Assembly (NCBI RefSeq): GCF_018138145.1
Contig: NZ_CP073104.1
Span: forward strand, 4,965,001 to 5,029,000
Direction: 5' to 3'
Length of the DNA stretch: 64,000 nucleotides
From: Pseudomonas sp. SCA2728.1_7
GTDB taxonomy: Bacteria > Pseudomonadota > Gammaproteobacteria > Pseudomonadales > Pseudomonadaceae
This document shows positions 1-64,000 of the stretch, in pieces (the stretch's first letter is position 1; every line of letters starts with the position of its first letter). The notes below the pieces were generated by a model. That model was not told the DNA's origin, searched no databases, and saw nothing but the letters and a program-made list of their open reading frames with translations. The translations under genes were made by a program, and so were the position numbers.

Positions 1-176
1 GCAGGCAACGTTTATCCAGGCTCAGGAGGTCGTGATGATAACAACGCACGGCTTAATTGGGCCTGAACGCCGGCGAATCCGCGTTCATTTCGACCATCCG
101 CCCGTCACCGCTGTTAGTCCCGGGACGCGACAGCTATAATCTGCCGCTTTCCTCTTTGCCAAGACCCCAGCAGACC

Positions 177-1448
177 ATGACTGAGTCCGTTCTTGACTAC
201 ATGACCCGATTGGGTCGCGCCGCCCGCGAAGCTTCCCGGGTCATCGGCCGTGCCAGCACCGCGCAGAAGAACCGCGCCTTGCAGGCTGCTGCCAATGCCT
301 TGGACGCCGCACGCGCCGAGCTTGCCGCCGCCAATGAGCAGGATCTGGCTGCCGGTCGCGCCAATGGTCTGGAACCGGCATTGCTGGAACGTCTGCAACT
401 GACCCCGGCGCGCATCGACGGCATGATCGTCGGTTTGCGTCAGGTCGCGGCACTGCCGGACCCGGTCGGTGCGATCCGTGACATGAGCTTCCGTCCGTCG
501 GGGATTCAGGTCGGCAAAATGCGCGTGCCACTGGGCGTGATCGGGATCATCTACGAATCCCGTCCCAACGTGACTATCGATGCCGCGAGCCTGTGCCTTA
601 AGTCCGGCAACGCGACCATTCTGCGCGGTGGTTCCGAAGCGATTCATTCCAACCGGGCGATTGCCGCGTGCATTCAGCGCGGTCTGGCCGAGGCCGAACT
701 GCCCGCTGCTGTGGTGCAAGTGGTTGAAACCACCGACCGTGCCGCTGTTGGCGCGATGATCACCATGCCTGAGTACGTCGATGTGATCGTGCCGCGCGGT
801 GGCCGTGGCCTGATCGAACGCATCAGTCGCGATGCCCGGGTGCCGGTGATCAAGCATCTGGACGGTATCTGCCATGTCTACGTCAGTGCCCACGCCGATC
901 TGGCGAAAGCCCAGCGCATCGCCTTCAATGCCAAGACTTATCGTTATGGCATCTGCGGTGCGATGGAGACGCTGCTGGTCGATCAAACGGTTGCGCAAGA
1001 TTTCCTGCCGTCGATGGCCGCCCAGTTCCGCGAAAAAGGCGTCGAACTGCGTGGCTGCGAGCGCACCCGGGCGATCATCGACGCCGTTGCCGCCAGCGAA
1101 GACGACTGGAACACCGAATATCTGGCGCCGATCCTGTCGATCCGTGTGGTCGACGGTCTGGATCAGGCCATCGAACACATCAACCATTACGGCTCCCATC
1201 ACACCGACTCGATCGTCAGCGAAAACCTCGCTGACACCCGGCGCTTTGTGGCGGAAGTCGACTCGGCGTCGGTGATGATCAACACCCCGACCTGCTTCGC
1301 CGATGGATTTGAATACGGATTGGGTGCCGAGATCGGCATTTCTACTGATAAGCTGCACGCCCGCGGCCCGGTGGGTCTCGAAGGACTGACCTGCGAGAAG
1401 TACATCGTGGTCGGTGATGGCCAGTTGCGCGGCCAGGCGCCGGTCTGA
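177..1448 (+). CDS. proA: glutamate-5-semialdehyde dehydrogenase (gamma-glutamyl phosphate reductase)
   Basis: Second enzyme of proline synthesis: NADPH-dependent reduction of gamma-glutamyl phosphate to glutamate semialdehyde in the cytosol. The 423-residue protein has the usual family length. The catalytic cysteine is C260 in the segment YGICGAMET, preceded by the conserved N-A-K-T-Y-R-Y stretch. The ATG at 177 gives the conserved N-terminus MTESVLDYM; the frame stays open upstream to about 57, but that extension has no family resemblance. First complete gene of a rightward cluster; nadD begins at or across its stop codon, so the two are probably co-transcribed. Very sure of function. Confidence 0.97.
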
Positions 1449-1449
1449 C

Positions 1450-2139
1450 TTGACCGACCTCGACCTGACAGCGCCGCAAACCGGCAGCGAAACCCGTCCG
1501 CGGCGCATCGGCGTGCTGGGCGGCACGTTCGACCCGGTGCACATCGGCCATTTGCGCGGTGGGCTGGAAGTCGCCGAAGCGCTGGCGCTCGATGAATTGC
1601 GCCTGATGCCGAATGCGCGGCCGCCCCATCGCGGTACGCCGCAGGTGTCGGCGCAGGATCGCTTGGCGATGGTCGAGTGTGCGGTGGTCGGCATGCCGCC
1701 GCTGATGGTGGACGCCCGCGAATTGCAGCGGGACAAGCCGTCCTGGACCATCGATACCCTGGAGTCGATGCGCGCTGAAATGCCCGCCGAGACCCAGGTT
1801 TTTCTGCTTTTGGGCTGGGACGCATTTTGCGGCCTGCCCACTTGGCACCGCTGGGAAGAGTTGCTCCAGCATTGCCACATCCTGGTGCTACAGCGCCCGG
1901 ACGCCGACAGCGAACCGCCGGATGCCTTGCGCAACCTGCTGGCAGCGCGTTCGGTGAGCGACCCGCTGGCCCTGAAGGGGCCTAGCGGACAGATTGCATT
2001 CGTCTGGCAGACACCGCTCGCGGTTTCCGCCACCCAGATCCGTCAACTGCTGGCCAGCGGTAAGTCGGTACGTTTCCTGGTGCCCGACGCGGTCCTGGCC
2101 TACATCGATGCGCACGGTCTGTACCGTGCGTCGAACTGA
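1450..2139 (+). CDS. nadD: nicotinate-nucleotide adenylyltransferase
   Basis: Adenylylates nicotinate mononucleotide to deamido-NAD in NAD synthesis. The nucleotidyltransferase signature [11 protein letters not shown] lies at about residues 24-34, with its two histidines for ATP binding, and the second signature (SATQIR, the ISSTxIR box) is near residue 193. The start is uncertain. A TTG at 1450, just after the proA stop, gives a 229-aa protein with a typical short lead before the Rossmann fold. In-frame ATGs at 1414 and 1417 inside proA would add about 12 residues. Function is certain; only the start is open. Confidence 0.93.
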
Positions 2140-2211
2140 GCAAGGCGTGCTTCACTGATACGAATCCACGTATCGCCAAGCCGCCGAATATATGAGCAAA
2201 ACGAGTTTTAT

Positions 2212-2706
2212 ATGACTGACAAAGACCAAACCAAAGTAAAGCGCAAAGGCACATTCAAGAGCGCCCCGCTGCCAGAACCGGTCAACACCAATGAGCCGCT
2301 GAAGGGCGACGAGCTGGTCAAGCTGGCTGTAGCTGCGCTGGAAGACGTCAAGGCACAAGACATCCAGATCATTGATGTTCGCGACAAGCAGAGCATCACT
2401 GACTACATGATCATCGCCACCGGTACCTCCAACCGCCAGATCAACGCGATGCTCGACAAGGTTCGCGAAGAAGTCAAAAAGCAGGGCGCCAAGCCGCTGG
2501 GCGAAGAAGGCAAGGGCGACAGCGACTGGGTGCTGCTCGACCTGGACCTGGTGATCGTGCACATGATGACCGCCTCGGCACGTCAGTTCTACGACCTGGA
2601 GCGCCTGTGGGCCGGTGCCGAGCAGAGCCGTGCGGCCGACGCCAAGCACCACAGCCCGGAAAACACCCACGAGCACTTCACCAAGCTCAACAAAGACCAG
2701 CTGTAA
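2212..2706 (+). CDS. rsfS: ribosomal silencing factor RsfS
   Basis: RsfS/Iojap/DUF143 family. It binds L14 on the 50S subunit and blocks subunit joining when nutrients are short. The family core spans about residues 35-140, with the conserved stretches QSITDYMIIATGTSNRQ and GDSDWVLLDLDLVIVHMM. At 164 aa it is longer than the E. coli protein because of charged N- and C-terminal tails, which is common in Pseudomonas. The ATG at 2212 follows about 70 bp of untranslated DNA after nadD. The nadD-rsfS-rlmH-mrdA-rodA order is the classical one. Confidence 0.95.
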   Translation: MTDKDQTKVKRKGTFKSAPLPEPVNTNEPLKGDELVKLAVAALEDVKAQDIQIIDVRDKQSITDYMIIATGTSNRQINAMLDKVREEVKKQGAKPLGEEGKGDSDWVLLDLDLVIVHMMTASARQFYDLERLWAGAEQSRAADAKHHSPENTHEHFTKLNKDQL

Positions 2707-2715
2707 GGGATTGCT

Positions 2716-3183
2716 GTGCGACTGCGCCTGATCGCCGTCGGTTCACGCATGCCCAAGTGGGTGGAAGAAGGCTGGCATGAATATGCCAAGCGTCTTCCGT
2801 CCGAGCTGGCGCTGGAACTGGTGGAAATACCGCTCAATACCCGTGGCAAGAATGCCGACGTGGCCCGATTCATCCGTCAGGAAGGCGAAGCCATGCTGGC
2901 CAAGGTCGGGCCGAACGAGCGGATCGTCACGCTGGAAGTCCACGGCAAGCCCTGGAGCACCGAGCAGCTGGCGGTCGAACTCGATCGCTGGCGGCTGGAT
3001 TCGCGCACGGTCAACTTCATGGTTGGTGGCCCGGAGGGGCTGGCGCCGGAAGTCTGTGCCCGTGCCGATCAGCGCTGGTCGTTGTCGCCGCTGACGTTGC
3101 CGCACCCGTTGGTGCGGATCCTGATCGGCGAACAGTTGTATCGTGCCTGGACCGTGCTGTCCGGTCACCCTTACCACAAGTAA
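2716..3183 (+). CDS. rlmH: 23S rRNA (pseudouridine-1915-N3) methyltransferase RlmH
   Basis: SPOUT methyltransferase that modifies pseudouridine 1915 in helix 69 of 23S rRNA. The 155-aa length is exact for the family. The C-terminal knot shows the SAM-binding stretch VGGPEGL and the near-invariant end [17 protein letters not shown]. The start is GTG at 2716, nine bases after the rsfS stop, and gives the expected N-terminus MRLRLIAVG. Probably co-transcribed with rsfS; the mrdA start lies 10 bases downstream. Confidence 0.96.
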
Positions 3184-3193
3184 TCCAGCCCTC

Positions 3194-5089
3194 ATGTCTC
3201 AGCCGATCCGCATCAAGGACCACGAAAAGGACGCACGCCTGGTGCGTAGCCGCGTCGTGTTCGGGGCCATTGCGATCATGCTGCTGATCGGCGTGTTGAT
3301 CGCGCGGCTGTATTACTTGCAGGTGATCCAGTACGAGTACCACTCGACGCTGTCGGAAAACAACCGCGTCCATGTGCAGCCGATTCCGCCGACCCGTGGG
3401 CTGATTTTCGACCGCAACGGCGTGGTGGTGGCGGATAACCGTCCAAGCTTCAGCCTGAGCATGACCCGTGAGCGCTCCGGCGACTGGCAGCAAGTGCTCG
3501 ACGTCATCGTCGAAGTGCTGGAGCTGACGCCCGAGGACCGGGTGATCTTCGAGAAACGCATGCGTCAGGGGCGCCGGCCGTTCGAGCCAGTGCCGATCCT
3601 GTTCGAGCTGAGCGAAGAGCAGATCGCCCGCATCGCGGTGAACCAGTTCCGCCTGCCGGGCGTGGAAGTGGTCGCACAATTGGTTCGTCACTATCCGCAG
3701 GGCGCGCATTTCGCGCACTCGGTGGGTTACATGGGGCGGATCAACGAGAAAGAGCTGAAGAGCCTCGATCCGGTCAACTACAGCGGCACCCACCACATCG
3801 GCAAAACCGGCATCGAGCGTTTCTACGAGCCGGAATTGCACGGTCAGGTCGGTTACGAAGAAGTCGAGACCAACGCCCGTGGCCGCGTGCTGCGTGTGCT
3901 CAAGCGCACCGATCCGATTCCCGGCAAGGACATCGTCCTCAGTCTGGACATCAAATTGCAGGAAGCCGCCGAGGTGGCATTGGGCGGGCGCCGTGGTGCG
4001 GTGGTTGCGCTGGACCCGAAGACCGGCGAAGTGTTGGCGATGGTCAGCCAGCCGAGTTTCGACCCGAACCTGTTCGTCACCGGGATCAGCTTCAAGGCGT
4101 ATGCCGAGTTGCGTGATTCGATCGACCGGCCGTTGTTCAACCGTGTATTGCGCGGTCTGTATCCGCCGGGTTCGACGATCAAACCGGCGGTGGCGATTGC
4201 CGGTCTCGATTCTGGCGTAGTCACGGCTTCGAGCCGGGTGTTTGACCCGGGCTACTACATGCTGCCCAACTACGATCACAAATACCGTAACTGGAACCGT
4301 ACGGGCGACGGTTTCGTCGACCTCGACACGGCGATCATGCGTTCCAACGATACCTACTTCTATGACCTGGCGCACAAGCTCGGCATCGATCGGCTGTCGG
4401 CCTACATGAACAAGTTCGGCATCGGCCAGAAGGTCTCGCTGGACATGTTCGAAGAATCCCCCGGCCTGATGCCGTCCCGCGAATGGAAACGGGCGACGCG
4501 TAAACAGGCGTGGTTCCCGGGTGAAACCCTGATCCTCGGGATCGGCCAGGGCTACATGCAATCAACGCCGCTGCAACTGGCTCAGGCCACGGCGCTGGTC
4601 GCCAACAAAGGCATCTGGAATCGTCCGCACCTGGCCAAATCCCTCGAAGGGGTGAAGCCGGTTGACGAGAATCCGATGCCGGACATTGTCCTGCGCGATC
4701 CGTCCGACTGGAACAAGGTCAACCACGGCATGCAGCAGGTGATGCACGGTGCGCGCGGTACTGCGCGTAAAGCCGCTATCGGTGCGCAATACCGCATCGC
4801 CGGCAAGTCCGGTACGGCACAGGTCGTCGCGATCAAGCAGGGTGAGAAGTACGACCGCTCCAAGGTTCAGGAGCGCCACCGTGACCACGCCCTGTTCGTC
4901 GGTTTTGCCCCGGCCGATGACCCGAAAATTGTTGTTTCGGTGATGGTCGAGAACGGTGAGTCCGGTTCCGGCGTCGCCGCGCCCGTGGTGCGTCAGGTCA
5001 TGGACGCCTGGCTGCTCGATAAGGACGGACGTTTGAAGGCCGAATACGCCAGCCCAATCAGTGCGGAGGCTACGGCCCGTGATGAATAA
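3194..5089 (+). CDS. mrdA: penicillin-binding protein 2, elongasome transpeptidase
   Basis: Class B PBP that cross-links peptidoglycan for lateral growth together with RodA and MreB. The 631-aa protein has a short cytoplasmic tail, one N-terminal membrane anchor (about residues 20-40) and a dimerisation domain. Its transpeptidase domain carries the SxxK motif at S327-K330 (STIK), an SND motif and the KSGT motif at residues 538-541. The ATG at 3194 is chosen because it gives MSQPIRIKDHEKD just before the anchor; an in-frame upstream start would overlap rlmH. The stop overlaps the rodA start by 8 bp, which suggests translational coupling. Confidence 0.96.
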   Translation: MSQPIRIKDHEKDARLVRSRVVFGAIAIMLLIGVLIARLYYLQVIQYEYHSTLSENNRVHVQPIPPTRGLIFDRNGVVVADNRPSFSLSMTRERSGDWQQVLDVIVEVLELTPEDRVIFEKRMRQGRRPFEPVPILFELSEEQIARIAVNQFRLPGVEVVAQLVRHYPQGAHFAHSVGYMGRINEKELKSLDPVNYSGTHHIGKTGIERFYEPELHGQVGYEEVETNARGRVLRVLKRTDPIPGKDIVLSLDIKLQEAAEVALGGRRGAVVALDPKTGEVLAMVSQPSFDPNLFVTGISFKAYAELRDSIDRPLFNRVLRGLYPPGSTIKPAVAIAGLDSGVVTASSRVFDPGYYMLPNYDHKYRNWNRTGDGFVDLDTAIMRSNDTYFYDLAHKLGIDRLSAYMNKFGIGQKVSLDMFEESPGLMPSREWKRATRKQAWFPGETLILGIGQGYMQSTPLQLAQATALVANKGIWNRPHLAKSLEGVKPVDENPMPDIVLRDPSDWNKVNHGMQQVMHGARGTARKAAIGAQYRIAGKSGTAQVVAIKQGEKYDRSKVQERHRDHALFVGFAPADDPKIVVSVMVENGESGSGVAAPVVRQVMDAWLLDKDGRLKAEYASPISAEATARDE

Positions 5090-6224
5090 CTTTGATCGCA
5101 TGCTCTCCAGTGAGGATGTGATGCGTCGCCGCGCGACGTTGCTGCAACGACTGCATATCGATGGCCCGTTGCTGATCCTGCTGCTGATTCTCGCTGCCGG
5201 CAGCCTGTTCGTGCTGTATTCGGCGAGCGGCAAGAGCTGGGATCTGTTGGCAAAACAGGCCACATCGTTCGGTATCGGCCTGGTGTCGATGATCATCATC
5301 GCCCAGTTCGAGCCGCGTTTCATGGCGCGCTGGGTGCCGCTCGGTTATGTGATCGGCGTGGTGCTGCTGTTGGTGGTGGACATCATGGGCCACAACGCCA
5401 TGGGCGCGACGCGCTGGATCAACATCCCCGGGGTAATCCGCTTTCAGCCCTCGGAATTCATGAAGATCCTGATGCCGGCGACCATTGCCTGGTATCTGTC
5501 CAAGCGTACGTTGCCTCCGCAACTCAAGCATGTCGGCATCAGCCTGATGCTGATCGGCGTGCCTTTCGCGCTGATCGTGCGCCAGCCCGATCTGGGCACT
5601 TCGCTGCTGATTCTGGCGGGCGGTGCATTCGTCTTGTTCATGGGCGGGCTGCGCTGGCGCTGGATTCTCAGCGTGCTGGCCGCCGCGATTCCGGTGTCGG
5701 TGGCGATGTGGTTTTTCATCATGCACGACTACCAGAAGCAGCGAATCCTGACCTTCCTCGACCCGGAAAGCGATCCGCTCGGTACCGGCTGGAACATCAT
5801 TCAGTCGAAAGCCGCGATCGGTTCCGGCGGCGTGTTCGGCAAGGGCTGGCTGCTCGGCACCCAGTCACACCTGGACTTCCTGCCGGAAAGCCACACCGAC
5901 TTCATCATTGCCGTGCTCGGCGAAGAATTCGGCCTGGTGGGCATCTGCGCGCTGCTGCTGATCTATCTATTGTTGATTGGCCGGGGGCTGGTGATCACCG
6001 CTCAGGCACAAACGCTGTTCGGCAAATTGCTCGCCGGTGCGTTGACCATGACGTTTTTTGTTTACGTTTTCGTCAACATCGGTATGGTCAGTGGCCTGTT
6101 GCCGGTCGTAGGGGTGCCGTTGCCGTTCATTAGCTACGGCGGAACTTCGCTGGTGACGCTGCTGTCAGCGTTTGGGGTTTTGATGTCGATCCATACCCAT
6201 CGCAAGTGGATCGCACAGGTTTGA
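5082..6224 (+). CDS. rodA: peptidoglycan glycosyltransferase RodA (SEDS family)
   Basis: Polytopic SEDS glycosyltransferase that polymerises lipid II for the elongasome and pairs with PBP2. The 380-aa protein shows about ten hydrophobic segments. Family signatures include RWINIPGVIRFQPSEFMKI in the middle and GLLPVVGVPLPFISYGGTS near the C-terminus. The ATG at 5082 overlaps the end of mrdA, which fits coupled synthesis of the polymerase and cross-linker. Only 17 bases separate its stop from the next gene. Confidence 0.96.
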   Translation: MNNFDRMLSSEDVMRRRATLLQRLHIDGPLLILLLILAAGSLFVLYSASGKSWDLLAKQATSFGIGLVSMIIIAQFEPRFMARWVPLGYVIGVVLLLVVDIMGHNAMGATRWINIPGVIRFQPSEFMKILMPATIAWYLSKRTLPPQLKHVGISLMLIGVPFALIVRQPDLGTSLLILAGGAFVLFMGGLRWRWILSVLAAAIPVSVAMWFFIMHDYQKQRILTFLDPESDPLGTGWNIIQSKAAIGSGGVFGKGWLLGTQSHLDFLPESHTDFIIAVLGEEFGLVGICALLLIYLLLIGRGLVITAQAQTLFGKLLAGALTMTFFVYVFVNIGMVSGLLPVVGVPLPFISYGGTSLVTLLSAFGVLMSIHTHRKWIAQV

Positions 6225-6241
6225 ATAAGGTGAAGAGTTCA

Positions 6242-7252
6242 ATGCAAGTAATGCGTGGCTGGGCGACTCGATGCGCGCCGCTGGTAGGCCTGATGGGCCT
6301 TCTGGGTAGCGTCCAGGAAGCGCTGGCCGGCGAATACGAAGGCTCGCCTCAGGTGGCCGAGTTCGTCGGTGAAATGACCCGCGACTACGGTTTTGCCGGT
6401 GAGCAATTGATGGCGGTGTTCCGCGAGGCTCAGCGCAAACAGGCGATTCTCGACGCCATTTCCAGACCTGCCGAGCGCGTCAAGCAGTGGAAAGAATATC
6501 GCCCGATGTTCATCACCGACGCGCGTATCGCCCGTGGTGTGGATTTCTGGCGTCAGCACGAGGCGACGCTGGCCCGTGCCGAGCAGGAATACGGCGTGCC
6601 GGCCCAAGTCATCGTGTCGATCATCGGTGTTGAAACCTTTTTCGGACGTAATACCGGTAATTACCGGGTGATCGATGCCTTGTCGACGCTCGGTTTCGAC
6701 TATCCTCCCCGTGCCGAATTTTTCCGCAAGGAACTGCGTGAGTTCCTGCTGCTGGCGCGCGAAGAACAGGTCGATCCACTGACCCTCAAAGGCTCGTACG
6801 CCGGGGCCATGGGCCTGCCGCAGTTCATGCCGAGCAGCTTCCGCGCTTACGCGGTGGATTTCGACGGTGACGGCCACATCAATATCTGGAACAACCCGGA
6901 TGATGCGATCGGCAGCGTCGCGAGCTATTTCAAGCGTCACGGCTGGGTCGCGGGTGAGCCTGTGGTCAGCCGCGCCGATGTCCGTGGCGAGCAGGTCGAT
7001 GAAGGCCTGACCACCGGCATCGAACCGACGAAAACCGTTGGAGAGTTGCGAGTGCTGGGCTGGTCAAGTCATGATGCGCTGCGCGATGATATGCCGGTTA
7101 CTGCATTTCGCCTCGAAGGCGACAACGGCCCTGAATACTGGATGGGCCTGAAGAATTTCTACGCGATCACGCGTTATAACCGCAGCGTGATGTACGCCAT
7201 GGCCGTACATCAACTGTCTGAACAGCTGGTACAAGCACGGGGCGTCAAGTAA
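6242..7252 (+). CDS. lytic murein transglycosylase B (SltB1-like, soluble form)
   Basis: MltB/Slt35-family enzyme that cleaves the MurNAc-GlcNAc bond to leave 1,6-anhydro ends. In this 336-aa protein the catalytic glutamate is E131 in IIGVETFFGRNTG, and the family segment SYAGAMGLPQFMPSSFR follows. It has a Sec-type signal (hydrophobic to about residue 28, then ALA before GEYEG) but no lipobox at the cleavage point, so it should be a soluble periplasmic protein. This matches sltB1 at the same locus in P. aeruginosa rather than the lipoprotein MltB. The ATG at 6242 is favoured. The stop shares bases with the rlpA start (TAATG), indicating coupling. Confidence 0.93.
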   Translation: MQVMRGWATRCAPLVGLMGLLGSVQEALAGEYEGSPQVAEFVGEMTRDYGFAGEQLMAVFREAQRKQAILDAISRPAERVKQWKEYRPMFITDARIARGVDFWRQHEATLARAEQEYGVPAQVIVSIIGVETFFGRNTGNYRVIDALSTLGFDYPPRAEFFRKELREFLLLAREEQVDPLTLKGSYAGAMGLPQFMPSSFRAYAVDFDGDGHINIWNNPDDAIGSVASYFKRHGWVAGEPVVSRADVRGEQVDEGLTTGIEPTKTVGELRVLGWSSHDALRDDMPVTAFRLEGDNGPEYWMGLKNFYAITRYNRSVMYAMAVHQLSEQLVQARGVK

Positions 7253-8262
7253 TGCGGGCATTGCCTAACAATAAACCCCTGAAGCTGGTGGCATTCGCTG
7301 CGTTGGCGGTATTGGTCGCCAGTTGCACGACCAGCCGTTCGCCGACGCCGAAAACCTCCAATACCGCTGTGCGAGCGCAGCCGGGTCTGGACATCAACCG
7401 CGCGCACAAAGACGGCGCGCCGTGGTGGGATGTCGATGTCTCGCGCATCCCCGATGCCACGCCGACCCTGCACACTGGTCCGTACAAGGCCAACCCGTAC
7501 ACCGTACTGGGCAAAACCTATTTCCCGTTGCAGGAATCCAAGACTTACGTCGCTTCCGGCACAGCGTCCTGGTACGGCACCAAGTTTCACGGTCAGAACA
7601 CCGCCAACGGCGAGGTCTACGACCTGTACGGCATGAGTGCTGCACACAAGACATTGCCACTGCCAAGTTACGTTCGGGTGACCAACCTGGACAACAACCG
7701 CACAGTGATCCTGCGCGTCAACGACCGTGGGCCGTTCTATTCCGATCGCATCATCGACCTGTCTTATGCCGCCGCGAAAAAACTCGGTTACGCCGAAACC
7801 GGCACCGCGCGCGTCAAGGTTGAAGGCATCGATCCGCAGCAATACTGGGCAGCCAAGGGCCGTCCGGCACCGTTGATGCTCAACGAGCCGCAGGTCGCGC
7901 AGAACAGCGCTCCGGTGATCACGGCGTCGGCCGGCACCGTCGAGCAATGGACGCCACCGCCGCAGCAACATGCCTCCGACACCGTCCCTGTGCCGATGAG
8001 TGCAAAAAAAAACGCTTCTGCAACAGCAACTGGCCAGTATCTGCAGGTGGGCGCGTTCGCCAACCCGGACGCTGCAGAACTCCTGAGGTCGAAGCTCAGC
8101 GGGATGGTGAGCGCTCCGGTGTTCATCAGCTCGATCGTGCGCAATCAGCAGACCCTGCACCGGGTTCGCCTGGGGCCGATCGGCTCGCCGGGTGAGATTG
8201 CCCAGGTGCAGAACAGTGTGCGCCTGGCCAACCTTGGTTCGCCAAGTGTGGTCACCGAGTAA
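7252..8262 (+). CDS. rlpA: rare lipoprotein A, septal lytic transglycosylase RlpA
   Basis: Outer-membrane lipoprotein. In P. aeruginosa RlpA is a transglycosylase that acts on naked glycan strands at the septum. The 336-aa product has a lipobox ending LVASC with C25 as the lipidated residue. A double-psi beta-barrel spans about residues 95-190 and includes the acidic pair E121 and D158 that correspond to the known catalytic positions. An Ala/Pro/Gln-rich linker leads to a C-terminal SPOR domain (about 260-335) that binds denuded peptidoglycan. The ATG overlaps the stop of the preceding transglycosylase. Confidence 0.95.
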   Translation: MRALPNNKPLKLVAFAALAVLVASCTTSRSPTPKTSNTAVRAQPGLDINRAHKDGAPWWDVDVSRIPDATPTLHTGPYKANPYTVLGKTYFPLQESKTYVASGTASWYGTKFHGQNTANGEVYDLYGMSAAHKTLPLPSYVRVTNLDNNRTVILRVNDRGPFYSDRIIDLSYAAAKKLGYAETGTARVKVEGIDPQQYWAAKGRPAPLMLNEPQVAQNSAPVITASAGTVEQWTPPPQQHASDTVPVPMSAKKNASATATGQYLQVGAFANPDAAELLRSKLSGMVSAPVFISSIVRNQQTLHRVRLGPIGSPGEIAQVQNSVRLANLGSPSVVTE

Positions 8263-8447
8263 TACGTAGAACTTGATTGACGATTCGCCAGCGATTGGGG
8301 GGTGAATCAGGTTGTTGGCTCGTCGAAGAACAAAAGCCCGGCAAGGGTGACTGGAGTGAGCAACTGAACACGCGATGGCTCGTTAGAAAGTCATCTGATT
8401 AAATTTTGTCCGCAAGGACAGTTTCCATTAGCGATTTCGAGAGACGG

Positions 8448-9605
8448 ATGAACATCACCACCTTTGCCAAACGCCTGTGTCTGCTAGTCCCGCTGCTCCT
8501 CTCGCCAGCCGCCTTCGCGGCCGAGATGATGCCGTCGCCACCGCAACTGGCCGCCAAAGCCTACGTTCTGATGGATGCCAGCAGCGGCAACGTGCTGGTC
8601 GAGAACAATGGCGACCAGCGTCTGCCACCGGCCAGCCTGACCAAGCTGATGACCGCGTACATCGCGACCCTGGAAATCCGTCGTGGCCAGATCGGTGAAA
8701 ACGATCCGGTGACCGTCAGCGAAAACGCTTGGCGCACCGGCGGTTCGCGGATGTTCATCAAGGTCGGCTCGCAGGTGACTGTCAGCGACCTGCTGCACGG
8801 CATCATCATCCAGTCCGGCAACGACGCCAGCGTGGCGCTGTCCGAGCACATCGCCGGCAGCGAAGATGCGTTCGCCGATCTGATGAACAAGACTGTCACC
8901 GATCTGGGCATGACCAACTCCCACTTCATGAACCCGACCGGTCTGCCAAACCCTGAGCACTACTCGTCGGCTCACGACATGGCGATTCTGGCTCGCGCAA
9001 TCATCCACGAAGACCCGGCTCACTATGCGATCTACTCGCAGAAAGAGTTCTTCTGGAACGGCATCAAGCAGCCTAACCGCAACCTGCTGCTGTGGCGCGA
9101 CAAGACCGTTGACGGTCTGAAAACCGGTCACACCGACGAAGCCGGCTACTGCATGGTGTCTTCGGCAGTACGTGATGGTCAGCGTCTGATCGCCGTGGTG
9201 TTCGGCACCAACAGCGAAGTGGCGCGCGCCGCTGAAACCCAGAAGCTGCTGACCTACGGCTTCCGCTTCTTCGAAACCCAGACCTTCTATCAGAAGGGCA
9301 CCGAACTGGCTCAGGCCCCGGTGTGGAAAGGCACCACCAATCAAGTCAAGGCCGGCCTGGCTGAAGACCTGACCATGACCCTGCCAAAAGGCCAGCTGAA
9401 GAAGCTTGCTGCCAGCATGACCATGAACCCGCAGCTGACCGCGCCAATCGCCAAGGGCGACGTGATCGGTAAAGTCGAAGTCAAACTGGAAGACAAGGTC
9501 GTGCACAGCGCTGACCTGATCGCTCTGGATGGCGTCGAGGAGGGTGGTATCTTCCGCCGCATGTGGGATAGCATCCGTCTATTCTTCTACGGCTTGTTCA
9601 ACTGA
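8448..9605 (+). CDS. dacA: D-alanyl-D-alanine carboxypeptidase (PBP5/6 type)
   Basis: Low-molecular-mass PBP that removes the terminal D-Ala from pentapeptides and controls cross-linking. The 385-aa protein has a signal peptide ending AAFA before AEMMPS. Active-site motifs are SLTK at residues 63-66, SGN at 123-125 and KTG at 225-227. A beta-rich C-terminal domain and an amphipathic end (IFRRMWDSIRLFFYGLF) should anchor it to the inner membrane. A 185-bp gap separates it from rlpA, so it may have its own promoter. It is followed by a strong hairpin. Corresponds by position to dacC of P. aeruginosa. Confidence 0.96.
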   Translation: MNITTFAKRLCLLVPLLLSPAAFAAEMMPSPPQLAAKAYVLMDASSGNVLVENNGDQRLPPASLTKLMTAYIATLEIRRGQIGENDPVTVSENAWRTGGSRMFIKVGSQVTVSDLLHGIIIQSGNDASVALSEHIAGSEDAFADLMNKTVTDLGMTNSHFMNPTGLPNPEHYSSAHDMAILARAIIHEDPAHYAIYSQKEFFWNGIKQPNRNLLLWRDKTVDGLKTGHTDEAGYCMVSSAVRDGQRLIAVVFGTNSEVARAAETQKLLTYGFRFFETQTFYQKGTELAQAPVWKGTTNQVKAGLAEDLTMTLPKGQLKKLAASMTMNPQLTAPIAKGDVIGKVEVKLEDKVVHSADLIALDGVEEGGIFRRMWDSIRLFFYGLFN

Positions 9606-9618
9606 TTTGTGTTGACCT

Positions 9619-9653
9619 GCATGGCCCCGCCCCGATCCGGTGCGGGGCCATGC
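9619..9653 (+). terminator. strong hairpin after dacA
   Basis: A perfect 12-bp inverted repeat (arms 9619-9630 and 9642-9653, arm GCATGGCCCCGC) with an 11-base loop lies 14 bases after the dacA stop. There is no good T run after it, so it may be a partial terminator or an RNA-end stabiliser rather than a full Rho-independent stop. It would let dacA mRNA accumulate separately from ybeD-lipB-lipA. Confidence 0.6.
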
Positions 9654-9690
9654 GCGTTATCACGGCTTGCGCTCAAGAGGCCGTTACGCC

Positions 9691-9966
9691 ATGACCGATA
9701 CCGAAGTAAAGGCGCCAAAGATCGAATTCCCGCAGACTGATTATCCGATTAAGGTGATCAGTGATACGGGTGTTGGCAACAAGGACAAGATCATCGAGAT
9801 CGTCCTGAAACACGCGACCATCAACGATGAGCGCATCGACGAGCGCCAAAGCACCAACGGCAAATACACCACAATTCAGTTGCACATCGTCGCGACCGAT
9901 CAGGATCAGCTGTACAACATCAACAGCGAACTGCGGGCGACCGGCTTCGTGCACATGGTGTTGTGA
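9691..9966 (+). CDS. ybeD: YbeD-family protein (DUF493)
   Basis: Small cytosolic DUF493 protein of 91 aa with an ACT-like alpha/beta fold. The family pattern is visible in [13 protein letters not shown] at the N-terminus and in [19 protein letters not shown]. Its role is unclear; the constant position between dacA and lipB suggests a regulatory part in lipoate metabolism, but that is inference. The ATG at 9691 gives the family-length product. The stop (TGA at 9964-9966) overlaps the lipB start. Confidence 0.92.
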
Positions 9967-10613
9967 TGCCGGGCACGCTGGGCTTTCGTGAGCTCGGCCA
10001 GATGGCTTACGAGCCGGTCTGGCATGCCATGCAACGCTTTACCAACGAACGCGGCAGCGATGCCGCCGACGAAATCTGGCTCGTCGAACACCCGCCGGTG
10101 TTCACTCAGGGCCAGGCCGGCAAAGCCGAACATCTGTTGCTGCCGGGTGATATCCCGGTAGTGCAGGTCGATCGCGGCGGGCAGGTGACATATCATGGCC
10201 CCGGCCAGTTGGTGGCCTATCTGTTGCTGGATGTACGCAAGCTGGGTTTCGGCGTGCGTGATCTGGTCAGCCGCATGGAGCTTTGCCTGATTGAACTGCT
10301 GGCCAGCTACGGCGTAACCGCTGCAGCCAAGCCAGATGCTCCCGGCGTCTATGTCGATGGAGCGAAAATCGCTTCTCTGGGTTTGCGGATTCGCCACGGT
10401 TGTTCCTTTCATGGCCTGGCCCTGAACGTGGATATGAACCTGGAACCGTTTCGACGGATTAATCCCTGCGGCTATGCCGGGCTGGCGATGACCCAGCTGA
10501 GCGACCACGCAGGATCGATTGAATTTGCCGAGGTAAGTGCCCGGCTGCGTGCGCAGCTCGTCAAACACCTCGACTATGCTGAGCAGACGACCCTGACGGG
10601 CGGAATCGACTGA
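9966..10613 (+). CDS. lipB: lipoyl(octanoyl) transferase LipB
   Basis: Transfers octanoate from acyl-carrier protein to the lipoyl domains of 2-oxoacid dehydrogenases and GcvH. The 215-aa protein shows the signature [12 protein letters not shown], the lysine in [10 protein letters not shown] and the catalytic cysteine in INPCGYAG. The ATG at 9966 overlaps the ybeD stop; a GTG one codon earlier is possible. lipA follows after a single base, so octanoyl transfer and sulphur insertion are made from one transcript. Confidence 0.96.
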
Positions 10614-10614
10614 T

Positions 10615-11637
10615 ATGACTACTGATGCAGTGCAAACCATGATCCCGACGCTCGACGTGACCGAGCGCCCGGCCCCGCGTCCCAAGGTAGAAGCCGGCGT
10701 CAAGCTGCGCGGCGCCGAGAAGGTTGCACGCATTCCGGTAAAGATCATTCCGACTACCGAACTGCCGAAGAAACCTGACTGGATTCGTGTACGCATCCCG
10801 GTTTCGCCGGAAGTCGACCGTATCAAGAGCCTGCTGCGCAAGCACAAGCTGCACAGCGTCTGCGAAGAAGCGTCCTGCCCGAACCTCGGCGAGTGCTTCT
10901 CCGGTGGCACCGCGACGTTCATGATCATGGGCGACATCTGCACCCGTCGCTGCCCGTTCTGCGACGTCGGCCACGGTCGTCCGAAGCCACTGGACGTCAA
11001 TGAGCCGGAAAGCCTGGCCATCGCCATTGCCGACCTCAAGCTCAAGTACGTGGTGATCACTTCGGTTGACCGCGACGACCTGCGTGACGGCGGTGCCCAG
11101 CACTTTGCCGACTGCATCCGCGAAATCCGCAAACTGTCGCCGAACGTGCAGCTGGAAACTCTGGTTCCGGACTACCGTGGGCGCATGGACGTCGCGCTGG
11201 AAATCACCGCCGCCGAGCCACCGGATGTGTTCAACCACAACCTGGAAACCGTGCCGCGTCTGTACAAGGCTGCGCGTCCGGGTTCGGATTACCAGTGGTC
11301 GCTGACCCTGCTGCAACGCTTCAAGCAGATGATGCCGCACATTCCGACCAAATCCGGCCTGATGCTGGGTCTGGGCGAGACCGACGAAGAAGTCATCGAA
11401 GTCATGAAGCGCATGCGCGAACACGACATCGACATGCTGACCCTCGGTCAGTATCTGCAGCCGTCGCGCAGCCACTTGCCGGTGCAGCGTTTTGTGCACC
11501 CGGACACCTTCGCCTGGTTCGCCGAGGAAGGTTACAAGATGGGCTTCAAAAACGTTGCTTCGGGCCCGCTGGTGCGTTCTTCGTACCACGCCGACGAGCA
11601 AGCGAAGCTGGTCAAGGCTGAGCTGCTGGGTTCCTGA
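10615..11637 (+). CDS. lipA: lipoyl synthase LipA
   Basis: Radical-SAM enzyme that inserts two sulphurs into protein-bound octanoate. The 340-aa product has the auxiliary-cluster cysteines C83, C88 and C94 ([12 protein letters not shown]) and the radical-SAM cysteines C109, C113 and C116 (CTRRCPFC). The conserved RSSYHADEQ near the C-terminus holds the serine that binds the auxiliary cluster. The start ATG lies one base after the lipB stop. Transcription is closed by a classical terminator 20 bases after the stop. Confidence 0.98.
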
Positions 11638-11656
11638 GTCCGCGTTGAATGAAAAC

Positions 11657-11695
11657 ATGCCCGCCGAGGCTTTGATGCCCGGCGGGCATTTTTTT
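11657..11695 (+). terminator. Rho-independent terminator of the lipB-lipA transcript
   Basis: Ten-base perfect stem (arms 11657-11666 and 11680-11689, ATGCCCGCCG and its complement), a 13-base loop and seven Ts immediately after. This marks the end of the long rightward cluster. Confidence 0.92.
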
Positions 11696-11810
11696 GCCCG
11701 GATTACCTTCGCTGCTGATTTTTCCTTCAATCCACGGCGTGGCTGACCCTCTTCTGTTTGCCGCCGTTCCTGACTACTGTGTGTGCATGACTTCACAGGG
11801 AGATCCAAGG

Positions 11811-12761
11811 ATGACCGTTCGACCGACCCACACACTTTGTCCGCACAGAGCCGTGCCCGCACTGCCTTCAGAGGGACTGATCGGCGTTATTGCACCTGCC
11901 GGTCCCGGTACTCTGGACACCGACAAGGCGGTGCAATGGATGCGCGCCCGTGGCTATGGGCTGAAGGTGTTTCCCGGTGTCTATGAAAAGGACGGCTATC
12001 TGGCCGGCAGTGACGATGTGCGCCTGCGTGACCTGCACGCGGCGTTCGCTGATCCCGAGGTCGATGCGATCATTTGCCTGCGCGGTGGCTACGGCACGCC
12101 GCGATTGCTCGACCGCATCGACTACGACCTGCTGAGCCGCAACGCCAAGCCCTTCGTTGGCTACAGCGATATCACCGCGCTGCACCTGGCCATCAGTCGA
12201 TACGCAGGATTCGTGACTTTTCACGGTCCGCTGCTCAATGCCGACCTGTTGGGTGACAAGGAGCCACCGACGGTGACTTCGTTCTTCGCCATGCTGCGCG
12301 GGCAATTGAAGGCGGGCAGTGTGCTGAGCCATCCGGTGGCTTATCCGTTGACTAGCGTCGAACCTGGCATCGCGCACGGACGCTTGCTCGGCGGTAATCT
12401 GGCGATGATCGCTTCGACGTTGGGTACGCCTTACGAAATCGATGTCGAGGGGGTGATTCTGCTGATCGAAGACATCAACGAGCCGCTGTATCGCATTGAT
12501 CGCTTGCTGACCCAGATGCGTCTGGCCGGCAAGTTGGCCAAGTTGCGCGGGGTGTTGGTCGGGGATATTGCCGGCGTGGATGTCGCAGCGCTGAACCGCT
12601 TGCTCAAGCAGACCTTCGAGCCTTTACGAATTCCGGTTTTGTCTGGCTGGCGCAGCGGGCATTGTGATCCGAACCTGACGCTGCCGCTGGGCGCACTGGT
12701 GCGACTGGATGCCGGGAAGCAGGAATTGATCCTGGAGCAGGATGTGGTGATCAAGGCCTGA
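11811..12761 (+). CDS. ldcA: muramoyltetrapeptide (LD-) carboxypeptidase
   Basis: S66-family peptidase that removes the terminal D-Ala from recycled tetrapeptide muropeptides in the cytosol. The 316-aa protein carries the nucleophile S119 in VGYSDITAL, E220 in LIEDINEP and H284 in RSGHCDPN, the Ser-Glu-His set of LdcA. The ATG at 11811 is favoured because AGGGAG lies eight bases upstream; an earlier ATG at 11787 is possible. It stands alone between the lipA terminator and a REPIN, but fits the cell-wall theme of the region. Confidence 0.93.
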   Translation: MTVRPTHTLCPHRAVPALPSEGLIGVIAPAGPGTLDTDKAVQWMRARGYGLKVFPGVYEKDGYLAGSDDVRLRDLHAAFADPEVDAIICLRGGYGTPRLLDRIDYDLLSRNAKPFVGYSDITALHLAISRYAGFVTFHGPLLNADLLGDKEPPTVTSFFAMLRGQLKAGSVLSHPVAYPLTSVEPGIAHGRLLGGNLAMIASTLGTPYEIDVEGVILLIEDINEPLYRIDRLLTQMRLAGKLAKLRGVLVGDIAGVDVAALNRLLKQTFEPLRIPVLSGWRSGHCDPNLTLPLGALVRLDAGKQELILEQDVVIKA

Positions 12762-12785
12762 AGGTTTATTGCCTGAAAGTCAGTC

Positions 12786-12849
12786 TTCGCGAGCAGGCTC
12801 GCTCCCACATTTGCAATGCATTTCAATGTGGGAGCCTGCTCGCGAAAGC
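12786..12849. repeat. REPIN (GAGCAGGCTCGCTCCCACA type), one arm shortened
   Basis: Two inverted REP copies (12786-12809 and 12828-12849) flank an 18-base centre. The right arm reads GGGAGCCTGCTCGCGAA and lacks four bases of the usual GGGAGCGAGCCTGCTCGCGAA. It lies between convergent ldcA and the sltB3-like gene. Confidence 0.85.
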
Positions 12850-12873
12850 GATATCAGCCATACGGCATTCGTT

Positions 12874-14196
12874 CTATTGGGAACGCAGGCTTTCCAGCAG
12901 TTTATGCGTCGGATAACCATCCGCCGGCCAGCCAAATGACTGCTGGGCACTGCGAATCGCTTTACGCGTATTGGCGCCGATAATCCCGTCCGCGGTGCCG
13001 GCATCGTAATTGCGCGCGCTCAACAGGGTCTGCAATTCCATACGCTCGGTGCGGCTCAGCGGCAGATCATCTTTTGGCCAACTGCCGTTGATCAAGCCGC
13101 CACCGCTGAAACGCTCGGACAACAGGCTCACTGCCAGCGCGTACGACGAGGAGTTGTTGTACTTGAGAATCGCGCGGAAGTTGTCGAGGATCAGGAACGC
13201 CGGCCCACGATAACCAGCCGGCAGCAGCAGGGCGGCAGACAGCTGTTCAGAGCCTGCTGGCACCTGACCGCCATTCGGCAGAGTCATGCCCAACTGACGC
13301 CATTCGGCGACACTCTTGCGAGTTGCGCCATCAGCCAGGGTGTAGTTGAAGCTGCTCGGCAGCTGCACTTCAAACCCCCACGGCTGGCCACGCTGCCAGC
13401 CGGAGCTTTGCAGGTAATGCGCGGTCGAGGCCAGTGCGTCAGCAGGGCTACCCCAGATATCGCGGCGGCCATCGCCGTCAAAGTCCACAGCATGGGTGTT
13501 GTAGGTGGTCGGAATGAACTGGGTCTGCCCCATGGCACCGGCCCACGAGCCGAGCATCTTCTCCGGCGAGATATCGCCCTGTTGCAGGATCTGCAGGGCG
13601 GCGATCAGCTGTGCGTGAGCGAAGCCCGGGCGACGGCCTTCGTAGGCAAGGGTGGCGAGCGAGTTGATCACCGACTTGCTGCCCTGGAACTGACCGAAGT
13701 TGCTTTCCATGCCCCACACCGACACCAGCGCCTGACGATCAACGCCATAACGCTGTTCGATGCTTTGCAGAATGTCGGCGTACTGGCTGATCAGCGCCTG
13801 ACCTTTGCGCACGCGCAGCGGCGACAGTGCACCGTCGAGGTATTCCCATACCGGGCGCGAGAACTCTGGTTGGCTGCGGTCGGCCCGAATCACACTGGCG
13901 TCGAAGCTGACATTGGCAAAGGCGCGATCGAACAGCTCTGGGCTAATCCCGGCGGCCAGTGCATCTTTGCGAAAGCCTGCCTGCCATTCGGCAAAGGTTT
14001 GGGTCGGCTGGAGATCAAGAGGGTCGGCGGACGGCACTACCGGCGGGATAATCGCTGGGGCCGTGGCGACAGGCGCGGCTTGAAGGGGTTGCGCATCGGC
14101 GGCGGTCGGTTTTTCCGCGCAGGCGACAAGCAGAATGAAGCTGGAGGCAGCGATCAATTGGCGAACAGGCCAACGACGGGAAAGACTTAGGGGCAT
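12874..14196 (-). CDS. lytic murein transglycosylase with peptidoglycan-binding domain (SltB3-like lipoprotein)
   Basis: MltB-family transglycosylase of 440 aa. A lipobox ends LLVAC with C26 as the lipid site, so despite the Slt name the protein is probably anchored. A proline/alanine-rich linker (to about residue 65) precedes the catalytic domain, with catalytic glutamate E164 in WGMESNFGQFQG and the segment WAGAMGQTQFIPTTY. The last 65 residues form a PG_binding_1 domain (LQTLLSARNYDAGTADGIIG). By position and domain order it matches P. aeruginosa sltB3. It is the second transglycosylase of this family in the window. Confidence 0.93.
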   Translation of the reverse strand: MPLSLSRRWPVRQLIAASSFILLVACAEKPTAADAQPLQAAPVATAPAIIPPVVPSADPLDLQPTQTFAEWQAGFRKDALAAGISPELFDRAFANVSFDASVIRADRSQPEFSRPVWEYLDGALSPLRVRKGQALISQYADILQSIEQRYGVDRQALVSVWGMESNFGQFQGSKSVINSLATLAYEGRRPGFAHAQLIAALQILQQGDISPEKMLGSWAGAMGQTQFIPTTYNTHAVDFDGDGRRDIWGSPADALASTAHYLQSSGWQRGQPWGFEVQLPSSFNYTLADGATRKSVAEWRQLGMTLPNGGQVPAGSEQLSAALLLPAGYRGPAFLILDNFRAILKYNNSSSYALAVSLLSERFSGGGLINGSWPKDDLPLSRTERMELQTLLSARNYDAGTADGIIGANTRKAIRSAQQSFGWPADGYPTHKLLESLRSQ

Positions 14197-14256
14197 GCAC
14201 AGTTCCAGGAAAACGAATCAGGTGCAGACCTTAACATGACCGGGGGGTACTGCGCT

Positions 14257-14421
14257 TCAAGCGGCCAGAAAGTAAGAAGCCTCCCAGCTGTCAGACTGGA
14301 AGGCTTCGCGGCGGTAGCTGCCTTTACCCTTGGTTGGTCGTTCCTGGCGACTACGGAACAGGGGCTGGGCGACGATGGATTTGGCCTTGTTGGGGCCATG
14401 TTTCGATGGCTTTTTGCTCAT
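14257..14421 (-). CDS. arfA: alternative ribosome-rescue factor ArfA
   Basis: 54-aa very basic protein that recruits release factor 2 to ribosomes stalled on non-stop mRNAs when trans-translation fails. The family core is clear: AQPLFRSRQER then KGKGSYRRE (residues 31-39). The ATG at 14421 gives the family N-terminus MSKKPSKHGPNKAK, with AGAGAACCC upstream. The coding sequence contains a hairpin (14276-14307) starting at codon 39. In E. coli such a hairpin makes arfA mRNA itself non-stop, so the gene is expressed only when tmRNA is overwhelmed. The full C-terminus here is hydrophobic (ASYFLAA), like the unstable tail of full-length E. coli ArfA. Confidence 0.93.
   Translation of the reverse strand: MSKKPSKHGPNKAKSIVAQPLFRSRQERPTKGKGSYRREAFQSDSWEASYFLAA
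14276..14307 (-). promoter_or_regulatory. in-frame hairpin within arfA (likely RNase III or terminator site)
   Basis: Reading the minus strand, bases 14307-14296 (GAAGCCTTCCAG) pair with 14287-14276 (CTGGGAGGCTTC). All 12 pairs form in RNA, counting one U-G pair, around an eight-base loop. It falls on codons 39-49, just after the KGKGSYRR motif. Cleavage or termination here would leave a non-stop message encoding a truncated, active ArfA, as known for the E. coli and Haemophilus genes. The mechanism in this organism is inferred. Confidence 0.75.
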
Positions 14422-14516
14422 GAGGGTTCTCTCGATTGAGTGGGTTTTGCGGGGGAAATAATCTGCCGATGTCGGGCGTCTGTCCAGTCCCTGTTGTGTA
14501 GGAATGTTCTGGCGCT

Positions 14517-14581
14517 TTCGCGAGCAGGCTCGCCGCCACATCTGGAATGCATTTCAATGTGGGAGCGAGCCTGCTCGCGAA
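14517..14581. repeat. REPIN (GCTCGCTCCCACA type)
   Basis: Inverted REP arms TTTCGCGAGCAGGCTCGCCG and GGGAGCGAGCCTGCTCGCGAA around a short centre. The left arm has GCCGCCACA in place of GCTCCCACA. Sits between arfA and holA, both leftward. Confidence 0.85.
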
Positions 14582-14604
14582 TGGCCGTTATGCGGTAGAA
14601 CAGG

Positions 14605-15642
14605 TTATTCGGCGGGGAGTGTCAGACGCTGGCCGGACATCAACAATGCCAAGCGACTCAGGCTCATCCACGGCGAACCGGCCGCCTGGCCTTTGATCTG
14701 CGCGTCGATGCGCTGTGCTTCGAGCAGCAACTGCGCCCAGCGTTGCGCCGAGTAGCGTTGCAGGGCTTTGCTCATCAACGGTTTGCGCTTGTCCCAGACC
14801 GGCGGTTTCGCTTGGCTGAAACACTTGTCCAGCGGCGTGCCCTGACTGTATTGCAACGAGATATTGGCCAGCAGACGTAGCTCGCGAGCAAGCGCCCAGA
14901 GAATCACCGGTGGTTCGACGCCTTCGCCGCGCAGCCCTTCAAGCATGCGCAGTGCGTGGGCCGGCTCGCCGTTGAGCACGGCATCGGTCAGGCCGAACAC
15001 GTCAAACCGCGCACTGTCGGCCACAGCGGCCTGCACGGTTTCGACGGTGATCTGGCCACCTTCGGCCATCAACTTGAGCTTTTCGATTTCCTGCGCGGCG
15101 GCGAGCAGGTTGCCCTCGACACGCGCAGCAATCAATTCGACGGCGTCCTGACTCGCCGATAGCCCGGCCTGAGAGAGACGCTGACGAATCCAGCTCGGCA
15201 ACTGATTGGCATCCACCGGCCATATCTGGATGAACTGGGTTTGCTGACCTTCGACCAGCGCCTTGCCCCACTTGGTCTTCTGCGCGCTGCCATCCATCTT
15301 GGGCAGGCTGATCAACAGCACCGTGTCTTCGGCGGGACGCGAGCAATATTCGATGAATGCAGCGGCGCCTTTGTCACCGGGCTTGCCCGAAGGCAGGCGT
15401 AGTTCCAGCAGGCGTTTTTCCGAGAACAACGACATGCTGGCGCCGGCCTGCAACAACGTGCCCCAATCGAAATTGGCGTCGGCGGCGAAGACCTGGCGTT
15501 CATCAAAACCTTGCTGGCGCGCAGCACTGCGGATGGCGTCGGCGGCTTCCTGACACAGCAGCGGGTCATCGCCGCTGATGATGTAGACAGGCGCCAAAGT
15601 ACCTTGCAGGTGTTTACCGAGTTGGGCGGGAGCGAGCTTCAT
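14605..15642 (-). CDS. holA: DNA polymerase III subunit delta
   Basis: Delta subunit of the clamp loader; it opens the beta clamp. The 345-aa length is typical. The N-terminal domain shows IISGDDPLLCQEAADAIR, with the beta-contacting hydrophobic segment SMSLFSEKRLLELRL at about residues 68-83, and the C-terminal collar domain contains ARELRLLANI and the end MSLSRLALLMSGQ. Located directly downstream of lptE (39 bp), as in other gammaproteobacteria. Confidence 0.95.
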   Translation of the reverse strand: MKLAPAQLGKHLQGTLAPVYIISGDDPLLCQEAADAIRSAARQQGFDERQVFAADANFDWGTLLQAGASMSLFSEKRLLELRLPSGKPGDKGAAAFIEYCSRPAEDTVLLISLPKMDGSAQKTKWGKALVEGQQTQFIQIWPVDANQLPSWIRQRLSQAGLSASQDAVELIAARVEGNLLAAAQEIEKLKLMAEGGQITVETVQAAVADSARFDVFGLTDAVLNGEPAHALRMLEGLRGEGVEPPVILWALARELRLLANISLQYSQGTPLDKCFSQAKPPVWDKRKPLMSKALQRYSAQRWAQLLLEAQRIDAQIKGQAAGSPWMSLSRLALLMSGQRLTLPAE

Positions 15643-15655
15643 AAGAAAGGTCGAA

Positions 15656-15675
15656 CGGGGCGCCTGAGCGCCCCG
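15656..15675 (-). terminator. hairpin between lptE and holA
   Basis: Eight-base perfect stem (15656-15663 with 15668-15675, CGGGGCGC) and a CTGA/TCAG tetraloop in the 39-bp lptE-holA gap. On the minus strand it is followed by GTTCGACCTTTC, a poor T tract, so partial termination or mRNA processing is more likely than a full stop. Confidence 0.45.
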
Positions 15676-15681
15676 AACGTC

Positions 15682-16287
15682 TTACTGCTGCGGGATTTCG
15701 AGCGGCGACTGACGCGGAGTTTCCGCTTCAGCTTTCTGCGCCGCTTCCAACGCGTCGGCTTCTGCCTTGGCGCGGTTGTTCGCAGCTTGCTGCAATTGCT
15801 CCAGTTGAACTGGGGTCAGCTGTTGCAGGCGCAGCATCATGCGTTGAACCAGCTCGCGACGGATATCGCGACGGGCGTCGCTGGCTTCCTGGTCGGAGCC
15901 GACGAGGTTGTTGCCGTCGTGGATAAACACTTTCTGTACTTCAAGCTTGTCGCTCAGCAGAGAAAGGTTTTTGTCGCCACGGATGTCGTAGCTCAGGACG
16001 GTGGTGACCTGATACTCACCGGTACGACCGGCACCTGCGTAGCTGAGGATGCGCTGGCTTTCCTGCTCGTCAGCCAGGAACAGTTTGTACGGCGCGCCGC
16101 TGTAAACCTTGACGCCGCTCGACTCCAGTACCTGACGCAGTTGCGTGACCGTCTCGCCGTAGGCATTACGGGCGCTCAGATCAAGCTCCTTGATCGTCAG
16201 TTCGTTGGTGCCGGTGCCGCGCAGCTGGAAACCGCAGGCGCTCAAGAGAACGGCGAGGCCCATCACCAGCAGATTGCGTTTGATCAT
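15682..16287 (-). CDS. lptE: LPS-assembly lipoprotein LptE
   Basis: Outer-membrane lipoprotein that plugs the LptD barrel and delivers LPS to the surface. The 201-aa protein has a signal ending LLSAC with C18 lipidated and the family start GFQLRGTG. The C-terminal 50 residues form a Glu/Ala/Gln-rich tail (QQAANNRAKAEADALEAAQ) longer than in E. coli, typical of pseudomonads. Downstream of leuS with an 87-bp gap, upstream of holA: the conserved leuS-lptE-holA operon. Confidence 0.94.
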   Translation of the reverse strand: MIKRNLLVMGLAVLLSACGFQLRGTGTNELTIKELDLSARNAYGETVTQLRQVLESSGVKVYSGAPYKLFLADEQESQRILSYAGAGRTGEYQVTTVLSYDIRGDKNLSLLSDKLEVQKVFIHDGNNLVGSDQEASDARRDIRRELVQRMMLRLQQLTPVQLEQLQQAANNRAKAEADALEAAQKAEAETPRQSPLEIPQQ

Positions 16288-16345
16288 TGTGTTGCTCCCC
16301 TTGAAACCAGGTGGGCCGACCGTGCGGCCCGAAAGGTTTTATCCG

Positions 16346-16365
16346 GCGTCAGGCGAGCCTGACGC
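16346..16365 (-). terminator. hairpin between leuS and lptE
   Basis: Eight-base stem GCGTCAGG/CCTGACGC with a four-base loop just after the leuS stop. On the minus strand it is followed by CGGATAAAACC, without a T run. It may stabilise the leuS 3' end or reduce read-through into lptE. Confidence 0.4.
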
Positions 16366-16374
16366 ACAATCCAA

Positions 16375-19101
<2,727 letters not shown>

Positions 19102-19236
19102 CTAGGGAAACCCTGATTACAGCTGTTTGTCCCGGCAAATTCGTGGCGAGGGCCGTTGGTCGCGGCGTGCAGCCGGTTTGTGCAGCGAAGCTAAGCTCTA
19201 ACTGGGGAGTGAGTCTTATCTTCAATGAGGTGAGGG

Positions 19237-19560
19237 ATGGTGGAGCAACGGCAAAAAAACGTGACGAAACCCGAGTTGTACGAAAGGTTGATCGACCGTC
19301 TGGGTATGGCCCTGGACGCAGTAAAAACCGCTGACCGGCTGCGCGACGAGCGCCCCCTGGAACTGGAATTGCGTGGCTTGAGCCCCGCCGAGTTCAAACT
19401 GGTCAAGGCCTATCTGGATCGCAGTGAACGTGAAACGCACGGATGCTTGTCACAGGCAGTGAAGCAGCTCGATGCAGCACATTCGGCCAAGGTCATCTGG
19501 CTCAAGGACAAGGCGCCCGGCAGAGACACCGTCAAGGTTCGCTCTGTGCAGGCCAAGTAA
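19237..19560 (+). CDS. conserved hypothetical protein (PA3986-like)
   Basis: 107-aa soluble basic protein without signal or membrane segments. It is predicted to be mostly helical, with charged repeats (LYERLIDRLGMALDAV, LKLVKAYLDRSERE-like pattern). I do not recognise a functional family. A gene of this size occupies the same place, divergent from leuS, in other pseudomonads. GAGGTGAGGG just upstream of the ATG at 19237 is a good ribosome-binding site. About 100 bp separate it from the YdcF gene, which may be co-transcribed. Confidence 0.8.
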   Translation: MVEQRQKNVTKPELYERLIDRLGMALDAVKTADRLRDERPLELELRGLSPAEFKLVKAYLDRSERETHGCLSQAVKQLDAAHSAKVIWLKDKAPGRDTVKVRSVQAK

Positions 19561-19664
19561 GCGCATGGCAGGTCAAGAACCGGATCTTTTTCAACAGGAT
19601 CCCACCTATTGGTTGTAACGCTTTATTAACACTCTTAGGCTTCGGGCATCTCTGGAGATGCTCG

Positions 19665-20426
19665 ATGCCTTTTCGTTATTTCATCAAACAACTTTTATTG
19701 CCGCCCGGCATTCTTTTGCTGTTGTTGCTGGCTGCGTGGTGGCTGCGTCGCTCACGGCCGCGCCTGGCTGGCGTGTGTTTTGCCCTTGGCTTTGGCGGAT
19801 TGTGGCTAATGAGCCTGCCGGTGGTCGTGCAGTGGGGCGCAAAAGCACTGGAGCGCGAGCCACCGCTGGCCCGTGAAGAATGGACGACGCTGGCGCAACG
19901 GGCTGACGCTATTGTGGTGCTGGGTTCCGGGCGAGAGCGCGGTGATCTGGCGTGGGGTGAGGATCAGCCGACTGGCGTGGGGCTCGAGCGTCAGCGTTAT
20001 GCGGCGCGGCTGGCGAAGGCATCCGGTTTGCCGATTCTGACCACGGGTGGCTTGCATTACGGTACGCCGCCGACTGAGGCGAAGTTGATGGCGGATTCAT
20101 TGCGCGACGATTTTGGCGTGACGGTGCGTTGGCAGGAAGGCGAAAGCCGTACCACGTGGGAAAACGCCAAGTTCACCGCCGATATCTTGTTGCCGCAGGG
20201 GATCAAACGTGTGGTCGTGGTGACGCAGGCGTGGCACATGCCGCGATCGGTATGGAGCTTTCAACAGGCGGGATTTGACGTAGTACCGGCGCCGGTAGGC
20301 TTTTTAGGTACAGATAACGCAAGACCCTTTGGTGGCTGGCTGCCGGAGTTCAAGTCTATCTGGCAGAGCGGGCAGTTGCTGAATGAAGCGGTGGGGCAGG
20401 TGGGGTATTCGTTGTTTTACCGCTGA
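19665..20426 (+). CDS. YdcF/ElyC-family envelope protein (DUF218)
   Basis: 253-aa inner-membrane protein with two N-terminal membrane segments (about residues 8-25 and 33-55), followed by a DUF218 domain. The domain shows VVLGSGRERGD, an acidic patch, ILTTGGLHYG and the end segment VVVVTQAWHMPRS. Relatives (ElyC, SanA) act on envelope integrity and lipid-carrier balance. The precise role is unknown, though the neighbours are envelope genes. The ATG at 19665 is chosen because MPFRYFIKQ begins right before the first membrane segment. Convergent with lnt across a palindrome. Confidence 0.87.
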   Translation: MPFRYFIKQLLLPPGILLLLLLAAWWLRRSRPRLAGVCFALGFGGLWLMSLPVVVQWGAKALEREPPLAREEWTTLAQRADAIVVLGSGRERGDLAWGEDQPTGVGLERQRYAARLAKASGLPILTTGGLHYGTPPTEAKLMADSLRDDFGVTVRWQEGESRTTWENAKFTADILLPQGIKRVVVVTQAWHMPRSVWSFQQAGFDVVPAPVGFLGTDNARPFGGWLPEFKSIWQSGQLLNEAVGQVGYSLFYR

Positions 20427-20430
20427 AGAT

Positions 20431-20505
20431 CAAAAGATCGCAGCCTGCGGCAGCTCCTGCATTGGGATTTGCGTTTTCCCTGCTGCCGCCGGCTGCGATC
20501 TTTTG
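20431..20505. terminator. large palindrome between convergent ydcF-type gene and lnt
   Basis: Arms CAAAAGATCGCAGCC (20431-20445) and GGCTGCGATCTTTTG (20491-20505) are perfect inverted repeats of 15 bp, with GCGGCAG/CTGCCGC extending the pairing inside. A-rich and T-rich ends let it end transcription from both sides. The GATCGCAGCC core is a dispersed motif in fluorescent pseudomonads, so this is also a repeat-family member. Confidence 0.75.
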
Positions 20506-20507
20506 CT

Positions 20508-22031
20508 TTAGAGGGTTTTCGACATCCGGCTGGCCATCAGTGCCCAGCCAAACAACAGCAAGCACACGATGATCAACGGCCACGAGCGCCATTGCAGGTA
20601 GGGCGTCAGGTTGTGCATCGGCACCACTTCACCGTACAAAATCCCTTGTTCGAACTGCGGAATCTGCTCGGTGATCTGCCCGAACGGGTTGATCAACCCG
20701 GTCACGCCGTTGTTGGTTGCGCGGATCATCCAGCGCCCGGCTTCCAGGGCACGCATTTGCGCCATCTGCAAATGTTGCAGCGGGCCAATCGAGGTGCCGA
20801 ACCAGGTGTCGTTGCTGATCGTCAGCAGCAAATCACTGCGTGCCGAAAGTCCGGCAGCGAAGTCCGGGTACACCACTTCGTAGCAGATGAACGGCGCAAT
20901 CTGATAACCCTTGGCTTGCAGCAGCGCCTGATCAGCCGGGCCTCGGGCGAAGTCGGACATCGGCAAATCGAAGAACGCGATCAAGCCACGCAGGACGTCC
21001 TGCAATGGCACGTACTCGCCGAACGGCACCAGTTTCTGCTTCAGGTAAGTGCCATCGCCTTCGCCGACCACGGTGATGCCGTTGAAGAAGCGTTTTTCGT
21101 GACGAACCATTTCGCGAATCGGCACGCCGGTAATCAGGGCGGATTTTCGCTCGGCGGCGAAGTTACCCATCATGCTCAGGTAGCCTTCGGCAGATTCCTT
21201 GAGCACCGGCACAGCGGTTTCCGGCCAGATCAGCAGATCCACCGGTTTCGATCGGAAGCTCAGATCGCGGTACAACGCCAACTGCGCGTTGAGCTCGGCC
21301 GGATCCCATTTCATGTTTTGCGCGACGTTGCCCTGAATCGCAGCAACGCTCAAAGGCGCGCCCGACGGACTGGTCCAAGCGTGACCCTTAAGCGTAATAC
21401 CGACGATCCACGGCCCGACCAACAGCACCAGACCGGCCACAACAAAAGCTTTGCGGCCGCTTTGCAGCAAGCGTGGCGCGTTGTAGATCAGTGCAGCGGT
21501 CAGTGCCAGCACGAAGCCCACCAACCACATGCCTCCCACCGGCGCGAGACCGGCCAGCGGGCCGTCGAGCTGGCTGTAACCCGAGTACAACCACGGGAAA
21601 CCAGTCAGGAACCAGCCGCGAAACATTTCCTGAGCGACCCACAGCGCAGCAAACGCGAGGGCATCGGCCAGCGGCGCTTCATTACGGCGCAACCAGCGCG
21701 CCCAAATCCAGGCGGGCAGGGCGAAGAACCAGGCAATCGCCGCCGTGAACAACAGCATCAAGAACCCGGCCAGCAGCACCGAAGCACCGCCGAAATGGTG
21801 GATGCTGTAATAGATCCAGCTGGTACCGGCGCCGAACAGGCCGAAACCGAAGCACCAGCCGCGGCCCAGCGCCTGACGCGGGCTCAGTTCGCGCAGACCG
21901 GCATAGAACAAGCCGACCGCCAGCAAAGCCAGCGGCCAGATGTTGAACGGTGCCAGAGCGAAGGTGGTGATTGCACCGGCCGCCACGGCCAGCAGGTTAC
22001 CGGGCCAGCCGGGGCGGGTTGTCCAGCGCAT
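20508..22031 (-). CDS. lnt: apolipoprotein N-acyltransferase
   Basis: Adds the third acyl chain to lipoproteins in the inner membrane, a step needed for Lol export. The 507-aa protein has about six N-terminal membrane helices (to about residue 215), then a nitrilase-like periplasmic domain. The domain has the catalytic triad E271 (WPETAVP), the lysine in the KQKLVPFGEYVPL stretch and C383 (ICYEVVYP), and ends with a final membrane helix. Located 14 bp after corC, as in the ybeZ-ybeY-ybeX-lnt operon of enteric bacteria. Confidence 0.97.
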   Translation of the reverse strand: MRWTTRPGWPGNLLAVAAGAITTFALAPFNIWPLALLAVGLFYAGLRELSPRQALGRGWCFGFGLFGAGTSWIYYSIHHFGGASVLLAGFLMLLFTAAIAWFFALPAWIWARWLRRNEAPLADALAFAALWVAQEMFRGWFLTGFPWLYSGYSQLDGPLAGLAPVGGMWLVGFVLALTAALIYNAPRLLQSGRKAFVVAGLVLLVGPWIVGITLKGHAWTSPSGAPLSVAAIQGNVAQNMKWDPAELNAQLALYRDLSFRSKPVDLLIWPETAVPVLKESAEGYLSMMGNFAAERKSALITGVPIREMVRHEKRFFNGITVVGEGDGTYLKQKLVPFGEYVPLQDVLRGLIAFFDLPMSDFARGPADQALLQAKGYQIAPFICYEVVYPDFAAGLSARSDLLLTISNDTWFGTSIGPLQHLQMAQMRALEAGRWMIRATNNGVTGLINPFGQITEQIPQFEQGILYGEVVPMHNLTPYLQWRSWPLIIVCLLLFGWALMASRMSKTL

Positions 22032-22045
22032 TTCAGTCCTTAGAA

Positions 22046-22885
22046 TTAACGAGCAATTGGCGTCAGTCGCAGCAAATGAATCCGACGGCTGTCGGCGTTC
22101 AGGATGCGGAAACGATAGGCGCCGATTTCAGTGATTTCGTTGCGTTTTGGCAAGTGCCCGAAAGCGCTCATCACCAGACCACCGACGGTGTCGAACTCGT
22201 CATCAGAGAATTCGCTGTCGAAGAACTCGTTGAAGTTTTCGATCGGCGTCAGCGCCTTGATCAGGAAGTCACCGCTAGGCAGCGGCTTGATGTAGCTGTC
22301 TTCCTCGACGTCGTGCTCGTCTTCGATGTCGCCAACGATCTGTTCCAGCACGTCTTCAATCGTTACCAGGCCGGCCACACCGCCGTATTCGTCAATGACG
22401 ATGGCCATGTGGTTGTGGTTGGCGCGGAATTCACGCAGCAACACGTTCAGGCGCTTGGACTCCGGCACGAAGGTGGCCGGGCGCAGCAGATCCTTGATGT
22501 TGAAGCTGTCGCCGTTTTCCTTGAGGATCAGCGGTAGCAGATCCTTGGCCAGCAGCACGCCCATCACGTCGTCATGGCTTTCGCCGATCACCGGATAGCG
22601 CGAGTGGGCCGAATCGACCACGGCCGGGAGGAATTCACGGGGTGTCTGGGTCGCCTTGATGCTGATCATCTGCGAACGCGGGACCATGATGTCGCGTACT
22701 TGCAGGTCAGCCACCTGAATGGCGCCTTCGACGATGGCCAGCGCTTCGCTGTCCAGCAGTTTGTTCTGATGTGCATCACGCAGCAGCTCGAGGAGCTCCT
22801 GACGGTTCTTCGGCTCGTGGGCAAAAGCCTGGGTCAGTTTACCCAGCCATGACTTCTGCCCGTTGCTCGATCGATCTTCGCTCAT
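22046..22885 (-). CDS. corC: CorC/YbeX-family protein with CBS domains
   Basis: 279-aa cytosolic protein linked to Mg2+/Co2+ efflux and, for YbeX, to ribosome metabolism. It has a CBS pair at about residues 65-190 (DIMVPRSQM, then IDEYGGVAGLVTIEDVLEQIVGDIEDEHD) and a C-terminal CorC/HlyC domain (FDTVGGLVMSAFGHLP). It lacks the N-terminal membrane domain of the larger HlyC relatives. Lies five bases after ybeY and 14 before lnt, clearly one operon. Confidence 0.95.
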   Translation of the reverse strand: MSEDRSSNGQKSWLGKLTQAFAHEPKNRQELLELLRDAHQNKLLDSEALAIVEGAIQVADLQVRDIMVPRSQMISIKATQTPREFLPAVVDSAHSRYPVIGESHDDVMGVLLAKDLLPLILKENGDSFNIKDLLRPATFVPESKRLNVLLREFRANHNHMAIVIDEYGGVAGLVTIEDVLEQIVGDIEDEHDVEEDSYIKPLPSGDFLIKALTPIENFNEFFDSEFSDDEFDTVGGLVMSAFGHLPKRNEITEIGAYRFRILNADSRRIHLLRLTPIAR

Positions 22886-22890
22886 AGCGA

Positions 22891-23385
22891 TTACTCTGAA
22901 TCCTTTGTTGTAACGATAGGGGATGTTTCGGGTTCGTCGTCCGCGTACGGATCGGGATAGCCCAATTCGGCAAGCAACTCGCGTTCCAGTGCTTCCATTT
23001 CTTCGGCTTCTTCGTCATCTATATGGTCGTAACCAAGCAGATGCAAGCAGCCGTGAATGACCAGATGTGCCCAGTGGGCCTTTAGTTCCTTGCCTTGTTC
23101 GGCGGCTTCGCGTTCGACCACGGCCACGCAGATCACCAGATCGCCGAGCAGCGGGATGTCGAGAAACTCGTCGGGCACTTCAGCCGGGAACGACAGGACG
23201 TTGGTCGCGTAATCCTTGTGGCGCCAGGTGTGATTGAGCTCGCGGCCTTCTTCCTCGTCGACCAGACGAATGGTCATTTCCGAGTCGGCGGTGCGCTGGC
23301 GCAGGGCCAGTTCGCACCACAGGCGGAAATCGGCTTCACTCGGGGCGCTCGCTTCAGTCGCGATTTGCAGGTCTAGCTCAAGCAT
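22891..23385 (-). CDS. ybeY: endoribonuclease/rRNA maturation factor YbeY
   Basis: Zn-dependent protein needed for 16S rRNA 3'-end maturation and ribosome quality control. The 164-aa protein has the metal site H111-x3-H115-x5-H121 ([11 protein letters not shown]). The ATG at 23385, which overlaps the ybeZ stop by 8 bp, is favoured because MLELDLQ is the family start. An earlier ATG at 23415 lies inside ybeZ. A short acidic C-terminal tail follows the core. Confidence 0.95.
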
Positions 23386-24376
23386 TTCGCGAGGTGTCCT
23401 TAGGGGCTTCGTCACGGTTTTCGAAGCGCTCGTAGGCTTCGACGATCCGCTGGACCAAAGGATGGCGCACGACGTCTTTGGGCTGGAAGTGGGTGAAGCT
23501 GATGCCCGGCACGTCTTTGAGCACTTCGATCACATGGTGCAGACCCGACTTGGTGCCTTTCGGCAGGTCGACCTGGGTAATGTCACCGGTGATGACAGCG
23601 GTGGAACCGAAGCCGATCCGGGTCAGGAACATCTTCATCTGTTCGACGGTGGTGTTCTGGCTTTCATCGAGAATGATGAAGCTGTTGTTCAGCGTACGGC
23701 CACGCATGTAGGCCAGCGGCGCAACTTCGATCACCTGACGCTCGATCAGCTTGGCCACGTATTCGAAGCCGAGCATTTCGTAGAGTGCGTCGTAGAGCGG
23801 GCGCAGGTACGGGTCGATCTTCTGCGACAGGTCGCCGGGCAGGAAGCCGAGTTTTTCACCCGCTTCAACCGCCGGACGCACCAGCAGGATGCGCCGGATC
23901 TGTTCGCGCTCTAGGGCATCCACGGCGCAAGCGACGGCCAGATAGGTCTTGCCGGTACCGGCCGGGCCAATGCCGAAGTTGATGTCGTTGCCGAGGATTT
24001 CCTTCACGTAGCGCAACTGATTCAAGCCGCGAGGGCGAATCATGCCTTTCTTGGTGCGCAGGGCGACGGAGGCTTCGGCGGGGGCGTGATTGTCCAGCTC
24101 GACCACGGCCGATTCCTGCAGGAACAGGTGCACCGTATCTGGCGACAGCTCTGAACCTTTGGTTTCCCGGTACAGGCGACGAATCAGATTTTCCGCAGAC
24201 GTGGTGTGTTTGGGGTCGCCGATCAGCTCGAACTGGTTTCCGCGGTTGCGGATCTCGATGGTCAGGCGCTGTTCGATCAAGCGCAAATGCTCGTCGAATT
24301 GCCCGCACAGATTGGCGAAGCGGCGAGCCTCAAAGGGCTCGAGGATAAAACGATGTGGTTCTATGGGTGCGTTCAA
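23378..24376 (-). CDS. ybeZ: PhoH-like ATPase YbeZ
   Basis: 332-aa PhoH-family P-loop ATPase with an N-terminal RNA-binding-like region; a partner of YbeY in rRNA processing. The Walker A motif is GPAGTGKT at residues 137-144, and Walker B is FIILDESQN. First gene of the leftward ybeZ-ybeY-corC-lnt operon. The 194 bp between it and miaB contain a REPIN, so this operon probably has its own promoter or reads through from miaB. Confidence 0.96.
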
Positions 24377-24466
24377 GGTCGTATTTAGCCGCCCTGGGGC
24401 AATTAAGATGAAATCAAGGATAACGCCAGAGGCCTGGGTGCGAAAGCTCTTAAATCATCGCTGTTC

Positions 24467-24557
24467 CTGTGGGAGCGAGCCTGCTCGCGAAAGCGGTGGG
24501 TCAGACACATTGTTGTTGAATGTGTCGCCGCCTTCGCGAGCAGGCTCGCTCCCACAG
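24467..24557. repeat. REPIN (GCTCGCTCCCACA type)
   Basis: Full-length inverted arms CTGTGGGAGCGAGCCTGCTC and its complement, with a 40-base centre that itself pairs weakly (GACACATT/AATGTGTC). Lies between miaB and ybeZ. Confidence 0.92.
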
Positions 24558-24570
24558 TGCCCTGTGTTGA

Positions 24571-25899
24571 TTATTGGACCAGCGAGCCTCGCAGCGAGTG
24601 CGGTTGTGCCGCGTCGATATGCACGTCGGCGAACTGACCGATCAGGGTTGGATTGTCGCAGCGGAAGTTGACGATACGATTATTCTCGGTGCGCCCTTGC
24701 AGCTCGCCCGGGTCTTTCTTCGAATAATCAGTTACCAGAATCCGCTGGGTCGAGCCGACCATTTGTCGGCTGATCTCGAAACCTTGCTGATTCAAGCGAT
24801 GTTGCAGCGCGTTCAGGCGCTCCTTCTTCAGCTCTTCCGGGGTGTCGTCGGCCAGATCGGCAGCCGGGGTGCCCGGGCGCTGGCTATAGACGAAGGAATA
24901 AGAGAAGTCGAAACCGACGTCGGCAATCAGCTTCATGGTCTGTTCGAAATCTTTCTCGGTCTCGCCAGGGAAGCCGACGATGAAGTCCGAACTGATGCAG
25001 ATTCCCGGCACCGCGGCGCGCAGTTTGCGCAGTTTGGATTTGTACTCCAGCGCGGTGTGATTGCGCTTCATCGCCGCGAGAATCCGGTCGGAGCCCGATT
25101 GCACCGGCAAGTGCAGGTGCTTGACCAGTTCCGGCACATCGGCGTGGGCCTGGATCAGGCTGTCGGAGAATTCCAGCGGGTGCGAAGTGGTGTAGCGAAT
25201 GCGGTCAATGCCATCAATCGCCGCGACTACACGAATCAGCTCGGCCAGATCGGCCAGACGACCATCATGGGTGGTGCCGCGATAGCCATTGACGTTCTGC
25301 CCCAGCAGGGTCACTTCACGCACGCCGTTTTCGGCGAGGTGGATGACTTCGGCGATCACGTCGTCGAATGGCCGGCTGACTTCTTCGCCACGGGTGTAAG
25401 GCACCACGCAGAACGTGCAGTACTTGCTGCAACCTTCCATCACCGACACATAAGCGCTCGGGCCATCGATGCGCGGCTCGGGCAAGTGGTCGAATTTTTC
25501 GATTTCCGGGAACGACACGTCGACTTGCGGCAATTTGGTGATGCGCGCGGCGTCGATCATTTCCGGCAGGCGGTGCAGGGTCTGCGGGCCAAAGACCACA
25601 TCGACGTACGGCGCGCGATCGCGGATCGCCGCGCCTTCCTGGCTGGCCACGCAACCGCCGACGGCGATGACCATGTCGGGGTTGGCCAGTTTCAGTTCGC
25701 GCCAGCGGCCGAGCTGCGAATACACGCGATCCTGGGCGCGCTCGCGGATCGAGCAGGTGTTGAGCAGAATCACGTCGGCGTCTTCCGCACGCGCGGTGAC
25801 TTCCAGGGCCTGATGTTCACCCAGCAGATCGACCATGCGCGAGCTGTCGTACTCGTTCATCTGGCAACCGTGGGTTTCGATGTAAAGCTTCTTGGCCAT
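24571..25899 (-). CDS. miaB: tRNA-2-methylthio-N6-dimethylallyladenosine synthase MiaB
   Basis: Radical-SAM methylthiotransferase that modifies A37 of tRNAs reading UNN codons. In this 442-aa protein the UPF0004 domain carries cluster cysteines C12, C49 and C83, and the radical-SAM motif has C157, C161 and C164 (CSKYCTFC). A C-terminal TRAM domain binds tRNA (about residues 375-440). The start ATG at 25899 is preceded on the minus strand by a perfect TATAAT about 36 bp away. Confidence 0.97.
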
Positions 25900-25934
25900 G
25901 GATTAGTGTCGTCACGTGATTCAAAGAACCCGGC

Positions 25935-25940
25935 ATTATA
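25935..25940 (-). promoter_or_regulatory. -10 box of the miaB promoter
   Basis: TATAAT on the minus strand, about 36 bp before the miaB ATG. No strong -35 is visible at the usual spacing, so an activator may help. It lies in the 133-bp divergent gap with the DUF1820 gene. Confidence 0.45.
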
Positions 25941-26032
25941 GGGAACAAGCCCGCAGGTTCCTACCGCTGTGCGTCCGGAGGCTATGCTATAGTTTGCGCC
26001 CTCATTTTTATCCCCGATGTTATCCCCCCGCC

Positions 26033-26362
26033 ATGACCAAACGCGAAGCTCCAATCTATAAGGTGATTTTCCTCAACCAGGGCCAGGTGTTCGAAATGTA
26101 CGCCAAGCAGATCTATCAAAGTGATCTGTGGGGTTTTCTGGAAGTGGAAGAGTTCGTCTTTGGCGAGCGCACGCAAGTGGTCGTCGACCCGAGCGAAGAA
26201 AAGCTCAAGGCGCAGTTTGAAGGCGTGGTGCGCAGCTTTGTGCCGATGCATTCGATCGTGCGCATCGACGAAGTGGAACGTCTGGGCACCCCGAAAATCA
26301 GCGAAGCCCGTGGCGCGGTCGGTAATGTGATGCCGTTCCCGATGCCGATGCCTGAGAAGTAA
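26033..26362 (+). CDS. DUF1820 family protein
   Basis: 109-aa soluble protein with a compact family pattern: YKVIFLNQGQVFEMYAKQI, GFLEVEEFVFGE and a conserved C-terminal MPFPMPMPEK. Function unknown. The ATG at 26033 is preceded by TATGCTATAGT about 45 bp upstream, a plausible extended -10. Divergent from miaB, an arrangement kept in P. aeruginosa. It could relate to translation or stress, but nothing in the sequence shows that. Confidence 0.87.
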   Translation: MTKREAPIYKVIFLNQGQVFEMYAKQIYQSDLWGFLEVEEFVFGERTQVVVDPSEEKLKAQFEGVVRSFVPMHSIVRIDEVERLGTPKISEARGAVGNVMPFPMPMPEK

Positions 26363-26384
26363 GCCTTAAAACCGAGTCGCCTCA

Positions 26385-26474
26385 TTCGCGAGCAGGTCGA
26401 ATCGTCGCACCGTCGCTCCCACAGTAGATCTCCAGTGTTCAGAAGATCCCTGTGGGAGCGAGCCTGCTCGCGAA
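26385..26474. repeat. REPIN with an expanded left arm
   Basis: Right arm is a normal CTGTGGGAGCGAGCCTGCTC. The left arm reads TTCGCGAGCAGG, then TCGAATCGTCGCACCG, then TCGCTCCCACAG: about 15 extra bases interrupt the usual GCAGGCTCGCTCC. Lies between the DUF1820 gene and the convergent Sel1-repeat gene. Confidence 0.82.
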
Positions 26475-26499
26475 GAGGTCAGGAAGGTCGATGCAAAAA

Positions 26500-27054
26500 T
26501 CAGGGAAGCGGTGAGAAAGGCGTACGCCCATCGGCGCTCTGCAGTTCCATCAGGTATTTACGGAAAATTTGCCCGAGCACCTGGGTCGCGGTTTCGAGGT
26601 CTTCGCGGGACATTTTTTCGGAAACTTCGTCGGCCGTGTCCAGCGCATCTTCAGCGCCGTTGACCGCGGCCATCTTCAGCACGATATACGCCTGAATGTT
26701 GTTGGCCTGTACGCCTTCACCGTGGAAGAACATCGTGCCGAGCTTGAACTGAGCCTGAGCGTGGCCTTGCAACGAGGCTTTTTCGAAATAGCTCAGGGCT
26801 TGATTGAGGTCGCGCGGCGCATTCTTGCCGTCGTAGTAGAACTCACCCAACTCGTATTGCGCTTGCGCATCCCCTTCGTCCGCCGCTTTCTGGCAGGCGG
26901 CCAGTGCCTGCGTGACGTCTTGCGGCTGAGTATTGAGGGTGCAACGACCCATCGCCGGGATCAACAACGAGTTGCCGCCTGCTTGTGCATGCGCGAGCAG
27001 GGGCTGAAGGAGCAACAGGCAGCCCAAGGCAAGGGTGCGGCCGGTGCGGTTCAT
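26500..27054 (-). CDS. exported Sel1-like/TPR repeat protein
   Basis: 184-aa protein with a signal peptide (hydrophobic to about residue 18, cleavage near AHA before QAGGN). At least two Sel1-type repeats follow: AQAQYELGEFYYDG and AQAQFKLGTMFFHGEG, then AYIVLKMAAVNG. Sel1 repeats bind other proteins, often in the envelope. Substrate or partner cannot be named. The ATG at 27054 gives the best signal peptide; an in-frame upstream extension to 27114 is unlikely. Single gene, corresponding by place to PA3978. Confidence 0.85.
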   Translation of the reverse strand: MNRTGRTLALGCLLLLQPLLAHAQAGGNSLLIPAMGRCTLNTQPQDVTQALAACQKAADEGDAQAQYELGEFYYDGKNAPRDLNQALSYFEKASLQGHAQAQFKLGTMFFHGEGVQANNIQAYIVLKMAAVNGAEDALDTADEVSEKMSREDLETATQVLGQIFRKYLMELQSADGRTPFSPLP

Positions 27055-27279
27055 GGGAATCGACTTACCTCTGAAGGGCACGCGGACCCATCGAGGGATC
27101 CAATAAGCGCGCATTATGAAATAAGCAGGGCCAACCTTACAAAGTCTTTACTCGTTTTTCTGCTGCGCGGGGAATATATCGCCCACTTTAGGGGAGATTT
27201 TTAGCAGGGGCATCGGAAAAACAGCGCGGATGTAGGTGAATGCTGACGCTGGCGATAGCCAACGTCAGCGGTACGGCGA

Positions 27280-28563
27280 TTACTTCAGTGCAGCGAAGGC
27301 ACGCTCGGCAGCGTCCAGCGTCAGTTGCAACTCGGCTTCGCCGTGAGCGATCGAGGTGAAACCAGCTTCGAAAGCGCTCGGTGCGAGGTACACGCCACCT
27401 TCCAGCATCAGGTGGAAGAAGCGCCCGAACAACGCAGCGTCGCTGGCCATCACGTCTTCAAAGGTGACGATGTCATCGGCGCCGCTGAAGTACAGACCGA
27501 ACATGCCGCCAGCCTGGGTGGTCACGAATGGAATGCCGGCAGCATCGGCGCGCTGTTGCAGACCGTCGAGCAGACGCGTGGTGTAGTCGGTCAGCTCAGC
27601 GTGGAAGCCCGGACGGCTGATCAGACGCAGCGTGGTCAAACCAGCGGCCATCGCCAGTGGGTTACCCGACAGCGTACCGGCCTGATACACCGGGCCCAGC
27701 GGCGCGATGCGCTGCATGATTTCACGCTTGCCGCCGAAGCAGCCAACCGGCATGCCGCCGCCGATGATCTTGCCGAAGGTGGTCAGGTCAGGATTGACCC
27801 CGTAGTACGCTTGAGCACCACCGAGGGCAACGCGGAAACCGGTCATCACTTCGTCGAAAATCAGCACCACACCATGTTTGTCGCACAGCGCGCGCAGGCC
27901 TTCGAGGAAGCCCGGCGCCGGTGGCACGCAGTTCATGTTGCCGGCCACCGGTTCAACGATGATGCACGCCACTTCCTCGCCGACTTCAGCGAGCATCTTT
28001 TCAACGGCGTCGATGTCGTTGAACGGCAGGGTCAGGGTGTGTTTGGCAAATGCTGCGGGCACACCGGCCGAGCTTGGAACGCCTTGGGTCAGTGCACCAG
28101 AACCAGCCTTGACCAGCAGGCTGTCGGAGTGGCCGTGGTAGCAGCCTTCGAACTTGATGATGCTGTCGCGGCCGGTGTAACCACGGGCCAGACGGATCGC
28201 GCTCATGGTCGCTTCAGTACCGGAGCTGACCATGCGCACCATGTCCATCGACGGCACCAGCGAGCAGACCAGATCGGCCATCTCGGTTTCCATCGCGGTC
28301 GGCGCGCCGTACGACAAGCCGTGTTGCAGCTGATTACGCACCGCATCGAGCACGTCCGGGTGGCTGTGGCCGAGGATCATCGGACCCCAGGAACCAACGT
28401 AATCGACATAACGCTTATCGTCTTCGTCGGTTACGTAAGCGCCTTCAGCGTGCTTGAAGAACAACGGCGTACCGCCAACGCTCTTGAATGCGCGGACTGG
28501 CGAGTTCACGCCACCGGGGATGTGTTTCTGGGCATTGGCAAACAGGGTTTCGGAACGAGACAT
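27280..28563 (-). CDS. hemL: glutamate-1-semialdehyde 2,1-aminomutase
   Basis: PLP enzyme that makes 5-aminolevulinate, the first committed haem precursor, in the C5 pathway. 427 aa, with the PLP lysine K265 in [12 protein letters not shown] and the aspartate in [11 protein letters not shown]. Lies 15 bp downstream of thiE and ends the leftward thiD-thiE-hemL operon, an order conserved in Pseudomonas. Confidence 0.98.
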
Positions 28564-28578
28564 GATCGGGCTCTCAAA

Positions 28579-29202
28579 TCAGACTTTCAGTAATTCATTG
28601 AACGCGCGGGCGCGGCGGGTCACTTCGGCGCTGCTCTCGGCACCAAACAGACCGTGGACCACGGCGAGCAGGTCGACGCCATGGGCCACCAGCGGTGCAG
28701 CGTTGTCGAGGGTGATGCCGCCAATCGCGCAGACGGGCAGGTGCAGCGTGCGTTTGGCCTCGTCGAGCAGATCGAGGCTGCAGGTCGGCGCGCCGGGTTT
28801 GGTGTTGGAATTGAAGAAGCGGCCGAAGGCGACATAGCTCGCGCCTTCTTTGGCCGCTTGTTCGGCCAGCGCGATTTGCGCGTGGCAGGTCGAACCGATG
28901 ATCGCTTTCGAACCGAGCAGCGCGCGGGTCGGCGACAGCGGGCCATCGGTCTGACCGAGGTGCACGCCGACGTTGAGGCGCGCCGCCAGCTCAGCGTCAT
29001 CGTTGATGATCAGTTGCGTCTTGTAGCGCTCGCACAGATCACGTAGCGCTTCGGCCTCACGTAAACGGCGGGCCTCGTCACTGCTTTTGTCGCGGTATTG
29101 CAGCAGGGTGACGCCGCCTTCCAGCGCCGCCTCCACGTAAGACAGAAACTTGCCCGCCAGCAGTGCGCTGTCGGTAATGGCATACAGGCCACGTAGTTTC
29201 AT
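28579..29202 (-). CDS. thiE: thiamine-phosphate synthase
   Basis: Couples HMP-PP with thiazole phosphate to give thiamine phosphate. The 207-aa TIM-barrel protein has [13 protein letters not shown] (pyrophosphate binding), the substrate segment IINDDAELA and the phosphate loop [11 protein letters not shown]. Between thiD (18-bp gap) and hemL. Confidence 0.97.
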
Positions 29203-29220
29203 CGGGCAGACCTCACGACG

Positions 29221-30018
29221 TTACGAGCAGAAATCCAGCGGCAGGCGACGCGGGACGAACTGGCCTTTGCCCAGTTGTTCGGCATCGCGCAGGGTGCGCC
29301 AGGTGTAATCCAGTGCACTGCGCACGGCGCTGGCGAGGTGTTCGCCCTGCGCCAGGCGACCGGCCAAAGCACTGGCCAGCGTGCAACCGGAACCGTGATA
29401 GCTGCCCGGCAGACGCTGGCAGATAAAGGTTTCACGCAGACCGTCGCGGCTGTACACGCGGTTGTGGATTTCAGTTTCGTCGCCGTGACCGCCGGTGATC
29501 AGCAGGTTTTTGACGAACGGCAGGAGTTTTTCAGCGCACTCGTCGGCGGTGCCTTCGGGCAGTTCGGCGAGGATGCGCGCTTCAGGAAGGTTGGGGGTGG
29601 CAATGATCGATAGCGGCAGCAGACGCTCACGCATCGCATAGCCGACCTCGTCCTTGCCCAGACGTCCGCCGCCGCCGGCGCGCAGCACCGGGTCGCAGAC
29701 CACTGGCAAGTGCGGGTGCGCCGAAAGCAGTTCGACAACGGTGTCGACCATTTCCAGCGAACCGAGCATGCCCAGTTTGACCGCAGCGACTTCGGAATCG
29801 TTGAGCACGGCATTGGCTTGAGCCAGTACCCACTCACGGTCGAGGACGCGGAAGTCAGTGACGTTGACGGTGTCTTGCACGGTCAGGGCGGTGACGGCCG
29901 GAGCCGCATGGCAACCCTGCGCGAGCAGAGCTTCGATATCTGCCTGCAAGCCGGCGCCACCACTTGGGTCGTGGCCGGAGAGACAGAGGACAACGGGGCG
30001 GGAGCTGTAGATATTCAT
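29221..30018 (-). CDS. thiD: hydroxymethylpyrimidine (phosphomethylpyrimidine) kinase
   Basis: Phosphorylates HMP and HMP-P for thiamine synthesis. 265-aa ribokinase-fold protein: SGHDPSGGAGLQADI near the N-terminus for substrate binding and the anion-hole/catalytic segment PGSYHGSGCTLASALAG near residue 215. The ATG at 30018 (MNIYSSRP) is favoured over an in-frame start at 30039. First gene of its operon; no TPP-riboswitch core was seen upstream. Confidence 0.97.
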   Translation of the reverse strand: MNIYSSRPVVLCLSGHDPSGGAGLQADIEALLAQGCHAAPAVTALTVQDTVNVTDFRVLDREWVLAQANAVLNDSEVAAVKLGMLGSLEMVDTVVELLSAHPHLPVVCDPVLRAGGGGRLGKDEVGYAMRERLLPLSIIATPNLPEARILAELPEGTADECAEKLLPFVKNLLITGGHGDETEIHNRVYSRDGLRETFICQRLPGSYHGSGCTLASALAGRLAQGEHLASAVRSALDYTWRTLRDAEQLGKGQFVPRRLPLDFCS

Positions 30019-30321
30019 GGTGCGCGAGCTTACCACCAAACCTGATTTTCGGGTTCAGTGCCGTTGTCCCGGGGCGATAACCTGGCAGGAGAATCCGACC
30101 GCTCTGTCACAAGCTGACCAACTCAACAGCTCTAGCTCGCTGCTTTGCTCTGGAACGCCCGTTCTAGAGCCTTTGTAGGAAAAATTTCAATGGTGCTCAA
30201 TGGCCATCAACGGCTATGCTAGTCTGGATCCAAACCAATAACAGGTAATACCGGTTTTACGTCTACTCAAAGGGAATGGGGGGCTTCCTGACACAACCGG
30301 ACGAGCCACGCTGGGGCTTCA
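30019..30321. other. divergent intergenic region thiD / ladS
   Basis: About 300 bp of non-coding DNA that must hold the promoters for the thiD operon and ladS. A TATGCTAGT box near 30215-30223 could be a -10 for ladS, with a weak -35. Several GGA triplets occur in the ladS leader (for example 30270-30305), but no convincing RsmA hairpin was found. No small gene seen. Confidence 0.4.
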
Positions 30322-32679
30322 ATGCGCTATCTGCTGATGTTGCTGTTCTGCTTGCCCCTTATGGCGAGCGCCGTCGAATTCGACGAATTTACCCAGAGCC
30401 TCCCTCTGGGCCGGTCGCTGCAAGTGTTCGAAGACCCGAGCGGTCAGGCGAGCATTGCCGATGTTCGTGCGCAAGCTGCCGCCGGCAATTTCAAACCTCA
30501 CGATAAAGCCACGCTCAATGCCGGTTATTCACGCTCGGCGTTCTGGCTGAAGATCGACCTGCATTATCGTCCGAGCAATCCCGCCGCCCAGCGCACCTGG
30601 CTGCTGGAACTGGCTTATCCACCGCTCGACCATCTCGACCTGTACATGCCCGATGCCGCTGGCGACTACCGCCTCGTCCGGCAAACCGGCGATGCCTTGC
30701 CGTTCGCCAGCCGCGAGATTCGCCAGAACAACTATCTGTTCGACCTTTCATTCAAACCGGATCAACAGCAAACCGTGTACCTGCGACTGGCCAGCGAAGG
30801 TTCGATTCAGGCACCGGTCACGTTATGGTCGAGCACGGCGTACCTCGAAGACCAGCCAGTGCGCCTGTATGTGCTCGGCATCATTTATGGCGTGCTGTTG
30901 GGGATGGTGGTCTACAACCTGTTCATCTTCCTCAGCGTGCGCGATACCAGCTATCTCTACTACATCTTCTATATCGCTTCGTTTGGCCTTTATCAGTTGT
31001 CGGTGAACGGTGCGGCGGTCGAATATTTCTGGCCGGACAATCCGTGGTGGGCCAACGCCGCGACGCCATTCTTCATCGGTTGCGCCGGGTTGTTCGGCAG
31101 CCAGTTCGCCCGCAGCTTCCTGCAGACCAAAACCCACAGTCGCTGGCTCGACCGCTTGTTGATCGGGCTGATTGCCTTCGGAGCATTGGTCATCGGTTTG
31201 TCGCTGATGACCAGTTACGCGTTGTCGCTGCGCTTGGCGACGATACTGGCGCTGACCTTCACTGTGGTGATTTTCGCCGCCGGGATTCTGGCCTGGTGGC
31301 GCGGCTTGCGGGTGGCGCGCTATTTCATCATCGCCTGGTCGGCGTTCCTGCTCGGCGGCATCGTCAACACCCTGATGGTGTTGGGCTTGCTGCCGAACGT
31401 GTTCCTGACCATGTACGCCAGCCAGATCGGCTCGGCCATCGAGGTGGCGCTGCTGTCGCTGGCACTGGCCGACCGCATCAACGCGATGCGTGAGCAACAG
31501 GCGCAAACCCTGTACGACGCCGGGCAGAAACTCGAAGTGCTCAACCAGCAACTGGCCCACAGCAACAAGCTCAAAGACGAATTCCTCGCGACCTTGACCC
31601 ACGAACTGCGCACGCCAATGAACGGCGTGATCGGTTCGTTGGAACTGATGCAGACCGTCGATCTGGATCCGGAGCTTGAGCAATATCAGCAGACCGCCGC
31701 CGGTTCCGCGCGGGACATGATGCGCATGGTCAACGGCATCCTTACCCTGACCGAATTGCAGGCCGGCAAGCTCAAGGCATCGCCGGGCAGCTTCAGTCTG
31801 CGCGCAGTAGTTGAAGCGTTGCGCGTGCAGTTCGACGGCAACGCGGCGAGCAAGTCGCTGGACTTCAAAGTCGAGGTGCTGCCGACCCTGCCGGATCGCT
31901 TGCACGGCGACAGCGCAAAACTCGCGCAATGCCTGGAATGCCTGCTCGACAATGCGATCAAGTTCACCCGTGTCGGTGGGTTGGCGTTGCGCGTGACGGG
32001 CAAGCCGTCGACGGGCAATCGTCTGGCGCTGTCATTTGCGGTGATCGACACCGGCATCGGGTTCACTGATCTGGGCGAAGCGACGATGTACCAGCGTTTC
32101 TTCCAGCTCGACGGTTCGATGACCCGCGAATACGGCGGGCTGGGCGTCGGTCTGGCGATCTGCCGACAGTTGGTCGAGTTGCTCGGCGGCAAGCTCACTC
32201 ATCGCTCGGAGCCCGGGCGTGGCAGCCGTTTCCAGCTGGATGTCGAGTTTGAGTTGCCGGTGGTTGAGGCGGCATCGACGCCGATTCCTTCACACGATTG
32301 CGTGCGCGCACCGCAGGACTGCACGGTGTTGCTGGTGGACGACAACAGCGTCAACCAACTGGTGATGCGTGGCATGTTGCTCAAGCTCGGCTTCCGCGTG
32401 CGTACCGCCGATAACGGTGCGGCGGCATTGGACTGCCTGCAGCGAGAAGCCTTCGATGCGGTGCTGATCGATTGCCAGTTGCCGGCTCACGACGGCGCAT
32501 CATTGTGCTGCCAGATTCATGCGTTGCCAGGCTGCGCGAATTTGCCGGTGTTTATGTTGGCGCTAACCGCCGACCGAGAGCTCTGCAGCACCGGCGCCGC
32601 TATCGATTACCTGAACAAACCGGTGAAATTCGAGGACTTGCAGTCAGCACTGGAGCGTCGCGTACTGTGTTATTGGTAG
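30322..32679 (+). CDS. ladS: hybrid sensor histidine kinase LadS
   Basis: 785-aa 7TMR-DISM hybrid kinase. In P. aeruginosa LadS (same locus, beside thiD-thiE-hemL) boosts the GacS/GacA-Rsm pathway towards biofilm growth and responds to calcium. Order: signal peptide (1-17), periplasmic 7TMR-DISMED2 sensor (to about 180), seven membrane helices (about 185-385), short coiled coil, HisKA with H427 (THELRTPMNG), HATPase (DNAIKF, VIDTGIGF, GLGVGLAIC), then a receiver domain with D673/D674, phospho-acceptor D717 (IDCQLP) and K766. All catalytic residues are present and there is no C-terminal Hpt. Transcribed alone. Confidence 0.93.
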   Translation: MRYLLMLLFCLPLMASAVEFDEFTQSLPLGRSLQVFEDPSGQASIADVRAQAAAGNFKPHDKATLNAGYSRSAFWLKIDLHYRPSNPAAQRTWLLELAYPPLDHLDLYMPDAAGDYRLVRQTGDALPFASREIRQNNYLFDLSFKPDQQQTVYLRLASEGSIQAPVTLWSSTAYLEDQPVRLYVLGIIYGVLLGMVVYNLFIFLSVRDTSYLYYIFYIASFGLYQLSVNGAAVEYFWPDNPWWANAATPFFIGCAGLFGSQFARSFLQTKTHSRWLDRLLIGLIAFGALVIGLSLMTSYALSLRLATILALTFTVVIFAAGILAWWRGLRVARYFIIAWSAFLLGGIVNTLMVLGLLPNVFLTMYASQIGSAIEVALLSLALADRINAMREQQAQTLYDAGQKLEVLNQQLAHSNKLKDEFLATLTHELRTPMNGVIGSLELMQTVDLDPELEQYQQTAAGSARDMMRMVNGILTLTELQAGKLKASPGSFSLRAVVEALRVQFDGNAASKSLDFKVEVLPTLPDRLHGDSAKLAQCLECLLDNAIKFTRVGGLALRVTGKPSTGNRLALSFAVIDTGIGFTDLGEATMYQRFFQLDGSMTREYGGLGVGLAICRQLVELLGGKLTHRSEPGRGSRFQLDVEFELPVVEAASTPIPSHDCVRAPQDCTVLLVDDNSVNQLVMRGMLLKLGFRVRTADNGAAALDCLQREAFDAVLIDCQLPAHDGASLCCQIHALPGCANLPVFMLALTADRELCSTGAAIDYLNKPVKFEDLQSALERRVLCYW

Positions 32680-32772
32680 GGTAAAAGCGCCGCAAAATCG
32701 GCGGATATGACACTTTGATCAACCTTGGGGCGGTGCTTAACTGGATCTCTTGGTTGAGCAAAGGAGCCCGTC

Positions 32773-34422
32773 ATGAACCTGCATCAGTTCGCCGAAACCC
32801 ACGAAGTCACCAACCAGCCACCGTCGCTGGACGGCACCAACCTGTACCGCATCGACCTGCCGTTGCAGGAGTGGTCGCGGCGCTTTGGTGCTGGTTGGGC
32901 CGAGTCGCGGATCGATGCCTACGGCGCGCTCGCCGGCGGGCCGTTGATGGAAGCCGGGTTCCTCGCCAATCAGAACAAACCTGTGTTTGCCAGCCATGAC
33001 CGCTATGGTCATCGCATTGATCTGGTGGAATTTCACCCGGCCTATCACGAGCTGATGCGCACGGCGATCGAGCATGGCCTGACTTCGCTGCCATGGGCGC
33101 ATCCACAGGATGGGGCCCACGTCGCCCGCGCCTCGATGACTTATTTGCACAGCCAGGCCGAGGCCGGCAGCGGTTGCCCGTTGACCATGACCTTCGCCAG
33201 CGTGCCGGCCCTGCGCTTGCAGCCGAACATCGCTGAGCAATGGCTGCCGAAAGTCCTCTCTACTGAATACGACCCGCGCAACGTTGGCATGGCGCACAAG
33301 GCCGGCGTGACCATCGGCATGGCCATGACCGAGAAACAGGGCGGCACCGACGTGCGCGCCAACACCACCAAGGCGTATCCGGTCGGCGCCAGCGGCCCGG
33401 GTCAGGCTTATGAGCTGGTCGGGCACAAGTGGTTCTGCTCGGCGCCGATGTGCGATGCCTTCCTGACGCTGGCGCAGACCGACAAGGGCTTGAGCTGCTT
33501 CCTGCTGCCGCGCCATCGCCCGGACGACACGCGCAATCAGTTCTACATCCAGCGCCTGAAAAACAAACTCGGCAACCAGTCCAACGCCTCCAGCGAAGTG
33601 GAGTTTCGTGGCGCGCTGGCGTGGATGGTCGGTGAGGAAGGGCGCGGCGTGCCAACCATCATCGAGATGGTGGCGATGACCCGATTCGATTGCATGGTCG
33701 GTTCCAGTTCGTTGATGCGCCAGGCGCTGACTCAGGCCAGCCACCACTGCGCGCACCGCAAGGTCGGCGGCAAACTGCTCAGCGAGCAGCCATTGATGCA
33801 AAACGTGCTGGCCGATCTGGCGCTGGAAAGCGAAGCCGCGCTGGCCCTGAGTTTGCGCATGGGTAAGGCGCTGGATCATCTGGATGATCGCCACGAAGCG
33901 CAATTTGCGCGCCTGGTGACAGCGGTGGGCAAGTATTGGATCTGCAAGCGCGCGCCGGCGATGATCAATGAAGCGGCGGAATGTATGGGCGGCGCAGGGT
34001 ATGTCGAGGACAGTATTCTGCCGCGTCTGTACCGTGAGGCGCCGGTGAACTCGACGTGGGAAGGCTCGGGGAATGTGCAGTGCCTGGACGTGCTGCGGGC
34101 CTTGTCGAAAGAGCCGGGCGTGCTGGATGTGTTGTTCAGCGAGTTGGGCGACGGGCATGGCGACAAGCGACTGGCTGCGCATATTCAGCAGTTGCAGGCG
34201 CAGTTCAAGGATACGAGCGACATTCAGTATCGGGCGCGGCAGTTGACTGAAGATATCGCGCTCGGTTTGCAGGCCAAGCTTCTGTTGGAGGCCGGAAACT
34301 CAGCCGTCAGCGATGCCTTCATTGCCAGCCGCCTGAGCGGTGGCGGCCGGGTTTACGGCGCCTTGCCGCGTGGGCTGGACGTCGAAGCCATCGTCGCCCG
34401 CTCAACCCCACAGATTCTCTGA
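32773..34422 (+). CDS. acyl-CoA dehydrogenase, AidB/isovaleryl-CoA dehydrogenase-like
   Basis: 549-aa flavoprotein of the AidB branch. It has an extended N-terminal region, FAD-binding stretches MTEKQGGTDVRAN and WFCSAPMCDAFL, and a C-terminal helical domain (MGGAGYVEDSILPRLYREAPVNSTWEGSGNV). E. coli AidB protects DNA during alkylation stress; other members oxidise branched acyl-CoAs, and sequence alone does not settle which applies. CAAAGGAG upstream of the ATG at 32773 is a good ribosome-binding site. No operon partner. Confidence 0.9.
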   Translation: MNLHQFAETHEVTNQPPSLDGTNLYRIDLPLQEWSRRFGAGWAESRIDAYGALAGGPLMEAGFLANQNKPVFASHDRYGHRIDLVEFHPAYHELMRTAIEHGLTSLPWAHPQDGAHVARASMTYLHSQAEAGSGCPLTMTFASVPALRLQPNIAEQWLPKVLSTEYDPRNVGMAHKAGVTIGMAMTEKQGGTDVRANTTKAYPVGASGPGQAYELVGHKWFCSAPMCDAFLTLAQTDKGLSCFLLPRHRPDDTRNQFYIQRLKNKLGNQSNASSEVEFRGALAWMVGEEGRGVPTIIEMVAMTRFDCMVGSSSLMRQALTQASHHCAHRKVGGKLLSEQPLMQNVLADLALESEAALALSLRMGKALDHLDDRHEAQFARLVTAVGKYWICKRAPAMINEAAECMGGAGYVEDSILPRLYREAPVNSTWEGSGNVQCLDVLRALSKEPGVLDVLFSELGDGHGDKRLAAHIQQLQAQFKDTSDIQYRARQLTEDIALGLQAKLLLEAGNSAVSDAFIASRLSGGGRVYGALPRGLDVEAIVARSTPQIL

Positions 34423-34435
34423 CCCACCACACATC

Positions 34436-34531
34436 CCCTGTAGGAGTGAGCCTGCTCGCGATAGCGGTGTATCAGTCAATGCAAATGTCGACGGATAGAC
34501 CGCTATCGCGAGCAGGCTCACTCCTACAGGG
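34436..34531. repeat. REPIN (GCTCACTCCTACA type)
   Basis: Inverted arms CCCTGTAGGAGTGAGCCTGC and its complement with a CGCTATCGCGAGCAGG core and about a 35-base centre. Lies between the acyl-CoA dehydrogenase gene and amn. Confidence 0.92.
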
Positions 34532-34638
34532 ATCGGGTCTGCCTGACATATTGTGCGGTTGCCAACATGCCACTGTTCCCGTGACGCCACGATGCAGGCA
34601 AGATGAAGCTCTGCAAGTCAGAACACAGGAAGCTGATC

Positions 34639-36102
34639 GTGACCGAAGCGTTTATTGTTGTTCAAACCGCCGAACAAGCCGTGGATCGTCTGGCCGAGCT
34701 GCATGAGCGGGCCACCACTGCGCTGAATTCGGCGCTCAAGCGTTACCTCAAGGATCGCGTCGAACCCGACGCTGCGCAGCGTGCTCTGTTTCGTTATCCC
34801 GAACTGCGTCTGACCTACCATTGCCAGGGCGAAGTCCCGCAGACCACCCGCGCTTACGCCAAGGTGCAACTGCCAGGCACTTACAGCGTCACCGTCACCC
34901 ACCCTGCTGCGTTCCGCAAATATCTGCTCGAACAACTTGTGCCGCTGATGCACGACTTCACGGTGACCGTGGAAGTTGGTGTCAGCCAGCAAAACATTCC
35001 GTATCCGTACGTGGTCGAGCAGGGTGATGAACTGGCCGGCTCCGGCGTCACCGCTGCGGTGCTGGCGCGGGTGTTCCCGAGTACCGATCTGTCCGCGGCC
35101 ACCGATGGCATCGCCGACGGTCTCTACGACTGGGAAAACACCGATCCGCTGCCGCTGGCCTTGTTCGACGCGGCGCGCGTGGATTTCTCCCTGCGCCGAC
35201 TGGTGCACTACACCGGCAGCGACTGGCGCCATGTGCAGCCGTGGATTCTGCTGACCAACTATCACCGTTACGTCGACCAGTTCATCGTCCATGGTCTGGA
35301 GCAACTGCGCAGCGACCCGCGTTTCGTGCGCATGGTGTTGCCGGGTAACGTGATCATCGAGAAGGGCATGGATCACGGCGAAGCCTCGGCGATTGCTGCC
35401 GGTGTGGTCTGGCACCGTTACCAGATGCCGGCCTATCACCTGATCGCCAGCGATGGCCACGGCGTGACGCTGGTCAACATCGGTGTCGGCCCGTCCAACG
35501 CCAAGAACATCACCGACCACTTGGCGGTGCTGCGTCCGCATTGCTGGCTGATGATCGGCCACTGCGGTGGCCTGCGTCAGTCGCAGACCATCGGCGACTA
35601 TGTGTTGGCGCACGCTTACATGCGTCGCGATGGCATTCTCGACCGCGTGGTGCCGCCGAACATTCCGATCCCGGCCCTGGCCGAGGTGCAAATGGCGTTG
35701 CAGCAGGCGGCGGCGAATGTCACTGGCGAGAAGGGCGACGATCTGAAAAAACGCCTGCGCACCGGCACCGTGCTGACCTACGACGACCGTAACTGGGAAT
35801 TGCGTTGGGCGCAGGAACGGCCGTTGATCAACCTGTCCCGCGCTGTCGCGGTGGACATGGAAAGCGGCACGATTGCCGCGCAGGGTTATCGCCTGCGGGT
35901 GCCGTACGGCACGTTGCTGTGCGTTTCGGACAAACCGCTGCACAGTGAAATCAAACTGCCGGGTTCGGCCAACGCCTTCTATGAACGCGCAGTCAGCCAG
36001 CACTTGAAAATCGGCATCGAAGCGGTGGATCTGCTGCGTACCGAGCTCAACTCGCTGCACTCGCGCAAACTGCGCAGCTTCGACGAACCGCCGTTCCGCT
36101 GA
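34639..36102 (+). CDS. amn: AMP nucleosidase
   Basis: Hydrolyses AMP to adenine and ribose 5-phosphate, tuning the adenylate pool. The 487-aa protein has an N-terminal DUF4849-like domain followed by a purine-nucleoside-phosphorylase fold (NIGVGPSNAKNITDHL, MIGHCGGLRQSQ, VAVDMESGTIAAQGYRL). The GTG at 34639 is chosen because AGGAAG sits eight bases upstream and the length then matches E. coli Amn (484 aa); a frame-open ATG at 34603 has no such site. Confidence 0.95.
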   Translation: MTEAFIVVQTAEQAVDRLAELHERATTALNSALKRYLKDRVEPDAAQRALFRYPELRLTYHCQGEVPQTTRAYAKVQLPGTYSVTVTHPAAFRKYLLEQLVPLMHDFTVTVEVGVSQQNIPYPYVVEQGDELAGSGVTAAVLARVFPSTDLSAATDGIADGLYDWENTDPLPLALFDAARVDFSLRRLVHYTGSDWRHVQPWILLTNYHRYVDQFIVHGLEQLRSDPRFVRMVLPGNVIIEKGMDHGEASAIAAGVVWHRYQMPAYHLIASDGHGVTLVNIGVGPSNAKNITDHLAVLRPHCWLMIGHCGGLRQSQTIGDYVLAHAYMRRDGILDRVVPPNIPIPALAEVQMALQQAAANVTGEKGDDLKKRLRTGTVLTYDDRNWELRWAQERPLINLSRAVAVDMESGTIAAQGYRLRVPYGTLLCVSDKPLHSEIKLPGSANAFYERAVSQHLKIGIEAVDLLRTELNSLHSRKLRSFDEPPFR

Positions 36103-36172
36103 TTTGTTGATGGTCATTTAACGGTCAGGCTACTAGCATTGGCAGCCCTGACCGTTAGATGTTCTTTTCGCC

Positions 36173-36808
36173 ATGTCCCGTCCTCCACGTCCACCTTCCC
36201 GCCGTCCTGGCGCGAAGCCTCAGTCTGCTTCCCCGCGTCGTGTTGCCAAGGCACCACCGGCCGAGCCGAAACTGATCCTGTTCAACAAACCGTTCGATGT
36301 GCTCACGCAATTCAGCGACGGCGAAGGGCGGGCGACGCTCAAGGATTTCATTGATGTGCCCGGTATCTACCCGGCCGGACGCCTTGATCGCGACAGCGAA
36401 GGCTTGTTGCTGCTGACCAACGACGGGCAGTTGCAGGCACGTATCGCCGATCCGAAACACAAATTGGCGAAGACCTATTGGGTGCAGGTTGAAGGTGTGC
36501 CGACGGCCGAACAGCTGCAGCGTTTGCGTGACGGCGTGGAGCTGAATGACGGTATGACCTTGCCTGCCGAGGCGCGGCAACTGGATGAGCCTGAGCTGTG
36601 GCCGCGCAATCCGCCGGTGCGTTTTCGCGCGACCATACCGACTTCATGGCTGGAACTGGTGATTCGCGAGGGGCGCAACCGTCAGGTGCGGCGCATGACG
36701 GCGGCGGTCGGTCTGCCGACGTTGCGGCTGGTGCGGGTCAGGATTGGTGACTGGACGATCGAAGGGCTCGATCAAGGCCAGTGGAAGGAAGTGCCGGCGC
36801 GCTTATAA
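36173..36808 (+). CDS. rluE: 23S rRNA pseudouridine synthase (RluE type)
   Basis: RsuA-family pseudouridine synthase; RluE acts at U2457 of 23S rRNA. The 211-aa protein has a basic, proline-rich N-terminal tail (to about residue 30) and the catalytic aspartate D72 in [14 protein letters not shown]. It lacks an S4 domain, which fits RluE. Its last six bases overlap the convergent DUF2788 gene, leaving no terminator between them. Confidence 0.92.
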
Positions 36809-37012
36809 CGCGCCGGATTCGATCAGGCCGATCACCACACTCTTGATGATGAACGCGGCCACGCCCAGGCCCAGCACGAAGAACAGAATGAACGAGCCAA
36901 AGCGCCCGGCCTTGGACTTCTTCGCCAGATCCCAGACGATGAAACCCATGAAAATGATCAGGATGCTGACCAGGCCGGTCATCATCCACTCTTCTAATAA
37001 TGCTGGATCCAT
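36803..37012 (-). CDS. DUF2788 family small membrane protein
   Basis: 69-aa inner-membrane protein with two hydrophobic segments (about residues 12-30 and 41-63) and a basic loop [10 protein letters not shown] between them. Family DUF2788, function unknown, common in pseudomonads. Convergent with and overlapping rluE, as in P. aeruginosa. The ATG at 37012 has GGAGAAATCCA upstream. Confidence 0.88.
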
Positions 37013-37109
37013 TGGATTTCTCCGGCGCGCATGCGGCTAAAAGGGCGCGGCGAGTATACGCCAAGGTTTGTGGGGGGGGCATTGATCTGGGTCTGATCCG
37101 GAACTGTTG

Positions 37110-37416
37110 CCCTCACCCTAGCCCTCTCCCAGAGGGAGAGGGGACTGACCGGGGGATGCTTGAGAACTACACCGACTTGATCCAGAAGTTGTGAATCCAT
37201 AATCGACTCAATCTTTCAGGTCGATGTATGACAGCAGACACCTCGGTCGGCCCCTTCTCCCAGATGGAGAGGGGGCTGATTGGGGGATGTTCAAGGAATA
37301 CGCCGACCTGAACGTTTTGTTGTGAATCCATAATCGACTCAATCTTTCAGGTCGATGTATGACGCCAGACACCTCGGTCGGCCCCCTCTCCCTCCGGGAG
37401 AGGGCTGGGGTGAGGG
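37110..37416. repeat. tandem composite of a dispersed inverted-repeat element
   Basis: Bounded by CCCTCACCCTAGCCCTCTCC and its near complement ending GGGCTGGGGTGAGGG. Inside are two copies of a 131-bp unit: the segment GTGAATCCATAATCGACTCA recurs at 37191 and 37322, each followed by GGTCGATGTATGAC and CCTCGGTCGGCCCC. The two units share a central CCCTTCTCC...GGAGAGGGGG junction, so it looks like a head-to-tail dimer. A single-unit relative lies at 53174-53349. No coding potential. Confidence 0.8.
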
Positions 37417-37425
37417 TGCCTTTGA

Positions 37426-37905
37426 TCAGTTGCGCAGGTGGGTCAAGGGCAATTCTGTGCTGTTGAGCACCTGATTCAGTACGAAGCTCGAACGAACGCT
37501 GGTCACGCCCTCAATCCGGGTGAGGTGCCCAAGCAACAGCTTCTGATAGTGATCCATATCCGGCACCACCACCTTCAACTGGTAATCCGCATCCACCCCC
37601 GTCACCAGGCTGCACTCCAGCACCTGCGGCAACGTACGAATCGCCGCCTCGAAGTTTTCGAAACGCTCCGGCGTGTGCCGGTCCATGCCGATCAGCACAT
37701 ACGCCGTCAGGCTCAGCCCAAGCATCTTGCGATCGAGCAACGCCACCTGACGCGAAATGTAGCCGTCGTCTTCCAGCTGCTTGACCCGGCGCGAGCACGG
37801 GGAGGGCGACAGACCGATGCGCTCGGCCAATTCCTGGTTGGAGATGCGGGCGTCGCGCTGCAATTCCGCCAAAATGCTCAGGTCGTAACGGTCGAGTTTG
37901 CTCAT
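37426..37905 (-). CDS. Lrp/AsnC-family transcriptional regulator
   Basis: 159-aa regulator with an N-terminal helix-turn-helix (RISNQELAERIGLSPSPCSRRVKQLEDDG, given here only in part as NQELAERIGLS) and a C-terminal RAM/ACT domain that binds amino acids (LVTGVDADYQLKVVVPDM). The ATG at 37905 is preferred; a TTG one codon upstream is possible. AAGGACAG gives the ribosome-binding site. The effector and targets are unknown; the divergent leader region at 37.95-38.22 kb is a natural candidate target. Confidence 0.9.
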   Translation of the reverse strand: MSKLDRYDLSILAELQRDARISNQELAERIGLSPSPCSRRVKQLEDDGYISRQVALLDRKMLGLSLTAYVLIGMDRHTPERFENFEAAIRTLPQVLECSLVTGVDADYQLKVVVPDMDHYQKLLLGHLTRIEGVTSVRSSFVLNQVLNSTELPLTHLRN

Positions 37906-38357
37906 CAATCTGTCCTTGGTTGTAACTATTGCGGCAGATTATCTATCCAGGGTTAAAAATTGCGCAAGTGGTGTTTATTTCAGCAATCTTCGCAATCCTC
38001 TGTCGCCGCCTCAGGCCTATTCTTATCACCAGAATCACTGCTCGGTAACACAGTCCACGCGGCCCGCCCTATCCGGCCTGCCGCGGCCGCCACCCCCACC
38101 GGGGTTGTGCCGGCCCCCGAGCTGCACACTGTCCAGAAGACGGCGTGAGGTGAGCCGACGTCAAAAGCGTCGAGCCAGGACGAAGTTCTCTAGAAGGGAG
38201 GCCGACGGGTCTCCCTTTTTTCTTGCCTGCGATTTCATGCCCTAGCGCTTAATAAATAAGTTGCGCGACTGATAACCTGTTGCAGAACCCGGTGTGTGTA
38301 TTCCCGGTCTTAGTGACAAGTCCTCTTACATTTGCAGGCCCCGCAGTGAGAAAAAGC
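37906..38357 (+). other. long non-coding region: putative sRNA or leader ending at a terminator
   Basis: 450 bp without a convincing gene. It contains very G+C-rich DNA (about 38060-38150) with small hairpins: CCCCACCGGGG near 38095 and CGACGTCAAAAGCGTCG near 38156. A clear Rho-independent terminator follows at 38194-38221. Transcription on the + strand must therefore start somewhere between the lrp gene and about 38100 and end before the next gene, as expected for a small RNA or an attenuated leader. No match to a known sRNA was recognised. Confidence 0.4.
38194..38222 (+). terminator. Rho-independent terminator of an unidentified + strand transcript
   Basis: Seven-base stem AAGGGAG (38194-38200) with CTCCCTT (38211-38217), ten-base loop, followed by a run of Ts. 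No protein-coding gene on the + strand ends just before it. Confidence 0.82.
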
Positions 38358-39431
38358 ATGAAGTCGCGCATCTGGCGTCTGGCCGGTGTTGGTTTGCTGT
38401 GTGTGAGTGTCAGTGCGCAAGCGCTTGCCGATGAGCCGCAGAATCGCGGCCCGGATGGCGGCGGCCACGGCCAGGATCATCAGGGCAACAATCAGGGCCA
38501 TGGCGGCAACAATCAGCCGCGCCCGCAGAACAATCCATCGCAGAGTCAGCCGCAACAGAATCAGCCGCGTCCGCAGAACAACGAGATCATTCGTGGCGAC
38601 AACAGCCGACAGTTCGAGCACAACGGTCAGCAGCACAACAACAATGGCCAGTGGCAAAACCACGACCAGAACCGCCCGGCCTACAATCCCAACCCGGTGC
38701 GCCAGCCACCACCGCCACCGCAACTGCCGGCCAATAGCCTGCCGATCCAGCCACGGCCCGACACTGTGCGTCAGACCCAGGAGCCGCGTCAGGGTTACTA
38801 CCGCGACGAGCGTCCGCAGAACGGTTACCACAACCAGCAATGGCAGACCGGCAACCGGCCCAACGACAATCGCTGGCCGGGACGTCCCGACGGACACGGC
38901 AACGGTTGGGGCCCGGGTCCGCAATATCGGCCGGGGCATGTGATCGACCGTTTCCCGGATCGCGATTACCGCGTGCCGTATCGCGGGCAGGATTACTTCT
39001 TTTCCGGCGGTTACTGGTATCGCCCACAAGGCCCGCGCTACATCGTCGTGCAACCGCCGCGCGGGATCCGCATTCAGTATCTGCCGGATTACGCCCGTGA
39101 AGTGTGGATCGGTGGTTCGCTGCTGTTCCTCGCCGCCGGTTCCTACTACGCGTATCAGGAAGCGACGCAAGATTACGTGGTGGTCGAGCCGCCGGTGCAG
39201 CAACAGCCGCAGCCGCAATCCCAAGGCTATGACGTCGAAGCGTATCCAGCCAACGGTCAGTCGCCGGAGCAGGTGCAGCAGGACGGTTATCAGTGCTACC
39301 AGTACGCTGTGCAGCAAAGCGGTTTTGACCCGCGCACCGCGACCTATCAACCCGCGCCCGAAGTGGTTCAGGCCTATCGACAGGCTCAGGGCAATTGCCT
39401 GAGCAGTCGCGGTTATCAGGTCAGTTACTGA
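38358..39431 (+). CDS. exported Q/N/P-rich protein (DUF6515-like)
   Basis: 358-aa protein with a signal peptide (cleavage near AQALA before DEPQNR). A low-complexity, disordered half (about residues 27-200) is rich in Gln, Asn, Pro, Gly and His, with repeats such as NQPRPQNN. An ordered part follows, with YRVPYRGQDYFFSGGYWYRP, a beta-rich stretch and one hydrophobic segment (GGSLLFLAAGSYYAYQ, about 250-270). The C-terminus has a conserved QQDGYQCYQYAV. It resembles DUF6515 envelope proteins. Function unknown. A GTG at 38346 is an alternative start. Its end overlaps the convergent efflux gene by 7 bp. Confidence 0.82.
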   Translation: MKSRIWRLAGVGLLCVSVSAQALADEPQNRGPDGGGHGQDHQGNNQGHGGNNQPRPQNNPSQSQPQQNQPRPQNNEIIRGDNSRQFEHNGQQHNNNGQWQNHDQNRPAYNPNPVRQPPPPPQLPANSLPIQPRPDTVRQTQEPRQGYYRDERPQNGYHNQQWQTGNRPNDNRWPGRPDGHGNGWGPGPQYRPGHVIDRFPDRDYRVPYRGQDYFFSGGYWYRPQGPRYIVVQPPRGIRIQYLPDYAREVWIGGSLLFLAAGSYYAYQEATQDYVVVEPPVQQQPQPQSQGYDVEAYPANGQSPEQVQQDGYQCYQYAVQQSGFDPRTATYQPAPEVVQAYRQAQGNCLSSRGYQVSY

Positions 39432-40333
39432 AGCCGGGTTTGCGCCCGTTCAGATTTGACCACTTCCTGCGGATCGGCGTGCACCAGCACTTCGGCTCGC
39501 GGGTAGGCTTTGTGAATGGCATCGGCGGCTTGGTCGCTGATGCCGTGCGCCACCGACAAGGTCAATTCCCCCGGTAATTCCAGGTGCAACTGCACGAACC
39601 AGTGGTTGCCGGAGATCCGCGTGCGCAAGTCATGCGCGCCCAACACGCCCGGCACACTGCAGGCCAGTTCGAGCATGTGCTGACTGACATTCATCGGCAG
39701 CTCTTCATCCATCAGCACCGAAAAACTTTCCCGGGCGATCTGGATCGCACTCCACAGAATGTACGCAGCAATGCCCAGACCGAACCACGCATCCAGTTGC
39801 TCAAAACCAAACCCGGCGAGGATCAGCGCAAGCAGAATGCTGCCGTTGAGCAGCATGTCCGAGCGATAGTGCAGCGAGTCCGCGCGCACGGCGTTGGAGC
39901 CGGTCTGCTTGATCACCCGATGCTGCAACACCAGCAGCGCCGCCGTCAGCAGCAACGAAAACACAATCACACCGATGCTCAGCCACGGTGCGCCGATCGG
40001 CTCTGGCGTCTTCAACCGTTCGAACGCCTGAAACGCGATCAATACCGCACTGCCGCCAATGAACAAGGCCTGCGCCATGCCCGCCAGCGATTCCGCCTTG
40101 CCGTGGCCATAACGGTGATCGTCATCGGCCGGGCGCAGCGCGTAATGCACCGCCAGCAGATTGAGCATCGAAGTGACGCCATCCAGCGCCGAGTCGGTGA
40201 GGCCGGCGAGCATGCTCACCGAACCGCTCAGCCACCAGGCGATGGCTTTGGCGACGATCAGCGTGCACGCGACCGCCACCGAGGCGCGGGTCGCCAGCCG
40301 TAGCAGGCGGGCGTGTTCGGGGCTGGATGTCAT
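39425..40333 (-). CDS. cation diffusion facilitator (FieF/YiiP-type metal efflux)
   Basis: 302-aa inner-membrane Zn2+/Fe2+/H+ antiporter. Six membrane helices. The tetrahedral transport site is D47 and D51 (LTDSALDG) with H155 and D159 (LHYRSDML), identical in pattern to YiiP; DDHRYGHGKAE follows helix 2. A cytosolic dimer domain occupies the last 90 residues. Metal cannot be assigned firmly. Leftward and downstream of the small lipoprotein gene (12-bp gap). Confidence 0.94.
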   Translation of the reverse strand: MTSSPEHARLLRLATRASVAVACTLIVAKAIAWWLSGSVSMLAGLTDSALDGVTSMLNLLAVHYALRPADDDHRYGHGKAESLAGMAQALFIGGSAVLIAFQAFERLKTPEPIGAPWLSIGVIVFSLLLTAALLVLQHRVIKQTGSNAVRADSLHYRSDMLLNGSILLALILAGFGFEQLDAWFGLGIAAYILWSAIQIARESFSVLMDEELPMNVSQHMLELACSVPGVLGAHDLRTRISGNHWFVQLHLELPGELTLSVAHGISDQAADAIHKAYPRAEVLVHADPQEVVKSERAQTRLQ

Positions 40334-40345
40334 TGAACGTCCTTT

Positions 40346-40765
40346 TTAAGCGGCGGGTTGCAGGCCGAACATCGCCAATTGTTGAGTGCTGCCCTTGTGT
40401 TGAATCAGGCGCGGATCGTCCAAAGGAAAGTCCCGCCCAAGTTCACTTTCGAGAATAGCCTGCAGCTTGTGATTATCGACCTGACCGCCCGGGCCGATGG
40501 CTTGCTTGAGTTTGGCCGGGTCGATCTGCGCGGTGTGGCCGGGTTCGAAGTAGATCGCGCCGGTGGCAAAGTCGACGGCAAACGCGATCAGGCCGGGGAT
40601 TATGTAGAAGAGCAGGCCTACGGCGTCGAGTACTGCAATCGCCGGGTCGATCTTACCGTCGATCTGACCGCGCCGGTCCGGGTAGAAAATCGAACCGCAC
40701 GCGGTGATTTGCGTGAGCAGGGTGGCGACCAGTACACCGCCGATCAGGCGAAAAGGTAAGCGCAT
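40346..40765 (-). CDS. small lipoprotein of unknown function (PA3962-like)
   Basis: 139-aa protein with a signal peptide and lipobox ending QITAC before GSIFYPDRRGQ. A hydrophobic segment is centred at about residue 55 (AVGLLFYIIPGLIAFAVDF), followed by a soluble C-terminal half. Relatives are sometimes named polyribonucleotide nucleotidyltransferase, but nothing in the sequence supports that. The ATG at 40765 has GGAGATTTTCCC upstream. Probably co-transcribed with the efflux gene. Confidence 0.83.
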   Translation of the reverse strand: MRLPFRLIGGVLVATLLTQITACGSIFYPDRRGQIDGKIDPAIAVLDAVGLLFYIIPGLIAFAVDFATGAIYFEPGHTAQIDPAKLKQAIGPGGQVDNHKLQAILESELGRDFPLDDPRLIQHKGSTQQLAMFGLQPAA

Positions 40766-40861
40766 GGGAAAATCTCCTGAGTCATCTGATAACGAAGCTT
40801 CGTCTTGTGAAGTTAAGACCCTGACGAACGCCAAGCAGTTCGCCGTTATACTCGCGGCTGG

Positions 40862-41119
40862 CAGGGCGTGCCCACAGTAAATTGCGGCCTCGTCTCACCC
40901 CTACCGAAATACGTTGAGGATTGAAGTTGTTTTCTCCAGATCGACACCGCGTGAAGGCCAATGAATCCTATCGGGGTTCGGCCCTCCGGGCTAAAGCTGT
41001 GAGCGCGCCATGCTGCGTTGCGGGACTTGGCAAGGAAACGACCCTTACCTGCGTCCCGCGCCTTGCCTGGCACGCTCACAGCTTTAACGCGACTCGCAAT
41101 TTACTGTGGGCACGCCCTG
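40862..41119. mobile_element. MITE-like element with 25-bp perfect terminal inverted repeats
   Basis: Termini 40862-40886 (starting CAGGGCGTGCCCACAGTAAA) and 41095-41119 are exact reverse complements over 25 bp. Nested inside is a second perfect 13-bp inverted repeat, AAAGCTGTGAGCG (40993-41005) with 41073-41085, and a short hairpin GCCCTCCGGGC. Total 258 bp, no coding capacity for a transposase. The right end lies 10 bp before the hrpB start codon and supplies part of its leader. I recall very similar spurious short reading frames in other fluorescent pseudomonads, which suggests a dispersed family. Confidence 0.72.
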
Positions 41120-41129
41120 GGGAGCCAGC

Positions 41130-43649
41130 ATGAATTCTTTGCCAATCGATGAAGTTTTACCCGCCCTGCGTGAAGCCTTGGCGACGCGCCACGAAGCGGT
41201 GCTCGAAGCACCGCCCGGCGCCGGTAAAACCACCCGCGTGCCCTTGGCCTTGCTCAATGAAGCGTGGCTGGCCGGGCAGACCATTCTGATGCTTGAACCG
41301 CGCCGTCTCGCCGCGCGTGCAGCCGCAGAAAGATTGGCCAGCGAGTTGGGTGAGAAGGTCGGTGAAACCGTTGGTTATCGCATTCGTCTCGACAGCAAGG
41401 TCGGCCCCAACACACGCATCGAAGTGGTCACCGAAGGCATTCTCACCCGGCGCTTGCAGGACGACCCGGCGCTGGACGGCGTGGGCCTGCTGATCTTCGA
41501 CGAATTCCACGAACGCAGCCTCGATGCCGATCTGGCGCTGGCCTTAAGTCTGAACGGTCGCGAGCTGTTTCGAGCTGAACAGCCGCTGAAGATTTTGCTG
41601 ATGTCGGCCACGCTCGAAGGCGAGCGTCTGGCCGGGTTGCTGGATGATGCGCCGATCCTGCGCAGCGAAGGCCGCATGTACCCGGTGACGATGCGCTGGG
41701 GCCGGCTGTTTCAGCCCGGTGAATACATCGATCAACGTGTCACGCAAACCGTGCTTGAAGCACTGCACGACGAAACCGGCAGCGTCTTGGTGTTCCTGCC
41801 GGGGCAGGCGGAAATTCGTCGCGTCCATCAACAACTGGTCGACGCGATTGGTGAGCGCAGTGATGTCTTGCTCTGCCCGCTGCACGGTGAGCTCGACCTC
41901 AATGCGCAACGCGCGGCGATCGATCCGGCGCCGGCCGGTCAGCGCAAAGTGGTGCTGGCGACCAACATCGCCGAGACCAGTCTGACCATCAACGGCGTGC
42001 GCGTGGTGATCGACGCCGGGCTGGCGCGGGTGCCGCGTTTCGATCCCGGCAGCGGCATGACGCGTCTCGATACTCAGCGGATTTCCAAGGCCAGCGCCAC
42101 CCAGCGTGCGGGCCGCGCCGGGCGACTGGAGCCGGGTGTTTGTTATCGCTTGTGGTCGCAGGATCAGCACGAACAGCTGGCGGCGTATGGCAGTGCGGAA
42201 ATTCTCTCGGCGGATCTCGCCAGCCTCGCGCTGCAACTGGGTCGTTGGGGCGTGACGCCGGGCGAACTGGTCTGGCTCGATGTCCCCCCAGCGGCGGCTT
42301 ATGCCCAGGCGCAGGATTTGTTGCAGCGACTTGGCGCGCTGGAAGGCGAGTCTCTGACGACTCATGGTCAGGCCATGGCCGAGTTGCCTGCGCATCCGCG
42401 CATCGGCCATTTGCTTCTGCGCGGTCAGGCGTTGGGTCTGGCGAACATGGCCTGCGACGTCGCCGCATTGCTTGGTGAGCGCGATATCTTGCGTGGCGCC
42501 GGGGCGGATCTGCACAGTCGTCTGGTGCTGCTCTCGGGTGAAGAACGTGCCGCCCGAGGTGCGCAGGGCGGCGTACAACGGGCTAAGCAACTCGCCCGGC
42601 AATATCGCGGTTATCTGCGTGGCAAGGCCAGCGAGCCGGTCAGCGATCCCGATCATCCGCGCTGGCTCGGTGCCTTGCTGGCGCTGGCCTATCCGGATCG
42701 CGTCGCGCAACAGCGGCGTGCCGGTGGCGCTGAATATCGTCTGGCCAACGGTCGTGCGGCGCTGTTCGCCGAAGCGGACAGCCTGATGAAACAGCCGTGG
42801 ATCGTCATCGCCGATCTCGGCAGCCGTCAGGGCCAGCGTGAGGAAAGGATTTATCTGGCAGCGGATTTCGATCCGGCGCTGTTCGATTCGGTGCTGGCCG
42901 AACAGGTGCGCAACGTCGATCAACTGGATTGGGATGAGCGCGAAGGCGTGCTGCGCGCCGAGCGGCAACGCAAGGTCGGCGAGCTGATTCTCAGCCGCGA
43001 GCCGCTGACCGGTCTCGACGAAAATGCGCGCAGTCAGGCGCTGGTCAATCTGGTGCGGCGCAAAGGTCTGGAGTTGCTGCCGTGGACGCCGGAACTGCGG
43101 CAGTGGCAGGCGCGATTGGCGCTGTTGCGGCAGTTGGAATTGAACCATCAGGACGACAGTCAGTGGCCGGATGTCAGCGACGCGACGTTGCTGAACACCC
43201 TCGAAGATTGGCTGATGCCGTATCTGGGCAAGGTCTCGCGGCTCAGTCATTTTGCCAATCTGGATCTGTCGAGCATTGTGCGAAACCTGCTGTCATGGCC
43301 GTTGCCGCAAAAGCTCGATGAGCTGGCGCCGCATCATTTGAGCGTGCCGTCGGGTTCATCGATTCGTTTGGACTACAGCGAGTTTCCACCGATTCTCGCG
43401 GTGCGTTTGCAGGAGCTGTTCGGGCTGGCGGATACACCGCGAATTGCCGGAGGGCGGCAAGTGGTCAAATTGCATCTGCTATCGCCAGCGCGGCGACCGG
43501 TGCAGGTGACGCAGGATCTGGCGAACTTCTGGCGCAGCACCTATGCCGAGGTGAAGAAGGATTTGAAGGGCCGCTATCCGAAGCATTATTGGCCGGATGA
43601 TCCGTTGGTGGCCGAGGCTACGGCGCGGGCGAAACCGCGCGGGACCTGA
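41130..43649 (+). CDS. hrpB: ATP-dependent helicase HrpB
   Basis: 839-aa DExH-box (DEAH/RHA-like) helicase. Motif I is GAGKTT near residue 30 (PPGAGKTT). Motif II is DEFH (IFDEFHERS). Further motifs are SAT (LLMSATLEG) and QRAGRAGR. An HA2 domain and a C-terminal HrpB domain follow. In Xanthomonas and E. coli hrpB has no known essential role, and its RNA target is undefined. The ATG at 41130 is preceded by GGGGAG, which lies at the edge of the MITE-like repeat, so expression may depend on that element. Confidence 0.95.
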   Translation: MNSLPIDEVLPALREALATRHEAVLEAPPGAGKTTRVPLALLNEAWLAGQTILMLEPRRLAARAAAERLASELGEKVGETVGYRIRLDSKVGPNTRIEVVTEGILTRRLQDDPALDGVGLLIFDEFHERSLDADLALALSLNGRELFRAEQPLKILLMSATLEGERLAGLLDDAPILRSEGRMYPVTMRWGRLFQPGEYIDQRVTQTVLEALHDETGSVLVFLPGQAEIRRVHQQLVDAIGERSDVLLCPLHGELDLNAQRAAIDPAPAGQRKVVLATNIAETSLTINGVRVVIDAGLARVPRFDPGSGMTRLDTQRISKASATQRAGRAGRLEPGVCYRLWSQDQHEQLAAYGSAEILSADLASLALQLGRWGVTPGELVWLDVPPAAAYAQAQDLLQRLGALEGESLTTHGQAMAELPAHPRIGHLLLRGQALGLANMACDVAALLGERDILRGAGADLHSRLVLLSGEERAARGAQGGVQRAKQLARQYRGYLRGKASEPVSDPDHPRWLGALLALAYPDRVAQQRRAGGAEYRLANGRAALFAEADSLMKQPWIVIADLGSRQGQREERIYLAADFDPALFDSVLAEQVRNVDQLDWDEREGVLRAERQRKVGELILSREPLTGLDENARSQALVNLVRRKGLELLPWTPELRQWQARLALLRQLELNHQDDSQWPDVSDATLLNTLEDWLMPYLGKVSRLSHFANLDLSSIVRNLLSWPLPQKLDELAPHHLSVPSGSSIRLDYSEFPPILAVRLQELFGLADTPRIAGGRQVVKLHLLSPARRPVQVTQDLANFWRSTYAEVKKDLKGRYPKHYWPDDPLVAEATARAKPRGT

Positions 43650-43716
43650 AGATCAAGAGATCAGCAGCGCCTACAAAATTGAAGTCGGCCACAGAGTAAC
43701 GCTACGACACCGATCT

Positions 43717-43810
43717 ACTGTGGGAGCGAGCCTGCTCGCGAAGGCGTCGTTTCAGTCGACGCATCCGTTACCTGATACAGCGCTTTCGCGAGCAGGCTCG
43801 CTCCCACAGT
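43717..43810. repeat. REPIN (GCTCGCTCCCACA type)
   Basis: Perfect inverted arms beginning ACTGTGGGAGCGAGCCTGCT with a 44-base centre. Lies between convergent hrpB and the EEP-family gene. Confidence 0.92.
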
Positions 43811-43836
43811 GATCGGTGGTGTGCCGAAGTTGTGAA

Positions 43837-44916
43837 CTACGGAGTGGCGGGGAGCAGGAACCGCGCAATCACCGGCAGGTGATCGGAGATGCGCAAGGTA
43901 TCGTCCTGTCGCACCATCGCTTCAACCCGTTTGATCCGCGGGCTATAGAACAGGTAGTCAACCGTACGATCCGGGCCATTCAGACCGGGGTCGTTGGGGT
44001 AGTGGGTCAGCCACTGCGCACGGTCGATACCGCTGGCCTCATTGTTGGTCGGGATCATCGGGTACTTGTCCCACAGCAGATGCAGTTCGCTGTCGGCTGA
44101 GTAGGGCGTGCGTTTTTCGGCAGACAAACGGCGATACTGGCCAAGCGGTAACAGATTGAAGTCGCCACCGATCAACCACGGCAGGCCCTGACTTTCGTAC
44201 TTGTCGAGCACTTTGGCCACGGCGCTCACTTGCGCCTGCAAGGTGTCGTCGGGTTGCCTGGCACGCTCCAGATGGGTATTGAAAACGGTCAGTTGCCCAC
44301 CATCGCTCAGCGGCAGTTTGGTCGCGAGCAGCGCATCTTTTGGCTGGAACTGGCGGCTGATGAAGTTCGCCGAAGCCACCGGCAATTGCAGGCGCTCGGC
44401 GTGTTCGATGCGGTAGCGGCTCAGGGTCGCCAGTTGTCGCCCGACACTGCCGAAAACATGAGCGTCGGGGACGAATTCGGCTTTCCAGTCAAACGCGCTG
44501 GCGCTGCACGGATACAGGTCGGCAACGCGTTCCTGCAATAACTTCAGCTGATCCTGGTAGTCGCTGGCCTTGGCGCCGTCATCCAGTTCCTGCAACAGCA
44601 CCACATCAGGCTGCTCATCGCGGATCACCCGCGCCACCTCATCGAGGCTGAAGGCCATGTCTTCCTGGGTCGGCGCTTCATCGTTGCCCTGGGCCAGATC
44701 ATTCCAGAACACGTAGCGTTTGCCGGCCAGGTACTGCACGTTCCAGGTCATGACTTTCAGCGCCTGGCCCGGCACCAGCGTCGGTGGTGTCCCCGAGCAA
44801 CTGACCGGCAGGGTTTCGCGGGCATCGGGGCGCCAGGTCAGGCTGAACATCAGCGCGCCGATCAACACGACGGCCAGCACAACAAGCAACAGGGTGTAGC
44901 GCAGTAGACGGGTCAT
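43837..44916 (-). CDS. membrane-anchored endonuclease/exonuclease/phosphatase family protein
   Basis: 359-aa EEP-superfamily protein. One N-terminal membrane segment (about residues 5-28), then the domain with MTWNVQYL, the catalytic glutamate in VVLLQELDD, NTHLERARQ, GGDFNLLP and the final SDHLPVIARF. All DNase-I-like active-site residues are present. The substrate could be nucleic acid, a phosphoinositide-like lipid or a sphingomyelin; the periplasmic location does not decide. The ATG at 44916 is chosen to keep the membrane segment at the N-terminus. Confidence 0.88.
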   Translation of the reverse strand: MTRLLRYTLLLVVLAVVLIGALMFSLTWRPDARETLPVSCSGTPPTLVPGQALKVMTWNVQYLAGKRYVFWNDLAQGNDEAPTQEDMAFSLDEVARVIRDEQPDVVLLQELDDGAKASDYQDQLKLLQERVADLYPCSASAFDWKAEFVPDAHVFGSVGRQLATLSRYRIEHAERLQLPVASANFISRQFQPKDALLATKLPLSDGGQLTVFNTHLERARQPDDTLQAQVSAVAKVLDKYESQGLPWLIGGDFNLLPLGQYRRLSAEKRTPYSADSELHLLWDKYPMIPTNNEASGIDRAQWLTHYPNDPGLNGPDRTVDYLFYSPRIKRVEAMVRQDDTLRISDHLPVIARFLLPATP

Positions 44917-44991
44917 GGCTCGGCTTATAGCGTTACAGAAAGTGGCCCCGAGCATACCTGACGGCTGTCTGGAAGCCCAAGCGCGGAGCTG

Positions 44992-45666
44992 TCAGACCGC
45001 TCTGTCACGTTTGTCAGGCAATTCGCTGATCAACATGAACAGGCGGAACAACACCACACTGGTGAACAGTTGCAGGAAGCTGTGAGCGCTGTCGATCAGT
45101 ATGGCGATCACCGGGTTCTGCGGCTCCGGGTACACCGCCAGCGTCGCGCCCTTGAGCAACCACAGCGGCGTCATCACGCAGAGAATACACAGCAGGATCC
45201 GCCAGAAATGCCCACGGGTCAGGCGCAGGCTTTCTTTCATCGCCTGCAAGGGACCCATGCCGCGCAGCACCAGCAGGTATTCGCCGAACGCGAGCATCAC
45301 CATCAACATCAGGCCCGGCAGGAAATACAGCGACAGGCCCAACAAAATCAACAAAGTATTCAGCGCCGTGAGCAACGCGAAGCGCGGCCACAGAGTGGCG
45401 GCCATCGCCAGCAGATCGCGGTTGCGCGGCGCCTCGCCACGGCTGCGTGCATCGAGAAAGAGGATCAGCGCTGCGGTGTACAGCGGATACACCAGCAGAC
45501 CGACGACGATACTGATCGCCGAGATGTTTTCCGGCCCGCTGGCGTGATCGACCACCTGTTGCAGAAACGCTTCGAAAATCACCAGCGGCAGGCACAACCG
45601 CACGATGCTGCCCAAATGGCGTTTGAAAAAATACAGAGAGTCGCGCAGCACTTCGAGGGCATTCAT
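44992..45666 (-). CDS. YciC family inner-membrane protein
   Basis: 224-aa polytopic protein with five or six hydrophobic segments and basic loops, matching the YciC/UPF0259 pattern (start MNALEVLRDSLYFFKRHLG; FLPGLMLMVMLAFGEYLLVL). Function unknown; relatives have been linked to envelope homeostasis. It ends 75 bp upstream of the EEP gene start on the same strand and may share its transcript. Confidence 0.85.
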   Translation of the reverse strand: MNALEVLRDSLYFFKRHLGSIVRLCLPLVIFEAFLQQVVDHASGPENISAISIVVGLLVYPLYTAALILFLDARSRGEAPRNRDLLAMAATLWPRFALLTALNTLLILLGLSLYFLPGLMLMVMLAFGEYLLVLRGMGPLQAMKESLRLTRGHFWRILLCILCVMTPLWLLKGATLAVYPEPQNPVIAILIDSAHSFLQLFTSVVLFRLFMLISELPDKRDRAV

Positions 45667-45844
45667 CAGTCGGTATCGCAGGTCGAAAACAGTGGCTCAC
45701 TTTAACCGATGATGACTGGCGCGACACAAACGTAAACATTCGGTAAAGGTCATTGAAACGTTTTGTCACCGTCTCCATTACAGGAGAGCACCTCGGCCAA
45801 CGTGGACGAGGACAATGTTATCCCCGGCAATCTACGAGGTCGCC

Positions 45845-46600
45845 ATGAACAGCGAAGAGCAAACCCTGATCGATGGACTGTTTTCCCGGCTGCAACAGGC
45901 CGAAACGGAGGCAGCCCCGCGCGATGCCCAGGCTGAGGCGCGGATCAAGGAACACCTGACCCGCCAGCCGGCGGCAGGTTATTTCATGACCCAGGCGATT
46001 CTGGTGCAAGAGGCTGCGCTCAAGAGCCTCGACGAGCAAAACAAAAAGCTGACTCAACAGGTCCAGCAGTTGCAGGCTGAGCTGCAATCAGCCAAAGCGC
46101 AAAGTGCCGCCCCGGCGCCGAGCGGTGGTGGTGGTTTCCTGTCGAGCATTTTTGGTGGCAGCCCACGTCCGGCGCCGACCCAGAGCGCCCCAGCCTCGAC
46201 TGGCGGCTGGCGTGAACCGGCACCGCAGCAGAATTACGCGGCCCCGGCGCCACAACAGAACTTCGGTGCAGCACCGCCTAACTATGCGCAACAAGCCGCT
46301 CCAGGGGCGGGCAGCAGCTTTCTCGGCGGCGCTTTGAAAACCGCCGCCGGTGTGGCCGGTGGCGTGATGCTGGCGCAAGGCATCAGCAGCCTCTTTCATC
46401 ACAATCAGCAGCCGGAAGAAATCGTTGAAGTGATCAAGGAAGAGCCGGCGCAGGTCGCCGATCAGAGCAATAACGGTTGGGGCGATGACCAGCGTGTGGC
46501 CGATAACGGCTTCTCTGGCAATGACCAGAGCGGGTTCACCGACACCGACTACGGCAACGACAACTCATCGTTCTTCGATGACGACGATTCCTTCGTCTGA
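45845..46600 (+). CDS. DUF2076 domain-containing protein
   Basis: 251-aa soluble protein. The N-terminal DUF2076 region (SEEQTLIDGLFSRL, a coiled coil DEQNKKLTQQVQQLQAEL) is followed by a Gly/Pro/Ala/Gln-rich linker. A hydrophobic helix (FLGGALKTAAGVAGGVMLAQGISSL) and an acidic C-terminal tail (FFDDDDSFV) complete it. Families of this type are thought to be periplasmic ligand-binding or scaffold proteins, but no signal peptide is visible. The ATG at 45845 has CGAGG at the right distance and gives the family start MNSEEQ. Confidence 0.87.
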   Translation: MNSEEQTLIDGLFSRLQQAETEAAPRDAQAEARIKEHLTRQPAAGYFMTQAILVQEAALKSLDEQNKKLTQQVQQLQAELQSAKAQSAAPAPSGGGGFLSSIFGGSPRPAPTQSAPASTGGWREPAPQQNYAAPAPQQNFGAAPPNYAQQAAPGAGSSFLGGALKTAAGVAGGVMLAQGISSLFHHNQQPEEIVEVIKEEPAQVADQSNNGWGDDQRVADNGFSGNDQSGFTDTDYGNDNSSFFDDDDSFV

Positions 46601-46612
46601 TTCACCATTCGT

Positions 46613-46634
46613 CCGGAGCCCCTGAGGGCTCCGG
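46613..46634 (+). terminator. hairpin after the DUF2076 gene
   Basis: Nine-base perfect stem CCGGAGCCC/GGGCTCCGG with loop CTGA, 13 bases after the stop codon. The T tract is weak (GATTATTC). Confidence 0.6.
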
Positions 46635-46738
46635 GCCGATTATTCGCGGAACCCTCCTGATGGCTGGCATACTGAGCGCCTTTTTCGGGCCTGGCGCCTG
46701 ATCCCGCTTCGTGCGCTTGCGCGCCCACAGGAACTCCG

Positions 46739-47218
46739 GTGAAAAAAATCGCAGTGTTCGCCGACGTGCAGAACCTCTACTACACCGTGCGTCAGGCCTA
46801 TGGTTGTCACTTCAACTACGCCGCATTGTGGGCCGACATCAGTAAGGACGGGCAGATCGTCGAGGCTTACGCCTACGCGATCGACCGTGGCGACAGCAAG
46901 CAGCAGCAGTTCCAGCAGATCCTGCGCAACCTCGGTTTCACCGTGAAGCTCAAGCCCTACATCCAGCGCAGCGACGGCTCGGCCAAGGGCGACTGGGACG
47001 TGGGCATCACCCTCGACATCATGGACGCCGCCGACCATGTCGACGAAATCGTCCTAGCCTCCGGTGACGGTGATTTCGACATGCTGCTCGAACGCATCAT
47101 CAGCAAACACGGCGTGCAAGCAGTCGCCTATGGCGTGCCCGGCCTGACCGCCAACTCGCTGATCCGCGCCGCCAGCCGTTACGTGCCGATCGAAGGCGCG
47201 CTGCTGTTAAAAAATTAA
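46739..47218 (+). CDS. NYN domain PIN-like nuclease (LabA/DUF88)
   Basis: 159-aa NYN-domain protein. Acidic metal-binding residues of the PIN-like fold are visible: D9 in VFADVQNL, aspartates in KGDWDVGITLDI, and SGDGDFDMLLE. Members are thought to cleave RNA. The start is GTG at 46739, with CAGGAA as ribosome-binding site. The DEDDh exonuclease gene begins 14 bp after its stop, so the two nucleases are likely co-expressed. Confidence 0.88.
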   Translation: MKKIAVFADVQNLYYTVRQAYGCHFNYAALWADISKDGQIVEAYAYAIDRGDSKQQQFQQILRNLGFTVKLKPYIQRSDGSAKGDWDVGITLDIMDAADHVDEIVLASGDGDFDMLLERIISKHGVQAVAYGVPGLTANSLIRAASRYVPIEGALLLKN

Positions 47219-47232
47219 GCTGAAGAATTGAT

Positions 47233-47859
47233 TTGTACGGAGTTGAACCCGGTTTGGAACGCATTGCAGTCATCGACTTTGAAACCACCGGCCTGTCGCC
47301 GAACAGCAACTGCCGCGCCACGGAAATCGCCGTGGTCATGCTGGAAAACGGCCGCATCGTCGAGCGTTACCAGAGCCTGATGAACGCCGGCGTACGCGTC
47401 CCTGCGTTCATCGAACAACTGACCGGCATCAGCAACGCCATGCTGCGCACCGCGCCATCGGCCGAACAGGTGATGAACGAGGTCAACGAGTTTGTCGGCT
47501 GCACGCCGCTGGTGGCGCACAACGCATCCTTCGACCAGAAGTTCTGGGACTTTGAACTGGGACGGATCAAACGCACGCGGTTGCAGAACTTTGCCTGTTC
47601 GCTGTTGCTGGCACGGCGCTTGATGCCTGCGGCGCCGAATCACAAGCTCGGTACGTTGACCACGTTTGCGCGCCTGCCGCATACCGGCCAGGCTCACCGG
47701 GCCATGGCCGATGCCGAGATGGCGGCGAATCTGATGGCGCATCTGGCGGATGAGTTGCGGCACAAGCACGGCGTCAGCGAGCTATCGCATGACCTGCTGT
47801 GCAAGTTGCAGAAAGTCCCCGCCGCGAAAGTCAGCGAGCACTTGCTGCGTTACCGCTGA
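47233..47859 (+). CDS. DEDDh 3'-5' exonuclease (DnaQ-like)
   Basis: 208-aa exonuclease-domain protein with all four acidic residues and the histidine: DFETTG (D15, E17 by this start), HNASFD, and HRAMADAE towards residue 160. It resembles stand-alone PolC/DnaQ-type or RNase T-like proteins rather than the replicative epsilon subunit. Start uncertain: TTG at 47233 or TTG at 47254 with GGAG upstream. Downstream lies a REPIN and then the accessory segment. Confidence 0.86.
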   Translation: MYGVEPGLERIAVIDFETTGLSPNSNCRATEIAVVMLENGRIVERYQSLMNAGVRVPAFIEQLTGISNAMLRTAPSAEQVMNEVNEFVGCTPLVAHNASFDQKFWDFELGRIKRTRLQNFACSLLLARRLMPAAPNHKLGTLTTFARLPHTGQAHRAMADAEMAANLMAHLADELRHKHGVSELSHDLLCKLQKVPAAKVSEHLLRYR

Positions 47860-47880
47860 TCCCCAATCCAGTACACAACC

Positions 47881-47972
47881 CCTGTAGGAGTGAGCCTGCT
47901 CGCGATAGCGGTGTGTCAGTCAATATTTGTTTCGACTGATACTCCGCTATCGCGAGCAGGCTCACTCCTACA
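47881..47972. repeat. REPIN (GCTCACTCCTACA type) at the left edge of the accessory segment
   Basis: Inverted arms CCTGTAGGAGTGAGCCTGCT and complement. Its central part (GGTGTGTCAGTCAATATTTG...) is collinear with the REPIN at the right edge of the insertion, so it forms part of the flanking direct repeat. Confidence 0.9.
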
Positions 47973-48067
47973 TTGGATTTGTGGTGATCCGGACTATTTG
48001 CCGTTGCTTTCGATGTGGCCGAGCGGCACGCGTTTTTCGATTGCGCTCGACAGCACAATCGAGGTCT
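47895..48067. repeat. left flanking direct repeat (REPIN plus lrp 3' end)
   Basis: Collinear with 50127-50297 over about 172 bp. The terminal 72 bp (47996-48067 versus 50226-50297) match at 68 positions, including 43 identical bases from GGCACGCGTTTTTCGATTGC onward. The REPIN half is less similar but keeps the same order and spacing to within two bases. Confidence 0.78.
47994..48067 (-). pseudogene. displaced 3' end of an Lrp/AsnC gene
   Basis: In one frame on the minus strand this fragment reads TSIVLSSAIEKRVPLGHIES followed by NGK and a TAG stop. It differs from the end of the intact Lrp (50221-50676) by only two residues in this stretch (H for Q and S for G) and a shorter last codon set. 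Nothing of the gene upstream of this fragment remains. It comes from a diverged allele of the neighbouring gene. Confidence 0.82.
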
Positions 48068-48098
48068 AGGAATTGCCGAAGGCTGCGATCTTTTCGCG

Positions 48099-49103
48099 TC
48101 AGGCCAGACTGGCGAATTGTTGACTATCAACCTTGTCCACCGGCATAAATCCGGTTGTTTTCTTGAAATTCATCGTGTGTACAAAGTTCTTCATCGAATC
48201 GGATGGATCGATGCTTTGCATGTTGAGTTTGAATAGCGTCTCGCGTGCAAGCGCGACGCTGAGGATCGGCTGATCTTCGAGATGGCCGGTTGCGGAGTTG
48301 AGAAGAGAGTCAACCGCCGTAACAATGACGAGTCGTTCGGGAAGAATACTCAGCAGTTCCTGGCCTACGCGCAAAACACAGCTGGATACGTAGTCCTGTA
48401 ACAGCTCATTGAATTTGCTGATCGGCATTTTTTTAACTGACAGTTTTCCACTCTGTAGTAGTGACTTGATTTCTTGAGGGATCACTTTGATGCCGTGTAC
48501 CGAGAGCGTGCATTCGAGAATGCCAGTTTCGGCAACCGAGAAATTAATTGACGTGCCCAAGTGCGAAATATCCGTGAACGGATCCACTCGCAGGACTGCA
48601 TCAATTTTCGATTGGGCATTACCAGCGAGTATTCCCAACGCAAGCTCGTGATCTACTTTCCAATCCTGATACTGCGCTTCCCACTCGCTTAATTCTTGAG
48701 CCAACTGCTGCGTATCTTTGGCAACCGCTGCTTGAATGGCTAATTCAATTTTTTTGCGTTGCCTGGCCTCAAGTTTCAAGGTGCGCGCAAAGAAACCAGG
48801 CTTGTAACTGGATTGTTTTGCCCTTGCCTGGTTTTCATGGGTATTGAGCGCTTCGGGTTTGATCGGTGGCAGTTGATTTGCGAACTCACTCCAGTCGATT
48901 ATCTCGCCACAATCTTTATGCACGGAAAGCAACAAATCTATGTGGTTTTCATAGACCTCAACTTCGTACGCTGCCTGCTCAAGAGCCTCCATTTTTGCGA
49001 ATTCTTTTTGACGTACCTGCAATTCGCGTTGGCGCCGCTTCGAGTTGCGCTCAGCTCTCCTGGCTGACGCCTGCATCGAGCGTAGGGTTCCCTTCCAAGT
49101 CAT
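48099..49103 (-). CDS. hypothetical protein with N-terminal coiled coil (accessory)
   Basis: 334-aa soluble protein; I do not recognise a family. Residues about 8-60 are strongly basic and coiled-coil-like (RRAERNSKRRQRELQVRQ). Two further helical charged stretches (about 95-150) follow, and then a compact domain from about 185 to 320 with VDPFTDISHLGTSINFSV, SLLQSGKLSVKKMPISKFNE, and ATGHLEDQPILSVAL. No signal peptide, membrane helix or known nuclease motif. AGAGGA eight bases before the ATG supports the start. Its codon use is visibly A/T-richer than the neighbours, pointing to transfer. A role in defence is possible from context only. Confidence 0.8.
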   Translation of the reverse strand: MTWKGTLRSMQASARRAERNSKRRQRELQVRQKEFAKMEALEQAAYEVEVYENHIDLLLSVHKDCGEIIDWSEFANQLPPIKPEALNTHENQARAKQSSYKPGFFARTLKLEARQRKKIELAIQAAVAKDTQQLAQELSEWEAQYQDWKVDHELALGILAGNAQSKIDAVLRVDPFTDISHLGTSINFSVAETGILECTLSVHGIKVIPQEIKSLLQSGKLSVKKMPISKFNELLQDYVSSCVLRVGQELLSILPERLVIVTAVDSLLNSATGHLEDQPILSVALARETLFKLNMQSIDPSDSMKNFVHTMNFKKTTGFMPVDKVDSQQFASLA

Positions 49104-49365
49104 TTCTGAGTTCCTCTCATTTGTAACGGGGCTTTATTTTTTTAGAAAGGCCGGTTCTCGGCATAGTCAGGACATTAGCTGCTGCGTTGGGTGGCGTCCA
49201 TCGACCAAAAGTCTTGTGTAATCGGGTTGTTTAGTTGCGTGTATGGGGTGGCGAAGAATCCTACTGAAGTTTAGGGGGAATCCGTCTTGAGCTCAGATAA
49301 CCCCGCCGTTAACCTCGGTGCGTCGCTGCAAATTCAGCGATCGGGACTGCAAGCCCGCCGATAGT

Positions 49366-49395
49366 TTGTTAGGAGACCACTGGCAAACCTATAAT
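49366..49395 (+). promoter_or_regulatory. sigma70 promoter of the BRO-N gene
   Basis: TTGTTA (49366-49371) and a perfect TATAAT (49390-49395) with an 18-base spacer. The predicted start near 49402 falls on a small hairpin (GTCGCT/AGCGAC, 49399-49416), directly before the large structure. Confidence 0.65.
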
Positions 49396-49427
49396 CGCGT
49401 CGCTTCAATTAGCGACTATCGATTTAT

Positions 49428-49501
49428 GGTAGCTGTGTGCGGGAGACCTTCGGGTCTGCCGAGGTCTCCTACTCGGTCTTGCAGACCCGCGCACAGCTGC
49501 C
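49428..49501 (+). other. structured multi-branch RNA-like element in the leader of the BRO-N gene
   Basis: A closing stem pairs 49428-49443 with 49486-49501: all 16 pairs form in RNA, two of them G-U. Within it are AGACC-TTCG-GGTCT (49444-49457, a C(UUCG)G tetraloop), CCGAG/CTCGG (49459-49463 with 49471-49475) and TCT/AGA at the 3' side. The start codon is 53 bases downstream with AGGAG at 49543-49547. I recall similar sequences (GTAGCTGTGTGCGGGAGACC...) upstream of small accessory genes in other pseudomonads, so this is probably a dispersed family; its function is unknown to me. Confidence 0.75.
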
Positions 49502-49554
49502 ACCCGTCATCTGCAAGTGATGCGGGCAGCTCCGATGTTCTTAGGAGATTTGTC

Positions 49555-50067
49555 ATGGTCAAAGTCGTCCCCACACACTCAGAAAATTTCGGTTCAGCAA
49601 TCACTCATGAGCCGCTCATAAAGCCCCAATTGTTCATCCGTCATCACATTCAACTGCGGGCTACTGTGCAACATGCGGAGGCTTGGTTCTGTGCCCGAGA
49701 CATCGGTCGTCTCATGGGGCTGGAAATCAATGCGCGGCAAGTGCTCAAGCTGGATGAGGATCAGCGGCGGATGATGCGTCTGTCAGGTAATGATGGCGCT
49801 CGAGAGTTTTTGATGTTGAGCGAGTCAGGGGTTTACGCAATGCTGGTTTATCACTATTCCCCAGAGAACCGTCATCTGCGTCGTTGGCTGACTCACGAGA
49901 TTGTGCCAATGCTTCGTCAGAGTTCGAAGTCAGTTCCAGACCCACATTTGCGCTTGATCATGTGTGCCGGGGAAACGTTGAGGCTTCTGCATTGGCGTAA
50001 TGAGCCATGGATACGCATGCGAGACATGCCGTACATGTTGACTCAGGAAGGGGCCAGCTACAGATGA
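49555..50067 (+). CDS. BRO-N domain protein (phage antirepressor-like)
   Basis: 170-aa protein. The BRO-N fold occupies about residues 25-125: LRATVQHAEAWFCARDIGRLMGL, then LDEDQRRMMRL, LMLSESGVYAMLVY and HLRRWLTHEIVPMLR. No C-terminal KilA or ANT domain follows, only a 45-residue tail. BRO-N proteins bind DNA and serve as antirepressors in phages; here no phage gene surrounds it. The ATG at 49555 has AGGAG seven bases upstream. Its leader contains the large structured element, which may control translation. Confidence 0.85.
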   Translation: MVKVVPTHSENFGSAITHEPLIKPQLFIRHHIQLRATVQHAEAWFCARDIGRLMGLEINARQVLKLDEDQRRMMRLSGNDGAREFLMLSESGVYAMLVYHYSPENRHLRRWLTHEIVPMLRQSSKSVPDPHLRLIMCAGETLRLLHWRNEPWIRMRDMPYMLTQEGASYR

Positions 50068-50125
50068 AGACCGCTAGTTGTTTCAGGATGGAAAGTTGAT
50101 TTTTGATCGGGTGAATGAGCTATGA

Positions 50126-50206
50126 ACCTGCTCGCGATGACGGTGTGTCAGCCAAAATTTGTATCGACTGATACACCGCTTTCGCGAGCAGGCTCGCTCC
50201 CACAGG
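50126..50206. repeat. REPIN with degenerate left arm at the right edge of the accessory segment
   Basis: The right arm CTTTCGCGAGCAGGCTCGCT is intact. The left arm is decayed (AACCTGCTCGCGATGACGG, with the GTGGGAGCGAG part replaced by GAGCTATG). Its centre resembles that of the REPIN at 47881-47972. Confidence 0.75.
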
Positions 50207-50297
50207 GGGCATCATCGTCCTCAGGATTTGCCGTTGCCTTCGATCTGGCCTAACGGCACGCGTTTTTCGATTGCGCTCGACAGCACAATCGAGGTCT
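50127..50297. repeat. right flanking direct repeat (REPIN plus lrp 3' end)
   Basis: Counterpart of 47895-48067; its last 72 bp are the genuine 3' end of the intact lrp gene. Recombination between the two copies would remove about 2.2 kb and restore a single REPIN-lrp junction. Confidence 0.78.
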
Positions 50298-50676
50298 TGC
50301 TGAAACCAAACTTCGCCACCCGATTGATCAACTCCTCCAGCTCCGTCATCGATCCCACCGCGGCCTTCATCATCACGCACGGGTCGCCTGTCACTCGGAA
50401 GCACTCGGTCAGTTGCGGGATTTTCACCAGTTCGTCGTAGACCTTCTGGCTGCCATTCTGGTGCAGGCGCAATTCGATCATGCACTGGATTGGCAGGCCG
50501 ATTTTCGACAGGTCGATTTTTGCTTCATAGCCGGTGATGACCCCGGATGCCTCAAGCTTGGCCACGCGCTCGGCGACGGCGGGGGCGGAAAGGTTCACCT
50601 TGCGTGCGAGGTCGGCGTAGGACGCACGAGCGTTTTCGAGAAGAGCGCTTAGCAGCATGCGGTCGTATTTGTCCAA
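50221..50676 (-). CDS. Lrp/AsnC-family transcriptional regulator
   Basis: 151-aa regulator with helix-turn-helix (SYADLARKVNLSAPAVAERV) and a RAM domain (FRVTGDPCVMMKAAVGSMTELEELI). The start is TTG at 50676; AGGAGT seven bases upstream on the minus strand supports it. Divergent from an EamA exporter, a common pairing in which the Lrp protein controls amino-acid or metabolite export. The 3' end of this gene is duplicated 2.2 kb away as a fragment. Confidence 0.92.
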   Translation of the reverse strand: MDKYDRMLLSALLENARASYADLARKVNLSAPAVAERVAKLEASGVITGYEAKIDLSKIGLPIQCMIELRLHQNGSQKVYDELVKIPQLTECFRVTGDPCVMMKAAVGSMTELEELINRVAKFGFSKTSIVLSSAIEKRVPLGQIEGNGKS

Positions 50677-50837
50677 GATCGACTCCTGAAAATGTCGGAC
50701 TTTCGAAATCTCGGCTTATACCGCCGATCTCCGTGATTTCAAAAGTGTACTGCCCTGATAAACAGGTTTTGTAACTTATTTTTGCTCTCTGGCCTTTCTA
50801 GAATAAGCAGTCCCCGAATCTGACTGTCGAGCTGCCC

Positions 50838-51773
50838 ATGTCTGCCGTGCGCCGTTTTTCCTTGCCGCTGATCGCCGCGTTTTTTGCGCTGTATGTGATT
50901 TGGGGATCGACCTATCTGGTGATCCGCATCGGCGTTGAGTACTGGCCGCCGCTGATGCTCGGCGGTGTGCGCTTCGTGATCGCCGGCAGCCTGATGTACG
51001 CCTTCCTGCGCTGGCGCGGGGCTCCGGCGCCGACCTGGGCGCAGTGGAAAGCGGCGGGGATCATCGGCATTTTACTGCTCAGTTTCGGTAATGGCGCGGT
51101 GAGTGTGGCCGAGCACACCGGTGTGGCTTCCGGTGTTGCTGCGTTGGCGGTGGCGACGGTGCCGTTGTTTACTTTGCTCTGTGGATATTTCTGGGGCGCG
51201 CGTAACACTCGGCTGGAATGGGCCGGGGTGGCGTTGGGGATTGTTGGTATTGCCATGCTCAACATGGGCTCCAACCTGCAATCGAGCCCGATGGGCGCGA
51301 CGCTGCTGATTTTTGCGGCGGCGACCTGGGCGTTCGGTTCGGTGTGGAGCAGACATCTGCCGTTGCCGCAGGGCGCGATGGCCAGTGCGGTGGAAATGCT
51401 GGTCGGCGGTGTGGTGCTGCTGATCGGCAGCGTTGTCAGCGGCGAGCACCTGCAAGCCGTGCCGCCGGTTGAAGGCTGGCTGGCGCTGGCGTATCTGATT
51501 TTCTTCGGCTCGATCATCGCCTTCAATTCCTACATGTACCTGCTCAAGCACGTGCGTCCGGCGGCGGCGACCAGTTATGCCTACGTCAACCCGGCGGTGG
51601 CGGTGTTGCTGGGGATTGTGTTCGTTGGCGAGACCATCGGCATCGAAGAAGCGCTGGCGATGCTGGTGATCATCAGCGCCGTGGTGTTGATTGGCTTGCC
51701 GCAGTGGCGCCGCCCGACACAGTCGCCAGTCGTGGCGCCGACAGTCGTTCCCGCAGAACAACGTACGAATTAG
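50838..51773 (+). CDS. EamA-family drug/metabolite exporter (YedA-like)
   Basis: 311-aa DMT-superfamily transporter with ten hydrophobic segments and two EamA repeats (IWGSTYLVIRIGVEYWPP in the first; AATSYAYVNPAVAVLLG in the second). Substrate unknown; many relatives export amino acids or their analogues. The ATG at 50838 lies 161 bp from the divergent Lrp start, and the shared gap would hold the operator. A short hydrophilic C-terminal tail follows helix ten. Confidence 0.92.
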   Translation: MSAVRRFSLPLIAAFFALYVIWGSTYLVIRIGVEYWPPLMLGGVRFVIAGSLMYAFLRWRGAPAPTWAQWKAAGIIGILLLSFGNGAVSVAEHTGVASGVAALAVATVPLFTLLCGYFWGARNTRLEWAGVALGIVGIAMLNMGSNLQSSPMGATLLIFAAATWAFGSVWSRHLPLPQGAMASAVEMLVGGVVLLIGSVVSGEHLQAVPPVEGWLALAYLIFFGSIIAFNSYMYLLKHVRPAAATSYAYVNPAVAVLLGIVFVGETIGIEEALAMLVIISAVVLIGLPQWRRPTQSPVVAPTVVPAEQRTN

Positions 51774-51825
51774 GGTAAACTGCGCGGCATTGCATGCCCG
51801 CGTCATTTTTTCCTACGGTACTTCC

Positions 51826-53163
51826 ATGACTTTCGCCACCCTTGGCCTGATCGAACCCTTGCTGCGCTCTCTCGAGACGCTCGGCTACCAGACCCCTACG
51901 CCGGTTCAGGCGCAAGCCATTCCGGCCGTGCTGGCCGGTCGTGACCTGATGGCAGCGGCCCAGACCGGTACTGGCAAAACCGCCGGTTTCGCCTTGCCAC
52001 TGTTGCAGTTGCTGGCCATGGAAGGGCCGAAAGTCGCCGCCAACTCGGCGCGTGCGCTGATTCTGGTGCCGACCCGTGAGCTGGCCGAGCAGGTTCATGA
52101 GTCTGTGCGCCAGTACGCTGAAAACCTGCCGCTGCGCACTTACGCGGTTTACGGCGGCGTCAGCATCAACCCACAAATGATGAAGCTGCGCGGCGGCGTC
52201 GATGTGCTGGTCGCCACGCCGGGTCGCCTGATCGACCTGTTCCGTCAGAACGCGCTGAAACTCGATCAGTTGCAGACTCTGGTGCTGGATGAAGCCGACC
52301 GTATGCTCGATCTGGGCTTCTCCGAAGAACTGGCGAACATTTATCGCATGCTGCCGAAAAAGCGCCAGACACTGCTGTTCTCCGCGACCTTCTCCGATGA
52401 CATCCGCCTGCTCGCCGGGCAGATGCTCAACGATCCGCTGACCGTCGAAGTCAGCCCGCGCAACGTTGCGGCCAATACGGTCAAGCAGTGGATCGTCACG
52501 GTGGACAAGAAGCGCAAGGCCGAATTGTTCGTGCACCTGATGCGCAAGAACAAGTGGAAGCAGGTGCTGGTGTTTGCCAAAACCCGCAACGGTGTCGATG
52601 CGCTGGTGGAAAAACTTCAGGGCCTGGGTGTGAATGCCGACGGTATCCACGGCGACAAGCCGCAGGCAACCCGTCAGCGCGCGCTGGATCGTTTCAAATT
52701 GAGTGAAGTGCAGATTCTGGTCGCGACTGACGTTGCGGCGCGGGGCCTGGATATTGAAGATCTGCCGTTGGTGATCAACTTCGATCTGCCGATCGTGGCT
52801 GAGGATTACATTCACCGCATTGGTCGTACCGGTCGTGCGGGTGCAACCGGTGAGGCGATCTCGCTGGTGTGCGCAGATGAAGTGAACATGTTGTCGGCGA
52901 TCGAGATGCTGACGCGTCAGACCTTGAAGCGCCAGAACGAGCCGGATTTCGAACCGGAGCATCGTGTGCCGGATACCGATGCCAGCGGTCAGGTGATCAA
53001 GAAGCCGAAAAAACCGAAGAAGCCGAAAGCTTCGGGTGGTGGTGGCAAGCGCAATCTGGGCAAGTGGGTCGACAGCGGCGAGACGCAGGCGCCGGAGCCA
53101 TCGATCAAGCCTGTGCGTAAGGTGCCGGTGTTCAACACTGGACCGCGTAAGCGCAAGCCTTAA
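51826..53163 (+). CDS. rhlE: DEAD-box RNA helicase RhlE
   Basis: 445-aa DEAD-box helicase. Motifs: AQTGTGKT (K51), PTRELAEQ, ATPGRL, DEAD (VLDEADRMLD), SAT, ARGLDIEDL and HRIGRTGRAG. After the helicase core (to about residue 375) comes a basic tail rich in KPKKPKKPK and GGGGKR that should bind RNA. By position it matches the shorter of the two P. aeruginosa RhlE proteins. The ATG at 51826 is preferred; the frame is open into the exporter gene upstream. Confidence 0.95.
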   Translation: MTFATLGLIEPLLRSLETLGYQTPTPVQAQAIPAVLAGRDLMAAAQTGTGKTAGFALPLLQLLAMEGPKVAANSARALILVPTRELAEQVHESVRQYAENLPLRTYAVYGGVSINPQMMKLRGGVDVLVATPGRLIDLFRQNALKLDQLQTLVLDEADRMLDLGFSEELANIYRMLPKKRQTLLFSATFSDDIRLLAGQMLNDPLTVEVSPRNVAANTVKQWIVTVDKKRKAELFVHLMRKNKWKQVLVFAKTRNGVDALVEKLQGLGVNADGIHGDKPQATRQRALDRFKLSEVQILVATDVAARGLDIEDLPLVINFDLPIVAEDYIHRIGRTGRAGATGEAISLVCADEVNMLSAIEMLTRQTLKRQNEPDFEPEHRVPDTDASGQVIKKPKKPKKPKASGGGGKRNLGKWVDSGETQAPEPSIKPVRKVPVFNTGPRKRKP

Positions 53164-53173
53164 AGTCAAAAGC

Positions 53174-53349
53174 CCCTCACCCTAACCCTCTCCCGGAGGG
53201 AGAGGGGACTGACCGAGTTGGATATTCGAGATACGCCGACCTGATCTTGCAGGGTTGAATACATAATCGACTCGGTGTTTCAGGTCGATGTTGGACGCCA
53301 GACACCTCGGTCGGCCCCCTCTCCCTCTGGGAGAGGGCTGGGGTGAGGG
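53174..53349. repeat. single copy of the CCCTCACCC...GGGTGAGGG element
   Basis: 176 bp bounded by CCCTCACCCTAACCCTCTCC and its near complement, with internal TACATAATCGACTCGGTGTT, GGTCGATGTTGGACGCCAGA and CCTCGGTCGGCCCC. It is the monomer form of the repeat at 37110-37416 and lies between convergent rhlE and a flavoprotein gene, where it may also act as a terminator. Confidence 0.82.
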
Positions 53350-53350
53350 T

Positions 53351-54586
53351 TTAGCTTTTCAGCCACTGCACAATCCCCAACCCCGCCGCCCGCCCACTGG
53401 CAAAACATCCCGTCAGCAAATAGCCGCCCGTCGGCGCCTCCCAATCGAGCATCTCCCCCGCACAGAACACCCCCGGCAACGCCTTGAGCATCAAACGCTC
53501 ATCCATCGCCTCGAACGTCACGCCCCCAGCACTGCTGATCGCCTCGTCCAACGGCCGCGTTTTGAGCAGAGTCAGCGGCAATGCTTTGATCGCCCGCGCC
53601 AACAGTGCCGGATCAGCAAACGTCGCAGCATCAGTCAGTTCACGCAACAACGCCGCTTTCACCCCATCAATCCCGACCTGACTGTGCAGATGCTTGGCCA
53701 TCGACCGCGAGCCACGTGGCTTGCTCAACGCCGTCTGCAATTTATCCACAGGCCGGCCGGGCAACAGATCAATGTGAATAACCGCCGCGCCATGCTGATG
53801 GATCGCCTCACGAATCGGCGCCGACAGTGCATAAATCAGACTGCCCTCAATCCCGCTCGCGGTAATCACGCATTCGCCCAAACGCGGAACGTCGTCGTTC
53901 AAACCGATGGCGATGTTTTTCAGCGGCGCGCCGGCGAACTTGCTGACCATCAATTCGCTCCAAGCCTGCACTTCAAAGCCACAATTACTCGGCTGCAACG
54001 GCGCCAGTCCTACACCGTGTTGCTCCAGCGGCAACATCCACGCACCGTCGGAACCGAGGCGCGCCCAGCTGCCACCGCCGAGGGCAAGCAGCGTGGCATC
54101 GGGTTTGACGGTGATTTCACCTTCCGGGCTGTCTATGCGCAGCGCGCCATGTGCATCCCAACCGAGCCAGCGATGGCGGGTGTGGATAACTACGCCGCTA
54201 TCACGCAAGCGTTTGAGCCAGGCGCGCAGCAGGGGGGCGGCTTTCATGTCGGTGGGGAATACGCGGCCGGAGCTGCCGATAAAGGTTTCGATGCCCAGAT
54301 CATGAATCCATTGGCACAACGCATCGGCGTCGAAGCCGCGCAGCAGTGGGGCGATTTGCGGGGCGCGTTCGGCGTAGCGCGAAAGGAACGCCGGATAGGC
54401 TTCAGAGTGGGTGATGTTCATGCCGCCGACACCGGCCAGCAGGAATTTGCGCCCCACCGAGGGCATGCCGTCGTACAGATCAACGCGGATTCCGGCCTGG
54501 CTCAGCACTTCGGCGGCCATCAGGCCGGCGGGGCCACCGCCGATGATGGCGACGTGAGCGGGGGAGGAGGCGGAATTCTGGGTCAT
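53351..54586 (-). CDS. NAD(P)/FAD-dependent oxidoreductase (HI0933-like, TIGR03862 type)
   Basis: 411-aa flavoprotein. Dinucleotide-binding motif GGGPAGLMAAEVL at about residues 16-28; family segment GRKFLLAGVGGMNITHSE; late motifs SAGGVTFEAMDERLML and CAGEMLDWEAPTGGYLLTGCF near the C-terminus. The substrate is unknown. The ATG at 54586 is chosen because MTQNSASSPAHVAIIGGG has the typical short lead; the frame is open upstream into a REPIN, which cannot be coding. Confidence 0.88.
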   Translation of the reverse strand: MTQNSASSPAHVAIIGGGPAGLMAAEVLSQAGIRVDLYDGMPSVGRKFLLAGVGGMNITHSEAYPAFLSRYAERAPQIAPLLRGFDADALCQWIHDLGIETFIGSSGRVFPTDMKAAPLLRAWLKRLRDSGVVIHTRHRWLGWDAHGALRIDSPEGEITVKPDATLLALGGGSWARLGSDGAWMLPLEQHGVGLAPLQPSNCGFEVQAWSELMVSKFAGAPLKNIAIGLNDDVPRLGECVITASGIEGSLIYALSAPIREAIHQHGAAVIHIDLLPGRPVDKLQTALSKPRGSRSMAKHLHSQVGIDGVKAALLRELTDAATFADPALLARAIKALPLTLLKTRPLDEAISSAGGVTFEAMDERLMLKALPGVFCAGEMLDWEAPTGGYLLTGCFASGRAAGLGIVQWLKS

Positions 54587-54641
54587 GGCATGCGCTGCGG
54601 TATGGCGGGATAAGCCGGGCATTCTAACAGCCGAGTTCCTT

Positions 54642-54730
54642 TGTAGGAGTGAGCCTGCTCGCGATAGCGGTGTGTCAGCCAAGTTAATGTTGAAAGTGCT
54701 GACGCTATCGCGAGCAGGCTCACTCCTACA
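54642..54730. repeat. REPIN (GCTCACTCCTACA type)
   Basis: Inverted arms TGTAGGAGTGAGCCTGCTCG and complement around a 40-base centre. Upstream of the flavoprotein gene. Confidence 0.92.
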
Positions 54731-54778
54731 GGATTTGTGTTGGCTCAGAATGTTGGTTGAAAAATGATCAGTGCGCTG

Positions 54779-54801
54779 CAGGCCATAAGCGGTATGGCCT
54801 G
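54779..54801 (-). terminator. hairpin downstream of the deacetylase-like gene
   Basis: Nine-base perfect stem CAGGCCATA/TATGGCCTG with loop AGCGG. On the minus strand a TTTTT run follows only about 14 bases later, so it is an imperfect terminator for the leftward gene at 54866-55786. Confidence 0.45.
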
Positions 54802-54819
54802 TAGTTCCTTTCACTCAGG

Positions 54820-54854
54820 TTATCCACAGGCCGTTCCACAGCGATTGTGGGTAA
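54820..54854. other. pair of DnaA-box-like sequences
   Basis: TTATCCACA (54820-54828) is a perfect DnaA box; TGTGGGTAA (54846-54854) is an inverted box with one mismatch. They lie in the gap between the flavoprotein and deacetylase-like genes. The same nonamer also occurs inside coding sequence in this window, so chance is a real alternative. Confidence 0.3.
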
Positions 54855-54865
54855 CGCAGCACAAC

Positions 54866-55786
54866 TCAATGACATCCGTGTGAACGCCACACGCGCTGCG
54901 CGCTGTGATGGAGGATGCCGTGGCGGCGGGCGAGGGCGTGGCGATCCTTGCTGTAACCGCCGCCAATCACACCCATCACCGGAATGTCGCGGCCCAGGCA
55001 ATGGCGCATTACGCTTTCATCGCGGGCGGCGACGCCTTCGTCGGTCAGTTGCAGATAGCCGAGGGCATCGTCCTTGTGCACATCGACACCGGCGTCGTAC
55101 AGCACCAGATCCGGTTGATACAGCGGCAGCAAGTAGTTCAGCGTGTCGTCGACCACCTTCAAATAATCGCCATCGCCCATGCCTTTGGGCAGCGGAATGT
55201 CCCAGTCACTTTGCGCTTTGCGTGCAGGAAAATTCTTCTCGCAGTGCAGGGAAACGGTAATCGCCTCCGGCGTGTCATGCAGGATCCGCGCGGTGCCGTC
55301 GCCCTGATGCACATCGCAATCGAAGATCAACACGCGATTGACCCGACCGCTTTGCAGCAGGTAATGGCTGATGATCGCCAAGTCATTGAAGATGCAGAAG
55401 CCTGCCGGGTAGTCGTAATGCGCATGGTGAGTGCCGCCGGCCAAGTGACAGGCCAGCCCATGCTCCAAGGCTTTCTCCGCCGCCAGAATCGATCCGCCGA
55501 CCGCGCGCACCGTACGCCGCGCCAAAGCTTCATTCCACGGCAGACCAAGACGCCGCTGGTCTTCGCGGGACAACTCGCCGCTCATGTAGCGTTCGATATA
55601 CGCACGGTCATGGGCGAGGGCGAGGATGTCGTTGGGGCAGATCTCCGGGCGCAACAAATCGGCATCGCGGGTCAGACCGCTGTCCACCAGGTGATCGCGC
55701 AGCAAACGAAACTTGTCCATCGGGAAGCGGTGATCCGCCGGAAACTCGGGGCTGTAGTCTTCATGGTAGATCAGCGGCAGTGGCAT
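54866..55786 (-). CDS. histone deacetylase-family (AcuC/APAH-like) protein
   Basis: 306-aa arginase/deacetylase-fold enzyme. Zn-binding and catalytic segments: GGTHHAHYDYPAGFCIFND (tandem histidines), DCDVHQGDGT (metal aspartate and histidine), and YDAGVDVHKDDALG. Bacterial members remove acetyl groups from acetyl-CoA synthetase, polyamines or other small substrates; which one is not evident. The ATG at 55786 gives the standard start. Divergent from a GNAT gene, possibly an acetylase/deacetylase pair, although that is only suggestive. Confidence 0.9.
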   Translation of the reverse strand: MPLPLIYHEDYSPEFPADHRFPMDKFRLLRDHLVDSGLTRDADLLRPEICPNDILALAHDRAYIERYMSGELSREDQRRLGLPWNEALARRTVRAVGGSILAAEKALEHGLACHLAGGTHHAHYDYPAGFCIFNDLAIISHYLLQSGRVNRVLIFDCDVHQGDGTARILHDTPEAITVSLHCEKNFPARKAQSDWDIPLPKGMGDGDYLKVVDDTLNYLLPLYQPDLVLYDAGVDVHKDDALGYLQLTDEGVAARDESVMRHCLGRDIPVMGVIGGGYSKDRHALARRHGILHHSAQRVWRSHGCH

Positions 55787-55868
55787 GGCGGTTTCATGTA
55801 GGAACGTAGGAAAGAGTGAAGGATCCTACCAGCGATGTAGACTTGCGGCATGGAAACGGAGGGGCACG

Positions 55869-56438
55869 ATGGAGCCGATACTGGAACTCGAAAGCGCGCG
55901 CTTGCTGATGCGTCAGTGGCAGGACGAGGATTTGCCGGCATTTGCCGCGATGTGCGCCGATCCTCAGGTGATGCGCTATTTTCCGGCAGCGTTGAGCCGT
56001 CTGGAAAGCGCTTCGCTGATCGGTCGGATTCGCGGGCATTTTGCTGAGCACGGTTTTGGCCTGTGGGCGCTGGAGCGCAAGGACAGCGGTGAATTCATCG
56101 GTTTCACCGGGCTCGGCGTGGTCGGTTTCGATGCGCCGTTCACTCCGGCAGTGGAAATCGGCTGGCGCCTGGCCAAGGAGCATTGGGGTCTGGGTTACGC
56201 CAGTGAAGCGGCGTGGACTGCTCTGCGTTGCGGCTTTGATCGATTGGCCTTGAAGGAAATCGTCTCCTTCACTGCGCAATCCAATCTGCCGTCGGAGAAA
56301 GTCATGCAGGCGATTGGCATGCATCACGCCCCGCAAGATGATTTCGATCATCCCAAGCTTGCCGTCGATCATCCGTTACGCCGGCATGTGCTGTACCGCA
56401 TCACCCGGGAACAATGGCTGCAAACCTTGCATGGATAA
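55869..56438 (+). CDS. GNAT-family N-acetyltransferase (RimJ/RimL type)
   Basis: 189-aa acetyltransferase of the ribosomal-protein/serine type: LLMRQWQDEDLPAF at the start, FIGFTGLGVV, then the acetyl-CoA loop HWGLGYASEAAW and the C-terminal NLPSEKVMQAIGM. Target unknown. The ATG at 55869 is preferred, with GGAGG upstream; the frame is open further upstream. Confidence 0.9.
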   Translation: MEPILELESARLLMRQWQDEDLPAFAAMCADPQVMRYFPAALSRLESASLIGRIRGHFAEHGFGLWALERKDSGEFIGFTGLGVVGFDAPFTPAVEIGWRLAKEHWGLGYASEAAWTALRCGFDRLALKEIVSFTAQSNLPSEKVMQAIGMHHAPQDDFDHPKLAVDHPLRRHVLYRITREQWLQTLHG

Positions 56439-56549
56439 GCCGACACGGACGTTTACAATGGCCGCCATATCATTGGCCCGCGCCAGAATCTGAATCGGCC
56501 GCCGCAGCCAAGACTGCGCGGCATAGTGCTTTGTGTGAGGAGAGTCTGA

Positions 56550-57419
56550 ATGAGCCAAGTGTTGGAAGATCTGGTCGACTTGCTGACCCTGGAACCGATC
56601 GAAGAAAACCTGTTCCGTGGCCGTAGCCAGGACTTGGGTTTTCGTCAGTTGTTTGGTGGTCAGGTGCTCGGTCAGTCGCTGTCGGCGGCCAGTCAGACGG
56701 TTGAAGAGGCGCGCCATGTGCATTCGATGCACGGCTACTTCCTGCGCCCGGGCGATGCCAAGTTGCCGGTGGTTTACTCGGTTGATCGCGTGCGCGATGG
56801 CGGCAGCTTCAGTACCCGCCGGGTGACGGCGATCCAGAAGGGCCATCCGATCTTCACCTGCAGCGCATCGTTTCAATACGACGAGGCAGGCTTCGAGCAC
56901 CAGAGTCAGATGCCTGTCGTGGTCGGCCCGGAAAATCTGCCGTCGGAGCTGGAATTGACCCAGCAACGCGCACACCTGATCCCCGAGCACATGCGTGAAA
57001 AACTGCTGTGCCCGAAACCGATCGAAGTGCGCCCGGTCACCGAAAAAGACCCGTACAACCCGCAACCCGCGGATCCGGTGAAGTACGTGTGGTTCCGCGC
57101 CGACGGCGCATTGGCCGACATCCCGGCGCTGCACAAATACCTGCTGGCATACGCCTCGGACTTCGGTTTGCTGACGACCTCGATGCTGCCCCACGGCAAG
57201 TCGGTGTGGCAGAAAGACATGCAGGTCGCCAGCCTCGATCACGCGCTGTGGTTTCACAACGATCTGCGTGCCGATGACTGGTTGCTCTACGCGATGGACA
57301 GTCCGTGGGCCGGCAATTCCCGTGGTTTCTCCCGTGGCAGCGTGTACAACCGCGCCGGGCAACTGGTCGCGTCGGTGACGCAGGAAGGCTTGATCCGCCA
57401 TCGCAAGGATTGGGCATGA
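56550..57419 (+). CDS. tesB: acyl-CoA thioesterase II
   Basis: 289-aa double-hotdog thioesterase that hydrolyses medium- and long-chain acyl-CoAs. Family segments: LFGGQVLGQSLSAA, HSMHGYFLRPGDAKLPVVY, DGGSFSTRRV and, near the end, DDWLLYAMDSPWAGNSRGFSRG. The ATG at 56550 follows GAGGAG. Its TGA overlaps the next ATG (ATGA), so the HAD gene is translationally coupled. Confidence 0.96.
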   Translation: MSQVLEDLVDLLTLEPIEENLFRGRSQDLGFRQLFGGQVLGQSLSAASQTVEEARHVHSMHGYFLRPGDAKLPVVYSVDRVRDGGSFSTRRVTAIQKGHPIFTCSASFQYDEAGFEHQSQMPVVVGPENLPSELELTQQRAHLIPEHMREKLLCPKPIEVRPVTEKDPYNPQPADPVKYVWFRADGALADIPALHKYLLAYASDFGLLTTSMLPHGKSVWQKDMQVASLDHALWFHNDLRADDWLLYAMDSPWAGNSRGFSRGSVYNRAGQLVASVTQEGLIRHRKDWA

Positions 57420-58009
57420 GCCTGAAGGATGTGAAGCACTGGGTGTTCGACATGGACGGCACGCTGACCGTCGCTGTGCATGATTTTGCGGCGATTCGCG
57501 TGGCGCTGGCGATTCCGCCGGAGGACGACATCCTGACCCATCTTGCGGCATTGCCGGCGGATGAGGCTGCAGTGAAACACGCATGGCTGTTGGAGCATGA
57601 ACGCGATCTGGCGCTGGGTTCGACCCCGGCCACCGGCGCGGTGGAACTGGTGCGTGATCTGCACGCGCGCGGTTATCGCCTCGGCATCTTGACCCGCAAT
57701 GCGCGGGAGCTAGCGCATGTGACGCTGGAGGCGATTGGATTGGCTGACTGCTTCGCGGTGGAAGATGTGTTGGGCCGTGATGAAGCACCGCCGAAGCCGC
57801 ATCCGGGTGGCTTGCTGAAACTGGCAGACGCTTGGGACGTGCCGGCCAGCGCGATGGTGATGGTCGGTGATTACCGTTTTGATCTGGATTGCGGGCGAGC
57901 GGCGGGGGCGCGCACGGTATTGGTGAATCTGCCGGATAACCCGTGGCCCGAGTTGACCGATTGGCATGCGAAGGATTGTGTCGAGTTGCGGCGGATGCTT
58001 CTGGCCTGA
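57416..58009 (+). CDS. HAD-family hydrolase (phosphoglycolate phosphatase-like)
   Basis: 197-aa HAD phosphatase. Motif I is DMDGTLT with nucleophile D12, motif II is ILTRNA and motif IV is VGDYRFDLDCG. A small alpha-helical cap lies between motifs I and II. The substrate is unknown. The ATG at 57416 overlaps the tesB stop by four bases. A partner of tesB in many pseudomonads. Confidence 0.9.
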   Translation: MSLKDVKHWVFDMDGTLTVAVHDFAAIRVALAIPPEDDILTHLAALPADEAAVKHAWLLEHERDLALGSTPATGAVELVRDLHARGYRLGILTRNARELAHVTLEAIGLADCFAVEDVLGRDEAPPKPHPGGLLKLADAWDVPASAMVMVGDYRFDLDCGRAAGARTVLVNLPDNPWPELTDWHAKDCVELRRMLLA

Positions 58010-58033
58010 GATTTATGTTGTCAGAAGGGACGC

Positions 58034-58128
58034 CTTCGCGAGCAGGCTCGCTCCCACATTAGATATTCGGTGCACAGAGATTTTGTCTCATGCATCAATC
58101 CAATGTGGGAGCGAGCCTGCTCGCGAAG
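58034..58128. repeat. REPIN (GCTCGCTCCCACA type)
   Basis: Inverted arms CTTCGCGAGCAGGCTCGCTC and complement around a 46-base centre, between convergent genes. Confidence 0.92.
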
Positions 58129-58152
58129 AGGCCAGATCATCCACCGCACAAC

Positions 58153-59106
58153 TCACTGTTCAAACAACACCTTCTGCCCCTCCAGCGAGGTCAGCATTCC
58201 ATCGCCGTTATGCCCAACCCCGGGCACTTCCACCAGCCGCTGATTCACCCCTTCCGGGTGCCGACGCAGCAAATAGCCGAAGTACAACTTCCCACGCTCC
58301 AGGCGATACGCACCCTGCGCTTCGGCTTCACAACCCTTGTCCAGCGCCGGATGCTTGGGGTCGGTGTCCTGCTGCCCGAGCAGATAAATCACCTCGCGTT
58401 TGACGTAACTGCTCTCAAGCTGCAACGGCGTTTGCCCACCGGCATAGACCGGCATGTCTGACAGACCGTACTTCCAGCGATTGAAACCCGCGCATTTGGC
58501 GTGATCGAACGCCACCGGCCGTTGTTCATTGAAGTAGGCATAAGAAGACGGATTGGCCACGACATAGCGCAAGCGAATGCCGTTGGCTTTCAGCGCAGGC
58601 TGGTCCTTGGCGAGCAGGGCATAGCGCTGCACCACCTGGCCGCCGCCGGAGTGGCCGAAGATCACGATCTGCTTCACGTCCGGAAACTGTTTGCGATCGC
58701 TGATCCGTCCGACGATCTCATCGAGCGCGGCGTAGGAACTCAACGGATTCGGCCCTGTGGATAAGCCGCCGCCCATCCATTCGTTACCTTGCCAGCGCAG
58801 CAACGTGGCGGGAAGCGAGTACAGCGCGACATCACTTTCATTGAGGAACTGCGGCGCAATCACCAGTGTGTGGGCACTTTGTCCGGCCAGTTCGGCGGCG
58901 CTCTCGGCGCTTTTGCGATAGGTTTCCGCGTTGCGCAAGCGGCCATGAATGACGATCAGCACGCGCTCGATTTTCTCCGGCGCGGGGCCGATGCCCACCG
59001 CCATTTCCCCGGCCTTGAGTTGCAAACGACCGGGGCTGATCGCATCGACACCGGCAGCTTGCGCGGTGCTGCCAACGATCAGTAACGCCAAAAGCCATTT
59101 ATGCAT
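58153..59106 (-). CDS. exported alpha/beta-hydrolase
   Basis: 317-aa protein with a signal peptide (hydrophobic to about residue 17, AQA before AGVDAI) and an alpha/beta-hydrolase core: HGRLRNAETY as oxyanion region, nucleophile elbow GHSGGGQVV and a late histidine in VPGVGHNGDG. An aspartate partner is plausible in LGQQDTDPKHP. The substrate is unknown. The start lies directly beside the stop of the upstream zinc-protease gene, so both are probably on one leftward transcript. Confidence 0.87.
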   Translation of the reverse strand: MHKWLLALLIVGSTAQAAGVDAISPGRLQLKAGEMAVGIGPAPEKIERVLIVIHGRLRNAETYRKSAESAAELAGQSAHTLVIAPQFLNESDVALYSLPATLLRWQGNEWMGGGLSTGPNPLSSYAALDEIVGRISDRKQFPDVKQIVIFGHSGGGQVVQRYALLAKDQPALKANGIRLRYVVANPSSYAYFNEQRPVAFDHAKCAGFNRWKYGLSDMPVYAGGQTPLQLESSYVKREVIYLLGQQDTDPKHPALDKGCEAEAQGAYRLERGKLYFGYLLRRHPEGVNQRLVEVPGVGHNGDGMLTSLEGQKVLFEQ

Positions 59107-59994
59107 TTACAGGTTTTTCGCCGCGAAGGTGTCGCACTGGCCGACCTGGCCCTGCGCGAATCCGGTTTTGAACCAGCGCACCCTTTGCGCCGACGTACCG
59201 TGAGTAAACGAGTCCGGTACCACACGGCCCTGACCCTGTTGTTGCAGGCGATCATCACCGATGGCATTAGCCGCGTTCAAGGCTTCTTCAATGTCGCCCG
59301 GTTCCAGCCAGTTCAAACGCTTCTGCGCGTTGTAGGCCCAGACGCCAGCGAGGCAGTCGGCCTGCAATTCCTGACGCACCAGCAAACCGCCGTCGCCTTC
59401 CATCTGCCGGCCTTGCTGGCGGGCTGTCTGAATTTTCGCCGAGACGCCGAGAAGTGTCTGCACATGGTGTCCGACTTCGTGAGCGATCACGTAGGCCTGA
59501 GCGAAGTCGCCGGCCGCTTTGAAGCGTTGCGACATTTCCTGGAAGAACGCCATGTCCAGATAGACCTTCTGGTCGGCGGGGCAATAGAACGGGCCGGTGG
59601 CCGAGGTGGCCAGACCGCAGGCGGAATTGACCCGGTTGCTGAACAGCACCAGGGTCGGGTCTTTATATTGGCGCCCGGCCTGTTGGAAAATCGCGCCCCA
59701 GGTGTCTTCGGTATCGCCGAGGATCGAGCGGACGAATTCGGCCTGTTCATCGTTGGCCGGCGGTGCCTGACGGGTTTGCGAGGTAGGCGCCGCTTGTTGT
59801 GTGGATTGCCCGGCGAGCTGACCGAGGATCTGCATTGGGTCCTGTCCGGTGATCCAGCCGATACCGACGATCAGCAGGATGGCCCCCAGGCTCAGGCCTT
59901 TGCCGCCGCCGAAGCGCATGCCGCCGCCACCGCCGGCATCATCACCACGGGCATCGACGACGTTGTCACTGCGTCGGCCTTTTTTCCATAGCAT
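59107..59994 (-). CDS. neutral zinc metallopeptidase (YpfJ family)
   Basis: 295-aa protein with a Gly-rich cytosolic N-terminus (GGGGGMRFGGGKG), one membrane segment (about residues 35-52), and a protease domain with HEVGHHVQT as zinc site plus ELQADCLAGVWA. The ATG at 59994 gives the family start MLWKKGRRSDNV. Physiological substrate unknown. Its stop adjoins the hydrolase start (59106). Confidence 0.92.
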   Translation of the reverse strand: MLWKKGRRSDNVVDARGDDAGGGGGMRFGGGKGLSLGAILLIVGIGWITGQDPMQILGQLAGQSTQQAAPTSQTRQAPPANDEQAEFVRSILGDTEDTWGAIFQQAGRQYKDPTLVLFSNRVNSACGLATSATGPFYCPADQKVYLDMAFFQEMSQRFKAAGDFAQAYVIAHEVGHHVQTLLGVSAKIQTARQQGRQMEGDGGLLVRQELQADCLAGVWAYNAQKRLNWLEPGDIEEALNAANAIGDDRLQQQGQGRVVPDSFTHGTSAQRVRWFKTGFAQGQVGQCDTFAAKNL

Positions 59995-60088
59995 GTGGGA
60001 ATCCTCTGTGTGTATCGGGTGGTGATGAGTGTTGCTGTTGTGTGAGTGTGGCGCCAGTCCGGTCGTCCGTCTATTGGCCACATGCAAA

Positions 60089-60122
60089 CAGGCCCGGCCT
60101 CGTGCTGACGAGGTCGGGCCTG
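60089..60122 (-). terminator. terminator after the aldo-keto reductase gene
   Basis: Fourteen-pair stem (60089-60102 with 60109-60122, one G-T pair) and a six-base loop; on the minus strand it ends in TGTTTG. It closes the leftward FAD dehydrogenase/aldo-keto reductase transcript 65 bases after the stop. Confidence 0.75.
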
Positions 60123-60186
60123 TTATTGACGGTCTGGCGCGCGGCAAATTCAACTCCGCTCAGGATTTCTATCGCTGGATTATCAA

Positions 60187-61020
60187 TCAGCGATCAAACG
60201 CATCCCACTGCGGTGCGAAATCCGGGCTGACCTGGCGTTGATTTTTCGGCAGTGCGGCAATCAATGCGCGGTCTTCATCGTCGAGTTCGACCTTCAGCGA
60301 GGCGAGGTTGGCCAGTTGATTGGCGCGGCTGCTGGCCTTGGGAATCGCCGCGACGTTGGGTTGATCGAGCAACCATTTCAATGCGACCTGAGTCGGCAGC
60401 ACGCCGTGCTTGTTGGCGATCTGTTGAATCTGCGGAATGTCCGAGACCTTGTTGCGCGCCAGCGGCGTGTAGGCCGTCAGTGCCATGTCGTGTTGACGGG
60501 CGTAGTCGAGCAGAGCGTTCTGGCCGAGCAGGACGTGGTATTCAACCTGAATCGCTGACAGAGCGATGCCGTAGTCCTCGACGACTTTGCGCAGCAACGG
60601 CAGCGGAAAATTCGCTACGCCGATGTTGCGCGCCAGGCCTTGCTCCTTGAACGAGGCCAACGTGGCGAGGGTGCTTGGCAAATCCCAGTCGGTGGTCGGC
60701 CAGTGGATCATGAACAGGTCGACGTAGTCACTGCGCAAGGCTGTGAGGCTGCGGTCCATGGAATGGCGCATCGCGTCGGGTTGCAGCTGATCCCACCAGA
60801 CCTTGGTGGTGACGTGAATCTGCTCGCGCGGTGTCGGGGTATTCGCCAGTGCTTGTCCGACCGCGTCTTCGTTGTTGTAGGCCGCTGCCGTGTCGATGTG
60901 TCGATAACCCAGTTCCAGTGCTTGCTCCACGGCGCGAGTGCATTCGTCGCCGAGCATTGGCCAGGTACCGAGGCCGAGTTTTGGCATGTTCAAACCCTGG
61001 GCGTTAACGATGTGCTGCAT
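60187..61020 (-). CDS. dkgB: aldo/keto reductase (2,5-diketogluconate reductase B-like)
   Basis: 277-aa AKR with the catalytic tetrad D43, Y48, K73 and H106 (HIDTAAAY, TTKVWW, IHWPTT). The C-terminal NADPH segment is IPKASSRANQL and the end VSPDFAPQWD resembles E. coli DkgB. Natural substrate uncertain: 2,5-diketogluconate, methylglyoxal or beta-keto compounds. Its start overlaps the end of the FAD dehydrogenase gene by 17 bp, so the two enzymes are coupled. Confidence 0.88.
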   Translation of the reverse strand: MQHIVNAQGLNMPKLGLGTWPMLGDECTRAVEQALELGYRHIDTAAAYNNEDAVGQALANTPTPREQIHVTTKVWWDQLQPDAMRHSMDRSLTALRSDYVDLFMIHWPTTDWDLPSTLATLASFKEQGLARNIGVANFPLPLLRKVVEDYGIALSAIQVEYHVLLGQNALLDYARQHDMALTAYTPLARNKVSDIPQIQQIANKHGVLPTQVALKWLLDQPNVAAIPKASSRANQLANLASLKVELDDEDRALIAALPKNQRQVSPDFAPQWDAFDR

Positions 61021-62743
61021 GGTCGATCTCCTGTTCGAAAGCAGTCATGCCGGCAATGTGCCGGGCGGCGATGTAACCGAAAGTCAGCGCGGGGCCGATG
61101 TTGATACCGCCCGCCGGGTAGTGGCCGCCCATGATGCTGGCCATGTCGCCTCCCGCTGCGTAGAGGCCGGCGATAGGCTGTTCGTGGGCGTCCAGCACTT
61201 GCGCGTGGGGGTTGACCTTGAGTCCGGCGAAGGTGCCAAAGCATCCGGGTTGGACTTTCACGGCATAAAACGGGCCGCTGTCTATTGGGGCAACGCAGGG
61301 GTTGGGAAGGTTCGCCGGATCACCCTGTTTGCGGTTGTAAGGTGTGGTGCCGCGTCCGAACAACGGGTCTTTGCCGTGACGGGCATGGCGGTTGTAGTTA
61401 TCCACAGTCTGGCGCAAGCCGCTCGGGTCGATGCCGCAGGCGCGGGCCAATTCTTCAACGGTGTTACCGGTTTTCAGATAGCCGCAGCGGATAAATTCTG
61501 ACACCGGCAGCGGAAATGGCCGCGATATACCCAGACCATAACGCCGTTGAAAGGCATGGGTGCAGATCAGCCAGGAGGCGACCTCTTCACCTTCCGGCGC
61601 AGCAGCCACCATGGCGCTGACATAGTCGAAATAACCGTTGGCTTCGTTGACGAAGCGCTGGCCGTTACACAGCACGCCGATGATCCCGGGTTTGCCGCGC
61701 TCGATGATGTGTGGGAAGTGGCCGGTGCTGCCGTCGGAATGTGGCACTTGCGATACCGGCGCCCACGCCACGGGCGAGGCCACGTCAGTATTGACCCGTG
61801 CACCGACGCTTTCGCCCAGGCGCAAACCATCGCCATTGACGGCCAGCGGTGGCAGCGCCCAATGCTCGTGACCGGTCGGCGTACGCGGGAACAAGTTTTT
61901 GCGCCGCTCGATGTCATTGGCAAAACCACCCGCGGCGAGTACTACGGCTTTGCGTGCATGAATGCGGATCGGGCCTTTGCCTGTGTTGACCACAGCTCCC
62001 GAAACGCGCGAGCCATCACGCAGCAGTTCCGTCACAGGCGCTGATTCCCAGAGCAGAACGCCAAGGTCTTCGGCGGACTTTGCCATTCTTGCCACCAGCG
62101 CCACGCCGTTGACCAGTTGCATCGCCCGGCCATGCACAGCGAGGTCGAACAGGTGTCGAGTAAAGCGCCAGGTCACATGCCATGCCGCTTTCAGCGACCG
62201 CGTCAGATTGAGGAACGCCGACAGATCCGCCCCGGCCATGATCGGCATGCCCATGAAGGACGTTTCGCGCAGGGTGGTACGAAGGCGCCTGAGCAAGCGT
62301 CCGACCTTGCGTCCGTCGTAAGGCGCTGCGATAACCGAGCGACCACCGGTGCCGGCCCCTGGCGTGTCGCCATGAATGTCGGCAATGGCGTTGCCGTCAG
62401 CAAATTGCAGGGCGGTGTGCTGCTCGAAAAACGCGACCATGCGCGGCCCCGCTTCAAGGAAGGCGTCGATCATCGCCGGGTCAAAGTGCTCGCCCAGTTC
62501 ATGGCGCAAATAGGTGCGCGGTTGTTCGATGTCTTCGACGATCCCGGCCCGACGGGCCAGCGGATTGCACGGCACCCACGCCCAGCCACCCGACCATGCG
62601 GTGGCGCCACCGAACACCGGATCCTTTTCGACGACGATGACTTTCAAGCCATGCCACGCGGCGGTGACGGCGGCCGACAACCCGGCGGCGCCAGAACCGA
62701 CGACCAATACGTCGCAGTCGATATCAGGGAGTTCGGCAGACAT
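61004..62743 (-). CDS. FAD-dependent dehydrogenase (3-ketosteroid-delta1-dehydrogenase/fumarate reductase superfamily)
   Basis: 579-aa flavoprotein. The FAD motif is GSGAAGLSAAVTAAW at about residue 16, with FGGATAWSGGWAW beside it. Middle segments are LAAGGFANDIERR and AVNGDGLRLGESVGA, and the end has AAGGDMASIMGGHYPAGGINIGPALTFG. The length and N-terminus resemble KstD-type enzymes. A steroid substrate is not shown; other hydroaromatic or carboxylic substrates are possible. The ATG at 62743 is favoured. A 15-bp palindrome 30 bp upstream is a likely operator for the divergent IclR gene product. Confidence 0.86.
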   Translation of the reverse strand: MSAELPDIDCDVLVVGSGAAGLSAAVTAAWHGLKVIVVEKDPVFGGATAWSGGWAWVPCNPLARRAGIVEDIEQPRTYLRHELGEHFDPAMIDAFLEAGPRMVAFFEQHTALQFADGNAIADIHGDTPGAGTGGRSVIAAPYDGRKVGRLLRRLRTTLRETSFMGMPIMAGADLSAFLNLTRSLKAAWHVTWRFTRHLFDLAVHGRAMQLVNGVALVARMAKSAEDLGVLLWESAPVTELLRDGSRVSGAVVNTGKGPIRIHARKAVVLAAGGFANDIERRKNLFPRTPTGHEHWALPPLAVNGDGLRLGESVGARVNTDVASPVAWAPVSQVPHSDGSTGHFPHIIERGKPGIIGVLCNGQRFVNEANGYFDYVSAMVAAAPEGEEVASWLICTHAFQRRYGLGISRPFPLPVSEFIRCGYLKTGNTVEELARACGIDPSGLRQTVDNYNRHARHGKDPLFGRGTTPYNRKQGDPANLPNPCVAPIDSGPFYAVKVQPGCFGTFAGLKVNPHAQVLDAHEQPIAGLYAAGGDMASIMGGHYPAGGINIGPALTFGYIAARHIAGMTAFEQEIDHAAHR

Positions 62744-62772
62744 CAAACAACGCTCCTGCGATGAATTGTTTT

Positions 62773-62787
62773 TGGAATTTGATTCCA
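62773..62787. promoter_or_regulatory. IclR-type operator palindrome
   Basis: TGGAAT-TTG-ATTCCA is a perfect 6-3-6 palindrome in the divergent gap between the FAD dehydrogenase and the IclR gene, the half-site form expected for many IclR regulators. A matching site (TGGAAC-TCG-GTTCTA) lies at 63877-63891 before the next gene. Confidence 0.65.
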
Positions 62788-62920
62788 GAAAATAACCAGT
62801 GCTGGCGCAGCACGACAAGCCTTGATTCAACAAAGCGGGCGGTTATCGAACAACCGGTTCCAGATTTCGCTTTGCCGCTGATGTCTTCTAGAATCGGCAA
62901 AATTTCCTTTGGATATCCCT

Positions 62921-63697
62921 ATGGCCGGCAGTCAAATCGAACGGGTTTTCAGTGTGCTGGAAACCCTTACCAGTGATCCGCGCGGGCTGCCGATGCAGAC
63001 GCTGGCCGAGCAACTGGATATCCCCAAAAGCGCGACGCACCGCTTGCTCGCCGAGCTGATTCGCCTGGGCTACGTGCGCCAGAACGCGGAAACCTTGCGT
63101 TATCACCTGTCGACCAAACTCGTCGCGATGGGCTTCCAGTATTTGTCGAGCAGCGGCGCCGATATCGTCCAGCCGGTGCTTGATCGACTGGCGCAGGAAA
63201 CCGGCGAACTGGTGCGTTTGGGCGTGATCGATGGCGAGCGGCAGACGTGGATTGCCAAGGCACAAGGCGCGCGCAGCGGTCTGCGTTATGACCCGGACAT
63301 GGGCCGCGACGCGCCGCTGTTCTACACCGCGTCCGGGCATGCGTGGCTGGCGTGCATGAGCGATGCCGAGGCGTTGTCGATGGTTGAACGACAGGCGGCA
63401 GAGGTGCCAATGGGCGTCGGGCCGAATGCGCCGCGCTCCAATATCGAGTTGCTGGAACGGCTGCGCCTGGCCCGTGAACAGGGCTATGCCTGTGTCGAAG
63501 AGAGTTCGGCAGTGGGGACTTCGGCGATTGCGGCGGTGGTGAGGCATCCAACGGATGGGCGGGTGATCGGCGTGCTCAGTATCGCCGGGCCCAGTGCGCG
63601 GATGCCGGGGGCGCGCTTGCATGAGCTGGCGCCGCTGTTACTGACCTTCACCGAAGAGTTATCAGCAGCAAGCCTGGCCTCAGAACTGTTTATCTAA
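62921..63697 (+). CDS. IclR-family transcriptional regulator
   Basis: 258-aa regulator. A winged helix (residues about 1-65, with LAEQLDIPKSATHRLLAELI) is followed by the IclR effector domain (SGHAWLACMS, CVEESSAVGTSAIAAVVRH). The effector is unknown. The ATG at 62921 is preferred over a TTG four codons upstream. It probably controls the divergent dehydrogenase/reductase genes and the downstream Gfo/Idh gene through the paired palindromes. Confidence 0.92.
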   Translation: MAGSQIERVFSVLETLTSDPRGLPMQTLAEQLDIPKSATHRLLAELIRLGYVRQNAETLRYHLSTKLVAMGFQYLSSSGADIVQPVLDRLAQETGELVRLGVIDGERQTWIAKAQGARSGLRYDPDMGRDAPLFYTASGHAWLACMSDAEALSMVERQAAEVPMGVGPNAPRSNIELLERLRLAREQGYACVEESSAVGTSAIAAVVRHPTDGRVIGVLSIAGPSARMPGARLHELAPLLLTFTEELSAASLASELFI

Positions 63698-63717
63698 TCC
63701 GAATTCACGCAGTGCCC

Positions 63718-63810
63718 TTGTAGGAGTGAGCCTGCTCGCGATCGCGGTGTATCAGTTGGCATTAACGTTGGCTGACACACCGTGATCGCGAGCAGGCTCA
63801 CTCCTACAGG
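63718..63810. repeat. REPIN (GCTCACTCCTACA type)
   Basis: Inverted arms CTTGTAGGAGTGAGCCTGCT and complement with a GATCGCGAGCAGG core. It separates the IclR gene from the last gene. Confidence 0.92.
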
Positions 63811-63876
63811 GGATTTTTGTTGTCCACGAAGTTGTGCGGTGTGCGCACGGTTTTAGGATGGATGGGTGTTTGATTC

Positions 63877-63891
63877 TGGAACTCGGTTCTA
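63877..63891. promoter_or_regulatory. second IclR-type operator
   Basis: TGGAAC-TCG-GTTCTA, a 6-3-6 palindrome with one mismatch, has the same layout as the site at 62773-62787. It lies 50 bp before the last start codon. A looser inverted pair CGGA/TCCG (63901-63915) follows. Confidence 0.5.
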
Positions 63892-63940
63892 AATTGTTTG
63901 CGGAGTGTTATTCCGAGAACAATCACAAGAGGACCGCACC

Positions 63941-64000
63941 TTGAATTCGCCCCTTCGAATCGCCCTGATCGGCGCCGGCAACATGGGCCAGCAACATTAT
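63941..64000 (+). CDS. Gfo/Idh/MocA-family oxidoreductase (5' part only)
   Basis: Only the first 20 codons are in the window, running off the right edge. The start is TTG at 63941 with AAGAGGA seven bases upstream. The product begins LNSPLRIALIGAGNMGQQHY (initiator read as Met); the Rossmann motif GAGNMG and following QQHY are typical of Gfo/Idh/MocA dehydrogenases acting on sugars, inositols or amino-acid-like substrates. Likely part of the IclR-controlled catabolic group. Confidence 0.7.
   Translation, partial: MNSPLRIALIGAGNMGQQHY

Follow-up and report, generated by a model that had tools for sequence, protein, structure and literature searches.

A probable chromosomal C4 antisense switch before a BRO-N gene of Pseudomonas, found in many copies with copy-specific keys

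In the window, the whole 64,000-nt stretch of Pseudomonas sp. SCA2728.1_7 DNA analysed here, a structured leader precedes a BRO-N gene. Judged from its sequence, the leader RNA is a member of a described class, the C4 antisense RNAs. We consider it highly probable that the locus is a chromosomal C4 antisense switch standing before the BRO-N gene, and that such switches have been multiplied in Pseudomonas with copy-specific keys. At the sequence level, this reading is supported by the family membership, the paired changes in the stems, the matches of the two antisense segments (a' and b') to targets of their own locus, the copy number, and the distinct keys.

The Rfam model of C4 antisense RNA (RF01695) matches positions 49422-49507 (+) over its full length (1-87) with 71.3 bits, against a gathering score of 45 (E 6.9e-12), whereas the preliminary description of this DNA had held that no described class fits the structure. 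The c4-a1b1 motif (RF03163) matches upstream of it, at 49309-49361 (+), with 50.2 bits against a gathering score of 46.7. Both matches thus exceed their gathering scores and stand in the order expected for a C4 system, RF03163 and then RF01695. In the same a1b1 stretch, isrK (RF01394) remains below its gathering score (28.8 vs 50 bits). The hairpins of a1 and b1 (49309-49388) belong to the C4 system and were missed by the preliminary description, whose start lies about 60 bases inside the system. Elsewhere in the window, the Pseudomonas sRNA P24 (RF00629) is found at 37960-38216 (+) with 241.5 bits, and sub-threshold Rfam matches to snoU61 and MIR5274 were taken for chance. The parts of the leader are as follows.

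49309-49361 (+), c4-a1b1 motif with the upstream target hairpins (RF03163)
49322-49340 (+), first stem of the a1b1 motif, hairpin GTCGCTG..CAGCGA
49347-49353 (+), a1 target CTGCAAG, in the loop of hairpin 49342-49357 (CGGG/CCCG), complement of a' at 49478-49484
49370-49378 (+), b1 target TAGGAGACC, in the loop of hairpin 49364-49388, 9-bp complement of b' at 49463-49471
49366-49395 (+), promoter-like TTGTTA-18-TATAAT, its -35 box overlapping b1
49399-49416 (+), hairpin GTCGCT/AGCGAC immediately 5' of C4, outside the Rfam C4 model
49422-49507 (+), C4 antisense RNA (RF01695)
49427-49443 (+), 5' arm of the C4 closing stem P1, pairing with 49486-49502 (17 pairs, two of them G-U)
49444-49457 (+), C4 hairpin P2, with the UUCG tetraloop at 49449-49452
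49459-49476 (+), C4 hairpin P3, presenting b' (stem 49459-49462/49473-49476)
49463-49471 (+), b' GGTCTCCTA, antisense to both b1 and b2, the latter in the Shine-Dalgarno region
49478-49484 (+), a' CTTGCAG, antisense to a1 and a2
49510-49517 (+), a2 target TCTGCAAG, within hairpin 49508-49522, complementary over 8 bp to a' plus one further base
49542-49548 (+), b2 target TAGGAGA, the Shine-Dalgarno region, 7-bp complement of b'
49555-50067 (+), BRO-N gene, 170 aa, antirepressor-like (Pfam Bro-N, PHROG anti-repressor)

The loops of small hairpins hold a1, b1 and a2, and the unextended a' (49478-49484) is complementary to the part of a2 at 49511-49517. For segments of the same transcript, the duplex of a'/b' is calculated at -47.2 kcal/mol with a1/b1 and at -29.5 kcal/mol with a2/b2. 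The 192-nt stretch covered by the preliminary description folds at -87.1 kcal/mol, compared with -59.6 +/- 3.8 kcal/mol for 200 shuffles (z -7.2), and 0/200 of these are as good. The predicted minimum-energy fold of the window C4 departs from the family structure: b' is hidden in it, its strand being paired to the 5' side of the UUCG hairpin. Several elements described earlier were found again, namely a promoter-like site before the leader (one site found, 0.7 expected by chance), a small hairpin at its start (GTCGCT..AGCGAC), and AGGAG (49543-49547) followed by the BRO-N start at 49555. The closing stem does contain two G-U pairs, with 17 pairs rather than the 16 proposed. Three enclosed stems had been counted; the UUCG hairpin and the second stem are confirmed, and the third is presumably GGUC-UUGCA-GACC at 49475-49487, which competes with the second stem and the closing stem and lies outside the family consensus. 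At other loci, single-sequence folds often show a hairpin just 5' of C4, as an uncounted impression without a control.

A promoter scan of 49100-50200 shows 49366-49395 as the only promoter-like site; since shuffles give 0.7 such sites on average, the site is weak evidence by itself. The TATAAT box is present in all nine C4-bearing BRO-N leaders, that of the window included. Because the site overlaps b1, its transcript would comprise C4 and the gene and lack a1 and b1, and a1-b1 would therefore need a promoter further up. The scan of 49100-50200 found no such upstream promoter, and no terminator-like site was found in the same interval.

We next examined the stems in the 45 C4s of the window genome. 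Changes on both sides occur in 15 of the 26 stem pairs (P1 9/17, P2 5/5, P3 1/4), and 97.2% of the alignment cells pair, compared with 35-43% in slid-partner controls. The covariation score is 0.402 versus 0.234 in shuffles, and 0/500 shuffles reach any of the five covariation measures. These results support selection at the RNA level on the C4 leaders, in agreement with what had been suspected from the two G-U positions. In addition, GG at the 5' end of the stem and CC[A/T]CC at its 3' end are found in 45/45 C4s, and these stem-end sequences would suit RNase P.

All 45 C4 matches in the 6.78-Mb window genome exceed the cut-off. We assigned one gene to each C4 within 900 nt by distance and strand, and found behind them 32 DUF6124 genes, at least five DUF3077 genes (five entered the assignment, six are counted in the genome) and two BRO-N genes, the second C4-BRO-N locus lying at 4396015. 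Among the matches listed, 39 of the 45 C4s have one of these three families behind them and six have none. Similar leaders before other small Pseudomonas genes, mentioned in the preliminary description, thus exist, mostly before DUF6124. Seen from the genes, 32/36 DUF6124 genes and 2/4 BRO-N genes of this genome have their own C4, and one of the four DUF6124 genes without it (358911) stands second behind C05. The cargo of C37 is a truncated DUF6124-like frame outside the 32, and some copies are neighbours (C09/C10, C12-C14, C19-C21). The DUF6124 proteins of this genome have about 120 aa; the one that was modelled is helical (mean pLDDT 67.5), and its model has no PDB match at E <= 0.001.

In the genus, a C4 match is present in 54/59 genomes (53 over the cut-off), with 1031 matches at E <= 0.001 over the 59 genomes. 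The top count per genome is 54 at E <= 0.001 (genome G049), where a fuller search gives 55 matches, 52 over and three under the cut-off. DUF6124 is found in 47/59 and DUF3077 in 45/59 of these genomes. The number of C4s rises with the number of cargo genes over the 59 genomes (Spearman 0.89 for DUF6124, 0.93 for DUF6124+DUF3077), and the five genomes without C4 are also without DUF6124. Some genomes are rich in C4s and poor in DUF6124, such as G009 with 38 C4s versus two DUF6124 genes, and other small cargo proteins are present there. A phylum survey found a C4 match in 42/299 genomes and DUF6124 in 5/299, four of them over the cut-off and all four in this genus. A DUF6124-protein scan of named genomes was also performed; the best 80 of at least 500 relatives correspond to 80 loci in 32 genomes, and in 80/80 a same-strand C4 exceeding the cut-off precedes the start by 46-56 nt. 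As these 80 loci were ranked by similarity to a single DUF6124 alignment, they are biased towards close relatives and are not a random sample. As further cargo arrangements, a 52-54-aa ORF directly follows C4 at L010, L011 and L068, the position of icd in P1, and is followed by a DUF3077 gene at L010 and L068. In genome G353 (L062-L065, L067), C4 stands before a small helix-turn-helix-like protein, which we take to resemble the Ner/Nlp regulators.

The pairing of each C4 with its own targets was then compared with permuted pairings, using z scores of longest-run complementarity. For the 45 C4s of the window genome, z is 17.0 for a'/a2 and 18.5 for b'/b2, and 12.1 for a'/a1 and 7.2 for b'/b1 at the upstream targets; the own mean lies above the best of 10000 permutations for all four target types. 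The longest-run scores replaced whole-stretch duplex energies, by which the own target ranks first in only 21/45 (upstream) and 7/45 (downstream), a poor discrimination that we ascribe to the G+C-rich P3 stem pairing with everything. With run scores, the own target outranks all others in 35/45 C4s, while the other ten (C07, C11, C25, C27, C28, C31, C34, C35, C44, and C45) match another locus as well or better. Because of these ten, and because 31 of the 990 C4 pairs have an a' 8-mer in common, the sequences make cross-talk likely for some C4s.

The same correspondence is seen in further sets. Among the nine C4-bearing BRO-N loci, including the window, a' does not vary, and where b' differs, b1 and b2 differ with it; permutations of keys against targets are as good in 5e-5 (b1) and 2e-4 (b2) of cases (n=9). 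The 31 distinct keys from the 80 named DUF6124 loci give z 8.9 (a2) and 15.0 (b2), and z 9.3 (a') and 6.6 (b') against the upstream stretch. A run of at least 6 bp is found for a'/a2 in 80/80 of these loci and for b'/b2 in 64/80, the run being shorter in 16/80. In genomes G009 and G049, sampled mostly at their higher-scoring C4s plus neighbours on the same stretch, z for b2 is 13.2 (31 of 38 C4s) and 10.7 (20 of 55 C4s). b1 follows b' in three of four sets (the 45 own loci, G049, and the BRO-N loci); the exception is G009, where b'/b1 pairing is at chance level (z 0.5, 31/38 C4s). Several G009 C4s (on C21, C58, C17, C14, C67, and C35) have no matching downstream target. At the G009 loci L085, L078, L076 and L083, neighbouring C4s adjoin each other or lie up to about 580 bases apart, several of them without a matching downstream target. 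Neighbouring C4s of G009 could possibly be C4-only arrays acting in trans.

Three other genera were sampled through genomes G151 (9/10 C4s), G211 (6/6) and G353 (6/6). Against the upstream stretch, z is 4.6, 3.4 and 3.0 for a' and 5.3, 2.4 and 4.1 for b', respectively, and the match to the ribosome site is weak or absent in all three (best z 2.2). We therefore claim the double-target layout for Pseudomonas only. At L053-L061 of G151, the upstream match of a' and b' reaches up to 10-11 bases, the ribosome site is mostly unmatched, and the C4s stand before genes of a different small protein family.

The b' loops of the 45 C4s of the window genome are all different, even where the proteins are 97% identical. 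None of the 25 paralogue pairs with protein identity >=0.80 shares a key (0/25); their mean identity is 0.89 in the coding part, 0.81 in the RNA scaffold and 0.51 in the loop, the last value being close to the 0.50 of all pairs. In the named genomes, the loop is shared by 0/91 within-genome pairs, and by 0/32 of those at protein identity >=0.8. At the same protein identity, 91/857 between-genome pairs share the loop and 766/857 differ in key, and in 37/110 syntenic between-genome pairs both the loop and a' are identical. The within-genome value (0/32) differs from 91/857 at p 0.067 only and from the syntenic 37/110 at p 2e-5, the pairs not being independent. One syntenic pair (L172/L171) has identical proteins and different loops. 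From these comparisons we infer that the key differences may reflect selection against cross-silencing, that is, insulation; alternatively, a fast neutral turnover of keys together with copying of the coding parts would explain them. We see about even chances for the wider proposal that Pseudomonas chromosomes carry mutually insulated, self-encoded antisense switches, in which one phage-type scaffold exists in up to about 50 copies per genome, each with a private two-part key matching its own upstream and downstream targets. After duplication, the keys would be rewritten, sometimes at one site with hardly any change in the protein, and dozens of nearly identical genes would thereby remain under separate control.

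The BRO-N protein of the window matches Pfam Bro-N (42.6 bits, cut-off 25.6) and the PHROG anti-repressor Ant (E 1.5e-12); its structure model (mean pLDDT 75.7) has no PDB match at E <= 0.001. C4/BRO-N sits between an exonuclease (RNase_T) gene and an lrp/asnC-type gene. An lrp survey gave 33 matches in 59 genomes, and at the 30 loci compared, the window being one of them, BRO-N is present in six, the exonuclease gene and lrp occur without BRO-N in 21, and three are not judgeable. At L121-L123, where lrp is most similar, the site is empty and about 135-145 bases separate the exonuclease gene from lrp; among close protein relatives, P0004 (90%) carries the name P. koreensis. Imperfect direct repeats at 47891-48067 and 50123-50297 (88% and 94% by piece), comprising a REP-like element and the lrp 3' end, bracket a 2.2-kb stretch with a 334-aa ORF, C4 and BRO-N. 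The ORF (48099-49103, -) matches phrog_38135 (E 3e-38), has no Pfam match, and accompanies C4/BRO-N in some, not all, relatives. The earlier idea that the structure is the recognition end of a mobile element was rejected for the RNA, because the changes in C4 keep the RNA pairing and neither the 334-aa ORF nor BRO-N has a recombinase match; a' and b', moreover, match the upstream targets and the ribosome site.

C4 is present at 9/12 BRO-N loci examined, the window included, and absent at L114, L116 and L117, so BRO-N can do without C4. All three retain an a1-like hairpin immediately upstream of the ribosome site. In one of the C4-less BRO-N genomes, a C4 that precedes a DUF6124 gene carries the same a', so silencing of its BRO-N in trans is conceivable from the sequence; in the two others, that 14-base stretch was not found. 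Several BRO-N relatives start with MIKVTPNPP, like DUF6124 proteins, and this common start suggests an exchange of leader and first codons between cargo genes. Homologues, covariation and linked genes, the absence of which had been named as speaking against the RNA, were thus all found, with the three C4-less BRO-N loci as the exception.

In the mechanism we propose, one leader combines the a1-b1 target hairpins with the C4 RNA and, over the BRO-N ribosome site, the second target a2-b2. C4 would be excised from it by RNase P together with other nucleases, and the free C4 would pair via a' with a2 and via b' with the Shine-Dalgarno region. Given this pairing, the gene would be silent whenever C4 has accumulated, and translation would occur only when C4 is absent, lagging or titrated. 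Relief might come from a new copy of the element, from a promoter burst, or from a1-b1 RNA acting as a sponge. a1-b1 would serve as a sponge or a feedback site, and the gene would be expressed only during a burst or in cells that have newly received the element. Since each copy has its own a'/b' key, the copies would largely not silence each other. The match of b' to the ribosome site points to regulation of BRO-N translation by its leader, as had been considered at the outset, and the other early suggestion, a structured sRNA that also carries a gene, comes close to the C4 arrangement.

The published systems are compared here as far as the accessible parts of the cited papers describe them. 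In P1/P7, RNase P processes C4, which blocks ribosome sites (PMC5320573), and in the family the b' loop partly covers the ribosome site while the a' loop gives specificity (PMC5320573). The window locus shares with P1/P7 C4 (RF01695, immI region; PMC5320573, PMC8198154) the three-stem fold, a' and b', the paired targets, an antirepressor-type gene downstream, and RNase P-like ends. Unlike P1/P7, the window C4 is chromosomal, has many copies per genome, and has other cargo among these copies; immI lies in a phage genome, whereas the window locus is flanked by the exonuclease and lrp/asnC-type genes, with the 334-aa ORF in between. In contrast to immI (c4-icd-ant), there is no icd-type ORF, with 47 nt between the C4 end (49507) and the BRO-N start (49555). 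Two family traits, RNase P cleavage to a ~77-nt RNA and repression of target translation in trans, appear here as the end signature alone (45/45) and as sequence complementarity alone, respectively. The c4-a1b1 motif (RF03163; Weinberg et al., 2010, PMC2864571) likewise has two hairpins with a1 in the second loop, and in the window it starts 113 nt ahead of C4; the accessible text of that paper only lists it as a motif, whereas here a1 follows each copy's a'.

The Group 1 C4-like sRNAs of Acinetobacter baumannii (PMC5320573) are likewise numerous in one chromosome, with variable a', and show RNase P-like processing in RNA-seq. Their targets were left open there (incoming phage or bacterial messages), whereas in Pseudomonas the predicted target is the ribosome site of the adjoining gene and cargo families can be named. 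In IsrK-orf45-AnrP of the Gifsy-1 prophage of Salmonella (PMC4825925), a leader RNA and a downstream complement likewise control an antirepressor, the translation of which is raised by IsrK in trans. IsrK is a terminated, activating sRNA, whereas the window leader has no terminator-like site; IsrK may act as a sponge, as proposed for a1-b1 RNA. The term 'C4 RNA' does not occur in the accessible text of the IsrK paper (PMC4825925). In Burkholderia cenocepacia, a single transcriptional unit comprises isrK and C4 (PMC4603805).

We also considered whether the resident C4 could be a relic of phage immunity that chiefly silences incoming phages' antirepressor messages with matching a2/b2, BRO-N being the left-over original target. 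C4 does so for P1/P7, BRO-N matches PHROG anti-repressors, distant BRO-N relatives (all <60% identity) are found in 464/50,697 phage records, and blastn finds DNA like the window C4 in four phage records, three of them of Pseudomonas phages. However, most of the cargo is not antirepressor (32 DUF6124 and at least five DUF3077 of 45), one DUF6124 query matches 1/50,697 phage records and one DUF3077 query none, and the flanking exonuclease and lrp genes are chromosomal, bar the 334-aa ORF with its PHROG match. We regard this explanation as unlikely.

A purely cis-acting leader, riboswitch- or thermosensor-like, might instead hide or expose its own ribosome site and release no free RNA. This would agree with the strong fold in cis (z -7.2) and with the ability of a' and b' to bind the a1/b1 and a2/b2 targets on their own transcript. 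However, the known members of the matched family act as free antisense RNAs, RNase P-like ends are present in 45/45 C4s, Acinetobacter C4 RNAs were detected by RNA-seq (PMC5320573), and Burkholderia C4 RNAs are listed from dRNA-seq (PMC4603805; accessible parts of both papers). A cis-only leader thus appears quite improbable to us.

The presence of a cis-encoded antisense over a small ORF, in many accessory copies with distinct keys, would also fit an RNA antitoxin of a type I-like pair that restrains harmful small cargo proteins and is kept by addiction. The shared leader argues against it, because loss of the locus would remove C4 and the message together. The toxins of type I pairs are short membrane peptides, unlike the ~120-aa DUF6124 proteins, of which the one modelled is helical, and 3/12 BRO-N loci and 4/36 DUF6124 genes have no C4 of their own. 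We consider an antitoxin role very improbable. Non-functional prophage debris spread by duplication is hardly credible: presence at the exonuclease-lrp site does differ between close relatives, and there are neighbouring copies (C09/C10, C12-C14, C19-C21) and a truncated cargo frame (C37), but the stem covariation and the keys co-varying with their targets point to selection, and three recognised gene families stand behind 39/45 C4s among the matches listed.

Many C4s in one genome were already reported for Acinetobacter in 2016, in the accessible text of PMC5320573. In the literature searched, which covered few subscription papers, we found no description of these loci, no link between C4 and DUF6124/DUF3077 and no mention of DUF6124, and the sole paper found on DUF3077 concerns furfural tolerance. 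If the proposed reading is true, the dozens of unexplained DUF6124/DUF3077 genes per Pseudomonas genome would become one regulated system with a testable control rule. The 1031 C4 matches in 59 genomes would then be a natural library of possibly orthogonal antisense-target pairs on one scaffold, which would be useful for the study of regulatory-RNA divergence after gene duplication and could supply parts for gene control in harmless pseudomonads.
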